A stretch of DNA of 64,000 nt. Source: Lunularia cruciata. Its lineage: Eukaryota > Streptophyta > Marchantiopsida > Lunulariales > Lunulariaceae. The stretch lies in NCBI GenBank assembly GCA_948567375.1, contig OX419756.1, positions 45,150,333-45,214,332 on the forward strand. The letters run 5' to 3'. Each line of letters starts with the position of its first letter. The stretch's first letter is position 1. The notes under the pieces are model-generated. The model had not been told where the DNA came from and searched no databases. It was given only the letters and a program-made list of their open reading frames with translations. The translations under genes and the position numbers were made by a program. Shown one piece after another: positions 1 through 64,000 of this stretch.

Positions 1-1480
1 TATGTGGAAGTAAAGGAGGACTACAACACTTTGGGCTTCGAGAAGTAGAGGCAATAGGAGATTGCCATGGATCTAGTACCTAGTAAACATCTTGTGACTC
101 CTAGGCCAAAGGCAAAGGCTACTAATAGGATGAGGAGGATCCTTATGGAGGAAGAAGAGGAGGACAATGAAAAAGAAGTCCAAGAAGAAGGCGGCATTGG
201 GCCACAATTAGATCCCACCCCAACAACCAACAAAAAATTGTTCACAAGTATTGTTACCTTGTCAAACAAGGACGTGGTTGGAGACCAAGGTGGAGAAGTA
301 CAATCTAACCCAACCCAAAAAATTCCAAAAATGAAAATTTTCCAAAGGAAGAAAAAACACCTGCCCTTGGAAGATATGACGGAGAAGTTGGATCTTCTAG
401 TCTTAAGAAGAGTATGTTAGAGGATTGGGGATGATGAAATCCTTTCTTATCTCACCTACAAGAGAAGTGGAACTATGGGAAGAAGTGGTCCTTTGTGCAC
501 AAGAGGTGCTCAAGGCAAAGGATGCAGCTCCTATCAGGACAAGGAAGGACATTAGGCCAAAAGTGGACTTCAAGGAGAAGACAACGAGCAAGACAAAGGA
601 TCATCCAATATGGGGGTACCAAACATGATAAAATTGGTATTTGAGCAGAGTGAACCTACCATCATTTTCAAGATCAAGAGGGAGGTGAGTGAACTTTTGA
701 CTTTGTTCAAAGTGGTAAGGGAGGAGAGTTCAACCAAGAAGGAGACCAAGTCTATTGTAGTAGTGCCAATTTCTCAAATAGTGGTATACAAAGTTGGCCA
801 AATGTTGATATTGACGGAGAAAGTCCTCTTTGCATATGAAAAGTGCCAGGAAAAGATCACCAACTATGTTACCCTCATTAACACTCTTGATCAAGTAGCA
901 CAAGAAGTGGAATTGGACAAAACAAAAGCGTGAGATGAACTGAAGGAAGTTTGTGCTCAACACTTGGAGATGGGTAAGCATAGCAATGACTTGGCACAAG
1001 GTGCTGCCAAGTTGAGGGAAGAAAGTGCAGCTCTAGAGAAAGAAGTTTGAGAAGAAAGGATTGAGGCAAAAGATGTCCAAGTTGAATGAAGAAGAAACAC
1101 ATCAACAAGCTCAGCTTGAGGAGAAGATGGGCAGAAAGTGCAGCTCTAGAGAAAATAGTTTGAGAAGAAAGGATGTTGAGGCAAAAGATGTCTGAGTTTG
1201 AATGAAGAAGAAACACGTCAACAAGCTTAGCTTGAGGAGAAGATGAAGGCCTAGGCGTAAGAAATTGATGCACTTAAGGGTTAAGTGGAAAGGGTAAAGG
1301 TGTCCCTTATAGTAGCTAAAATTTGGCATCAATAGTAGCTACAAGTGGCCAACATCTAGGTGAAGAAGCTTGCAGAAAGTACCAAGCAGAAGTAGGTTTG
1401 ACTTTGACTTTGACCAATTTTGTAGTAGTTGATTGTGAGAATGTAAATACTTGTAAAGTAAATGAAAAGTAGCAATTGTG
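1..1480 (+). pseudogene. Coiled-coil gag-like ORF, copy A1 (partial)
   Basis: Plus-strand open pieces (67-420, 425-628, 610-933, and on to about 1480) are Lys/Glu-rich with heptad-like runs (EESAALEKEV occurs twice, near 1027 and 1134, indicating an internal duplication of about 110 bp). ITNYVTLINTLDQVAQEVEL at about 860 matches the YTTLI segment of copies A3-A5. The HFYxGxNLL part would lie left of the window. It is followed by the LTR-like block at 1523, as in the other copies. Confidence 0.55.
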
Positions 1481-1522
1481 ATTGGTAGCGGTTGCACTGT
1501 CACTTCTTAATTGCACTTAGGA

Positions 1523-2430
1523 TAACATTAGTAGGTAGGAGTAGTAATAAGCGAGGTAGTTGTAATTAGAAGATTTCTAGCACACTTAGCTGCTGATCAT
1601 CTTCATCACAAGAGTTAGGACAAATTGTATATATGGGTTGTGAGCCAAAGGAGATTTGTCCACTTCTTTCAGAATTGAATTATTCAACTTAAAGATTTTT
1701 TCTTAGTCTTTGTGTTAGTGGATTTCACTTACATCTTTGGTTGTGTGCTTGGTAGAGTAGAGGTAAGAAATCTTGCAGTAGGAGTGGGTGTTTGAGTTGC
1801 TTAGGAAATTTGCATTGAATCAAGGAAGTTACCCTTAATATTCAGCAGGAATGAGTGTTTGAGTACATATTTAGTAAATTTGCACATTATCAAAGAAGTT
1901 ACCCTTGACATTTTGAACAAGCAAGTCAATGTGAGGAAGGATTCCAAGAACTATGGAGCATTGAAAGTACCACGGAATAGGAAGGTCAAGTATGCAATCA
2001 ATTATGGGTTTTTTTGGGATTGTCTTTCAGGATGGGATGAGCACAGTCAACAATGACATTAGGGAAAAAGATCCTTTGATCTGAAAACCGCCTTTGGGTT
2101 GAAAAACACCTGTTGGAAGGGACTAGCAATTGGGGCAAAAGATGCTCTTAAGGAGGAAAAGGCCTTCGGCATGAAGTGTACCACCACTTTCAAGGACTTG
2201 TTAATTAGATCTTTCATTGGAGTGGTTATTAATTTCTTTTTTCTGTAGGGTGCTATAGTGGATATCACTACCCGCATCTGGGAGTGGTTTTTGCCAAAGA
2301 GGTTAAACATGCAACAATAGACCACATGTGACACTTATTCTCATTTCTAGTCATTTTCAACCCGCACTATAATGGGAACAACCTGTTCTTACCATTTATA
2401 CCATTTGTATGTCATAACTTGGTTGCCACA
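1523..2430 (+). repeat. LTR-like block of coiled-coil family (copy 1)
   Basis: Landmarks in family order: ATATATGGGTTGTGAG near 1630, GGTAGAGTAGAGGTAAGAAAT near 1752, a tract ending TTTTTTCTGTAG at about 2248, an open block AIVDITTRIWEWFLPKRLN ending near 2311, CATTTTCAACCCGCAC, and the end CTTGGTTGCCACA at 2430. The start is approximate. Confidence 0.66.
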
Positions 2431-3955
2431 TGGAACTTAGGACTAAGAAACCTAGCCCCCAACACTCGGCAGATCAAACAAACTAGTGTTTAGATTCTAT
2501 ATCAACAACAGGCAAACGTCAAGAATTGATTACTCTGAAGATATTCTACTCTTCGTGTGACTATTCAAAGAACACCGTTTCTTATACCACCTCTAGTACA
2601 AAAATCGGATACACGCACACTGTTGCAATTTCTCAAGGACAGACAAGCCACCGCCTCTACTGCTGGAGGATAACTAGCACTGAGCTGCAAACACAGTCCT
2701 ACGACGTAGAGTAATACACGGAGCTTCAGCAACATCCATCTTCAAAGTCGTTACTCCATTGAATGTTGGCTTCCTTTGTGTCAATAGTCCTCACAGAGCA
2801 GACCATTAAAAACGTCAAACATCCAAAGTGGAAAAAGCGGGAACCCGAAAAAAGAACTTGTTTGGTAAAATCTCAATTTACAAAAGGTTTTGACTTTTGT
2901 AAATAGACATGAACTTCTTGCTTGCAAAATTCCATGCTGGTCACCTTCTTCTGACGCACTTGTGACGATCTCTCTAAAGATTTTGATACAGTGTGTAGCG
3001 AGAGCGACCTGCCTGTCCTGTCTGCTGGAGGTCGGGAAAAGAAGAAACAATCAAGCATCTCAGCGCTAGCAAGTCGACGTCTTACAAATGGAAAACATAT
3101 ACAATCAAACAACGAGCTCACGATAAGAAGGTAAGTTATGCTCATTCATTCATCGAGTGGCAAGTTAAATACAGATTGTCTTCCTGTCTACCGGTACGTA
3201 GTTCGTTTTCAAGCGAAAGGAACTCATGAAACGAATTTACGAGGGTAATACCGGAGTACTGGATTGCTGTCCTCTTTGGTTGTCCGTGATGTCCATTGCT
3301 TGTGCGATTGATCATAGTGTATGAGTCAGTATGACCCACACTTGGAAATTCGATGGCCACTGTCTGGTTTGTAAACCTCTGATATCTGTTTTGAAGAATC
3401 TATATGCGCCACCTGTATCCTTCACTTGTCGGACAAGTAAGATCCGTCACAGGACACAGTTGTCCCATGTATAACTAGCAAACGCTGAAGCATATTAAGC
3501 TACTGCTTAGTAACATCAATTTGGTTTCGTTTGCAAATATATATGAAGTGATAAATCATGATGCTTCGGTATAAAGATAGTGCATTAGATTAAACTCTCT
3601 GTCTATACATATAGTTGTCAGAACACCGTAAGATATTTGCTGCATGCACCTAAATTAACGGTAAGAAATCTAAAATCATCCTTATTGAGGAAAAGAGGGA
3701 AAGTACGAAGTTTAGCTACCTTGATATTTCCCATTGACGATGTCTTGGTTTCATTTAACTGTACATGGCAGAACAGAAATAGTTCTTAAACACAGAACAA
3801 TTAAGTTTGGAGTGGAAATTCTTGGGGCACATACGACGCACTGGAACTTTTACAAAAGATAAACAGTGGCTACCCGGAAGAACAACGGTTGGATGGTATT
3901 TTCGAATTTGGAACTGCAGGTAATCACGAGGGATGAATGCGACCGCATAGGATTA
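2431..3955. other. Upstream intergenic region, no recognised gene
   Basis: Short frames of 60-90 codons occur on both strands (for example 2873-3145 minus) but none resembles a known family. A strong donor-like GAAGGTAAGT lies at about 3128-3137 on the plus strand, so a non-coding upstream exon is possible. Nothing else stands out. Confidence 0.3.
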
Positions 3956-3959
3956 CAAG

Positions 3960-4050
3960 AAGGATGGGAAGACCCATCAAGCCGTATAAGGAAAATACAT
4001 AGACGGTGAAATGGGGCTAGGCCCTATTAGTAATATGTTTGAGATATTTG
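3960..4050 (-). repeat. Copy of short dispersed repeat (GGCAGATTTCTCA family)
   Basis: Reading the minus strand, the order of landmarks is the same as in the copies at 26286, 62163, 62889 and 63388: TTTCTCA-like start, CTAxGGGCCTAGCCCCATTT, then CGGCTTGATGGGTCTTCCCATCC. No protein is encoded. It is the copy nearest the transporter promoter. Confidence 0.6.
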
Positions 4051-4058
4051 CCCTCCAA

Positions 4059-4151
4059 AACCTAAGAGGGGTGACAAACCTCATGATAAACCTGAAAGGG
4101 GTGACAAACCTCATGTTAAATCTAAGAAGGGGTGACAAACCTCATGATAAT
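4059..4151 (+). repeat. 30-bp tandem repeat, 3 units
   Basis: Three imperfect copies of a unit of about 30 bp ending GGGTGACAAACCTCATG follow one another directly. The array leads straight into the hairpin at 4147-4182, which carries the related string GTGAGGGGTCATAAACC. Confidence 0.85.
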
Positions 4152-4182
4152 GTGGTTTGTGAGGGGTCATAAACCACATTAT
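4147..4182. repeat. Perfect 12-bp inverted repeat (hairpin)
   Basis: Arms ATAATGTGGTTT (4147-4158) and AAACCACATTAT (4171-4182) are exact reverse complements with a 12-nt loop. The hairpin sits at the end of the 30-bp tandem array, upstream of NPF. Confidence 0.9.
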
Positions 4183-4421
4183 GGTCGGTGAGTAGGGTTC
4201 GTTCACTTCACATTCCCACATGTTGGGAATTCGAAGAAAGAATACAGCTTAGAAAATTAATCAATTAGTATAGTTTACGTGAATGGATATACCTCGTGTT
4301 TTAGATCTTATACCGGCATATTGAGAGAAATGTAGTCATTCTCCAGAGTTCTGGAGTTGCCGGCAGGCAATTGCAAACCGTGTCGTTAAATCAGCTGGGG
4401 AATCCCGTCTGGAGATACCGT

Positions 4422-4468
4422 TGTCCAGACGCTTCAGTTGTTATTTGATACACTGAAGCGTCTGGACA
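4422..4468. repeat. Perfect 17-bp inverted repeat upstream of NPF
   Basis: Arms TGTCCAGACGCTTCAGT (4422-4438) and its exact complement (4452-4468) surround a 13-nt AT-rich loop. It lies about 1.0 kb upstream of the NPF start codon and could form a hairpin or cruciform. The CCAGAC core recurs in the palindrome at 8629-8667. Confidence 0.92.
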
Positions 4469-4879
4469 TCACGAACTCCACATTGTCTGTATTTATGTAT
4501 ATGTCTTATTCACGCATGTTCGAAGGGATATACACAATACGGTTATATCACTAACCAGCATCCTACTTCAGAGAGATATCTGGGAGTTTCGCCAGGCTGA
4601 GTCTACCCATGAGGACCTGGCAGGAAGTTGTTTGGAGCTCTGAGTTTACACATTCTTTTTTATGTAAACATTTACAAAGCTGTAGTTCATAAGCGCTGCT
4701 GAATCCTAACACAAGCGGGAGTACTATGTTGGTTGTAGAACCATAAAAAGCATGATATTCCAGATATCGACTTAAGGACTGCTTGAATTTGTTTCGCAAT
4801 TGCAAGCGAGCCCGTGTTTCATTGACGGCAAGGTTGCACCAGGATGCTGGACTTCCGTCGAGATCTGTGCAATCTTGAG

Positions 4880-5287
4880 TGCTGAGATTCAACGCTTCAC
4901 TTCCCGACCCACCACCATCACCACGTTCCCCGCCCGTCCCCACTGCGATCGAACTCCCTCTCCCATAGAAGAAGAGTATCCGCCGCAGCAAAGACAGCAG
5001 CTGCTCCCTCCTTTCCCCTCCCAGCCTGCGCCCCCACACTCGAAAAAAGACTCAAGAGAGGGGAACCAGAGGCGAGAGGCAGCCACCACGCACGGGACTT
5101 GTTTGTCGGTCTCACTTCTGCCACCACGCCCCATGCCGTCCTCGTCGCCAAATTCCGCACATCTACCAAACCTGTATCTTGCCTAACGGTGTGCAGACGA
5201 TACCGCGCTTGCAGCCAGTTCTGATCTGCTACCTTACACAGCTTGAAGAAAAGCTCGACTAGAGAACCTGATTAAGGATTGACAAAG
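4880..5287 (+). promoter_or_regulatory. GC/CT-rich leader or promoter-proximal region of NPF
   Basis: About 400 bp much richer in C and CT runs than the surrounding sequence, with open frames on both strands but no recognisable protein. Its place just upstream of the transporter and its pyrimidine bias fit a transcribed 5' leader. I cannot place a TATA box or start site with confidence. Confidence 0.35.
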
Positions 5288-5505
5288 GTACGGTCGACCG
5301 AGTTGATTGGGTTATAGGTCTGTAGACCTCTTCACTTGAAAAGCGCTAAAACTCAGAGATATAGCGCTCATGTATTCATTTCCTGATCACGCTTGCTTTG
5401 AACCTAAATTTGGTTGTGGTCAACCTCCGTGCGCCGGCACCCCTACATGTGGAACTAATCCTTAGTTGATTTCAAACATTGGAATGGGTCTTTGATGTCC
5501 TACAG
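5288..5505 (+). other. Possible 5' UTR intron of the NPF gene
   Basis: AAAG|GTACGG at 5288 is a good donor and TCCTACAG ending at 5505 a good acceptor, immediately before the ATG at 5506. An intron here would place the start codon first in its exon. No transcript is available, so the leader could instead run unspliced. Two upstream ATGs at 5483 and 5495 are out of frame with the protein; this intron would remove both. Confidence 0.4.
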
Positions 5506-8142
5506 ATGAATGTGTCAGATAGCTGCAGCGTTGCGGTTACTATGAAGAATGAAGAACTGGATTCGTTGCTTACCAGAGATGGTACCCTGGATTACAAGGG
5601 CCAGCCAGCAGAAAAGTCAAAGACTGGGACGATGAGTGTGTCGCCATACATTTTTGGTAAATGACAATGACTGAATCACTGTCACAGTAGTAGCCGCTGA
5701 TACATTAAAGTCTTTAATTCTTTGATGAACTGCCCACGGAAGAACGCAGTTTTACCTAGTGGAGTGCACAAATGACGAAAATATGTGGATACCCTCCATT
5801 GATCAATATTTAGATGGATCTGTGCAGTGGCGGAGTTTGCTGAGAGAACAGCGGGCTTTGGAGTGGCAATAAACATCATTACTTATTTAGTTAAACAGAA
5901 GCATTTCCATCTAGCAGATGCCGCCAACATGACGACCAACTTCATTGGCACAAGTTTTCTGCTCACCCTCTTGGGAGGATTTCTGGCAGACACGTATTTG
6001 GGCCGCTTCTGGACTATCTTGGTCTTTCAATTCGTCCAACTGATGGTAATGATAGAAGATTAATCCATCAGGCATTTCACCTTTCATTTCTTTTCCTTAC
6101 GGTTCATCAACTTGGTCTCTGAAAACAAATCTTCTGAATTGTTCCATACCTACCAAATAATAGAAAATAAGGTTTCTAGGTGACGATCAAGTTCGGATCG
6201 GGTCTAGGACAGCACATCCCGTAAAGCTGAAGGATCTTATTCTAACTAACTACGATCAGTGGTATTCATTGTGCAGGGTCTGTTTGTTATGATCATCAAC
6301 TCTTCCTTGAACCAGTTCAAATGCTTCGATACTCTGCAGGCCAAGTGCAAGCCAGCACACGGAGCGGATGTCACCCTCATATACCTCGGCCTTTACCTCG
6401 TGGCATTAGGAACTGGTGGAATCAAATCAAGTGTATCATCATTTGGTGCAGACCAGTTTGAGAAAGAGGACCCCAAAGAAGCCCGGCAGATGCCCCATTA
6501 CTTTAACTACTTCTATTTGTCGGTGATGCTGGGGGCTCTGTTAGCAGGATCTTTTATTGTCTATATTCAGGACCGAAGCTGGTCTTGGGGTTTCGGCGCA
6601 CTTGCGATTATTATGTGTGTGTCGATAGTAACATTCTGCATCGCCAGGCGAAGCTATAGATACAAAATTCCGCAAGGTAGTCCACTCACTGCATTGAGCA
6701 AGGTGTTTGTGGCGGCAGTGAGGAACCGTAATCTGCCACGACCAATAGACATCCGTGGCTTTTGCAACGAGGAGAGAAAGGGTGCCTTGCTCAAAGTTGC
6801 CCAGACCAAAAACATGAGGTATGTGGCATGATCAATTGCAATTGATTCCAACGTTAAGATCTAGATATATGGATAATAAATGGAAAAGCCATACCAAAAG
6901 CAAACGATTCAAAGATACTAGTACTCGGGGAGATCACAAAGTTAGGTTGCAGCATGAGCAGGACTAGGAAATACCTGCCTCGAGCTATTCCTCCAGCGCT
7001 GTTAGTTTTCATGTAGTAGATATCGGTCAGATCCTTCTCCAAAATACTGCAGAAACCAGTGCAATTAAATCTCGATACGCAGCATTGCTTATATGTGCAC
7101 GTATGTTCCGTCTTAACTTCCCGTACTAGTTGAGACAGAAGAAAAGCCGAAAGTCACTCATACTTTTGGCTCCTGAATACGAGTAAATTACAGATGGGTG
7201 GACAAAGCTGCAATCATGACTGATAAAACGAGCTCGACCATCGACAGAACGCGTAGGATCGCCACAATTACTGAAGTAGAAGACTTCAAAATGGTGATGC
7301 GTCTGCTACCTATCCTGGCAACCACATGGTTTTTCTGGACTGTTCAGGCGCAATTCCACACATTTACCATCACGCAGGCTTCAACAATGAACAGGTCACT
7401 GGGGCCAAATTTCACAGTTCCTCCGGCGTCTGTGGGCGTGCTCCAAACTGTCACTATTCTCCTCGGGATAGCAGTTTACGATCGAGTATTCTTACCGATC
7501 GCTAGGCGCTTCACTGGAAATCCGAGAGGTATCACCACTCTACAGCGAATTGGACTGGCACTCGTTACGCCCATCTTTACAATGACATGTGCTGCCTTGG
7601 TCGAACGGAGAAGACTTCAAGAGGTCCATCACTTGAACTGGGAGCTGAGGGCTCTTGAACCAATGAAAAGTTTCTCAATGTTCTGGATAGCCCCACAGTT
7701 TTTGATTATGGGGATTGGAGAGGCTTTTATGTTACCCGGTCAACTGGATTTTTTCTACAGTGAATCACCTGAAAACATGCAGTCCATGGGCTCATCACTG
7801 TATTTGTGTACTATAGCCATAGGTAATTTTGCTAGCAGTGCAATGGTATCAGCTGTGAACTCCGTCTCTTCTTCTTCTGCTCAGGGACCCTGGATTCCGG
7901 ACAATGTGAATGTTGCTCGTTTAGACAGCTACTACTGGCTGTTGGCAGTAATTAGTGCAATTAATCTAATTCTCTTCCTCATAGTTTCAAAATTCCACAT
8001 CTATAAAACAACTTATATCTATTCCTCCCCCACCATAGGTGCACTAGACGAAGGACAGGATATCGATCAGCCGTCAAAGGTTTACACCTCAACTTCTCGT
8101 AGAGAAGATCGTGTTTCCTCTTCGGGAACAGGAGATGCCTGA
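5506..8142 (+). CDS. NPF (NRT1/PTR family) proton-coupled transporter, 4 coding exons, 619 aa
   Basis: Seen: exons 5506-5656, 5828-6045, 6277-6818 and 7194-8142 have GT..AG introns with phases 1, 0 and 2, and join to 620 codons including the stop. The spliced protein has the ExxER proton-coupling motif (E53, E56, R57), a GTGGIK segment with K173, the LGRFWT segment with T113, a second-half WTVQAQ segment and GIGE (E480) before GQLDFF. These match the two six-helix halves of plasma-membrane or vacuolar NPF carriers, and the length is normal for the family. Known: members move nitrate, peptides, hormones or specialised metabolites with protons. The residue matching the nitrate-binding His356 of Arabidopsis NRT1.1 is Q355, so nitrate need not be the substrate. 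Subfamily is uncertain; NPF4/NPF6-like wording occurs in the first half. The start ATG at 5506 directly follows CCTACAG, so it is probably the first base of an exon. There are no internal stops; the gene looks intact. Confidence 0.93.
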
Positions 8143-8156
8143 CCGACGGTATTAGA

Positions 8157-8222
8157 AGGACGGATGGGTATGACCATCAAGAACCCGTATTGCACGGGGA
8201 AATTTAGACCTAGGGTACCGAG
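8157..8222 (-). repeat. Possible diverged copy of the short dispersed repeat
   Basis: On the minus strand a GGGTTCTTGATGGTCATACCCATCC-like stretch resembles the CGGCTTGATGGGGTCTTCCCATCC segment of the repeat at 62163 and 3960. It starts 14 bp after the NPF stop codon, so it may lie in the 3' UTR. The match is short and imperfect. Confidence 0.3.
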
Positions 8223-8628
8223 GACACGCAACCCATCCATTGTTCGATCATCTGTACCTATATCTCGCTAACCACACGCGGATATCACCTCTTGTTTATC
8301 CCGGTTGATATAAAACTCTTCAGAAATCTTCAGCGTATACCGTCCAAATCTCGTAAAGTCTGCATCGTCTCCAGTTCCATTTGCTCTAAGTTTGGCACCC
8401 TGCAGCTGGACTCGCTGTTTAATGTAATATGTATCGTGAGGAAATCCAATCATGATCCATTTCGCTTGAAAGAAGTTACTGATGCACAAACGGAGCCGGC
8501 TAGAAATCCTTGACAATGATGTTCTATGAATATATCAGGAATGCCATCCGGATTGATGCCTGAGAAAGAGTCTTGCCACTGAAATTTTTGGTCGAAGTTT
8601 ACACGTAATACGCGGACTGCGGACTGCG

Positions 8629-8667
8629 TACATCCAGACTTTCTCCGACGGAGAAAGTCTGGATGTA
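8629..8667. repeat. Perfect 39-bp palindrome downstream of NPF
   Basis: Two 19-nt arms (8629-8647 and 8649-8667) are exact complements separated by a single A at 8648. The arm begins TACATCCAGAC. It lies about 490 bp after the NPF stop. A structure this perfect and almost loopless must be young, or kept so by selection or gene conversion. Confidence 0.93.
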
Positions 8668-8669
8668 TA

Positions 8670-9540
8670 GAAATTTTCACCTTTAAAATGTTTCGGTGCT
8701 TGTCTGATATTAATCTTGTATTTCATATCTGTTGTAAGTCTCCTCTTAGCGAGTTAAAGTTTTCCGAAGCACATTCATGCCTTGCCCACAATTGACCAAG
8801 CCCTCCTCGAGTTTAAGATTATCTTTGTACGGGGAAAAACGTTCAGTTCAGTTCTAGTGTTTATGTTCCAGGGAGTCACAAACCTTCTTCAGAATTTGTT
8901 AATATAAACATGGGAAATTGAATAGTATTAGAATCACGAAGTTCTACTTCGTCCTCCTCGACCTCGGGACCAGTTGTGCACAGGAACTTTATAGGCATAA
9001 TATATATTGACACCATCTTAAAATCTGTTCTCATGTCATCACAAAAACAAATGCATGTGCACCAGATTATATATGAGCCCTGTGAAGCTCATAAACTGTG
9101 ACTTTCTCAACAAATAATAGTTAAAAAGTGCGCATCCGATAAAAATGACATACATTCTACATGATTTTCGTGCACGAATAGCCCTAGAATCCATGGGTAG
9201 ATAAAGATTGATAACGTGGATAGCCCTCTTTTTGTCTGAAACTCCGATTTTTCAAGCTTTTGAACTTTGATTTGGAGCTTAAAAGAGTTTTAGTTGTACA
9301 TGGATATTTTCATGGTCAGTGTTGGATGGTCTGAATTGACAAGAATTGAGAGAGTGGGAATGGAGAGAAAGAGCCTCGCCGGAGAAAGGCTCGATGTGAT
9401 GAACTGATGGTATAAAGTGAAAATGTAGGACTGATGATATAAAATGAGAATGTCCTATATATTATACTAATCAAATCAAAGGGCGTGAGTGGGGCTCTTT
9501 TTTAACCCTTTATAGCCGCCTCATCTCTAACCCTAGTTAG
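8670..9540. other. Intergenic region, nothing recognised
   Basis: No frame of significant length resembles a protein. The 9390-9440 stretch contains two short direct repeats of a GATATAAA(A/G)TGA type. This is the boundary between the gene island and the copia remnant. Confidence 0.3.
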
Positions 9541-9957
9541 CGAGAAAGAGTAAGTACTCATACTAACATTCCTATTATTTCTTGAAAATTGTTCTACAAT
9601 TGATGCAAATCTGCACATCAATTACAAAACACAAAGAACACTAAAAGATACTCAAAGCACATTTGCATACTTCCTTTTATTCTTATTGTAGATCTAGTTT
9701 CATGAAATGAGGAATGGATTACTTGTAGGCTAGTATGCTCATTCTAACTAACTAAATACTTGGACGTGATGCTTGGCCTTGCCGTGCCTCTTACTCTCAT
9801 TACCTTGCTGTTAAAGCTTTACTGAGTACACCGTTAGCATCTTGATGGAATGGAACTTTTCTAATTGAAAGGTAAGACCTATATATAAGCGTTGGGTGCT
9901 CTAATACTAACTAGCTCTGAGATTGGGTGTTATGTGCAAACCCTAAATTCTACACTA
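9541..9957 (-). repeat. Probable LTR remnant of the minus-strand copia element
   Basis: On the minus strand the sequence begins TGTAGAATTTAGGGTTTGCA just after the copia RNase H end and carries a TATA-like CTTATATATAGG about 70 bp in. That is the layout of a 3' LTR. The far boundary is not clear and no partner LTR was found at 12.6 kb. Confidence 0.4.
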
Positions 9958-9964
9958 TATAGTA

Positions 9965-10300
9965 CTATCTATACAAACCTCAACTACAAAATGCCACATA
10001 TACCACAATCTGAAATATAATTTCAATAATCCCACCCATTGAATAAATGGTAATAATCCAATTAAACTTCTAAATCTACAAAATTTATCTCTTGGTAAAA
10101 TTATTAAAATATCTGCAATCTAATTAATAATACTAGCTATACAACATCAACTACCACATGCCACAGGTAATACCTTCTGAAATATAATTTTTAATACTCC
10201 CATTCATTGAATAAATAGTAGTACTCCAGTTAAACTTCCAAATCTACAAAATTTATCTCTTTGTAAAATTTAAACATATCTATAATCTAATTATCGGTGT
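9965..10300 (-). repeat. Tandem duplication of a copia 3' end (2 x ~165 bp)
   Basis: Two adjacent copies (about 9965-10130 and 10135-10300) share CTACAAAATTTATCTCTT and neighbouring blocks. On the minus strand each encodes the end of copia RNase H; one reads ADILxxxxRDKFCRFRSLIGL. Only one copy can be the original end, so this is a local duplication. Confidence 0.7.
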
Positions 10301-12600
10301 TCATGTAGCTAAAAAAAACTCTCTTGCTTCTCTTGCTACTCTCACAAATAATGAAATAGATCTCTATATGTTTGGTTTTCTTATGGAATTCTAGGTTCTA
10401 TACAAGCTTGAGAGCACTTTGATTGTTATTATAAATTGGAGTTGGAACATCTTGTCCAAACTGCAGTTCCTTGAGTGACATGTGAGGCCATATTGCTTCT
10501 TGGTAGCTACTATATACCCTGCCTCTATGGTAGAAGTAACATTGCATTGTTGTTATTGACTACTCCAAGTTAGTCAACCAATATTTTTCATGAATATAAA
10601 ATAACTACAGAACTTTTTATTGTCTAATTCACATGGAAAATCAGCATTACAGTACCTTGCTAGTCTATCAGCAACATCTGATCCTACACTAAATTTTAAT
10701 CCATAATTCTTAGTGCATTTGAGGTATTTGAAGAAATCTTTACATTGCTTCCAAATGTTCATGTGAAGGATTAAAACTAAACTTTGCAACTATGCTAATA
10801 GCATGAGCTATGTTTGGTCTTTTACTTATCATAGCATATATAACATCCTACTACTTATTAGTAGTATGGTGCTCTAATTAGTTCTCTTTCTTCAACTTGT
10901 AAAATAACATATGGATTTGTAGGACTAGCAATTGATATGCAGCTCTAAGATCAAATTCTTTATATTTGACTTTACACAACTTTTGAGACTCAATCTCCTT
11001 TTTAGATTCTCTTTGTCACAAAACATATGATGTCATGTATGCACTATGCTTCTCCGTGTGTAAATTCAAACTCTATACGAAGGTAATCTAGTATGGTAGC
11101 AATGTGAGATTCATCTTTCACACAATTAATCCTTTGTCTACAAAGAGAGTGAGGATTATCCTAGATCCGTAATAGACTCAAGGAGCAGAAAGTGATGGTT
11201 ATACCCCATACCACACTAAAAGACATCAAACACTCAGTTCCAATTCATTGAGGCTTGCTCAAGCCATAAAGGCTCTTCAGTAATCTGCAAACACTCTTCT
11301 CCTTTCCAACTTTTTTGCATCCTTGTGGCTACTCCATGTAAATCTTCATTAAGAAAAGTTATCTCATCTTACATTGAGTTATCTCCATATCTCTAGATGC
11401 AGGTAACAAAAAGCCAGATTTAATTGAATTAAAAGCTAGATCTAATTGAATTAAACTTGACTATCAGAGAAAATGTCTCCTCATAGTTGATTCATGCAAG
11501 CTGAAAATATCAATTCACTACAAGTCTAGCCTTCTGCCTTGAGATGTTGTCCTTAACATCAAGATTGGTTCTATAAACCCACTTACATTTTATTGCTTTT
11601 CTCCCTTTTGTAATGCTATTAGTTTCCAAGTCTTGTTTTGATTCAATGAATTGAATTCCTCTTCCATGGCCTTCACCTGCTCAAGTGATTGTATTGCATT
11701 TTTGTAACAAATTAGATTTGAATATACATCTCCTCCTTCAATCTTAAGTGCAACAATGCAAGCAAAAGATGTCTTATTATAATCCCACCCACCAAGTCTT
11801 TGTGGTGGTCTTCTCATTCTCCCTCTTTGGCAATTTTCTCCATCTTGAATGGTGAAGTTGAGCTCATTTGCAAATCAGGTTCTTGATTGCATTCACTCTC
11901 TTCTTGAATTAGAAATGCTAGTCTCACTTTTGGATTCTTTTGTAGCCTACTCCATAGATTCCCTAGAAGCTTGTGAAAACTCTCCATGAACTTCTTTCTA
12001 ATCAATGCTCACTCTAGGCTTGCTCTCTATCTCTCTTTGGACAATAATCTGCATCTAAGTTCATCATTTGTCACTATTGATGATTTGGTAGCTCCTCTCT
12101 AAACACGAGGTCTCTACTTTCACATATCTTTTCATTTATTTGATCCCATAATCTAAAGGCTCTGGATTTTAAATGATATTTAACAAAACCATCTCTTGTT
12201 CCTTTGAAGTCAAACTTCTCAGACCTTTTGATGTATGCACCAAGATTGAGCTATTGAAAGTTCTCAAAGATACAACTGTAGGTTTATTCCATGCTAAAGC
12301 TTGTAAGAAATTTCTTTGAAACTTTATTAAAAGCTCTATTCAAAATATATGTAGCAGCTCATATTGCTTCCACCCACAACTCTCTAGGTAGGTTGCTAGA
12401 AAGCAACATAGTTCTTACTCTTCAAAATCTATTCAATGATACTCTCTCTAAATATCATTTTCTTTGGAGCATAAGGTGCTATAAGTTCATGGAAAGATCC
12501 AACATTATGTACAAAACCAGTAAATTATTTTCCACTTTATTCACCTTCTCTACTAGATCATAGTTTCTTCTATCTTGACTCCACATTCAATTTCTACTTA
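10300..12600 (-). mobile_element. Degenerate Ty1/copia pol (integrase, RT, RNase H)
   Basis: Reading the minus strand, fragments occur in copia order. Integrase comes first (about 12560-12130: SNLPRELWVEAI, then AATYILNRAF). The start of reverse transcriptase follows (11817-11590: AMEEEFNSLNQNKTWKL). RNase H is last (10789-10574: KNYGLKFSVGSDVADRL, YCNADFPCELDN). Frames are broken by many stops and shifts, so no protein can be made. Copia pol normally makes the integrase, RT and RNase H that copy and insert the element. The gag half and the 5' LTR were not recognised; the plus-strand coiled-coil remnant from 12.7 kb replaces them. Confidence 0.85.
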
Positions 12601-12699
12601 TGTGCAGAGGTTTTTGAATCAAGAGAGGATTTATTATTTTTCTTTCAAGACAAGTAGAAATATGAAACCACTAATATCAACTTTGAAAAATAGATAATA

Positions 12700-13880
12700 T
12701 CCTTATTTCATATTCAGCTGATCTTTATTCTTATGAGGATATGGTTCTTTGGAAGACATGCATCTTTGAAGGGCCTTTTTCTTTGGAAGACTATGCACCA
12801 CTTCTTCAAAAGAGGAGGCAAATTCTAAAAAGTAAGGACACTTTTAAGGGAAGATGGAGAAAGAATTTGGCAATACAAACTTTGGGCCAGTATCTTTGTG
12901 GTTACATCAGCAAAGAAGAATATTTAATTTTTTTGGAGGAATCTTCTCAAGTGCCTTTTGTTGACATCAAATTGTAAAGTTTGGAGGTATATAGCCAAAG
13001 TTATGAGCATTTGAATTTTGTTTTAGAGTTGAAGGAAGAGAATATCATCATGAGAGAAATGCTTAAAGTTTGATATGTATATGACACTTTGTTACCATTG
13101 ATGATGGCCTTAGATACTCATTATCCAATGTATGAAAGAGTTGGCCAAATATTGGTATATATGCATGTATGGTTATTGAATTGCATTTTCAACTTGAGCA
13201 TTATAAGAGAGAAGCTAAGATCTTCAAGAGCAAGATTCTTTATCTTTGTGAAAAGTAGAAGAAATAGGGTGCCAAGTAGATTGCATTGAAATAGAAGATA
13301 GATACCTTGAAGAATTTAATCTAGAGCAGGTGAAAAACTAGCACCAAAGGACACATAAGGTGACCAAGCTCAAAATTGAATTGGCCAAACTTCATGATAC
13401 ATACCTTTGGGAGAAGAGAAAATCCAAAGTGGTGAATAACTTGATGAAGAAGCAATTGGAGGCCAATCATGAAGAGAAATGAACCTTGAGAAGAATGTGG
13501 AAATTGGGAAGGCAACTTTTGACAAAGGATTTCCCAATTAGAAGAGCAAGTTTGAAAATTGACAACATCACAAGCATTGGCTTCCATAAAAAAGGCTGGT
13601 TATGAAGAAACAACAATGCCTTATCATTGGAAGACAAGTATGCACCTCAAGAAGTATCAAGAGGAAGTCTTTCTTTTGCAAGCAAAGGAAGACAACAGAA
13701 GAAGGAATTAGAGAATGCCACACTCTAAGTTAATGGACCTACTCAAAGATCATACATTAAACCAAGTAGCACTAACATTAGGTATTGAGAGTATATTTAG
13801 AGAACTTAGGGAGAATTTGTGCATGTTATTATTATATGTTAGGAACAATTTGACTATGCAATCAAGGATCTAGAGCTAAA
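12700..13880 (+). pseudogene. Degenerate coiled-coil gag-like fragment
   Basis: Open pieces (12741-12977, 13089-13289 and short ones to 13900) are rich in Lys, Glu and Leu. One contains a TLLPLMMALDTHYPMYERV-like stretch reminiscent of the YTTLIxxL segment of the gag-like family at 17.8 and 21.1 kb. Stops occur every 60-80 codons. The assignment to that family is tentative because the diagnostic HFYxGxNLL block was not found here. Confidence 0.35.
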
Positions 13881-13895
13881 GGATTCAATAGACGA

Positions 13896-14745
13896 TTATC
13901 ACAACCTAATTTCAATATAATAATAGTATAAAGAGTAAAAACATGTTGTTCCCTTGAGGATACGGGTTGGAAATGACTGGAATTGAAGAGAAAGTGTCAC
14001 ACTATCATAGTTTGTTTATTATTGCATGTTTAACCTCTTAGGTAGGAACCACTCCTAAAATAGTATAGTGCCATCCATTGTGGCACATTATAGAAAAGAG
14101 AAATTAAAATCTCTCTCATAAAAGATCTAGTCCAAATGGGCTCTTGAACGTGATGGTTTACTTCATGGAAAATGCCTCTTTCCCTTTAAGAGCCATTTCA
14201 CTCCAAATGTCACTTCATCATGAAGGTTTGTTCAATCACAAAGGTCATGTCACTATATACTACCCTTTCTAAGAGGCACAATCTTAATGAAATTATGAGA
14301 TTGTTTTTCTACTTGACTTTCCTAGTCAACGGTACTTCCACTGCTCGTGTGCTTGCAAAACCCTTCTTTATTGTTTTGTATCTTCACAACTCCAAGGATA
14401 TCTTGCCTTGGGATGGTGAAAATTCCTTGATAGGTATTCAAGCACACGTTCCTGCTACATTATTCCTCACCTCTACTTGACCAAGCATGCAAATCAAGAA
14501 CACAAAGTGTAGAAAATCAACACTAAGGATAACGGAGGTCTCTCACTAAAACTTCAATTATGAAAAGAGGATAAACTTATGTTGGGTCCCAACCCATATA
14601 TATAGTTTCCTACTTCTCAATTAAGATAATCAATTGTTGAAGGATGTTGGAAATCTTCTACTTACACTTATATTACTCATCATTAATCCTACCTTATCTT
14701 ATCTTAATGTGTAATTAAGAACTGCCTATGCATTCATGATCAGCT
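13896..14745 (-). repeat. LTR-like block of coiled-coil family (copy 2, minus)
   Basis: On the minus strand it carries the family landmarks in order: TAAGATAAGATAAGGT near the start, a TATATATGGGTTGGG promoter-like stretch, AAGTAGAGGTGAGGAA, CTCTTTTCTATAATG, the WFLPKRLN block near 14045, and TTTCCAACCCGTATCCTCAAGGG near the end, which finishes GGTTGTGATA. The start coordinate is approximate. Confidence 0.7.
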
Positions 14746-14899
14746 CAACTATCCAATTTGTCATTTACCTTTGTAAAGTTACAATCCAAAGATCCTTGAC
14801 TGCAAAATTATCCTAACTCTAAAAAGGTTTTCAAGCCAAAGGTCATCTTGGACAAAGATATTCTTTTAAGGCATGTGGTGATCCCTTTTCTTCAAAGTT

Positions 14900-15900
14900 T
14901 GCTTTTGTTGCTTATATCAGGATTGAGTGCCAGAAAACCACTAGGAATAATGTAATTACTTGGATAAGTGCTTCAAAGAGAGAGGTATTTGTAGGAATGT
15001 GTCAAGAAGGCAAGAGGTGCAGTAGGATAATCTCAAATGATGTAGTGTTTGCACAACAAGGATAAGTAGTGCTTGGAGAGGTGTAGGATGGCCTTGAATA
15101 ACTGGAGGACAAGATGCACTTGGAGTGGTATAGGATAACCCCAAGTGCTGGAGGATGGAACAACATTTGGAGTGCTTGCATGAGCTATAGCACTTGAAGC
15201 GCTGACAAGTGAGACATACACACATGAAAGCCAAGTGCCACCTTGGCACTTGAACTTAAGTGCCATCATGAGTTGAACACGCTGCCAATTGGCCCTTCCC
15301 ACCAAGGGACATTACATTCAAGATAACCATTGGCACTTGGCTTGCAAGCCTGGCTCATGGGGGAGTGATTGGAGGAGAATCTTTGGCATTGCTCTCTCCT
15401 CACCAAGGACAACATGTAGAGGCCTTCACTTGCATAAAAAGGAGTGCCTACCTACTTTATAACCACTAGAATGAAAAATGAAAAGTGACCAACAATTTGG
15501 AGTATAAATTGAAGTGTCTGGCTAGTAGTTGCACTTTTTGCAAGATCATTTTTCTGCTAAGCTGATTGAGTACTCTCTTGCACTTCAACACACAGAAGTG
15601 TATTACTCATAGTTGTTTTGAGAGTGACACTGGGTGTAATTTTGGGTACTCAAAGTGAAGTGAGGTACTTGGCATAATGTCTTAGACAAGTGTTAGCACT
15701 TTTAGATATGTAGAAGCCATGGTGGTCACCTAAAAAGCTTACATGAAGGGGTTTATAGGCCATCCTTAGATCTATTACTGTAAAAAAATGTGCATTATAT
15801 TGTAGAATGGATGTGATTAGGAGCAAGCATATGGGATTCCTAATCTAGAATTTGGAGTTCACATACTTCCACATGATCCATGAGATGAGAAGCAAATAAG
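14900..15900. other. Unrecognised repeat-rich stretch
   Basis: Several loosely repeated CACTTGGAGTGxTATAGGAT-type phrases occur between 15050 and 15260. Low-complexity frames result, but no protein family is recognisable. It separates the minus-strand LTR-like block from the next plus-strand gag-like copy. Confidence 0.3.
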
Positions 15901-18600
15901 AGAAAAATTCAAGGAGGTAACTCATTCAACTAGACAAGAGATCATTAAAGAATGGTACTTGGCCTTGATGTTGGAGTTGTAGGAGCAATGAAAATAGATA
16001 GTATGTTTGCAAACAAAGAGCTGACCATCAAAGTCAAGAGCCACTTCAATGGTAAATGTTCAAAGAACAATAGGTGGAGTGTAGCCAATTACAAGGTTCT
16101 TGCACAAAGAGCCACATAGAAGCAATCATGAACTTTTCAAACAAAAAAAAACAACCTACATGACAAATGGCCAAGCATTATTATATGTACTTAGGAGAGC
16201 CTATAGATTTTGCTGAAATTTAGCTCCTACACCAAAATTTTGAGGAAAAAGGAAATGCCACCTACATTGCTCCTTTTTCTATTCACTACTACACAAGGAC
16301 CAACTTGCTGACCATGGAAGAGAGGAAGAAGTTCTTATGTATTTCCATCCTATAGGTTATTTTGAAGCACAACATGAAAGACCCACCTAGATTGCTAAGC
16401 ATTGGCTGGCCAATGCTAAATTTGTTGAGACAAGCAAGTTCATGCATTAGATGAAGAATTGGCCATGCTAAATGTGGCAAAGAGGAAGAACACCATGCCA
16501 CAAAAGAAGCCTCGTCCTCCAACAAAGAAGTCAAAGGCCAATGCATAGGTTATTGAACTGTCCTCTTCAAAAGATGAGGCCAAGGCCACTAAAGTGGAAG
16601 AAGATGATGAAGAAGGGGAGCAAGGATCAACCTCTAGTTTAGGAGACAAAGATAATGAAGAAGAAATGTGGAAAGATGCTCAATTTTCTCTAAATTTGCA
16701 AGACCAAGATATGGACAAGTGCCATGCAAATGAAGAAGAGAACACAATGGAAGGAGAGGTAATGCCAAAAAAGGCACCACTAAGTCCAATTGCAGAAGAA
16801 GGAGCCATAGTAGAAACCCAAGATTGAGCCGACTGCTCCAAGGACCAAAACTTGGCTTGAAAAGGAGAAGGTGCCAAAAGACCACCCAAAACAAGAAGAC
16901 TAAGTCACCAATCATAAGAAGAAGAAGAAGAAATTGACATTGAACCCAATCTTCTTATGTTTGCACTAAAAACACAAGTTAAGGTGCACAAAGAGCCAAC
17001 AACTTTGAAGTCAATGCTTGTCCAAGATGGATCTATTTTTTTCTATAGCCGGCCTATCTCTCATTTAGGATGAACTTCTGATGGCTATTATTGTAGCACA
17101 CCATGGACTAAGAAGGCAAAGAACTCCAACTCCATCATCCTCCACCAAGGCTAACACTCCAAGACTCAAGACATTGCTCACTAGAGAACTCAATGAGAGA
17201 GAGATAGTTGCAAATGAAAGGATGATGAGTACTTCCTCACCCCTAGTTTATATACTTGTAAAATAGTTATGCACCAAAGTTATTAATTACTGGAGTAACT
17301 GAAGTTACTAGACTAAAGTCAAATAAAGTCAAAAGCTAAAGGGATATCCATAATCATGGGAATATTCTCCTAAGCATGTGGTCTTATCTTGACCCAACCA
17401 CGAAGTCAAGGATTCCTTCACATGGGCTTTCCTTGGACTACAGAAGAATCCAAAACAAAAAGACTTGTGGGTCCAAGAGTTCTCAACTCTTTCCTCAAAG
17501 CCAAACATCTAGGAATAATACCAAGTCAATACACTAGAATCTAAAATAATAGTGCTCATCTTTTCCACTTCCTCTAAAGTAAGGTCCCCTCTATTTTAAC
17601 TATGACTAATTGTATCTAATCATGAATAATGTAAAACCACCATTTATCTCTATATAAATAATATCTCTCAAGTACTTAGTAATACTAAACTAAACATCAC
17701 AATAACACATACATGCACAAATGGGTCTTACAATTCATACATTCTATTGGAGCCGCATTGCAGATGATGGATGTGTTGTTGCTTCAATATCAAACAGACT
17801 GCCCTAACATTGTAGACTACACTACCCTAATCAAGAACATACATAAAAAAGTCTACACTTAGAAGGCCAGAGAAGACCTGGTGAAAGAAGAGAAGCAAAG
17901 GCTAGAGACCTATATAAGACAAAGGCCACAAAGGTAAGTACGTTGCTACAAGAGAACCAAGAACTCAAGAGGAGAAATCCCACAATAGAGAATCAACAAG
18001 ACCACCAAGCAACATAAACCCAAAGGTTTGAAGGAGATTGGAAGGCACTCCACCTAAATTTTGATCAGTTTAAAAAGGGAGCCAAAGACCAATTTTAGTG
18101 CAAGTGCCAAGAATTGGAGAGCACTCTTAGTTGTCTAGAAGAGTAACATGATCATGATTGTGTGATTGATAGAGGCATAGATGCAGGAGTACCATAAGGA
18201 GGTAGCAACACAATTGGAACCTCTCACCAAGGAAGCAAAAGAAGAGAGGGCCAAGCATGCAAAATAGTCTTCAATCATTAGAGAGCAAAAGGCAAAATGG
18301 AGTGCTTAGACCAAGAAATTTTAGGAGGACAAGCTCAAAGCACTACAACAATTGGAGGAGATCCAAGCCTTGTTCATGGATATGCTAAAGGAAGAGGAAT
18401 TAATACTTGCCTAAAAAACCAAATTCCATGAACTAAAGATCCAGGTCTAGAGATTGGAGAACCAAGCCCATGAAGAAGAAAGAATGAACATCATGTCCCT
18501 ACATTTGAATGAGCACTTGGACAAGAAGTGTAACAAAGTGTCCCAGATCTTCTTGCTGGAGATAGCTAGGTATCAAGCATCTATAGACTAGTTAGATATT
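15900..18600 (+). pseudogene. Coiled-coil gag-like ORF, copy A3 (interrupted)
   Basis: At about 16240 the frame reads FEEKGNATYIAPFSIHYY followed by NLLTMEERKKF, the signature shared with the copies at 20.6, 24.35 and 45.4 kb. An acidic, Glu/Lys-rich tract follows (16594-16827). After the LTR insertion at 17045-17732 the family resumes with NIVDYTTLIKNIHKKVY and long coiled-coil-like Gln/Lys/Glu stretches to about 18600. Stops are frequent, so it is dead. No protease or reverse transcriptase is present between this ORF and the LTR-like block at 18835, which fits a non-autonomous gag-only element. Confidence 0.65.
17045..17732 (-). mobile_element. Solo-LTR-like insertion, family shared with 54910-55593
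   Basis: Nearly the whole 687-bp stretch is the inverted counterpart of 54910-55593. In LTR orientation it starts TGTAAGACCCATTTGTGC, has AAGTATATAAACTAGGGG as promoter, and runs to AGGCCGGCTA. The inner open frame 17081-17266 is simply the complement of the R/U5 region and is not a gene. It splits the gag-like copy A3. No clear target duplication was seen. Confidence 0.75.
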
Positions 18601-18728
18601 TGAGAGGTGAACATAGTCCTTTAGTAGTTCCAACCAAAGGCACTCCTCCAAGGAGAAGTCATGGTGAGGTAGGCAATCTTAGGCAGATTTTAACCACTTT
18701 GAGTAGGCCATTTGTATCAGCACTCAAG

Positions 18729-18770
18729 TGTACAATCCCAAGGGCAATCGAGTGCCCTTGGGATTGTACA
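18729..18770. repeat. Perfect 18-bp inverted repeat
   Basis: Arms TGTACAATCCCAAGGGCA (18729-18746) and its exact complement (18753-18770) enclose a 6-nt loop. It lies about 65 bp before the start of the LTR-like block at 18835. Confidence 0.92.
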
Positions 18771-18834
18771 AGCACTTGGTGTTGTACACTACAGATGGAT
18801 TAGGTAGGGAAACTCTCACATCTTTGTTGACAAA

Positions 18835-19646
18835 TGTTAGGTATCTAATCAAATGGTAGATAATTAGGATAAGATAAGATTAGGATATTAAACCAATGAT
18901 GGACAATTTAGCTTAGGATTTTTAGGATCCACTTGGGATTCTGATCCCTTTGTTTTGAAGCCAGAGTAGTATTTAAAGCTAAGTATCATGGCACTTGTGT
19001 TTGTTCATTTGTTCATTCATCTTTGTAAATATCATACTCCAGTTACAAGTAAAGAGTACTCTTATTGCTTTGCAAGTTTTGTGTCTTTTTTTGTGTTTTT
19101 CAGTGTGTAGGCAAGAGTAGAGGTGAGGAATTTCACAAGAGGTCTTCAATTTTTGGTACCAAGCAAGTATTTTCCCTTGATCAGGGTGTGCATTAAATGA
19201 TAAAAATGAGTGAACTTGTGCAATGGGTGGATTTGGAAACTCACCATTCAAGCAGTACCACTAAAACAAAAAAACTTAGACAATGGGTAGCATGAAGTGC
19301 AGTCCTATAAGTTGTGCCTTCTAGGATGAGGAGAATGCAATTGTAGAAATTGTAACTTTGGAATGGAGTGGCACTTAGAATTGAACAATCCATCACCTTT
19401 AAAACAGTCTCAATTAGATCTTTGAGTGAAAGTGATTATTTGTTTTCTTTTTGCTATAGTGCACCATAGAGGGTGACACTACCTTCTTTTGTGAGTGGTT
19501 TCTGCCCAAGGTTAAATATGAAACAATAAATGAACTGAGGCGTTGTGCTAATGTGGTGTTTAGCTTCATTCTTAAGCATTTGAAACCAATTTCCTTGTGG
19601 AAATAAACTATTCTTACTATAAGTATGTCAACATTGAGCTATCACA
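18835..19646 (+). repeat. LTR-like block of coiled-coil family (copy 3)
   Basis: It starts TGTTAGGTATCTAATC and ends GAGCTATCACA. In between lie AGGATAAGATAAGATTAGGA, TATTTAAAGC as TATA-like motif, GTAGAGGTGAGGAATTTCAC, a pyrimidine tract ending CTTTTTGCTATAG, and a conserved reading block (DTTFFCEWFLPKVK, about 19471-19512). The same order occurs at 53956-54745 in reverse, at 1523-2430, 22550-23315 and 25790-26740. TG..CA termini and promoter-like content support an LTR of about 0.8 kb. Confidence 0.72.
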
Positions 19647-19649
19647 AGG

Positions 19650-22300
19650 CCAAAGATGGCTCTAGGCCAAAGGTTTGTTCTATACTTATCAGATTGCTAT
19701 CATCTACCTTTGGGTTGGAATACCTTGTACTAAAGTCATTGAAACTACCTTCACCTTTACAAATCCTAATCTATCCAATCCTTGTATTTTTTGATTGCTC
19801 CAAGTAGGGCTTTGGTAAAATTGTTGGATTTCTTTAAGCTGTGTTCATGAAACTTGTCAGACAATTGGTACAACAGCTAATCTATGTATACCTACACCTC
19901 CAAAGTGTGCACCTATGATTTCAATTCCCACAACTTCAATCTTTCCAATGAAACCTCCATTGCCTCTTCTACTACCCCAATCAATTGACAATGATCCATC
20001 TACATCTTTGCCAAGATCTTGGTCTTCTCTAGGTTTAGCTAGGTTTGGATCTCTTGTAGCTTTGCTAGCACTTCTTTTTGAATTTCTATGTGATCCTCTT
20101 CTCATTCTTTTTCTGTTTTCTCCAACTTTGTAATGGGGTTCAAGACTTGTAGTTGGGCAGCACATTGCTCTTCTTGATGTTGCACCTCTATATTAATCAT
20201 CATTACCTTCATCTTCTCAACCTCTCCTTGTAGATCATTGATCTCTTCCTCATGAGCCTTCAATTGCTTGTTTAACTCCCTTGGATGCTTGTATTCTTCT
20301 TGGAAAAGGGCCTTCTCTTTGCCTTGTTGCTTGTTCACTTCCTTGGTGTACTTCCTTGCCAAGGCTTCTCCATCTTCTTTTCACATGGCCATCTCTTGCA
20401 TCAAGTTATTGTTTCACTTCTCTTTGCCCACATACAATGTGTGAATCCTGTCAAGTTCCTCTATCTCCTTTGCTCAAAGCAATAATGAATTTTTTTTGGC
20501 CAAAGAGAAAAACTTACCTCACCTACAACCAAAAATTCTTTTTCAAATTCATGTATCAAGGAGAGCTAGTCAATTTGGCATAAATATTCTACTTTTAGGT
20601 GAGGAGTTTGCATAGGGAGTTTGAAGGAGATGGTGAAGCCACATACATAACACTTTTTGCCATACACTTCTACATGGGGCTCAATGTTTTAACAAAGGAG
20701 GAGCACAAGAAGTTCTCCTACCCCAAACTCTGCCCCAAACCCAAAGTAGAGTGAAGACCAAGTAGACCAAGCCAAAGACACCCAAGAAAAAATATTGCAT
20801 CCCAAGGAACCTCTTAGCCCCACCCAAGAAGAGCATATGGAGACCAAAGAAGACAAGAAGAAGACCTTTGGAATGAAGGACATCACAAGGCCAAAGAACA
20901 ACATCAAGAAGCAAAAAAGAGAGTAGAGGTAGAGGAAGAAGGCAAAGATCCTTTGAGTGTAGCACAAGCCAAAAAAGTGGAAGAAAAAACCCAAGAACAG
21001 AAAGTTTCAATCAAGGAGTGCATCAATTTTGTAGTTCACCAATTTGACCAATTTTGTGCAAATTTTGGAGCTCCTTCTATCATAATATCAAGAATTCTAC
21101 CAAATTTGGTCCACTACACCACACTCATCCAAAGGCTCCATAACGTCATCTACATCAAGAAAGAAATGGACTAAAATGGAAAGAGGAGTCAAAGAAGACC
21201 ATGAACCTATACAAGGAGGAGGTGAAGAAGGTAAATGCCCTTGTATAGGAAAACTTTGAAATAAAGAGGTCGAAACCTTCCTTAATAGTGGATCAAAAGA
21301 AGCAAAGAAAGACTCCAAATGTTATAGTTTGAGTTGGGAATCTTTGGATCAAAAAGAGGGATATGAAACTTAACTAGAAGCCCAAGATGAAGAAGCAGTA
21401 ATTATTTTGGGAGAACTATAGATTTCCAAGATCCAAGTACAAGATCTTACCTTAGAAGTACAAGTGTTAAAATATAATGAGCTCATGGATTAGTCTACAT
21501 TTTTTATGTCCACATTCTGGATTGGAAAATTAGTTGATGACTATGGTAACCATGTTGGTCTGTTCCATAATTCCCATTGTCTCTTTTGTTCTTAGAAGTG
21601 ATTCTATTCAAATGCAATTGGGAGACATTCAATCACTACATGAACATGCCAAAGTGTTTGAGTGTCTAGTTTTCAATTTGTGTACAATTTCTGAAATATA
21701 CAATAGAAAAATGTTGTCTATTTCCTTAACACTTTGGGCTTTTCAAAAATATAATGCATGGAGTTAGGCCTACTGTCCTAATGGGCTTAACAGTCTAATA
21801 TTATTGGTATATTTTTCTCTACTTAGGGAGATTTTTAACTGCACTAATTATGCAACCTTTGGATAAACCCTCATTGAATTGCTCAGATCAAAGTGTGGAC
21901 TTATCCCAAGCTTACTATCCCAAAAGGAGGTGGTGATCTAGTTGGAGCACTTAGCCAAAGAATTAAAGAAGGAGAAGGAAAAGAGGGTACTTGATTGACT
22001 TCCAATGTTGGAGGAGGTGAAGAACAAAGTAAAGATCTTGAAGCAACACTTGGAGGAGGAGAAGACAAAAATCCTCAAGTAACACAAGGAAGCTAAAGAT
22101 TAGTTTGTAGAAATGATCGAGGAAGTAATGCAAGAGAAAGTAACAAAAGACAAGTTACATGAGCTAAAGTTGTAGATCCAAAAGCTATAGGGAATGACAT
22201 CCAAAGAAGACAAGACGGACCAACAAGCTATTAGACTTAGAGAACATACATATAGGAAGTTCATTGAGATCTATTATACCTGTATGTTATAAATAGTAAG
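19650..22300 (+). pseudogene. Coiled-coil gag-like ORF, copy A4
   Basis: The frame near 20560-20700 reads YQGELVNLA and then GEATYITLFAIHFYMGLNVL followed by TKEEHKKF, the family signature. Positions 20953-21174 continue with a basic/acidic segment and LPNLVHYTTLIQRLHNVIY, and Glu/Lys-rich coiled-coil-like text runs to 22200. Multiple stops and shifts are present. The stretch 19857-20362 is open on the opposite strand with its own heptad-like sequence (EEINDLQGEVEKMK), which suggests a fragment of a relative inserted backwards. No pol is seen before the next LTR-like block. Confidence 0.65.
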
Positions 22301-22549
22301 TTACAAGGAGCGGATTGAGCTCCTTATTGGGAATTTTAAACGCATAGGTAGTTCTTTGCAATAAAACTTTAGGCCAAAGACACTTCACTAAAAGAAGTTC
22401 CCTCTGGTTGTAGGATCTTTGGAGTAGGAAGTAGTCCAAAGGCCTTTGTAGTTGTAAACATTTGTAGTTAAAGAAATCTTTGGAGTAGTAAATTCAAAGA
22501 ACACAAACTTGTATGTTGTATTTGGGGAAGAATTGATACCTTCCTTGAT

Positions 22550-23315
22550 ACTTATAAGGTGACTAATTAACCTACTTGTGGGTAGGATAGGATAGGACAA
22601 GACCTAAACATACATGGTGGATGTAGGCATGAGATCTTTGAATTACTTCAACCATTAGTTCTTTGCAAGTTTGAGTAGAGGAAGCTATTTAAGGCTTTTA
22701 TCAAGTATCAATATTCATTCCTTCCGTCCTTTAACTATAATACAACAAAAGAGCTAAAAGCTCTTTGTCATTGTTGCCTTAATTTTAGAGTATGGGAGGT
22801 TATTTTATTGAGTAGGGTTTAGGAGCTTTGTAGAAGACACACAAGTGCTTGACTGTAGGGAAGCACTTGTACTTGATTGAGGTGTGTGATCCTTGAGGTT
22901 TTGAAGCAGCAAAGCAATGGCTTGATGGATCATAAATGAGTTATAAGGTTGAAAGCAACATGGAACAAAAAAAAAGACTGATTGTCAATGCAAAGAAGCT
23001 TTTGGAGTTGATGTCTTTGCAGTGAAGTGCTTGGTTTGGGTGAGTGAATCATCATCTTCAAGATTAATTTGGAATTTAATTCTAGTGAAAGTGATTATTT
23101 TAATTTTCTATTTGCGGTAGTGCACCACATTAGGTGACACAACTCTCTTCTGGAACTGGTTCTTGCACAAGAGGTTAAATGTGTAACAATAAATGAACTA
23201 CAAGGTAGTAATATTTCTCTTTAACTCTAGTTATTTCCAACCAGTATCATTGAGAGAACAACCTATTACTTACCATTATATGTTATTTGGTATGCACCAC
23301 TAGTGTTGTGCCTAC
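22550..23315 (+). repeat. LTR-like block of coiled-coil family (copy 4)
   Basis: Same landmark order as at 18835: a TATTTAAGGC TATA-like motif near 22687, AAAAGCTCTTTGTC, a pyrimidine tract ending TTTGCGGTAG at about 23119, then an open block CTTLGDTTLFWNWFLHKRLN at about 23121-23180, and a TTTCCAACCAGTATC end region. Boundaries are approximate. Confidence 0.68.
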
Positions 23316-25540
23316 CTTTTCAAAAAGGTTGCATTTTTGTTGTATTTTAATTCTTTTTGATGAAATAACAACAAGTTAATTGTATGTTAGAGAAAAAAAC
23401 CTCTTTTATGAGTATTTTTGCAGTTTTTCTATGTATGTGTTCAATTATGAAGAGATCAAGCCCAAAGAAGGAAGGGGTACAAATAATACAATTATGAAGA
23501 TTCTTTGGAGATATAGGAAAGTTTAGAAGTAGTGACCATACAATAATTTGGAAAGTTCCATTGAAAGGATAACAACCTACCACCAAGAACTAATTGTACA
23601 CTTTGGAAGCTTTGCATGTGTGGAGAGTAATGGGCTGACCCACTAAGAATCAAACATCAGAAGCTATAATTAATTGCCAATTGACTTTTTTACTTTTGCT
23701 ATTATGTTTTGCAGTAACTTTTCCAAAGAGTATTTGAGTTGTCCTCTATGTAGTTATCAATCTTTTTATAGTTAAGTTCCTTTGATAGCAAAATGGCCAG
23801 GGTAATGAAAACAATGAGGAACATCCTTGAGGTGATCCTTTGATCACTAAAATTTGAAAAATGGGCAATCAGGGCTAGGAGTGATTTACCCTAGAGCAAT
23901 TATTTAATGTTTCTACTCTAGAATTTGGAATGGGCTCACCCATAATCATCCAAAAGATGTGGAGGAGAGATGAGAGGGCAATTGGAGATTTGAGAAGAAA
24001 TCCTTACATTTGGATAGAGGAGCACTAGAGGATGGTACTTGGGGTAGGGTCAGGTCCTCTAGGGCAATGACACCAGACACCAAAATTGGGAAGAGGAGAA
24101 TTGAATTCAATACAACCATCAAGAATACCTTTGTAGAGAATAGATCAAAGAGTAACAAGTGGAAGTTTCACACTTACAAGGATCTTGCTTGCCAATTCCT
24201 TGTACAATCTCTTGTGAGGTTGTTTCACTTGGAACAAACTATATACCTAACTATCAATCAGGTGGTATTTTTCAAGTATATATTTAGAGGAGAATTTGTC
24301 ATTTGGGCCTATATGTTCTATTGACAGGCCTTCTCCATGATCAAGGAACTTGAGGAAGATGGTGGAGCTACTTACTTGGCTCCATTTGCAATTCACTTCT
24401 ACATGGGAATGAATTTGTTAAGTAATAGAGAGGGGGAAATTTAGCACACGCTTTATGTTGGAGGAGTATTTCCTGGCCCAACCTAAAGGATACTCCATGA
24501 CCAAAACCCATCAAGAAGAAAATTTCAAGTTTGCCACATCAACAAAACTCATGGAAGTAAGGGAGTGGATCATGGATGTGGAAGGAGGGGTAAGAGAAAC
24601 TTCACCCATGCTACACTACAAAGAAGAAGGAGGATGAAGCTTCTTTGCAAAAGTAGTTTTGACATTGCTTCAAGTAGATAGAGCAGGTTTCATAGTGAAT
24701 CCAGTAGAACCAACACTTGGGTTCATGCAGATGATTCTCCCTTAACAAAATGAGGCATAGCTCAATGCAATGGACTACACCTCATTATTGAGCACATACA
24801 CACAAACAAGTATGTAACAAAAGCAAAGATGACCAAGGACAAGGAGGATTTGGAGAAGGTAAGAGGCATATGCAAAGATGAAAATAGGAAGGATAACACC
24901 TTAGTGTAAGTGTATCATGAAGACAAGAAAAAATACCTCATTGGAGCACATAAGGAAGAGTGAAGATCAAGAAATTTGGAAGTTGCAAGAAGAACAAAGT
25001 GCACTCCAAATCACAAGCAAGTAGAGACAAGATTGGTACAAAGTAGAAACTTGTACTAAGATCAATCACATTAGTAAGTTAGAGCATGATATGCAATAGA
25101 AGAAAGCAAAAGGTGTATCAAGAAGTTATCTTGGAGGAATAGAAGAAATGAATTGACCTTTAAGATAGAGGCCTTGCAAAAAGAACTACATGAGTAGAAA
25201 GATCATAGAGCCATTGTCAAAGCCAATATGATGGATGACATTACTAGTAAAATCAGTGAAGCTTATAACCATAGCTTCAAAGGAATGCTTAGGATTATTC
25301 ATAAATTTGAGAAGATTAGGGACCAGACTCTAGAGCTCTAGAAAGAAGCTACAATAGGTAAACTTACAAATGTGAAGATTCATGAGCTCAAGTTGTAGGC
25401 TCAAACTCTTAGTGAGCATGTATACAAAGGTCCAAAGTTAGAAAGGATATCCTTAAAGCTAGGGAAGCATGCAAATAGGAAGCTTTATGAACCGTGTGAC
25501 ATAATAGTTCTAGAAATTACTTAGTACAATGAGAAAACTT
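23316..25540 (+). pseudogene. Coiled-coil gag-like ORF, copy A5
   Basis: Positions 24010-24324 are open (NKWKFHTYKDLACQFLVQSL, then FFKYIFRGEFVIWA) and run into EEDGGATYLAPFAIHFYMGM and NLLS near 24350-24420. AMDYTSLLSTYTQ at about 24770 matches the YTTLI segment of the sister copies. Coiled-coil-like Lys/Glu/Gln text continues to 25500. Stops break the frame. The two flanking LTR-like blocks make this copy look like LTR-gag-LTR without pol. Confidence 0.65.
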
Positions 25541-25789
25541 AAAGTCTCCTTTCATCTTCCGTATAAAAGAGAGTACATCAAATTTACTAGCCCATATAGA
25601 GAGATAGATAGGAAAGTTGTAAGAAAAGTTAGCTCTTTGCAATAGAGTAGTATGAACAATCCTTCACTAAAGGAAGATTCTTTGCAATTATACATTTTTT
25701 TTTTAGTTGTTAAAATCTTTAGAGTAGGAGTCCAAAGAGGGCAAAATAAAGTTCCTTCTGAGAGAACTAAAAATAATTCCCAAGACACA

Positions 25790-26740
25790 TGTTAGTGATT
25801 TGATAGTGTACAGATCAACAGATTAGGAGAAGACAATTTGGTAAAACCTTGAGTATATAGTCCAGATGCAAGGAGTGCAATTGTGATAGATCTTTGCACT
25901 TCCACAACCTTGAGATTTCTTATGTTACAAGTAGGAGAAGGAGATGCTATTTATGGTTTTTTTTCATTGTAAATATTCATGCAATACATGTAAGAAAATA
26001 AAGTGAATGAGCTAGAAGCTCCTTTTTGCTTATGTTGAATTCTGATTATTGGCAATGATTTTTTAGTGTGTAGTGGTAAGGAACTTGTATTAAGAACACA
26101 AGTTGTTGAGTATGTTTCATTACTAGTGCCTGAGGCTAGAGTCTAGGATCCTTACTAATTTTGAAGGAAAAGAGCAATGCCTTAAGTGAGTTGTGGTGTT
26201 GAAAGTACTACAAAATCAAAAAGCAAAACTTTACCACCAAGGCAAAGATCCTTTGTATTTGTGCCTTACAACTTGCATAGCTCAAATATCTTAGGTGCAG
26301 AAGGGCAGACTTCTCATATTGATACTATTGAGACCTAGTCCCATTTTACCCCTTTTGTCTCTCCTTTGTACAAGGGAGCTCGGTCTTCCCATCCATCATG
26401 TGTTCTATGTGGTTGCCTTTTTCTCCTTTTGGGAATAGTAGAACACATTCTTTGGAGTTTTATTATTTGTAGTTGAAGATTGATTGGAAGATCACCTTTG
26501 GGAATTAGTTGGAACTTAGCTTATGTGAAAGTGATTTTTCATTTCTTTTTGCCATAGTGCATCACAATTGGTGAAATTACACTCTTCTAGGAATGGTTCT
26601 TTCACAAGAGGTTAAATAGGAAATAATAAAAAATCAAAATATTGACCTTTCTCTTCAAATCTATCTAGTTTTTAGCTATATCACCAAGGGAATAAGTCAT
26701 ATATTGCCAATTTACTACAAAATGTATATGATGTTGGGTT
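25790..26740 (+). repeat. LTR-like block of coiled-coil family (copy 5)
   Basis: It starts TGTTAGTGATTTGATAG and contains CTATTTATGG, AGCTAGAAGCTCCTTTTTGC, a pyrimidine tract ending TTTTTGCCATAG at about 26557 and the open block CITIGEITLF then EWFFHKRLN. It is interrupted by, or contains, a copy of the short dispersed repeat at 26286. Confidence 0.62.
26286..26445 (+). repeat. Short dispersed repeat copy (GGCAGATTTCTCA family)
   Basis: It starts ATATCTTAGGTGCAGAAGGGCAG, then follows the family order: CTAGTCCCATTTTACCCC, TTTGTCTCTCC, TTGTAC, GGTCTTCCCATCC, TGTTCTATGTGGTTGC. It sits inside LTR-like block copy 5. Confidence 0.7.
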
Positions 26741-26979
26741 TTGATATATATTTTTGGAGTTGCTATGGGAGATACATTCTTTGGAGTGATTGAATATGAA
26801 GAACAAGCAAGGTAATAAATGTTGCAAAGGAATTACTAAAAGACATTCAAACACTGTGTGATTTAAGAGCCTCCAAGAGAAATCAGAAATGTGAAGCTAA
26901 ATGGTGTGCAACACAAGCAAGAAAAGCTCAAGAAGAGGTAACAATTTTGAGAGAAAAACTACGATAGACACCAAACTGG

Positions 26980-28220
26980 CATTTCAGCAATTATCCTCGC
27001 AAAAAGGAGACTTTGGTTTCAAGAACATCTTCAAACAATGGTTCTAGACTCAATCTTAGTTGTCTACTTCTCCTTAATCCAGTTTAGAAAAAGAAGACTC
27101 TAAGAAGTTTACGGAGGGAGCCTCTCAAGTTTGTATTAAGGATTAAGAAGCACAAATTTCACTCTAACTTTCTTCCTTTGGTTCAAACAAAAGTGACAAC
27201 CACTTGCCCACTAGTACCACAAGAACTTTTCTTCAAAGAACCTAAGCTAAGCAAATTTTTTTTGGCTAACCAAGAATTGAGCAGTACTGTCAAGAATGCA
27301 AAAGACCTGGATCAAGATAAATCTTTATCAAAAATAGACCTAGAGGAAGGTTTTCCTAACCTTGTACTTGACTTAGATTCATTCAAATTTCTCTTGCAAG
27401 ATCAATCCATGCATCTATTTCTCTCTTCACACCAAACATAATGGCTAATCTTGTGCACTTCACTCTGCAAAGTTACTAGAAGTTTAAAAGCCATGATAAA
27501 GAAGAAGATCCTTACATTGTCATGGAGGAATTTGAGGTAATCTTGATAGAGAAGATACAAATCATAATAGGCTTTGAATATTTCCAAGTTTTTTAAGAAA
27601 GAGAGCCAATAATTGTTATATGCACATAAATCAAAATCTTGCCTATGTGGTGGATTGGTGAGAAGTCAAGAGTCAATTTTTTGAAAGGTTTTGTGAGCTG
27701 AAATATGAAGCAAATGTCTTCACCACTCTGAAGAATACAAAAACATGAAAATTTACAAGACAACATAGAAAGGTTTGAGAGCTTTTTGAGTAGAGTACTA
27801 CAAAGAAGAGTCACCTTAGGATATTTTGATGTAGTAGTGGCATGATTCTTAGTAGATTGTATGTAGAATTATGGATCTTTGCCAAGGAGTGGGAAGATGA
27901 TATGTTGGCTAAGATAGTGAAATTTGCAAAATTATATGAGTCAACATAATTGAATCCCTTAGGAAAGTAGTATCAAGGGAGAATTTTACAAAGAGTGAAG
28001 AAGAGACCAACAACAAGATCACCTCTACTCCTTTGGAATCATCCAATACATCTTTATCTTTAGAGTTATCTTTGTCTAAAGAGGAGAAAGACCAAAGAAA
28101 AGGAAAGATGGATACTCGATGGTAGAAGGTTATTACAACTTCAAAGGCCTCTATTCAACATGGATACAAAGTTAGAGGACCTTATGAAGGGGTTTTCTGA
28201 TTTCAAAGTGCAATTAATCA
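26980..28220 (+). pseudogene. Gag fragment of another retroelement family
   Basis: In broken frames this region gives FFERFCELKYEANVFTTLKN at about 27675-27735, ESFLSRVLQRRVTLGYFD-like text at 27775-27830, and a Lys/Thr-rich linker followed by KLEDLMKGFSDFKVQLI at about 28165-28215. The WxxxxxFxxRFYPxN...Lxxxxq layout resembles the capsid part of plant Ty3-like gag. No pol follows in the same orientation. Assignment is from pattern alone. Confidence 0.45.
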
Positions 28221-28940
28221 GGAAAAATTATGCATAAAAAATTACACAATTTTCTTGTGCTTTGGCCAATGTTTGCCTATGTCCACAACTACACAAGATT
28301 TTCTTTATTCAAGAGCTATCAAGATCACAATTTACCACCAACACTACCAAAATATATATACAATTGCACTTGGTCTTACTAGTTCTTGAATGTTTTCTAC
28401 CAATTGATCCACTATCTAACCATAGATATTTTGGTATTAATTGATACATGTCACCTCACAAAGTTCCACAAGTGAGATCCATTCCCATAGCTACCCATAG
28501 GGTACATTCCCACAATCCTACAGTCTTGGAGCCTTTGCCACAAGAACCATTCTTGTAGTCCCATAGTCTTTCATGTAAGAGCCATTCTCATAAGCCTTGT
28601 AGCTAGTTCCGCAACCTTCTCACAAGTCTTGTAGGTCCATAAGACACATTTGACTTGAAATTTAGGTGGACATAACTTCTTTCTTAGATCTTTATTTACC
28701 ATGATCTTGGTGTTTCTTAAGCCTTTGAGAAAATGCTTCCAATGAGATAAGACACACTTCATTTGTATGTGTATTCACAAAAAAATCAGTCTTGTCATGA
28801 ACTACCTTTCTATGCACTTCTATGCCATCTACTCCAAGTATATGGTATACCCTATGGGGTCCAAAAGATCAAGAGGCCGGATGCTATTGAGCCCCATTGT
28901 GAGTTGCTTGTTTGCAATCTATACCATATAAAGGATGAAC
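28220..28940. other. No recognised gene; 3' side of the Ty3 element
   Basis: Between the gag fragment and the minus-strand PHD-like finger. Loosely repeated CCxCAAxxCTTGTAG phrases occur at 28470-28640. This should contain the end and 3' LTR of the minus-strand Ty3 element, but I could not identify its terminus. Confidence 0.3.
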
Positions 28941-29458
28941 TAGGTATATGTCAAGTACATCTAGGACATAACCACTATCCTTGAACAACCATCGTGAGGG
29001 GAGGAGTCATACATACCATATGCCATCCTCTCAAACCATCCTTCCAAACAACACCATCACGTCCTTCCAACATAAGGACTCTAGATGGCAAAACCTTGTG
29101 CACTCTGAAGATAGTATGGTCCATAGAAACATCAAGTATCATCGGTGTGGTTTGTTGTAGATATACATAGTCACTTGGATGAAATCGATAGATCAAGGAT
29201 CTGTAACCTCCTCCTCAAAATGGTAGGTAAGGTGTCTTTATGCTGAGCAATCACAAAGTTCCCAAAGGCCATCTACATCACTCTTCAAAAGATTTCTGCC
29301 CATTTAGAATATGCGCTCATCCATCCATCTAGATCACCTAAGTCCAAAACTATAGTAGCATCTTGACAAATGGTTGCAGGTAAATTTGGATCTTGTCCAT
29401 AGAGTAGAAAATAAGGAGAGAAGGATGTTAACTTGACTCTTTATTGAACCGCAACTAG
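28940..29458 (-). pseudogene. Ty3 integrase C-terminal part with PHD-like zinc finger
   Basis: On the minus strand: LTSFSPYFLLYGQDPNLPAT (about 29430-29370), GDLDGWMSAYSKWAE, then FHPSDYVYLQQTTPMILDV and VLPSRVLMLEGRDGVVWKDG. It ends RGWHMVCMTPPLTMVVQG, a stop, and WLCPRC (about 28960). SPY..LLYG is the classic Ty3 integrase C-terminal motif. The GWHMxCxxPPL...WxCPxC ending is the second half of a PHD finger; the first Cys pairs appear to have been lost between VVWKDG and RGWHM. This half is separated from the catalytic core by the insertion at 29459-31474. Stops and shifts make it inactive. Confidence 0.78.
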
Positions 29459-31474
29459 TGAAGGTTTAAGAAGCATCTATGTAAGTATAGGAATTTTCTT
29501 TAAGTGACCAGATTAACAATGTAGGGAAGTGCTAATCAAATAGCCTCAGCTATTTTTTTCTCATGGGCTGGACACGAGGACAAGAAGATAGGAGAGGAAA
29601 TGATCAAAGGAAGGGGTTTTGACAGATGGAGACTTCTTGAGAGTAGAGGGGTTTTGGAGAGAGGGCTTTGAAAAAGGAGGAAATTATCAAAGAAGAGAGG
29701 GTTTGGCTGAGGCAAAAAGAATTCTCAAAAATATGTAGGGCAGAGAGGTCCATGAGAGTATGGCAGGAGAGTGTTTAGTCAAAGGAGAGGTTTTTGAGAG
29801 TGGCAAGACATGAAGAAGGTCAAAGAAGAAGAATTGAGCTTGGACAAGAAGAAACCTTGAGATAAAGTTGGGAATGGACAGAGAAGAGTTTTGAAGAAGG
29901 TTTTGGGGATTGAACAAGAAGAGAAATCTGGAAGGAGAGTTGGGGCTGGACGGAGAGGGAAGAAAGGAAATTCTCAAAGATAGGGTTGGCTTGAAGAGAA
30001 ACAAAAAGGAGTATATTGAAGGAAGAGAGGGCTCATCACAACTGGAGAGGACATTTGAAGGGGAAGAAGGTTTGTGGGTTTTGTGACAGGAAGGAAAGGG
30101 CATCTAGAGAAGGGCAATGGGACAAGAGAGAGGAAATTCTCAAAGAGAAAGGCTTGGCTAGAGAAGTGAGGAGAGAAATCTCAAAGGTAGAGGAGGTTTT
30201 GTGTAGGAGGTGATAGGCAAGAGAAGAGAGACCTCAAAGGGAAGTCTGGGCAAGAGAACTCTCGAAGGGAAGGTCTGAAAAGACAAGAAGGTCTGTAGGG
30301 AGAGGACTAGAAGAAAGATTACTTCTGAATAAGAGAATTTTTTTCTCAAAGGGTTTTGGGATTTTGGACCAAGAAAAGAGAATTACCAAGGGAAGAGATT
30401 TTAGTGCGTTTAGTGACAAGAAAGGGAAAGGAGAACTCTCCAATGTGGCAGGACTGAAGTCTGGGCAGGAGAAATTTTGAAGGGAAGGTCTGGATAGAAG
30501 GAACTTTTGAGAATGAAGGGTTGGCCAAGACTGAAGGCTGGACAAAGAAATCTTGAGAATGAAGGTTTGGCCATGATTGCAGCAAGAATAGAGTATCGAG
30601 GGGGAGGTAAGGTCTGAACAGGAATGAAAACTTGGAGAGCTTTGACAGGATAGGAAAAGGTTTCAAAGGGCTGCAAGACAAGGAAGTCTTGTAGCTTTGC
30701 AAGAGTAAACTATTGAAGAAGCATTAAGAAAGAGCCTTGATAAGAAAGAGAGAGAGGACATGGAGAACGTGAAGGGAATTTGCAGGCAAGAAGAACTCTC
30801 AAAGGGATTGTAGGGCAGATTAGTGACAGAAGGAAGGTCAAAGAGAAGCTTTGGCAAAACATGGAGATAAAATGTTGTGAGAAATAGAATTAGAACTTGG
30901 TGGTGATCAATTATTTCCTTTTCCTACTTGAGCAGTTGCATAAACTTAGGAGAGGTCATTGTTATGGTCTGGAGCTCTTTGGCTTCCCCAAGAGGATATA
31001 TAAATTGTGAGGCGTGATATTGTGGTGAATGTTATAAGGTTCTTCATGAGTGAATGTGTTTATTTTATTTTTTGAAGAGTGTCAGGGGAAAAGAAGCTCG
31101 GTGCCTTCAGTCCAATTTATGCAGACAAATCATGTCACTGATCTAGTTGGTCGTATAGCTTGTGACCTACTAGATAAACCCCACCAAACCCAGAAAATAC
31201 AAACCCAACATTAATAGAACTTGAACAAGAGCTAGTGATACATGAAGATCAACATTATTCCAAGAAAACTCAACATGAAGAACCATTAAGAAGAGCCTAC
31301 AATTAGGTGCAATTGCAAACAAGTTGCTCCAACAAAAGTCACTTACCATCAAGACAAAGAGCAGAGACCGTATTAGAATGCGGGTAAGCTTTTGAGTCAC
31401 TAACAAATAGAGCAGTCTAAGTGTAGGAAGCCAGGTGCACGGCGCATTCACAAGACTATATAATCCCCAAGACA
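29459..31474 (-). mobile_element. Long solo LTR (left copy), inserted in integrase
   Basis: In minus orientation it starts TGTCTTGGGGATTATATAG and ends AAACCTTCA. Integrase coding runs up to it on one side (LPWLARGYWFS) and resumes on the other (SFSPYFLLYG), so it is an insertion of about 2.0 kb. The flanks carry CTAG and CTGG, a likely 4-bp target duplication with one change. The first 300 bp match the right copy at 36229; positions 29570-30880 are strongly purine-rich on the plus strand. A TATATAAATTG motif also occurs on the plus strand at about 31000. No internal coding domains were seen. Confidence 0.65.
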
Positions 31475-32330
31475 CTGGCTGAACCAATAGCCCCTGGCCA
31501 ACCAAGGTAATTGGAGATCACAATCTCCCAAGTGGCCTCTCTGCAAACTATACTTTTGCAATCCTCTCTTCACTATCTAAACCACCCTCTCTACTAAGCC
31601 ATATGCCTTAGGGTGATCTCAGAGGTAGCATGATGATCAATCAAAGCCTTCTTACACAAGACACAAGAACTTGTCACACAAGCTTTGTCACACTCTATAC
31701 CCTGATCAGTCAAAACCTCAACTGGTGCACCAAAAAGACTAAGAACCCGATCCAAGAACAAGTAAGCCATCCTTTACTAGACTTGGTAGCAAGTGCCTCC
31801 AACTCAATCCACTTGGAGAAGCACTCCACCATCACCAAAACGTATTGATGATGTCTCATAGTCAATGTTAAGGGTCCAGCAAAGTCTAAACTCCAACGGT
31901 AACCCAACCCCATGATAGGTAATGGGTGTAATTGTGGCATAAGCGCATTGAATGATGCTCTAACTTGGTCACAAACCACACATCTAACAACAAACTATTG
32001 TACATTGGTGTGCATACTGTGCAACCAATAATGACTCTAGAGTAAGCTATATGTATGCTTTACTCCAAAATGTCATAGCTCCTTAGAGCATGATGGACCA
32101 ATTATGATCGCTAAGATGGAAATGGTACTACTTGCTCTCTACTATCCTTCCATACGCAAAGAAGGTGTCTGCCCTCCAATCTGAACCATATGGCTTGTTG
32201 AAGAACACAATCTTTCTCCTTGGCCCCAACTATGCCATCCACAACACCAATGTGAAGATAGTTCATCACTAAGACATCATCATGAATATCTTGTTGAATT
32301 ATACCACTATCTCCACTCTTTGGATTTGTG
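31475..32330 (-). pseudogene. Ty3 integrase catalytic core (degenerate)
   Basis: The minus strand carries the CVVCDQV half of the zinc-binding region, then GYRWSLDFAGPL (first Asp), HHQYVLVMVECFSKWIELEA, FGAPVEVLTDQG (second Asp), and GLVERVV (candidate Glu). It continues to LPWLARGYWFS at 31480, where the solo LTR starts. Integrase joins the element's cDNA to host DNA. It follows RNase H in the order gag-PR-MTase-RT-RH-IN. Stops occur (for example after LEALATKSSKG region shifts), so it is not functional. Confidence 0.85.
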
Positions 32331-32479
32331 ACCTCAATAACTCCACCTATATGCATTGAGAGAGATACCACCAAAGCCTTAGAAAATATACCAAGAAACG
32401 TAGATGCATGCCAACTTGGCACTATCTCCTCATCTGTCTCACCATGCCAACATGTTCCAGTTTGATCTTGTTGGTTAGG

Positions 32480-32860
32480 ACATGGGTTTCTACTCAACCC
32501 ATCTACATCACGATTCAACACTTGAGATTTATGAATAATCATGAAATCATACTCCTATAAAATCGAAGCCCATCATGCAAGCTTCCTTGAAAGCTTATCG
32601 AACTCCATCAACCACTTTAGTGGCTGATGATCAATGATGAGAGTAAAGAAGTTACCAAATAGGCTACATAAAAAATGTGCTACTACCCTTACTACTGCCA
32701 AACACTCTCCCTCATATGAACTATACTTCATCTCCATTGAATTGTTGGAGTGACTAGCATAGACCACCACAAACTCCTTCTCCTCATCATCATGATGGAT
32801 GAGCATTGCTCCAAGTCCCAACATACTCCAATCAATGTGAATCTAAAATGGTCATCCTCT
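32480..32860 (-). pseudogene. Ty3 RNase H (degenerate)
   Basis: Positions 32824-32573 read MLGLGAMLIHHDDEEKEFVV, YASHSNNSMEMKYSSYEGEC and DHQPLKWLMEFDKLSRKLA. The same frame continues in 32542-32111 with DVDGLSRNPCP. ASxSxxxxExxYSxxExEcLA and DHQPLKWL are standard Ty3 RNase H signatures, and the DxDGLSRxP phrase marks its end. The frame from 32824 to 32111 is continuous apart from stops, making this the best-preserved pol section. Confidence 0.93.
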
Positions 32861-33760
32861 GATTGGTCTCCTCAAAATAGGAGTAGCTGTCAACCTCTCC
32901 TTGAGCTCTACAAAAGCTCTCTCTTGCTCATCTCCCCAACACCACTCTTGGGTAAGCTTGGTCAGCTTTGTCAAATCCTTGGCAATGCTACTGAATCCTC
33001 TAACATATCAGCGATTGAAGTTTTCCAACCCAAGGAATGCTCACAATCTCCTCACATCCATAGGCCAAGGAATACATGCAATAGCCTCCACCTTGGTTTG
33101 CTGAACACCAAGTCCTCAAGGGTAGATAGTGTGACCCAAATACTCAACCTATTTGTGGAAGAACCTACACTTCCCAGGATGTAATTTGAGTCCATGAGAT
33201 CTCAACCTCTCAAACACCTCCAACAACTATCTCTCATGCTCCTCCACAATAGTGCTATAGACCAACATGTCATCAATATAGCAATGAGCAAAATCCATCC
33301 ACCTAGGATCCTATCCATGACCCTTTAGAACTCAGCAAGAGCGTTCTTTAACCCAAATGGTAAGAACTTCCATTGATATAACACATCCTTACCATGAGGA
33401 TCAATAGCCAAAAATATTTTCTTGGACTTATAACCTCCCTAATTAGCAATTGATGATATCTTGCTCAAAGATCCAAATTATTGAAGCCCTTTGCATACCC
33501 AATCAATCAAACATCTCCTTTGATATAGGCATGGCATACCAATCATCCTAGTCTATTGGTTGATAGGATGGTAATCTCCACACATCTGACTATTTGTGTA
33601 GGTGCTATGCATATCCTTCTTGGCTAGCATCACTATAGCTGATGCATACTCTCCATGTGAAATCTCCACCAAACCAATCTCAAAAAGGTCTCTACTCCGT
33701 CTCTGAAACAATACTCTCTCCATGTCACTATATCAATAAGGACATCAAAAAATTGGTGTA
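32861..33760 (-). pseudogene. Ty3 reverse transcriptase (degenerate)
   Basis: Minus-strand pieces in shifting frames: SHGEYASAIVMLAKKDMHST (about 33665), MCGDYHPINQ, then DFAHCYIDDMLVYSTIVEEH with the catalytic YIDD at 33280-33269, and GLKLHPG / FLGLxN-type remnants nearby. These are the fingers, palm and thumb landmarks of Ty3 RT in order. At least three frameshifts and several stops are present. The enzyme copies element RNA to cDNA; this copy cannot. Confidence 0.88.
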
Positions 33761-34199
33761 TTGCTAGTCAACTCAATGCAAATGCCAAGTCTTTTAGAGC
33801 ATCCAAATCCTTCATAATGAAAGCAAAAAAACTTGTTTAGCTCTTCAAGAACCTCCAAACCTTCCGTCTTTCCTCTCCTATAAGTTTGGGTCCAAGATCT
33901 GGCTCTCAAGTATCCTTTGTAACTATTGTAGGAGTGGAAGACTTATTGACTAGATGCTACACCAGGTCCTTGCAAGCAATAGTGTTATGCTCCCAACCAT
34001 TAGAGATCCTAACCTCAATGTGAAAAACTCCCTCCACTCTGGCTGCAAGCTCCATACATCCTCTCGTTGCATCCCAAGTAGACCAAGGGTGTAATCCAAG
34101 TAGACCATGCTCACCTAGATGGACTCCAAGTAGACCAGTCTCCCTAGAAGCTATTGGTTGTGTCCCAAGAATTCCTTGTCCACTTGGTCCATCACCTCT

Positions 34200-35290
34200 G
34201 GCATATGCTTGAATTGTCTCAATAGGCCCAAAGCTCACAAGTGTTTGAGTGGTGATGCCTATCAAGCGCATCCTATGCTGCTCTGCCAAGCCAAGGCTCA
34301 CAATCTAGGTCAAACAATTTAAGTCCATAGCCTGACCTAACATATGACCCCTGGATGCCTTTGACACTGTTGGAACAATGGTAATACCAATGCAAAAACC
34401 CATCATCTACTCTCTCTCATTGACGTTGGACTCCACCAACTATTGTAATTGTGAGTCCCAAACCAATCCAAGACTTCTCTCTTGAAAAGCATGGGAGCTT
34501 GCAAAACTCATGTGGGAAAAGTAGCTTTGGGCTATCCAACTAGGTTCACCATTGCCATAGGTGACCTATCAGCCACTGCCACTGTTTGAGACTAACATCC
34601 AACATCCAAGATATATCAACAATGATGTGGTCTAGTCATTAAATCTTGTCATAAGTGTGCTATAGAACCTCTCTAGGTAAGAGGTTTGTCCACCAAAGAC
34701 AAAGACAATGAGCCCATGATCCCACTTTGGCTGCATCTAATAACACAGCATGTCCCATCCAAGAGTGCACCTAATGCATACTTGGCCACCACCTGAGTGC
34801 AAGAATCACCCATCAAATGGACATTCTCCAAAATGTAAGCTAGAGAAATGGATTGATGAACTTGGAGATGTCATAATATACATAATATCTCCCAAAACAT
34901 ACCAAAATGGGGATCTTGAAGACCCAAACCTTGGCCAATGCATGTATGTCCTTGACATGACCATCCAAAATCACCAAATAAATGGGACCATGTCTCTCCA
35001 AATCCTACGCCCCCAACAAGGAAATGTATGTTGGTAAGGTCTTTTGGTAACCCTTTACTTTTGACATCGGTAATAACTCAAGATACCGATAGACTAAGTG
35101 TGTCACATGATGTAGAGAGACTCATCTAGTAATGTCATCTCTCTCCACATACAAGTACCATTGTACTCATATACCTGCCTATAATACCACAGCTAGTCTA
35201 GTGCTAATCCCACCAAACAACTCCAATAGAATTATTCTATCTACTAGATATTGCCAAGCAATGATTGTGGTATCTTAAGGTGTCAAGTTA
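34200..35290 (-). pseudogene. C5 cytosine DNA methyltransferase domain inside the Ty3 element (degenerate)
   Basis: Seen on the minus strand: motif I LLELFGGISTRLAVVL (35232-35185) followed by YLYVERDD; a DLERHGPIYLVI segment; motif IV GWSCQGHT (34966-34943, Pro of the usual PCQ changed to Ser); GQGLGLQDPHFGMFWEIL; motif VI AYILENVHLMGDS (ENV at 34828-34820); motif VIII region LDAAKVGSWAHCLCLWWTNL (34740-34681); and motif X-like LGQAMDLNCLT (about 34340-34308) after MMGFCIGITIVP. The order and spacing are those of C5 methyltransferases, which flip out and methylate cytosine using AdoMet, with the motif IV Cys as nucleophile. It lies between protease and RT of the same element and on the same strand. 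One frameshift just before motif IV and about ten stops show it is dead. Confidence 0.9.
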
Positions 35291-35579
35291 ATTGAATTTA
35301 AAGCCTCATCCTTGCATCGTTCTCCTGGTGGTACAAAGGATCCACTCCAAGCTTGTTGCACCAACTGATCCGCATGTTGCTACAATGCTTCCTCTAAACT
35401 CCACAATGGAACATCAAGGTGGATGGAACAATCCCACCCATGCTCCAAATCCAAGTGATCTCCTCTGGTATTGGAGTATATTCTACATGGGCATTTCCTT
35501 ACAATAAATCATCAAGCCAAGTAACAAAACCACTAAAAGTTGAAAATGATGTTGCCATGGTCCTTGATTGTAGTGGGCC

Positions 35580-36228
35580 AAGATTGCTACTACTAAAGCA
35601 TACTAGTAGGCAACATACCCATCATTCACCTGACTGCCAACCTGGTCTATAGGAGGCTATCTCCTTCCAATAGTCAATATTAAAACCCATGGAGTATAAC
35701 ATCGCTCCCCCAACTAACACATCATACGACTCAACTACAATTGCAATGGCCTGAGCTCTCACCATAGAGTTATCAGTCGGATGACCGGGCTGAATTTGAA
35801 CAACAAGCTCTCCACATGTGATGTACTATGTAGAACCACCACCTAGAGATGTATGGATCTGAAATGGACACTTCTCCACATTGGTCTTCCATAACTCTAG
35901 ATCAACAACTGTAGCCTTTCCCAATATAAGGGGTTGTGCACTAGAGTCTAATAAGACCCTCTATGGTGTATAGACCTTCCTGAAAAGTTCTACCAAACAA
36001 ATAATCCCCCTCTAGTTATCCAATAAAAACTCTAGGTGTAAACTACGCTTGCTCAAAGGCTAGTCTAATTAGTAACTCCTCCAATCTAGCTGATGGTGAT
36101 TGCCATAAACCACTAGTCATTGAGCGGATCCCATGCTCCTCAACCAAGTCAGCTCCATTATCAACCCCCTCTGCTCTAGTAGTAGAGACCACATTATCCC
36201 TACTCTCACAAATTGTGGTAGCCAACTG
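35580..36228 (-). pseudogene. Ty3 aspartic protease and gag-protease linker (degenerate)
   Basis: After the linker frame 36225-36043 (ends LEELLIRLAFEQA), the minus strand gives RVLLDSSAQPLILGKATVVD at about 35962-35903, with DSSA as the active-site triad, then FQIHTSLGGGST, an ILVGG-type VLVGGAMLYSMGFNIDYW segment and YRPGWQSG. The VDxxxSL...DVLVGxxxL layout is a retroviral-type aspartic protease, which cuts the polyprotein. It directly precedes the methyltransferase domain. Confidence 0.75.
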
Positions 36229-38648
36229 GTGTCATGGGGATTGGTTTGTCTCAAGAGTGCACCGGGCACTTGGCTGCTTGCACATAGACTGCTCGACTTG
36301 TCAACGGTTCAAAGCCTTTTGTGATCAGACCTTGTCTCTACTTTTGCCCAAATGGCAGTCCTTCTTGCTGGAGCAGCTTGCTATCAATGCTTCTAAACAT
36401 AAGCTCATCTTTAATGGCTTCTTGGGTTGGGCTCTGTTGAGGCAATCTTAATCTTTAAGCTTCATTGCTAATGTTAAAGTTTTGTTCATATTAAATTTGT
36501 GTTCAGCGGGCGGTGTTGTATTTCCTCTAAAGAATCACAGTCAATTCTTAGACCTCTGTTTTGTTGTGACTCCTCCTGAGATCTTCTCCAGGTCTTTTCT
36601 CTGATTGATAGGTTCTCATTCATGACTTCTTCCTTTTGTCCAAACTCAAAACTCCTGCACAGCCAGAATTCTCTTCCAAAAGTTTCCCTTACCTTTCTTC
36701 AGCACTTCTTACTCATTCCTGAATTCTCTCCTAAACCCTTCATATTCTCTCCTGAAAAGCACCATATTCTCTCGAAAGGCATAACAGGTCTTCCATTCTC
36801 TCCCAAAAGCTTCTCACATTCACATTATCTCTAAATACAGCTTCACATTCTCCCTAAAAAGAAAGCACCACATTCTCTCAAAAGGCATAACAGGCCTCCA
36901 CATTCTCTCCCAAAGTTTATCACATTCTCTCAAAAAGTATAACAGGTCTTCACATTCTCTCCCAAAATTTTATCACATCCTCTTAAAAAAAACATAACAG
37001 GTCTTCACATTCTTTCCTTTGAACGATGTCACAATCTCCCGAAAGCATACCTCCTTTGTCATTCTCCCAAAACATCTCTCATGTCCTTAACCAAAAAGAA
37101 ATCACTTCTTGTCCTTCTCAAAATTTCTCACATTCTTGTCCCAAAAACTTCACATGGAAAATTCTTTGTTCCTTCAACTCCTGCTCTCCAACTCTGCTCT
37201 TTTCCCAAAATCTTGGCAATCCCTAAATCTCCTACTAAATCTCCTACTCGTTCTTCACAACCTTCAGATCTCTAGAAAAGCATAACTTCTCTCAAGATTC
37301 TTTTCTGAAGCACACACTCTGCAGTCCTCACTTTCAGTTTCCTTCCCTTCTGTCCAAGCAGGCCTCTTCTCCTTTGGGAAAATCTCCCTTATCTTCCTTT
37401 TTCTGTCCAAACCCCTCTTCAGGCTAGACACTGTCCTTTGATGTTTCTCCTATCACCTCACTCTATCTTACTCTTGTTCAGGCCAGACCTCTCAACCCTT
37501 TTCTTCAAAGCCACATCCTCCTCCCCTAAATGTACTATCTCTTTCAGGCCAAAGCCATTCTTGACGCCCTATATACTGCTCTGATCTGCCAAATCCCTTC
37601 AAAGAATTCCCTGCAGACCCTTTGATAATTCTCTCTCTATCCATCAAAACCTTCTTCTTCAAATCATCCCTGTCTTGTCACCAAAATCCCTTTCTTGAAG
37701 CACCTCTATCCCTTTCCTTATTTGCTGTCATGGCCAGCCTTCACCATTCAAGAGTTTCTTTCCAGCCCTTCCCCACCTTTGATCTTGTTTTCCTTCAGCT
37801 CCTTGTTCTGACATAGTTCAAAGGCTCTCTCGATGATTTTTCCTAGTCCCTCTCTGGCCCTATCACTATTCAAGCTCTCTCAATGATTTTCCCTTCCTTG
37901 TCTCTTCACTTCACTCCAAAGACCCTTCCTGGCTACCCCTTCACAGTCACTCCAATTCCCTTTGATACATCTCTCTCACTCCTAAAAACCTTCTCCCTAT
38001 TCTTCTCTATCATTCAAAAGAACCCCTCTCGATACTTCTTTGTCACTCATTCTTGTCCGATTCCCCAATCCCCTGTCCATTTCTTTAAAAAAACATGTTC
38101 AGCCTCTCTCTCCAGATGATTCTTCTCTTCAATCCTTCTCTTGTTTTCTAGTTTTCACTCCTTTGTTTCCTGTCCTCTATTCTCTCCTGATTTCCTCCTT
38201 TTGATGCTTCTCTCTCGTGCACTCTCTCGATTCCTCAAAACTCCTACTTTTGTTCCAGTCGATTCCTTTCTCCTTCTTTCCCTTGTTGCTGCTAAACTCT
38301 CTTTCAATTCTTTCTCCTGTCTCTTTCTTTCTTCAACCCTTCGATTCCTATCTCTCTCTATTGCACCTTCCTATTTCTCCGTCTCTGCTTTCCTTCCAAT
38401 TCCTCTCCAATTTCCTCTTGTTTTCTGTCCTTTCCTCCTTTGATTACTTTTCAACCTCTTCTTGTTTTCTGTTAATTCCTCCCTGGCACTCTTCTTCCCT
38501 TTGATGGTTGTCTTTTCTTAAAAAAATAAAAACCTTTTTATATATTTCTTGTCCTTTCTTCTTTGTTGATTTTCAAAACCCTCTCACGTTTCCTGTCCTA
38601 TCTCTGAAGCTCTGTTCTTTGATACCTCTCTATCAAAACCTTCTTTGC

Positions 38649-38774
38649 CACTTCCCAAAGAATACTCCTACCTATCAATTCCATCTCTGCCACTTCCCAA
38701 AGAGTATTCCTGCTTGTCAATTCCATCTCTGCCACTTCTCGAAGAGTACTCCTGCCTAAGTCTCCATTGCTCCT
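38649..38774 (+). repeat. 42-bp tandem repeat, 3 units
   Basis: CACTTCCCAAAGA-type starts at 38649, 38691 and 38733 give an exact 42-bp period. Because 42 is a multiple of three, the region has an artefactual open frame with a 14-residue repeat. Confidence 0.9.
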
Positions 38775-39650
38775 TCTTTTTCCCTTCACTCTCCTTCCTT
38801 TTGATCCTTCAATTTTTGATTACCTCCCCTCAACTCTCACTCCTCCTTCCTCATCTCTCTTCCTTGACTCTTCTCCCCTGTCCCTCTTGAAGTGCAACTC
38901 CTTCAAGAAAGTTCCTTGTTAGCTCCTTCACACGCCCCTTCCTTCGGAAAAAATTTCCTTTGTTTCTCTTCACAAGATCTCCCTTTATTTTATTTTATTT
39001 TTCTCTACCTTGTTTTTCTCTTCCCAAAAAGTATTCCTGCATGTCAATTCCATCTCTGCTACTTCCCAAAGAGTATTCCTGCCTAACTCTCCATTGTCCT
39101 CCTCTTTTTCACTTCACTCTCCTTCCTTTTGATCCTTCAATTTTTGGTTACCTCCCCCCAGCTCTCACTCCTCCTTCCTCATCTCTCTTCCTCAACTCTT
39201 CTCCCTTGTCCCTCTTGAAGTGCAACTCCTTTGGGAAAGTTCCCTGTTAGCTCCTTCACACGCCCCTTCCTTTGGAAAAAAATTCCTTTGTTTCTCTTCA
39301 TAAGATCTCCCAAAATTTAATTTAATTTAATTTTTCTCTATCTCGTTTTTCTCTTCCTAAAGAGTATTCCTCCCAAACTCTCTATTGTCTCCCTCTTTTT
39401 CCCTTCACTCTCCTTCCTTTTGATCCTTCAATTTTTGGTTACCTCCCCCCCCCAGCTCTCACTCCTCCTTCCTCATCTCTCTTCCTCTACTCTTCTTTCC
39501 TGTCCCTCTTGAAGTGCAACTCCTTTGGGAAAGTTCCCTGTCAGCTCCTTCACACGCCCCTTCCTATGGAAAAAATTCCTTTGTTTCTCTTCACAAGATC
39601 TCCCAAAATTTAATTAAATTTTATTTTTCTTTACCTTGTTGACTCCCTTG
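38740..39650 (+). repeat. ~300-bp tandem repeat, 3 units within the CT-rich LTR
   Basis: Three consecutive copies (about 38740-39065, 39066-39358, 39359-39650) share AGAGTAxTCCT, CTTCACTCTCCTTCCTTTTG, CAATTTTTGxTTACCTCCCC, CACACGCCCCTTCC and AAGATCTCCC. They differ in a short AT tract (TTTATTTTATTT against AATTTAATTTAATTT) and a poly-C run at about 39444. Confidence 0.88.
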
Positions 39651-40245
39651 TCATCAGCCATCTTTTAAAGGTTCTCCCTACATTGTTAACTCCATTGCCA
39701 TCAGCCATAAGTATTCCCTCAAACCCTTCTCCTTAAACCCTTCCTTCTTTGTCACTTCTTCCACAAGCACTGTTTTCCCGCAAGATCTCTCGAAGCATTC
39801 CCTAAAAATGAAAAAAATCCTTCTAAGACCCCAATAACCTAGAAAAGCATAGTCTTGAGCCCGTGCAGCATAAATCTATTCCCTCTGAATGTGTAACTCC
39901 AAAAGAACTCCCATTTTCATGCAAACTAATAAATACTTCTGAGTTTATGCCTAATTTTTGAGCTTTCAAGCTCACGAGAAATTAACAAAACTTTTGACCT
40001 CACGACGGCATGAAGAATATTCACGAGACACAATAACTAAAAGAAAACCCAAAGTCATTGCTACCCAGGAAAACAAAACCTTCACACCAAATGGCATCCA
40101 TAGTACGCATGGGCTACTTTCCCAATGACACCGAAACACTAGGGCTAGGTCAACTCCAAAGGTAAACATATCACTAACTGAGAACAAAGGATAGTGCAGA
40201 ATCAACATCAAGCTTGACTTAGTTTGTGTAGTAGTCGGTAGTTGA

Positions 40246-42822
40246 CTAGTAGGTAGTTCCTCATGTATCCCATCACCACCTACCACACCTACACTAGGAC
40301 ATCTAGGAGCCATGGATGTTTTGTAGAGTGCCTCAAAGAATGTAAAAGACAAGGGAAGTCTTACATGTCTACCAACCTCTCCTCTCTGTGGATCCAACTC
40401 CATTGATGCTTCTCTATGCTCTAAAGCATGTATTGCACTCCTAGTCACTAAAATAGATGCATCCACCTATGCTACTCTGCACATGAAGTCTAAGATGTCT
40501 CTTTCACCCATATATGAGGTGGAAGCCTTAGCACCCAAATCTGATCTCCTTTGAGTTATGGCCATGCTAGCCAATCTTTGCTCCAACTACTCAACGCAAG
40601 TAGCCATGGTTGTATCAAAAGTAAGGGCATGTATTGCACCCCTACTAGGTGAAGATCCTCTGCCACTACCTCTACCACCTTGTCCTCCATGACTTGGAGC
40701 TCCTCTACCACCTGCCATGATAGCTCTACCACTCCGTAACTCCAAGTGTAGGTCAAAGCACTGGTCATTAGTGTGACCAAATCTATGGCAATGCTCACAT
40801 TATCTCTTTGGTGGCTATGATGCACCAAAGGTATCAGGTCCATTGCCCTGAGTGCACTCTCTCTTGTGGTGAGGTCCATCACAAGTCCAACAAGCAACAC
40901 CACCACTCACTGGCTGTTGCTAAGTCAAAAATGAAGGTAATGGTCTAGCTACACTAAATCCTCCACTTGCTCCATAAGATCTGGGCCCACCTTGTCCTTG
41001 GAAACCAACATGGCATGGTGCACTCTAGAAGAACTAATGGTTGTGAATGAGGTCTCCCTACCAAATCAACATATTGCCACTTTCTCCTCCACCACGTTGA
41101 GCTCAATATGCTCAGCCAAACCAAAGACCATCACCAAAGTAGGTGAAGTAGCTTATAACAATGTAGCATCATGTACTCTATGTCACAATTCCCTATCTAA
41201 TATCCCATAAAAAATTTGGATTGCTTGGGCCTCAATAACTCCATGAGTAAAACTGATCAACCATATCATGCAAGTGTCTGCCTTGCAAAGGCTCTCTCTA
41301 GCCTTTTGTTGGAACTTCCACAAGCTCCTTAGCTTATCAGTTCGCACTCCTTTGTAGTTCTGCCTCAAACACTAGAAGAACTCCACCATGTGGCTATACC
41401 CCAATACTAAACCACCTCATATAATAGTACCTCCACTGTAATACTCTGAGGACAAGAGAAGAGAAAAAACACAGATTGCACACTCAAATATTCGATGCCC
41501 CAAGGGAGCACCTTCTCTTTATTATATAGACAAAGAGGATCTCCTCCAAGGAAGCTCCACCCTAGGATTAGGGACACAGATAGGTGACATGTCGGCAAGC
41601 TCCACCCTTGGATTACTTACTTGGATGGGTGACCTGTCTGGTCTAGGTCCTATCTGGTTGGTCAAACAAGCTTTGACCAGAGGGAATCTTTTAGGGAATC
41701 TTCCTATAGGAATCTCAGAATCACATAAGGTACCGTTGGAAAGCTCTCGACGAGACAAAGCAGGGGGAGGGAAGGCCAACCTTCCCTCTGTTGGGGGGGA
41801 AATCTGCACATTTTTGAGGCCTAATTCATCCGTTTAGGCCTCCAAAATTGCCTTCAAAGATTTCAGGCATATTTCGGTTCCTACTCTATTAGTAGAAGTC
41901 CTCTTTTGGTGATACCTCTTTCTGATCTGTTTAGTCCATCATGTGTAACATCTTTCCAGATGTTACCAAACCAATTCTCACCTTTAAATCATATGTCTAG
42001 CTATTGGTTCTGAGGTTCTCAAGTCTATTTCGGTTTCTGCCCTATTAGTAGAAGTACTCTTTTGGTGATACTTCTATCTGATCTATTTTGACCATCATGT
42101 ATAACATCATTCTAGATGTTACCAAACCAAATTTCACATCTAGATCATATGGCTAATCCTTGGTATTACATCCACTTATAGTAGCACTATCTCCAAGAGA
42201 TCCACCAATACTACTAGAGCTAGAACTTGTGGGTATAGCCAATCTTCCCCTAGAAATTGAGCCCGAAGTGATGAAGACATAGTTTGGAGACCGATATTGT
42301 CTTCATAGCTCAATCTCCTCCAAATGAGCTCTTCTCCAAATAAACTCATGGTAGTCATCCATTGATGGACCCTCCAAGTGCTGAAATAACCCCTTCCATA
42401 CCATGAAGGGTGTGAACAAAGTCAAGTTCCACATCTGATGCAGATCACACCAACTAGTAAACTCCTGAATGAAGTCATCCAACTCAATGGTCTCCATTGT
42501 ACCAGAGTAACACTTGGGGCTTTTGGAGGCCCCATAAATCTTGTCCATGTCCCACAACAACGGCATAGACACACCAAGTGCACTCTCAATTGAATCAACT
42601 CATGTGTTACACTCCAAATTAGAGTCAATCTCCTCTCTCATTGGGACATAAGATATAGGCTGATATCAAGCACCACTTCAAGTAAATCCACTACATCTTG
42701 CAGTGCTACCTCCTTTGGAATCCTCAAAGAACTCCATTGTGACAAAGTAGCCAAAAACTGCAACTTGCAACCGTAACCACCGCAAGTACCACACCAAGTG
42801 CCAACATCACCAAGTATCAACG
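40246..42822 (-). pseudogene. Ty3 gag with two zinc knuckles, split by a solo LTR
   Basis: Minus-strand frames: about 42720-42300 (ALQDVVDLLEVV, ESALGVSMPLLWDMDKIYGA, TIELDDFIQEFTSWCDLHQM, MVWKGLFQHLEG), then after the LTR at 41437-42170, HMVEFF / LRQNYKGVRTDKLRSLWKFQ and ESLCKADTCMIWLISFTHGV. Zinc knuckles follow at about 40890-40760: CWTCDGPHHKREC and CEHCHRFGHTNDQC (the second is a textbook CX2CX4HX4C). A Gly/Arg/Ser-rich tail follows. Gag packages element RNA. The 5' edge is cut by the LTR-like end at 42823. Confidence 0.85.
41437..42170 (-). mobile_element. 734-bp solo LTR with perfect 5-bp target duplication
   Basis: The element is bounded by TGTAATAC and GTATTACA and flanked on both sides by TCCAC (41432-41436 and 42171-42175). 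On the minus strand CTATATAATAAAGAG is a good promoter about 90 bp before the end, so the LTR points left. It interrupts the Ty3 gag between the S/G-rich segment and HMVEFF, and removing it restores gag order. No internal coding sequence. Internal short direct repeats (TTTTGGTGATACxTCTxTCTGATCT) are present near 41900 and 42075. Confidence 0.92.
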
Positions 42823-43540
42823 TGTGACAACTCGGCAAATACCACTTTTGTGGTAATTAGGTAAGTAAAGTTCATTCCCACAGAGATACTAATCAGAATT
42901 GGTAAAATACAAAGCAAAGTAAAAATTTCAGTTCTTCTTGGGTTCCTCTTTAATCTCTCAAGTAGAAACTACACCCAAAAGAGAGTAACAATCTCACAAT
43001 CTTGACAACTTGTCGTGAATTAACACACCCATAATCACAACATGTCAAATTTTGTCCAAACAAATCTTGATTGTGATGATTCAATTTCTCCCAAAGACGG
43101 TACTTCATTGCAAAACAACTTCGCCTCAAAATTGTGTTCCACCCCTCCACTAAAGGCATAACTTCCTTGATCAAAATTACTTCACATCAACACTACGCTG
43201 CACTCACAAATGCAGAATACTACCAACACTACAATTCCTCTCAGATCTGTCAAGGCATTGCTCCGATTGCACTTCACTTAGGATCAAACACACAAAATGA
43301 TGATCAAGTTGTGGAATCTAACATCCAACACACTCTGATTTGCACTTCAAAATTCTCCACACACTCACAAACACAATCACAAAGTTGATACTTGGAATCA
43401 AGCACAAGCGACGAGTGCTGCTTCATAGCACTTTGCTTTATCTATCTTCATAAATTATGAATACTGAACAACATAAGACTGCAAATACTTCCCCTTAAAT
43501 AGTAAAGCAATCAACAGTTAACTTCCAATGTATTACTTCC
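42823..43540 (-). repeat. LTR-like block ending TTGTCACA (diverged relative)
   Basis: On the minus strand it has a CTATTTAAGGGG TATA-like motif at about 43500, TGTTTGTGAGTGTGTGGAGAA, and an end GTATCTCTGTGGGAATGAAC ... GCCGAGTTGTCACA at 42823. The end resembles the end of the block at 53956 (ATCCTTGTGGGAT ... GGCTGTCACA), but the middle is different. It follows the gag-like ORF on the same strand and abuts the Ty3 gag, so it could be the 3' LTR of the former or the 5' LTR of the latter. Confidence 0.5.
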
Positions 43541-43719
43541 TAACAACTCTTCCTACTTGCAGATCCAAAATGACAAACCACCTCTTCATATCTGCCTCTT
43601 CAGATCTCAAAACTGTTACTACTCTGATCCGATGTCAATCACTTCATCGGCTTCCAAACCCAATGATCTTCCTACCACTTCTCCTTCTTTGGGTATATCT
43701 GATTCTACAAAATCCTTCA

Positions 43720-43765
43720 CTTTGAAATCCTTCACTTTGAAATCCTTCACAAATTCTACCAAACT
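43720..43765 (+). repeat. 16-bp tandem repeat, ~3 units
   Basis: AAATCCTTCACTTTG occurs in direct succession, the third copy partial. It lies between the end of the gag-like ORF and the LTR-like block. Confidence 0.8.
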
Positions 43766-43797
43766 GATTCTACTACGTCTTCACTATGAATTACAAT

Positions 43798-46173
43798 TTA
43801 GTTCATAGGTAACCTTTCTATCTTTTTATCTCCTAACCCACTCTTCTCTAATGTCTCAAATGTCAAATTCATAGATACTTGCACTCCTACTTCTACAACT
43901 TTGGACTTCTTTTCCTTCTTCACACTACTCTTAATTCTTTCTAACTCTAAATTCACTAAATCTAATCTAAGACTGACGTTGTCTCCTACTTCCAACATCT
44001 TTCTATCAACTCGCTCCCTCAATTGGATTAGTAGAGTGCTCATATCAACATCCTTGGCTCTCCTCTTGTGAGTTTCCTGCACAAGCAATTTTAACTCATG
44101 TAGTCTCGCTTCTTCCAACCTTCCTTCCGCCTCAATGCACAACATAGCTCTCAATTTTCCCACAACTTCTCCTATTGATTCCGATGTATACCCTTGAGAT
44201 CACTCTGCCTTCAACTCCTCTTGATACATCCTCAACTTGTCTTTGTACTCAGCAGCAAGCATCTTCTTCTCCTCCACATACTAAGAACTTGGCAACTCAG
44301 CACTTTGTACCAACTCTCTCAACCTTTCTTCTTCTTGATGTCGGATCGCCAACTCTCTCTACCATGCCTGGTCCTTCTCAGCTGCACTCTTCTACAAGCT
44401 GTCTAACTCCTGCTCCATCACTGCTACCATCACTTTCACATGGATACTCACAATGCGCACTTCACGGACTTCTTCTTTCATCTTGGTTAGCAACATCGTC
44501 TGCTCCTTCAACTCTTCAGCTTGATGCTGCATTTCTCTCCCTCTTGACTCAAAACTCTCTTGCAACTTCTCAAAAGTCTTCTTCTTCAAGACTATATCCA
44601 CCCAAAGCTCTTCAACTTCCTCGTCCCTTTGGGTTACTTGTTCTTGTAGTCCCTTCACTTCAGCCAGTAGATACTTCACTATTTGCAACTTGTTCTTTAC
44701 CTTCATCCCAAATTGCGGAATTACCTTCTGTTGCTCTTTCAATAGCTCCAACAATGGAGTTACAACCTGCACCAAATATTGTATTCCTCCAAAGGTCTCT
44801 TTGTCTTTGGCCACATCTTTGCATTTCACTTCTTCTGCCGGCTCCTTCTTTGAAAGTCTTGATCTTCATACTTGCAGCAATATTGCTTCCGAGCTTCCCT
44901 CTTCCTTACCCGCTGAACTTGGGCCCATAAGGTACTCCGTCTCTTCCACAACTAGGGCTACACAGGGATTAGCATTTCTCTCCAGGCCGTCAATGGTCAC
45001 ATGAAAATCTTCATCTTCTTCTGCTTCAGTTGATTGCTGAACTTCATCTTCAGCTTTTGTCTCACTTCCGGATTCCCCACTTTGTAATGTAAGTTCCTCT
45101 TCTTTTGAGTCCTCTCCTCTAGACTCTGTCTCCCCTTAAGTCTCTATCTCCAAAGGTTCTTCTTTTACCACCGCCTTACCCCGCACCGTGAGTCTTCGGA
45201 TCTTCCTTTGGGCTGGAAGTAACGTTGCTTCTTTGGGTTGAGTTTGCTTCTTCTTCTTCAGGCTTATGACTTCTTCCATCTCTTGTTGTCCCATTTTAAA
45301 GAAATGATCATCATTGGCTTCCAGGTGTGCCATGTAGTGCATTTCTTCTTCATTTGCTTCTTGTCTCAAATCTGGATGAAAGTGTGACACTATACAATGC
45401 CTCTCCTCCACTATCAGCAAATTCAATCCAAAATAGAAATGTGTTGCAAATGGTGTGAAATAGTGTGGAGGAAAATTTGTTCTCCAATTGACGACCATGT
45501 GCCTTGTTCGCTGGTGCTTCACCCAATTCACTCAATTCACCTTCACTCCTACAAACATCTGGTGGAAGAAGACCGACTGCTGCATGTTCAGGTTTGAACA
45601 TTGCCATTATTGCTCCACAATGCCCCACTTAATCGGGTCCTTACAGGACTCCACCTTGTAACCATTAGTTGTACACAGAGCAAAGAAGGAATTGCAAATT
45701 TTTGCAGTCTCTTTTGCAGCCTCACACTTCCAATAGAAGGTGATCCCCAATGGCTCTCCTGCTTCTTTCCCCAACACTAACCTCCAATCTGACTCAGTCC
45801 ATCAAGCCGGATTTCCTCTCTTCCCCTTGACTTCAAGACTGTCCTCACAATTACTGGCAACTATCTCTGCCATGACTCCTAGGAAACTGGAATTTTAGTT
45901 CCACTCTAAAAAGGTAATACAAAGTCTTTTCAAGACTTTGATCCTTGCTACAACATCTAACCTCTAAATTGCAAAGCTCCTTACTACAAGGGCGTTCTTG
46001 ACCTTCTTCACCATGGTTTGTTCTCTCGTTCTTTGGCACTAGAAGACTATTCCCTCTCCTGGACGTGACACTCTAACTCCTTCTAGATTTTGGAAAATTT
46101 CACTCTCAATTGGCTTCTTGACACGCATCACTACAGGATGACTACTCAAAGGAACAGGATATCTACTTGACAT
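43798..46173 (-). pseudogene. Coiled-coil gag-like ORF, best-preserved copy (A7)
   Basis: One minus-strand frame can be followed from an ATG at 46173 to the stop at 43798, about 790 codons with roughly eight internal stops. Order: a basic start (MSSRYPVPLSSHPVVMRVKK), a folded-looking region (GITFYWKCEAAKETAKICNS), the family signature FTPFATHFYFGLNLL then VEERH (about 45450-45400), an acidic linker (EDSKEEELTLQ), and two heptad-rich segments, 44829-44392 (LLAEVKGLQEQVTQRDEEVE) and 44163-43798 (LQxRERVDRKMLEVGDNVSL). I know no named domain for it. By position before an LTR-like block and by copy number it is probably a retrotransposon gag-like protein; an element with gag only would be non-autonomous. 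Confidence 0.7.
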
Positions 46174-46229
46174 ATTCAATTTTCCCCTACGCAATTGCAA
46201 TTTTATATTACCCCAAAGTGCAATCATTC

Positions 46230-48047
46230 TTTAGTCAATTTCAAAATTGATCTCCCTTCTTCTGCATGTCAATGTCTAGTCACTATCAAGACATGCTTCT
46301 TTGGCCTCCGCTGTTTCTTGAAGTGTACTTTCGTGCCACATAGAGCAATTGTTAGACTATCTTTGTATTGGCCTTTGCTGCCCAATCCAAAGATGATCGT
46401 CTTTGGACTTGTGTCTTCCTACTCCCTTCTGAATACTTCCATTTTCCGACCCAAAGTCGACTTCTTTGGGTTTACTCCAAAGACACTCCCATCCATTCTT
46501 TTCTTTGTAATTCGGCTTTCTTACTCACTTCTTCCTCAAAACACTACAAAACAAAAAATGTGTGCACCACACAACATACTAACCAAATGTCACCCACTAA
46601 TGTAGCTCTAACTACAACAACTACACTAGGAGAAAAGGCAACCTATAACCTACCATCACAACATGCACTCTCAAGGTCTACAGGTCATCACTTCTTGCCT
46701 CACCATAGAGAAACATAGGTAGTTTGACCGATAAACCCTATTGCTCACAATCTAGTAGGGTGCGGAAATTTTGCCAAACAATGACCAAAATCTACTCTAA
46801 ACTAGCTAGCCTCACACCAACAAGCTGGCTTGCTGGCCCTTCTGGGCCTTTGTAGCCTCTCATAGCCCATAGCCTATGCCTCAAAGCCTCTAAATACCAA
46901 AATTCAGCCAAATGAGGACTTTCCTCTTGCCACTTTGAACCCTCTCCAAATTTGGCAAAACTCCTCCAAATCAAGCCAAGCTCCTCCAACTAAAGTTGGT
47001 TGATTGCCAAATCCTTTGCTAAATCCTTATTCAAGCCAAATTGGATGGACTAGATTCTCCAAATTTGTAATTCATCAAGATGGGTTCCCAATGCCACCTT
47101 CAATTTCACTTTTTGAGCTCAACTCACACCAAATTGGTCTTGCTTTCCGTCTTGAGCTCAAAATCACCACTACCACTTGAAATTGCTTTCTTTGCTCAAA
47201 ATTTGGCCAACTCTCCACATACCCTCTGCCTCCACCCTCTGCCTCACTACCAAATTTACATCAATTCAAAGACTTTCTTTACATGATCACTCTCAAGGAA
47301 ACTTTGGGTCATGATCAAGCTACCAACAATCATCAAGGCTTGGAAATACCACCAACACCTTCAGTCCTTGCACTTGATTTCCCCTTGACCTCATTTCTTT
47401 GATGTAATTACTTTGTTTACACAATTTGAATCACACTCAATCAGATCAGTACTTGATTTGTCACTCCATAATCTGCCAACAACCAAGCACTGATTACAGT
47501 CAAGCCACACCCACTTTAGCTAAAAGAATCCAAGTGACGCTATACGCTTGTCAGCCTCTATCTACCATAGCTAGGAACTCAAAAGCTCAACATCAGAGAA
47601 GTAAGCTCTTTGGCATTGCATTTCAAAAGTATATCTCTTGGTCTCCAACCCTAATGGTCCTACTGATGGCACATCCGATGGTATGAATGGTGCTAAGTGA
47701 TGGTGGGCCCACCATGTAGTTAGTACCCCAAACACACAATCTGATTGTCAACAAGTAGTCTATGAGTAACTACCAAAATATTGACTACCAACACTACTAC
47801 TCCAGAGTATAAGCAATCTAGGTGCAATGCTACAAATTGCATGACATCCTCTATAGTATTAGTCATACCAACCTCAACTACCATAGTCACATGTACTACC
47901 ATTTGAATTGCAATTTCAACATTATCATTATATACTTACTTTATCTTTTAATATGTAATCCTAGATAACATAAAATAGTCAATACTCATTCTAATACTTG
48001 TACTTGTGGTCTATTTTCTTGATATTTTAATGCAAGACCTATTTTAC
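46230..48047. other. Intergenic or repeat-derived, nothing recognised
   Basis: No frame resembles a known protein on either strand. It probably includes the 5' LTR or leader of the minus-strand gag-like element, but no LTR landmarks could be matched with confidence. Confidence 0.3.
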
Positions 48048-48309
48048 TCTTGAAACTCCAAGCTCTCTATAGGTGTGAATTGGTTCCCGGTTAGACTAAA
48101 CTTGTATAGCAATGCGTTCACATGTAGTACACTTGTTACAGAGTTAGTTGGAAAGTTATTGCCTATATGGCACACTAGGTTCTTGACCTACACTCCTTTG
48201 TGGGTAGCACATTGTTTCCAAATGTGTATATATACTAGGGTGCATTGCCTACCTACATTATTCTCTTGGATTTTCCCACTCTCTTGTGTGTATTGTAAAT
48301 TTCTTGACA
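48048..48309 (+). repeat. 5' LTR of copia element
   Basis: It starts TCTTGAAACTCCAAGCTCTC (TG changed to TC) and ends TTTCTTGACA. It aligns along its whole length with 52930-53196. TATATATACTAGGGTGCATTGC provides the promoter. TTTAC at 48043-48047 is the left target duplication. Confidence 0.92.
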
Positions 48310-48321
48310 TGGTATTAGAGC
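48310..48321 (+). other. Primer-binding site of copia element
   Basis: TGGTATTAGAGC follows the 5' LTR directly and differs by one base from TGGTATCAGAGC, the usual copia primer site complementary to initiator tRNA-Met. Confidence 0.9.
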
Positions 48322-48783
48322 GATAGAGAGCACAAAGTGCCTTGGATGTATGCTTGTGCAAGGTGAGAAAAAATTGCAGCTTAGAGATAGATATCCATGC
48401 TATGGTGCAGTAGCAAGATGTATTGTTGAACCCACATTTCCATTAGCCTGATGCCGATAGTCTATATTGACAAAACTTCAATTGCATTTTTGAGGACCAA
48501 TATGATGTTCTTTGACCAAAATGATATGACAATCTTGTTCAAAAGGCTTAAATTTATTTTCCCACCAAGTTTCAACGCAATCAGAGCTTTTGACAACCAA
48601 TTCTTTGAAGGCAAATATCTTTCAAATGGAGCCTCCCTAGATTCCATGTGTAGGAAATAGCACTAGCAATAAGACGTGTGCATTCAAAGAAAAGTAGAGT
48701 TTATATCATGCATGAGGGAACTATGCTCTATTGGAGTAGATGACTGAAAAGTTCACTTTCCTTTTTGTGTATAGATCCACCAT

Positions 48784-51480
48784 GGCTGAATTTAGTGCAA
48801 GCTCCATCACAAGAGAGAAGCTTGACAAGGGCAATTATGTTGTTTGGAAACTATGCATGAAGTATTTCCATATGGGACAAGAACTATAAGAGATTGTCAC
48901 AAGGGAGGAGATGGAACCAGAGGGAGATGATAAGAGCCAAGAGGTGAGAAAATAGAAGAAGCAAACCAACCAAGTCTTGCATTTCCTTACCATTTCTATT
49001 TCTGTCTCTATGTGTGGCTATGTTCAAGATGCAAAGATGCCGCAAGGTGTGTGAAGGTGTTTAAGATATCTACCAAGGTGTGCAAGTTGCAATCGAAACA
49101 TAAGCTGAATGTTGTCAAGAAGGGGTCACAATCAATGAATAAGTATATTTTGTAGTTATTGTTGACCAACTTGGCAGCATTTGAGTCACAATAGATGATA
49201 ACAATTTGACCATAATTACCTTGCAACAATTGGGTCCTAAGTATTAATCTTTGCAGATATCAATTGCTGTGTATGAGACATTTCCTTCATTTCAGAATTT
49301 GACTCCCTTATTGGTGAGTGAAGAGATGTGATTGACAGAAACCAATAGTCTTCCTCAAAATCACAGTAGCAAGATTAAGCTCTATATGCTGGTATGAGTA
49401 GATGTAGAGGCCACGGATGTATTTTTGGGCATGGTTGTTTTCAACACAATGGTAATTGTGGAGGTGTTTGTGAATATCAACATCAATCTCCAAATCATTA
49501 CCAAACCCACGGACCAGCCCAACCACAACAAAGTCAAGATTCCAACAAGAGCAAAGGCTACATCCTCCTAGGCAATGTAACCATTGTGGGCAAAAGGCCA
49601 CTTTGCTCATGGTTTTCACTAGTGGCCACAACAACAACACCATGATATTGGTTGAGGCTACATTGCTCAACACAATTTTGTAGCATATGATTTTAACAAT
49701 TACAATGATTTTGAACAAGAGAGTCTGTCGACAATGACTTATATCATGGGGACTATGGTGCAGCATGCTAAGGAGTGGTACATTGATTCTAGAGCCAGCA
49801 ATCACATGACAGCCCATCAAGATTGGTTTTGGCATCTCAAACCAGTTCAACATCCCGCTGTTGTTGTTATAGGCAATGATACCTAACATCAGATTACTCA
49901 TAAGGGTAAAGTGCCTATTATTACCTCAAAGTCTAAGATCTCAATATTCTGTGATGTCCTCTTTGTACCAACCATCACTTGCAATCTTGTCTTAGTAGGC
50001 TAACTAGTAGAGTCAAGGTATCAGTTATTGTCCAATCCTGATGGGTGTTTGATTTACAATATAGCTACAAAGATAGTGATAGCTATAGGAACAAGATGCA
50101 ATAGGTTGTTCAAACTAGATGTGACAATGCCTCATATTCAGGTAGCAATGTATGGATAGAGTGGATCACAAGTGACTAATATGCAGATTTTTCATATGCA
50201 TCTTGGCGACATGAATATCTAAAAGCTAAAGAATCTGCCTAACACTAATGTAGTTATAGGTATTCTGCAGTTTACATGTAGTGATAGTGTAGAAATATGT
50301 CTAGCTTGCCAATTTGGAAAATAGGCTAGGTAGCCATTCAATCACTAAGGAAAATGTGCCACCAAACTACTTGAGTTGGTGCACAATGATGTATGGACAG
50401 CTTAGATATCCAACTTGAAGAGTTCTTAGTACTTTGTGTCCTTCATACGTGATTTTTCCAAATTCACTTGGGTGTGTTTCTTGAAGTGGAAATCTGAGGT
50501 GTTTTCTATTTTCCAGACCTTAAGATCCTTGTAGAGAAGCAATCTGGACACCATATCATTCAATTCAGGTCAGATGGAGGAGGAGAATACCGATCCAAAA
50601 AAATTTTGCAACATCATGGCATCCAATGCCATTAGAGCTATAGTTACACTCCATAGCAGAATGAAGTCATAGAATGTAAGAATTTTCATATAGCAAATGC
50701 CATGCATGTAATGTTAAACAAGACTCATATGCCTAAAATCTATTGGGCAAAAGCTATTGCATATGTAGTTTACCTAATGAACAGATGTCCATCCATAGCA
50801 ATACACTTCTTGCACAAAGGTGTTAACAAGAACAAAGCCTGACCTAAAACATTCTAAAAAGCCTTGGTTGTGTGTGCTTTATGCATATTCCAAATGAGAA
50901 GCACAGCAAGCTTGATCCCAACCCTATGCGCCATGTATTCTTAGGTTATGCTCTTTAGGCTAAGGGCTATAGATGTTATGATCACTCTATGCAGAAATTG
51001 TATGTGTCTCAAGATGTTATGTTTGATGATTAGAATGCTTGGTATGTGCCACCTAAGCCCCTTCTTGCTCCTTGATTGGCTATTAAGGGAGAGCATGTTG
51101 ATCAGCAGATAGAATCTACTATTGAAGGAAATGGAGTGATACAAGCCTCAAATGTGCAATGTCTATGGTCTTGCAAAGTGTGCTATAGACTAAAGTCCAA
51201 CCCAAAACCTAGCAAGAGTGCAGTTTCTGATGCTTAAATTTAAGATTGCCCTAGGGACACCACAAGTGTAGTGGTAGATGTAGGAGGTAGCCTTGATGGT
51301 TCTACAATGGATAAATTGCCTTGACATTCAAGCAAAGTCAAATGCATGAGGGTTTCCTTACCACTCATCATGGATATATGGTGAACATGCTCCAAGAATA
51401 GAAGCCAAATACTATTCAAAATGCATTGCAAAACAAGCAATTGGTGGTAGCCATAGATGAGGAGATTGCTACCCTAAGCC
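48784..51480 (+). pseudogene. Copia gag, protease and integrase section
   Basis: Gag begins at 48784 with the GNYVVWKLCMKYF capsid motif typical of copia. The zinc knuckle (CNHCGQKA) lies in 49394-49645. Protease and GAG-pre-integrase follow at about 49770 (WYIDSRASNHMTAHQDWFWH). Integrase core phrases occur at 50385-50480 and an RSDGGGEYRSK-type piece at about 50570. Interrupted by more than a dozen stops. Confidence 0.85.
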
Positions 51481-52860
51481 AACAATGAACTTAGGAGTTA
51501 GTGAAGTTACTACTTCGTAAGAAGACAATTGGCTATAGATGAGTGTACAAGATCACAAGGAATTGGGATGGTTTTGTGAGTAGGTACAAGGCCAAGTTGG
51601 TAGTCAAAGGTTATACACAAGAGCATGGAATTGATTATGATGAGACATTTAGTCCTACTACTATTTAAACAATAGGAGTAGTAGCAAGTAGTAAGCATTG
51701 GAAGTTGCATCAGATGAATGTAAAGGATGCCTTGAATGGAGATCTTCAAGAAGAGGTGTATATGGTGCACCTACTTGGGTATGAAGACCCAAATATGTAA
51801 GCTCAAGTATGCAAAGGGCCTTATATAGACTCAAGCAAGCTCCTAGAGCTTGGTATGGTAAAATCATTGGTGGTTTTTAGGAACTTGAGTTCAAAGTGTG
51901 CAATTCAGACTCCTCACTGTATGTGTTGAGTACATCAAGTTGTTTCATTATCATTACAATCTATGTGGATGATTTGATATTGAGTGGGAGTTGTGAGAAG
52001 CTAATTAAACAAATTAAGCAAAGAGTGTAGGCTAAGTTCAAGATGAAGGACTTTGGGGAGTTAAGATACTTCTTGCAGTTGAGTTCATCAAGGATTGTGA
52101 AGCTATGTGGCTATTGCAATGACAACATGCTATTGACATGCTTGCCAAGTAATGGTATGATAGCATGCAAGCCAATATCTACATCCTTGGAGTAGAATTT
52201 AAAGTTGAGTCTACTTGAAGGAGAGTTGCTTGACTATCATGTTATGTATAGATGGATGGTGGGGAGTTTGATCTACCTCACTACCACTAGGCCAAACTTG
52301 AGCTACACTGTAGAACTTGTGAACTTGTGAGTCAATTCATGCAGACTCCTTGGAAGCCACATCTTGATGTAGTTCGGAGAATTATGCAGTATGTGAAGTT
52401 CACTATATAGTTTGGACTTCATTATGTAGCCACATAGAGTATGAAATTATGTGGATTTACAAACATAGATTGGGTAGGGAGTACTTTGGACAGGCAATCC
52501 ACATCTGGTTATTCTTTTAGCTTGCAAAATACAACTATTAGGTGGTCTTAAAAAAAAAAGCTATGATATGCTTATCTTCTTGCAAGGCAAAGTACAAAGG
52601 TGAAACCAACATTTCATGTGAGGCAGTTTGGCTTTGGAAGTTACTTGCTAACATTGGTGTATGTGTCTCTAGTGTGATTGTTATCTATGCAAATAACAAG
52701 AGTAGTATTCAACTTGCTAGTAATCCCATGATCAATATTAGGACAAAACATATTGAGGTGCAACATCACTTCATTAGAGAAAAAGTACTAGCATGTGAGA
52801 TAGATCTTGTATTTTTAGGTACACAGGAGCAAGTAGTTGACATATTTATAAAGGCATAAC
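51481..52860 (+). pseudogene. Copia reverse transcriptase and RNase H
   Basis: [42 protein letters not shown] and SPT (51531-51660), and TIYVDDLILSGS with the catalytic YVDD near 51968. RNase H: 52542-52859 (CLSSCKAKYKGETNISCEAV, WLWKLLANIG, NKSSIQLASNPM, RTKHIEVQHHFIREKV), ending QEQVVDIFIKA. Order and motifs are standard copia. Confidence 0.92.
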
Positions 52861-52929
52861 CTACAGTCACATTTGATGTGCTCCAAGATCAATTAGGTAT
52901 ACAATGCATTGTAGGAGCTTGAGGAGGAG

Positions 52930-53196
52930 TGTTGAGACTCCAAGCTATCTATACATGTGAAGTAGTTCCCAATTAGATTGAACTTGTATAATAGTGTGTT
53001 CACATTTAGTATACTTGTTACAAAGTTAGTTAGAAAGGTGCCGCTTATGTGACACATGGGGTTCTTGGCCTACCATCAATTGTGGGTAGTGTATTTTTCT
53101 CAGATTTGTATATATACTAAGGGTCACTGCCTACCTAGATCATTCTCTTGGTTTATCCACACTCTCTTTCTTGTTTGTATTGCAAGTTTCTTGACA
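52930..53196 (+). repeat. 3' LTR of copia element
   Basis: It starts TGTTGAGACTCCAAGC immediately after the purine tract GAGGAGGAG (the polypurine tract for second-strand priming) and ends TTGACA. TTTGC follows as right target duplication. Confidence 0.92.
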
Positions 53197-53199
53197 TTT

Positions 53200-53950
53200 G
53201 CCATAAAACATATAAATGCTTATCTTTAGCTAAAGGTTTCACTATGATTATAGTATGAATGATACAAGGATTATTTTTCCACCATTTAATAACTCTTTGA
53301 TATAGTGATATCTAATATCTACATGTTAAGATCCTCCATAAATTTTTTGATTATCAACTTGTGAGATTTTAATGTGACCCAATTTATCACACAAAATATA
53401 AATGTTTATCTCTAACTAAAGGTTTCACCATGACCATAGTAGGAATGCACATAGTGATTATTTCTCCACTATCTAATAACTCTTTGATAAAGGATATCTA
53501 ATATCTAAATGTTTAGATTGTTTGTACCTTCTTTGATTGTCAAATTGTGCTATTATATTTTGCTTATTGCAATATAGTGTAGTGGGTTTAAGTTCAAACA
53601 TTAATTCCCATAGTAAGATTCTTGTCTATAAAGCTTTAGTATTTGCATTGGATAAAAGACCTACATTCTACTTTTGCAATGGAAAATACAGATTTTTGCT
53701 TCTTGGATGTCCAATTGATAATTCCACTAAAGAGTCAAATATAATTATCCAATTAGATCTTTTTGTGTCCAGGTATCTAGCCTAGTCTATGTTGGAAAAA
53801 CCATAGATCTTATGTGTTGTTTTTGTTCAAATAAATTCAAGTCCAACTTTCTGGCCAAATGGTCTATAACAAATCATTTCTTAGAGAATTGTTTTAGACC
53901 ATATAAGGATTTGTTTAACTTACAAACCGGTAGAGGTCTATAACCCTTTA
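53200..53950 (-). pseudogene. Copia pol fragment, with duplicated 3' end
   Basis: On the minus strand, CKLNKSLYGLKQFSKK at about 53920 is copia RT (CKLxKSLYGLKQ). Further along, HLDIRYPLSKSY and HVDIRYHYIKELL are two copies of the RNase H end (RTKHIDIRYHFIREL). The two copies lie in a tandem duplication of about 185 bp (53205-53385 and 53390-53530), sharing AAATGxTTATCTxTAxCTAA and GGTTTCACxATGA. It is older than or unrelated to the element at 48048. Confidence 0.7.
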
Positions 53951-53955
53951 GGGAG

Positions 53956-54745
53956 TGTGACAGCCTAGTATCCACATACTAATACTATAAAGAGTAAGAA
54001 CAGCTTGATCCCACAAGGATATTGGTTGAAAATGGCTAAGAATGAAGGAAAGTGTCACAATATCACAGTTTTTATTATTATTTCCTATTTAATCACTGGG
54101 GCATGAATGACTCCCAAAATAAAGTAGTTTCACCTATTGTGGTGCACTACATAGAAAGAAAATAAATCACTCATTACAAATATAATCCAAGTTACTCTTG
54201 AAGATGACAGCCGGCTTCATTCCGAGTACCACTTCATTCTAAAGTTGTTACTCTTGCAAGTATATACCACACTTCTTATAAGGTGTAGCTATAGAGTACA
54301 CTTCATTTTGGCCAAATGTGCTGGTTATTTTATCTTGTGGTATGTCCCATGAAACAAGTGTCCCAATCCACTCCTTGCATAGGTCCACTCCTTTGGATCC
54401 TTCAGTGAATATTGTTGATCAAGTGCAAGTACAAGCTCTATACTAAAACACTTGTGATCTTATTGTAAAATTCCTCACCTCTACTCTTATCTAGATATTT
54501 GACAACACATAAAATGAAAAGATATAACTTGCAAAGACTTCAAAGTATTTTATTTGTAATCAAAGTATGGAAAACCAAACATGAATGCCTTTGATCCTTG
54601 GCCTTAAGTACCTTTTTAGCTTTGAGCCAAAGGATCATGAGCCTAAGTGGATCTCCTGAAATCCTAAACTATAATGTACATCATTGATTTAAGGTCCTAA
54701 CCTTACCTTGTACTAATCATTTGTAGATTGAATAGGTGCCTAACA
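53956..54745 (-). repeat. LTR-like block of coiled-coil family (copy 6, minus)
   Basis: In minus orientation it starts TGTTAGGCACCTATTC and ends TACTAGGCTGTCACA, 790 bp with TG..CA ends. Inside: GGTAAGGTTAGGACC, TTAGGATTTCAGGAGATCCA, AAGAGTAGAGGTGAGGAATTT, a tract ending CTTTCTATGTAG, then the open block CTTIGETTLFWESF at about 54157-54116. It is the cleanest boundary definition for the family. Confidence 0.75.
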
Positions 54746-54909
54746 CATATCAAAGAATTTTTCAGGTCTTCATCCTTAATCTAATTTTAACCTACAACCT
54801 TTGGGCACATAATTCCAAGTGCACATTTAATGTATGTACAATTTTGACTCTATTGTTAGTTGCTCAAAGTGCCTATATCTATAAGTGACTTCCTCTCAAT
54901 GGAGTGTAC

Positions 54910-55593
54910 TGTAACACTCATTTGTGCATGTGTGTGGTATTGTGATATTTAGCTTGGTATTACAAATACTTGATATATTTATATAGAGATAAAGGATGAT
55001 TCTACATTAGTCATGATTAGCTAAATTTAGGCATAGGTAAGATAGTGGGGACTTTAATTTCGAGCAAGTAGAAAAGATGAGCACCACTATTTTTTATTTG
55101 AGTGTGTTGACTTGGTTTTATTCCTAAGTGTTTGGCTTTGAGGAAAGAGTTGAGAACTCTTGGGCCCACAAGCCTTTTTGTTTGGATTCTTCTATAGTCC
55201 AAGGATAGCCCATGTGAAGGAATCCTTGACTAAGTGGTTGGGTCAAGAAAAGATCACATGCTTAGTGGAATATGCTCATGTGGATGGATATTCCTTTATA
55301 CTTTTTGACTTTACTTGGCTTTTAGCCTAGTAACTTGAGTTACTATGGTAAATAGTAACTTTAGTGCATAATTATTTCACAAGTATATAAACAAAGGGTG
55401 AGGAGGTACTCATCATCCTTTTGTTTGAAACTTTCTCTCTTTCATTGAGTTCTCTAGTGAGCAATATCTTGAGTCTTGGAGTGTTAACCTTGGAGTAGTA
55501 TGATGGAGTTGGGTTTCCTTGTATTTTTAGTCCATGGTGCGTTACCATAATAGCCATCAGATGTTCATCCTGAGTGAGAGACAGGCCGGCTCA
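54910..55593 (+). mobile_element. Solo-LTR-like element, inverted relative of 17045-17732
   Basis: 684 bp beginning TGTAACACTCATTTGTGC and ending AGGCCGGCTCA. CACAAGTATATAAACAAAGG is the promoter-like element, followed by CTTTCTCTCTTTCATTGAG. The complementary strand has a 61-codon open frame (55372-55557) that is the counterpart of 17081-17266 and is not a gene. No internal region is attached. Confidence 0.78.
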
Positions 55594-55600
55594 TAGTACT

Positions 55601-55720
55601 TGGCCTGAACTACTAAGAGCAATAGACTACATTCACCTCTAAGCTACCTAACTAATTGTTTGGTTTGAACTACTAAGAGCAATGGACTACATTCACCTCT
55701 AAGCTATCTAACTAATTTTT
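55601..55720 (+). repeat. 60-bp tandem duplication
   Basis: Two copies (55601-55660, 55661-55720) share ACTACTAAGAGCAAT and GACTACATTCACCTCTAAGC with a period of exactly 60, followed by a short partial third copy. They directly follow the solo LTR. Confidence 0.92.
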
Positions 55721-55729
55721 TGGTTTGTG

Positions 55730-58000
55730 CTTGGTATTTGGCTATTTCTAATAGATAGGTGTGACCAATTTCCCTTGTTTCTTTGGTTTTTTGTTTGAAT
55801 AACTAGAGAGAGTTTAACATGCATCAACATTGCTACAATGCATTTTAGAAGATAATGTTCTTCTTTCAACTATGTTGTTTTGTTCAAGATTGTTTCAGAT
55901 TGTAAATTGGCATTGAATTCTATAGTATATACAACATTTTGCAAAATGTCCATATTTGTACTCTTGAGCACTTTCTTAGGAATTCTCACAATAATTTGCC
56001 AATCTCGTCAATAGTCATAGGGCCTAAGAATCAACCTTAGTAACAAAATACCAAGAATAATGGGAGAAAGGAAGAAGAATATGGTAAAAATGTGGTTTGG
56101 GATCTCTTACTCCTTCATCCACAGCAGCATAGATTAAAGGATTTCACTATAAAATCAATGGAAGTTATGAAGATTCAAAGAAGAGAATAAACTCTCTTAC
56201 ACACAAACAAAATCTGAGTTTTCTTCATATGAGCTTTCAAACATTTTATCTCTATCTTCTTGTCCAGTTCCAAAAATTATCATTGGCCTAATTGCCTTAA
56301 GCACTATTGTTCATTCCATTTAATTACAATCATTTTTGCTTCCTAGTACAATTGAAGAAGTTTTGAACACCAATGTTCCCATGCATCTAATTGAGAAGCT
56401 ACACACAAAGTCCAAGAGCTCCTTTCATATGTCAAAACAAAATTCACATAAGAGTATTTGAACTTTAGATCAAAGATAAGATCCACCATCCAACATGTCA
56501 AATACTCCTTTAACTAAGGCTACCTACTTCTATAACCTAAAGAGCATCAAATGAAAAAATGGTACAAACCATTGAATATCCAATTCTATTGTGATGTTAA
56601 ACAATACTTCAAAAAATTTCCAAAATTGATCAGGTTTTACATCCCAACACAAAGGCTTTAGATTTTATTGAAATCAAGTACAGATAGGTGTATTGTAAAT
56701 GATTGATTATAAAGGTGGTAAAATATTTGTGTCTAAAGAAAGTGTTAGTTCTTCAAGACTACAAATATATGTATGAATAATGCCAAGCAGATCTATAGCA
56801 CAGTGGTCTTAGTCTTGGGGAATACTTTTCATGAAAACTTTGCATAAGCACAACTTGCACAAAAAGGTAAACTCTAAAGATAATATAGAGGTACTTTGAG
56901 TACATGAGACTTTGCCAATAATTTTTGAATTCAAGACAAGTTGATGTGTCTGAATTTCAGATGGAATTAAAACATGATAGTCTTCTGGAGTTGAGATCAA
57001 TGCTTTTGGAGTCTCATATTCTTGAAGATACCATATTTCAATGAAGTACCAAGCTTGAACATGCAATCACTACATAGTGCTTCAACTATGATTTCTCTTG
57101 CAGCATTCTTCATAAGATATTTATTAGTATGTTCGCCAAAGCTATGACCTGATTGGTATAACTCATACACTGAAAGTATATGTTTCTTCAATGTAGAAAT
57201 ATGAAGAATATTTATTAGTCTTTGTTCCATTGTTCAAGATGATATGAACATCATCAATGCCTGCAATGGAATTCCAATTATCATGTGTAGAGGATTAGAG
57301 AATTCCAATTAGAGCTAGTGCCAGGATCCATGGAAGGTTGTGATCAGCTTGTGTAGAGGCTAATGCTAATATTGTCACAAATAGTTTTTGAGCTATTCTA
57401 AAAGACTCTTTGAGCTTGTTTTTATTCAATCCTTTGCCGTATAGCATGCTTTCTTGTAGTAGTTGGAGTACAGTCTTTTCTTTGAAATGAAAGTTTTAGA
57501 GGTTGTACCTTCTTCAATGGTTTGTTTCTTATTCTCCCCTCTCTCGGCCTGATTTTTCTAGAGGTCTTTGATTCAATGTAACACATACAATTTTTTGAAA
57601 GTTTCTTCTTTTGAAGGTGCATTTCACTCAATAGAAGATTTGAGATCACAACCCTTGTTGATAATTGCCTTTAAGATCTCATTGATCAAATCAATGTATT
57701 ATAGGTATAAAAAGTTTCCCAAGAGGATAGATATGTTTTTATTGTGGTAATTGGCTGCCTAATTGTATTTAATTGATCAATAATTTGACAAAAAAATTTA
57801 ATATGTGTGGCCACATTTTCTCCATTTTTTAATATGTGCATCACATAGAAAATTTGATTTTCAATAGAATATTAGAATATCAGCTAAAGTATAAATGTTA
57901 CTAAGTTTGGCCCAAGTATTAGTTGTATTTGGATCATATTGATAATTTTAAGGTGATACTCCTCAATGAATTTGAAATTGAAATTGATTTACCCTTTTCA
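55730..58000 (-). other. Unrecognised degenerate sequence with short minus-strand frames
   Basis: Frames at 57230-56997 (LKKHILSVYELYQSGHSF), 57066-56809 and 57649-57422 are in similar orientation and may be fragments of one former coding region. I recognise no family motif. It could be part of an old copia or host gene relic; I cannot tell. Confidence 0.25.
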
Positions 58001-61000
58001 CTTATGTGCTTAATTACATTTTATAATCGCTCATAAACTTTGTAAAATTCTACTTGCAACATGATAAATTGTAAATATTTTATGGCTATGAAGCTCTTCC
58101 CATCACATTTACATCTACTCCTGCCTCCTTCTCTATATAACCTTTATGGAATTCCAATATAAGAGTCCAAAAGTACAATTATTTTTGTATGGATACTTAT
58201 AACTTGAATTTGAGACTCCCTAATACAATGTATCTTAATGATTAGGAAAGCTACAAAAGCTTATATGAAAATACAACAAATTGTAATGATTACTAAAACT
58301 ACAAGGTGTGGATTAAAATAAAGATAAGTAATACCAAAATTAGTGTAAATTAAGATTGTGCAAGTATTAGCCAAAGCCGATGCCACACTCAAGGAACTAG
58401 TTAGATTTATCATTTGTATATATTAGTTCCTTGGAATCTAGGAGTGCAAGATACAAAGATCCCATACACTTTTCATTAATAAAAGCTCTAGTTCCCTAAG
58501 TCTCATTTTTTTTATATTATCCATCCTTAAGAATCCCTAAATAGTCTTTTAATTGATCCTTTTAGAGTTCAAAAGATTGATGCATTATGAAATCCATACT
58601 CCTTTGTTAGTTTAGTATGCCTCTTTCATGTCAAAGAGCCTTGAAGTCTAATGTCATTATAATAGGGAAGACAAATTGAAAGTAACTTTATACTTCTAAA
58701 TACTCCTATAAAAATTAGATGTATATTTGTAGAAGGAATTTTGTAGAGAAGTGAAAAAGAATGATAGAATTAAAACTCTTATGATATTTATATGATTTTT
58801 TATAGATAATATAAATAATAATAAAATTATATGCCATTAGAATTAAATTCAAAAGAACACAAAATGCATAGACTAGATTCCATTCATTATGATTAGAGAA
58901 AAAAATTTGGGATTCTTTTGACACAACATCTATTTACATATTAAAATTATCATTAAAACAAATTAAAACAAATTTTGAATAAAAATTTTTTTTTATCCAA
59001 AATTAAATTTTAGTATCTAAATATAAAAAGGTGATAAAGAGTTAATAAACTATTCCTTTTATGCCATTTAGTATTTGGCTTTTAACATATGGCTATTGAA
59101 CAAACCTTGGAGGAAAAATATTTGTCCTTTCAAGGACATTATTAATTTGATTTTTCCATCTCCAACAACACAAGGATAAGTTTTTCTAATAAGATACCAT
59201 ATGCATTTCAAAGACCATAGATTAAGAAGTAAACATGGATACAAAAGTGGATTTGTTAACCCAAGCTCATCTCCTGTAGGTATTGATGCAAGGGTATTGA
59301 TTAAGAACACAAAGAAAACCTCTAAATATATTTCACATCCCTTAATGAAGATATCCTAATGGTATTTTATGAATCCTTCAAGTTGGCTTTAACCAAATCA
59401 TCAATATACTCAATATGCAGTGCAAAGAGATTAACATGTATTGTTTTAGTATTCAACCTCTCTACTAATAATACATGCAATTGTTGAAGATAATGATGTG
59501 TATTTTGAACCTAATATGAGGATATATATTTCTTAAGGCAAAAATTTATTAATGCATTGTCCTTAGTTTTATTTCACATATTGATTATTTTAAAGGATTA
59601 GGAAAAGGATTTTAGAAATTTAGTTTAACATTCAATCTTTATTGTATACATTTTGGAAAACTTATAGATATTCACAAATTATTATTTGAATCGTAGAATA
59701 TATTTTCTTCTTCAACATGGTCATTGATAGTCTCTTCTTCAACAAGATAGCACCTTTTATGCAATCAACTATGTTTTTGTTCTTCAATGTGATATCACTC
59801 TCTAGTTTGTTATTTTTTATAGGTTGATATGAAATCCAAAAAATGATTAAATTGTGATGATAATTTATTATGAAAAGGAAAATATATTAGAAAATAATTA
59901 TTTATATCTGTAAATTATTAAAAATATATAATAAAATTTTATGATACACTAAAAGCTTTGATCAAACTTGATCTTTCCCCCTACCAAGAAATAATAACAT
60001 GCTCTTGTACTTTACATTTTTTTTCTCTAGGAATATATTGTGTATTTAGCAATGGAATTTAGAGGCAAGAGGTTGTATCTACACTAATCATGGGTGGTCA
60101 TGAACAAAATGACAGGTCATTTTCCCCAATTATCAAAAACTTCCCCAAACTTCCTTTTATTGGGTAGGAAAAAGGTAACCTAATTTTCTATTACAATATG
60201 GACCCTTGGTTTGCTGGTCATCAATTCTAGCATCACCAAGGAAAAATATATAGCACATCTAACAAAGGAAAACTAAGTAGAATGCTTCCACAACAATCCA
60301 AGCCAACTAGGCTTATGATCAAGCATACAAAGCATAAAGAGGATCCGAACATAAAATAAATTAACCATAATTCCACATATTTTTGGTATACAAATATCTC
60401 AAAGTATCCTTGTTTTATCTAAGTGTTGTTTCAAATCTGTACTCCAAGATTTGTTTCCAACCTGTACTCTAGATAGGGTGATACTATGTTGTTTTAGGGA
60501 GAGAAGAATTTCAAAGCTTACACTAAGATAACTTCTTCACTATAGCTTCAAATCCAACACTTTAGAACTAATTTGATGATTTGTGAGATAAGCTTTCCAA
60601 TTATGTAGAACATATATAATCTAATTATTATAGTTCCTTTGATATTTCTCTTGATACTATTCTTAAGTTAACATTATTTTTGTGGTTCAAACCTTAATCA
60701 AGATTCAGTTCCTTATTCTTCACAAAATTGTGTCAAAGTTTTGGCTCAAGTAAGTATCAAGAACAATCCAAAACACTAAAATCCTTTCAACCATAATCTC
60801 AAATAGAAATTTTGTAATCAACTGCAAGTGTAATTGGAAAAAATCTATTGGTACTTATGATTCTGATTTAATTAAATTTTGATATACTTGATATCATTAC
60901 TTGTAAAATCTAACGCAACCAAACATGACAAAGTACTTACACATACTTTTCTTTAAACCTTTATGATGTTTGGTTTTTGAATTCCAAACAAATCCTTAGA

Positions 61001-62160
61001 TATGAATCAATTCTCCAGCTAGGCTAACATTTAAGCTCTAAAGACCCAAGTATACTTGATCTAGGATTTTGATTCTTCTATTGGAGCACATCACACCAAA
61101 TTTCATATGGAGGTAGAAGATCATACTACTAATATTACTGCCAAATTGTATAGCTTATTCTTGAAATGTAATTAAAGTCCTAAGCTTGATCATAATCTCT
61201 ACTTGTGCACCTTGGTTTCCATTGATCATATTAGGTTAAAATAAACTCAAAAGAATCATTTATTTTCCATAACACAATCAAAATTTTGTCTACTCTCCAA
61301 TTTTATTGATAGATTATAAAAAGATATTGTACAACTTCCAAAATCCATAATTTTTTTTTCTTGGGTATAGATTAAACCCCCTTGCTTCAATCATCATATC
61401 TCAAGCCTCTATAACTGAAATCTGACTTTTTGGTCTCCACATTGTAACTTGTGTGCTCCTCTCTCCGATGCTTATTTTTTCTCTCCAAATTGTCTTGAAC
61501 TTCTTGGAATATCCAAAACTGTAGTCAATGGGATATGACACAATTCCTTGCATCTTGGACACTTGCAACTCCTCCTTTGACACATGGACCTCCAAAATCC
61601 ACCTCAAAATGCTTGAGAAAGAATTTTGTGCTTTATTTTTACAAACATAGATAAATAGTTAAATACTAAACTTGACATAAGTAGGCATACGAAGGATAAA
61701 AGGATCTGGATTCTTCATCATATATGCTTTGAATGTGAGACCAAAATGAATTACCATCCTAACCCAAAAGTGATCATAGTACATAATCTAAAGTCAACAA
61801 AAAAGGATTTAGAAATGTAGATCAAGAGCATGAAAAATTTCTTGCTCAAACTCACATTTGAATGCTTTAATTCCCATGCTCTACTACCACTCAAGACTTG
61901 CAAGACTAGAACATACTACTCTCTATCAAACCTCTACCATCTATATACATCAAAGCCTTGCATAAAGATAAAACCATAATCTATGTGGCAAATCACTTAA
62001 AGTACATAAGTTGTTTACATAGCAGATGATCCATCCAAAATCAATCACAATGCATAAAATAGAATATGATATATATATATATATATCTATATATAAAAAA
62101 TATATTTTATTACAAGGCAATCCATCACATGAGAACATGCAAATCTAACCCAAAATAAGA
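58000..62160. other. AT-rich intergenic DNA, nothing recognised
   Basis: High AT content, short frames only and no domain motif on either strand. An (AT)n microsatellite lies at about 62070-62097. No LTR boundary or terminal inverted repeat was seen. Confidence 0.4.
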
Positions 62161-62162
62161 AA

Positions 62163-62310
62163 GATATCTTGGGGGCAGATTTCTCACATCTACTCTATTG
62201 GGGCTTAGCACTATTTTACCCATTTTGTCTCACCCTTGTACGGCTTGATGGGGTCTTCTCATTCCTTTGTGTTTTTTATGTGGTCGCACTTTTCTCTAAA
62301 TAAGAAGGAT
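62163..62310 (+). repeat. Short dispersed repeat, left inverted copy
   Basis: It begins GATATCTTGGGGGCAGATTTC and continues CTCTATTGGGGCTTAGCA, ATTTTACCCATTTTGTCTC, CTTGTACGGCTTGATGGGG, TTTTTTATGTGGTCGCAC. It faces the copy at 63284-63388 in inverted orientation. Confidence 0.8.
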
Positions 62311-62599
62311 GCATTAATCTTTAAAAGATAAATTTAATACTACTTTTACAAATGGTGAGATGACTTACAAGACCTTAAAGAAATTGAGATGTCAAAACAA
62401 ATAGGTTCCGTATTGGAACCTCATCCCAAAACTAAGCATTGTCATGTTATGTTAGCTAATGAAGATTAGAGCAATTCTGCATGTATAAGTTATTGGACAT
62501 TAATGTAATAAATTGCTACCAAAGTTTTATTCAAGATTCAACATCAAAGACAATAGTTGGTAATTTCCTCAATTACCAACTTTATACCCAAATTTGCAT

Positions 62600-63250
62600 A
62601 TAGGCTCACAAAGTATAGAGGACTCTGCAAACAAAGGTCAAGTCTGTCAACATTGAGTTTGTTTTGGTATCCATGGTCTTGATTTACTTGATTATTTCTT
62701 AGCAAAGCAGACCAGAAGGAAAGAAAGGAACAACTGCCTACCAGCTCATGGCTGGACTCTTGTAGTGCTTTTTATGGGACTATACATGGTAGCTTTAGGG
62801 ATTGGATCCATCAACTCATGTGTCTTAGCTTTCAGATCCGTTAGATCCGTTGAAAAAAATCACATTTGCCCATTTTCTTATCTGGTTGGATATCTTAGGT
62901 GCAATAACGCAGATTTCTCATGCTTATACTATCTAGGTTTAGCACCATCTTATCTCATCCTTGATGGGGTCTTCCTTTGTGTGTTGTATTTTCTCCAAGG
63001 TCACATTTGTTTCCATTTTCTTCAACTGGTTCTTCTTGTGTTAGCTTGGATGTCCAGATACAAGAACCTGATGCATGCTTTGTAGGTTATAGTGGCAACA
63101 TTTCAGGAATAGAAGATTACCGCATCCTTCAACAAAGGAATTCCACGAGAAATTTGATCATCAAGAGTTATCAAGTAGTTAGAGGGCTAATTGAGCAAGA
63201 AATTTCAGTAACAGGAGATTATAGTCACAAATATCCCAGCAAGTATAAGT
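62600..63250 (+). pseudogene. NPF transporter gene fragment (pseudogene)
   Basis: In the plus strand LPAHGWTLVVLFMGLYMVAL and GIGSINSCVLAFRSVRSVEK (about 62740-62860) match the exon 3 segment of the intact NPF gene (YLGLYLVALGTGGIKSSVSS). After the repeat insertion at 62889-63020, LVLAWMSRYKNLMHA and VIVATFQE (about 63020-63110) resemble the next part of NPF exon 3 (RYKIPQGSPLT, VFVAAVRN). The Lys of GGIK is changed to Asn, with stops and no flanking exons. It is a remnant of a second NPF copy, not a gene. Confidence 0.65.
62889..63020 (+). repeat. Short dispersed repeat inside the NPF fragment
   Basis: GATATCTTAGGTGCAATAACG then CAGATTTCTCATG, CTAGGTTTAGCACCATCTTA, TTGATGGGGTCTTCC. It lies between the two NPF-like blocks and has replaced or interrupted the intervening coding sequence. 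Confidence 0.75.
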
Positions 63251-63283
63251 GTTAGGTGATGAAGGATGATTGCGTAAAAAAAA

Positions 63284-63388
63284 TGACCCCGTCAAGGCGT
63301 ACAAGGGAGAGATGAAAAAGGTAAAATGGAGCTAAGCCCCAATAGAGTCTATATGAGAAATCTGCCCTATTACACCTAAGATATCCAA
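63284..63388 (-). repeat. Short dispersed repeat, right inverted copy
   Basis: On the minus strand: GATATCTTAGGTGTAATAGG, GCAGATTTCTCATATAGACT, CTATTGGGGCTTAGCTCCAT, CTTGTACGCCTTGACGGGG. It is the inverted partner of 62163-62310. Confidence 0.8.
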
Positions 63389-63399
63389 GATATGCAAGT

Positions 63400-64000
63400 A
63401 GTGTGGTCTACAAACAACTAGAGCATCCTAAGAAGCATCACCTAGTGTGATTGCTCTTCTATGAATTGCACCAGCCATTGCCCTCTATAGAGCAATGGAC
63501 AAACACTCTCTAAAATATGCTACAAAGTATGAGAGTGAGAGTGGTACCCATTGGTGCCTAACATGATAAGCTCTCATGCACTCCTTGACAAATGTGTCGA
63601 ACAACGTGTCCATTGCTCCATATATCTCCAAGGCTAGAGGAACACAAAGGTGACCCCGCTGCATGCCCCTATACTTGGAGACCTTGCAATCTATTGCTGC
63701 ACTTGCCACCCATCCAAGGGATGGGTAATCACTCCCTCCAAAACTGTATCTCAAGTAGGGTCTATAGGTATGACATCCGCTACTATCACATGATCATCTC
63801 GGACCAAGTATAAGTCTGCCTTAAAACTATCATCTGTAAAGCATATGAATGCTCCTTCCAGACCAAGTATCCACTCTCTCATGCCATAGCAAGCACTCTG
63901 TACCTAATAGCATCATGGGTAGCTATCCTTTGTCCTCGAAAAGGATATCGTGTCATATGTCATCTAGTGTAGAAACACACTCACAAGTGAGTAATGAAGA
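63400..64000 (-). pseudogene. LINE-like retroelement C-terminal fragment (partial, runs off window)
   Basis: On the minus strand: LEGAFICFTDDSFKADLYLV, VIVADVIPIDPT near 63820, KYRGMQRGHLCVPLALEIYG, AMDTLFDTFVKECMRAYHV and LSLSYFVAYFRECLSIAL (63660-63485), then after a shift RAMAGAIHRRAITLGDAS at about 63460. The D..VVADVxxxDP, YRGxxxGHxxxPLAxExYG and LSLxxxxxFRxRxxxAL phrases are ones I associate with the carboxy-terminal part of reverse-transcriptase-bearing non-LTR elements. No RT motif is inside the window, so the assignment is tentative. Confidence 0.45.

What the first reader, a model, noticed from the sequence alone, without database searches (positions are those of the whole stretch)
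34200..35290. A C5 cytosine DNA methyltransferase domain carried inside a plant Ty3/gypsy retrotransposon
Between the aspartic protease and the reverse transcriptase, on the same strand, lies an array of C5-methyltransferase motifs in the right order: motif I (LELFGGIS), a D..DL segment, motif IV (GWSCQGH), the GLGLQDPHFGMFWE segment, motif VI (ENV), the motif VIII region (GSWAHCLCLWWTNL) and motif X (LGQAMDLNCLT). Ordinary Ty3 elements have no such domain. C5 methyltransferases captured by retrotransposons have, as I recall, been reported from dinoflagellates and a charophyte alga, so a land-plant element with the domain between PR and RT would be of real interest. A self-methylating element could mark its own copies and so change how the host silences it.
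Basis: partly seen in the sequence, partly recalled or inferred. Interest (0 to 1): 0.93.

Follow-up and report, generated by a model that had tools for sequence, protein, structure and literature searches.

The report
Retrotransposon carrying a DNA methyltransferase
A jumping gene in a plant genome, with relatives in liverworts and peat moss, carries its own DNA-marking enzyme; a 2019 paper stated that land plants have no such elements, and what the enzyme does for the element is still untested.

Summary
At 35,235-34,284 (minus strand), between Ty3 protease and reverse transcriptase, lies a decayed DNMT3-like C5-cytosine methyltransferase (MTase) domain (E 2.5e-72 against a sister copy). This copy is dead: 14 in-frame stops and four indels in the domain. 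The 129 best-scoring domains in the genome are full-length, 77 without a stop. The family reads Gag-protease-MTase, one UAG, then RT-RNaseH-integrase-PHD in the same frame. The UAG is kept in 28 of 28 copies, with a type I readthrough context in 26, so MTase would be made at Gag, not Pol, levels. Repeats are A-coding-B-A-B with 4-bp target duplications in 14 of 16, like the alga Klebsormidium's Gypsy-Dnmt3. Relatives sit in Marchantia, Calypogeia, Sphagnum and a green alga, with differing domain orders; their MTases form one clade apart from host DNMT3. A 2019 paper states that land plants lack transposon-encoded methylases; my searches listed no report of this group. Likeliest role: methylating the element's new DNA; activity and benefit are untested. 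New variant of a known kind.

The parts
46990..47851 (-). 5' end of the old element copy: repeat A1 (about 450 bp) plus 5' leader
   Evidence: blastn to L014, 72.3% identity
40695..42776 (-). Gag remains with an insert at about 41,437-42,167
   Evidence: tblastn of L010 Gag, 65-78%; blastn segments
35481..36017 (-). retropepsin-like protease region
   Evidence: tblastn of L010 PR, 72.6%, E 3.7e-80
34284..35235 (-). DNMT3-like C5-cytosine methyltransferase domain, decayed (14 in-frame stops, 4 indels)
   Evidence: tblastn of L010 MT, E 2.5e-72; Marchantia MT 3.1e-45
33957..33959 (-). UAG between the Gag-PR-MTase frame and the RT frame; same stop as in the 27 sister loci compared
32528..33786 (-). 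reverse transcriptase and RNase H remains
   Evidence: tblastn of L014 RT-RH, E 5.5e-169; PF17917 1.4e-20 for 32573-32842
31475..32084 (-). integrase core remains
   Evidence: tblastn of L014 IN, E 1.8e-72; rve 0.0019 for 31710-31994, below its curated cut-off
28954..29440 (-). integrase C-terminal piece (29,440-29,339) and PHD finger remains (29,133-28,954)
   Evidence: tblastn, E 5.0e-11 and 7.7e-12
28824..29036 (-). most 3' matched part of the element; no match to the 3' B-A-B repeats was found next to it
   Evidence: blastn to L014, 87.5%

Best explanation
This is an old, dead copy of a multicopy Ty3/Gypsy retrotransposon family whose Gag-protease reading frame ends in a DNMT3-like cytosine methyltransferase. 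Shown: young copies encode Gag-PR-MTase, a conserved in-frame UAG with a type I readthrough context, then RT-RNaseH-integrase-PHD; they have A-coding-B-A-B repeats and 4-bp target duplications, as expected of a DDE integrase; the MTase fold and catalytic residues are kept across deep lineages. Inferred: ordinary termination gives abundant Gag-PR-MTase and occasional readthrough gives the Pol proteins, so the methyltransferase is packed into the particle at near-Gag amounts and methylates the element's own DNA during or after reverse transcription, before the integrase (guided by the PHD finger) inserts it.
Against: No activity, expression or particle data. None of the 20 ten-kb copies had both frames at full length. 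The Klebsormidium Gypsy DNMT gave no methylation in yeast, which the authors call inconclusive (PMC5890265). Mutation footprints in copies are CG plus CHG, as host MET1 and CMT would give, so they are no sign of self-methylation. No stable RNA structure follows the UAG (z +1.1). Some relatives have no stop between MTase and RT in the protein listed: P0123 is one 2352-aa frame, and Marchantia or Sphagnum gene models P0022, P0079, P0081, P0083 and P0092 run on into RT (splicing in the models was not checked). In other lineages the MTase sits between RNase H and integrase, so Gag-level dosage is not needed everywhere. Selection ratios are without a significance test and above the Ka/Ks < 0.2 reported for K. 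nitens.
Confidence: 0.55

Rival explanations
1. The methyltransferase acts after integration, on the host side: it silences or marks new copies (or other elements) so that insertions are tolerated, or it keeps the host methylation machinery busy.
For: The MTase is encoded with Gag-PR and could act apart from RT. The window copy has lost C in CG (45%) and CHG (36%) contexts far more than in CHH (9%), so such copies are methylated in the long run.
Against: CHG loss points to a host CMT, which the genome seems to have (L003, by motif); nothing ties the marks to the element's enzyme. No nuclear targeting was tested.
Confidence: 0.2
2. The domain methylates RNA, for instance the element's genomic RNA or a tRNA primer, as DNMT2 does.
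For: It is in the Gag-PR protein with two CCHC knuckles that would bind RNA (sequence of L010 ORF1). De Mendoza et al. raise RNA methylation for LINE DNMTs.
Against: The sequence profile is closest to DNMT3, not DNMT2 (1.7e-21 against 4.8e-4), and so is the fold.
Confidence: 0.08
3. The MTase is inert cargo that hitch-hikes in a successful element.
For: Only 10 of 20 copies read through the whole MTase without a stop; 52 of the 129 best-scoring copies have a stop (hand count).
Against: Catalytic residues are kept at 31-75% overall identity across liverwort, moss and metagenomic relatives, and MTase is more alike than Gag in 15 of 16; shared variants are biased to silent changes.
Confidence: 0.1
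4. A host DNMT gene fragment fell into a single Ty3 copy by chance.
For: The host has DNMT3 and, by motif, DRM, CMT and MET1 genes.
Against: At least 77 copies have the domain uninterrupted; element MTases form one clade (99/97) and a join of this type with host DNMT3 is rejected (p 0.0004).
Confidence: 0.01

Closest known systems
KnitGypsy-Dnmt3 of Klebsormidium nitens (de Mendoza et al. 2018, PMC5890265; passages seen)
   Same: Gypsy domain content; DNMT3-related domain in the Pol polyprotein; repeats arranged as in DIRS (A-coding-B-A-B); key residues kept
   Different: Host is an alga; its MTase position and any PHD finger or leaky stop would be in a figure I could not see. No K. nitens name came up in three protein searches, so common descent was not tested
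SymbioDIRS-Dnmt3 of dinoflagellates (same paper)
   Same: DNMT3-like domain, A-coding-B-A-B repeats; those DNMTs methylate CG in yeast
   Different: Tyrosine recombinase instead of DDE integrase; a distantly related retrotransposon class according to the paper
DNMT3A/3B catalytic domain
   Different: 18-26% identity in the structural alignments; separate clade; ORF1 of L010 shows no other Pfam domain beside it
Chromoviruses (Ty3 with an integrase chromodomain; from general knowledge)
   Same: Chromatin-reader module at the integrase C-terminus
   Different: PHD finger (PF00628, 2.2e-10) instead of a chromodomain
Tobamovirus type I readthrough (UAG CARYYA; PMC5382211, passages)
   Same: UAG CAGCCA between the abundant protein and the polymerase
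   Different: Found here at a retrotransposon Gag-Pol junction; readthrough not measured

Membership tests
Ty3/Gypsy (Metaviridae-type) retrotransposon | pol order RT-RNaseH-DDE integrase | tested here: met
   PF00078, PF17917, PF17921, PF00665 in that order in L014 ORF2
Ty3/Gypsy (Metaviridae-type) retrotransposon | short target-site duplication, TG...CA ends | tested here: met
   4-bp TSD in 14 of 16 copies
Ty3/Gypsy (Metaviridae-type) retrotransposon | identical long terminal repeats at both ends | tested here: not met
   5' end has A only, 3' end has B-A-B
DNMT-encoding Gypsy (KnitGypsy-Dnmt3 type) | DNMT3-related domain inside a Gypsy polyprotein | tested here: met
   here in the Gag-PR frame, ahead of the UAG
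DNMT-encoding Gypsy (KnitGypsy-Dnmt3 type) | A-coding-B-A-B repeats | tested here: met
   arrangement as worded in PMC5890265
DNMT-encoding Gypsy (KnitGypsy-Dnmt3 type) | common descent with the K. nitens element | not testable with these tools
DNMT-encoding Gypsy (KnitGypsy-Dnmt3 type) | strong purifying selection on the DNMT (Ka/Ks < 0.2 in the paper) | tested here: inconclusive
   0.34 for shared, 0.60 for singleton variants among 20 young copies
DNMT3 | catalytic motifs and DNMT3 fold, unrearranged motif order | tested here: met
DNMT3 | falls inside the eukaryotic DNMT3 clade | tested here: inconclusive
   own clade (99/97) with a long stem and a distant root; the deep part of the tree is doubtful, as human DNMT3A joins host DRM there
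DIRS | tyrosine recombinase, no target duplication | tested here: not met
   DDE integrase and 4-bp TSD
Chromovirus | integrase chromodomain | tested here: not met
   no PF00385 at E <= 0.1 in L014 ORF2; PHD finger there
Type I leaky stop | UAG followed by CARYYA | tested here: met
   UAG 28 of 28, CARYYA 26 of 28
Type I leaky stop | measured readthrough | not testable with these tools
   needs a reporter or ribosome profiling

The most novel reading that the evidence does not exclude
A single ancient capture of a DNMT3-like enzyme founded a clade of PHD-bearing Ty3 elements in green plants. The enzyme later moved within the polyprotein (before RT, or between RNase H and integrase). In bryophytes it was placed ahead of a leaky stop, making it a particle component at Gag dose, so that these elements enter the host genome already methylated. 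In the genome studied here they are numerous enough to add to the host methylome.
Probability: 0.3. Interest if true: 0.88.

Novelty: new variant of a known kind. Interest (0 to 1): 0.74.

Why it matters
A 2019 opinion paper says transposon-encoded methylases are absent from land plants and builds an argument about DNA viruses on it (PMC6338049, passages). This family, in Marchantia (a standard laboratory plant), another liverwort and Sphagnum, contradicts that and makes the open question of what a retrotransposon gains from a cytosine methyltransferase testable in a plant with good genetics. The enzyme's position before a leaky stop gives a specific prediction about dose and place of action. 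Studies that count DNMT3-like genes in bryophytes may also be counting transposon copies.

Tried and rejected
Two window frame pieces alone gave no DNA_methylase hit. I looked for direct repeats of 100 nt or more in L010 and found none; the A-coding-B-A-B arrangement explains this. RNA structure after the UAG: none beyond chance. The hypothesis that the MTase came from the host's own DNMT3 was rejected (the group was defined by domain order, but after an earlier tree had been seen). The host CMT fragment was dropped from the second tree because its very long branch fell among elements. L004, the second DRM (L048) and 14 of 42 element rows were left out too, among them the long-branched P0117 and P0118. 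The set with MTase ahead of RT came out as one clade (85/93) but not as a supported one. K. nitens sequences were sought in three protein searches without success. Host name: not settled. Window tRNA and promoter scans gave nothing useful. VIA-align lists bacterial CpG and GCGC methyltransferases below DNMT3.

The wanted test of whether close RT relatives without MTase exist was requested; none was answered (not completed).

Full report
What was checked. The finding claims a C5-cytosine methyltransferase (MTase) between protease and reverse transcriptase of a plant Ty3 element at 34.2-35.3 kb, minus strand. Sister proteins match exactly there: L010 MTase at 35,235-34,284 (E 2.5e-72), Marchantia P0077 (3.1e-45) and Calypogeia P0001 (1.1e-57), while on the reversed window the best of eight queries reached only E 0.099. 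Protease lies just upstream and RT-RNaseH just downstream on the same strand. The copy is old: 84.8% identical to L014 over 4.77 kb, with 14 in-frame stops and four indels in the MTase and decayed motifs IV and VIII. It runs from about 47,851 to 28,824 with four inserts, and no 3' repeats were matched.

The family. The window lies in a 566 Mb genome (G000). A PF00145 search scored 123 of 2,161 candidates. I examined 33 of these. Six are host genes: L001 and L004 DNMT3, L002 and L048 DRM, L003 CMT, L049 MET1; these names rest on motifs and motif order as I know them, and only L001 was also tested (human DNMT3A, 2e-14). Twenty-seven are element copies (L005-L028, L050-L052). The other 90 were not looked at one by one. 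A search with the L010 MTase scored the best 129 of 12,864 candidates. All 129 cover at least 305 of 306 residues at 95-100% identity, and 77 have no stop inside (52 do; hand count). The total is a lower bound, and the intact share is that of the best-scoring copies, not of the family.

Coding plan. Twenty ten-kb copies were chosen partly for long frames. The longest ORF1 is 1,428 aa (L009, L010) and the longest ORF2 1,037 aa (L013, L014); none of the 20 has both at full length. ORF1 has Gag with two CCHC knuckles, an LLDSGAQ protease and the MTase; Pfam names only the MTase in L010, but relatives P0017, P0090 and P0091 carry a retropepsin family (PF13650) and match our PR piece (for the last two). 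ORF2 has RT, RNase H, H2C2, integrase core and a C-terminal PHD finger (PF00628, 2.2e-10), nearest in the PDB to CHD4 and KMT2-type PHD fingers. The two frames are in phase and parted by one UAG. It is UAG in 28 of 28 copies including the old window copy. The next six bases fit CARYYA in 26 of 28 (CAGCCA 22, CAGCTA 2, CAGTCA 2; exceptions CAGCTT in L025 and CATCTA in the window). UAG-CARYYA is the type I readthrough signal of tobamoviruses (PMC5382211, passages). No RNA structure stands out after it. If it works as in those viruses, the MTase is made with every Gag and RT-IN only on readthrough. Marchantia P0077 and P0078 and metagenomic P0086-P0091 also end 79-129 residues after the MTase; the DNA of those was not seen. 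Against a universal stop, P0123 is a single frame of 2,352 aa through MTase and RT, and gene models P0022, P0079, P0081, P0083 and P0092 run on into RT, whether by splicing in the model was not checked.

Ends. The element starts with repeat A (about 450 bp, TGTCACGCC...) and ends with B1-A2-B2 (B about 108 bp), i.e. A-coding-B-A-B. It inserts with TG...CA ends and a 4-bp target duplication in 14 of 16 copies; L021 and L026 lack one. The internal B1|A2 junction reads GACA-GC-TGTC in 11 of 16, with one base changed in three and not found by my pattern in two: the two element ends joined tail to head with two bases between. A1 and A2 differ by K2P 0 to 0.068 in 16 copies, over 210-452 bases, so many insertions are young; I give no years because I have no rate for this host.

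Selection. Over up to 20 copies, the amino-acid-changing to silent ratio per site is 0.34 for variants shared by two or more copies and 0.60 for singletons in the MTase; 0.23 and 0.41 in RT; 0.21 and 0.55 in Gag; 0.42 and 0.69 in PR; 0.32 and 0.37 in RNase H; 0.54 and 0.85 in integrase. That fits purifying selection in the active lineage followed by neutral decay, with no significance test done.

Relatives. Three protein searches returned 76, 48 and 14 hits, with overlaps, from capped candidate lists. Named sources are Marchantia polymorpha, Calypogeia fissa, Sphagnum (three species) and the green alga Monoraphidium neglectum; one hit is filed under a bacterial bin. Most others are metagenomic. 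Domain order differs: Gag-PR-MTase ahead of RT in bryophytes and some metagenomic lineages, RT-RNaseH-MTase-IN-PHD in others (RT-RNaseH-MTase also in the Monoraphidium protein), and MTase-RT-RNaseH-IN in a third set. In a tree of 32 RTs the 19 RT-RH-MTase rows form one clade (99/93), six rows of the third set another (100/100), and two Marchantia rows plus our own another (100/100), with P0123 apart; the MTase carriers together are only weakly grouped against three without (88/46). In a tree of 32 MTases the 28 element rows form one clade (99/97), and forcing the MTase-ahead-of-RT rows to join host DNMT3 is rejected (p 0.0004). The deep part of that tree is doubtful (human DNMT3A joins host DRM). 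A single old capture with later moves inside the polyprotein is the simplest reading; repeated capture from one unseen source is not excluded.

Methylation footprints. Against L014, the window copy has lost 45% of CG, 36% of CHG and 9% of CHH cytosines to T (120/268, 184/512, 148/1623; both strands). This is what host MET1 and CMT methylation would leave and does not reveal the element's own enzyme. No other element family was measured for comparison.

Host. The name is hidden. Seven of the eight main contigs named in the searches are 60.2-84.9 Mb long and C11 has a match out to 60.2 Mb, so eight contigs hold nearly all of the genome; it has DNMT3 and, by motif, DRM. This fits a liverwort, perhaps Lunularia (580 Mb, Gypsy bursts; PMC9985172, passages), but that is inference. 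The land-plant claim rests on the named Marchantia, Calypogeia and Sphagnum proteins.

Literature. De Mendoza et al. 2018 (PMC5890265, passages) report Dnmt3 in a Klebsormidium Gypsy element with DIRS-like repeats; its yeast activity was inconclusive. Morozov et al. [quoted passage not shown] In a 2025 DNMT survey (PMC12344493, passages) the passage on retrotransposon DNMT3 speaks of streptophytes and dinoflagellates. A 2019 paper on plant DNMT3 (PMC6453930, passages) showed nothing on this. Searches on Marchantia/retrotransposon/DNMT3/Gypsy (both of 2 listed), DNMT/Marchantia polymorpha/Sphagnum/LTR (10 of 26), PHD finger/Gypsy (both of 2) and the 2018 title with liverwort (15 of 343) listed no report of this family; the library holds open-licence papers only.

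Verdict. It is a new variant of a known kind. New here, as far as my searches show: the bryophyte distribution, the placement before a conserved type I stop, the PHD integrase, and the domain-order shifts. What the enzyme does is inferred, not shown.

Noticed in passing
window 6250-6828 and 7177-8139, + strand: Exons of a POT/NPF (PTR2) transporter gene, probably a host gene (PF00854, 1.8e-39 and 8.8e-46).
   Followed up: partly
window 36229-40130, repeats at 38775-39622: A pyrimidine-rich insert in the old element copy holds three degenerate tandem copies of a 226-bp unit. Its edge and that of the insert at 29431-31477 share 90 nt at 72% in opposite orientation, but blastn found no longer match between the two inserts.
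   Followed up: partly
L019 and L025, flanks: Two young copies seem to sit inside other copies of the same family (3' untranslated part; 5' leader), so the family inserts into itself.
   Followed up: no
L021, end of repeat A2: A2 carries a few more bases than in other copies before B2 starts, and this copy has no matching target duplication although A1 and A2 are identical over 303 bp; it may show how the repeats form.
   Followed up: no
P0031: A protein filed as Candidatus Obscuribacterales DNA cytosine methyltransferase falls in this retrotransposon MTase clade, probably a eukaryotic contig in a bacterial bin.
   Followed up: partly
P0093-P0118: Metagenomic polyproteins with MTase between RNase H and integrase, and a branch with ECQ in place of PCQ in motif IV (22 of 79 domains).
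   Followed up: partly
L017, reverse strand, first 2.3 kb: A different Ty3 element fragment next door (32-41% identity in IN and RT) has no MTase between RT and integrase; the part ahead of its RT is not held.
   Followed up: no
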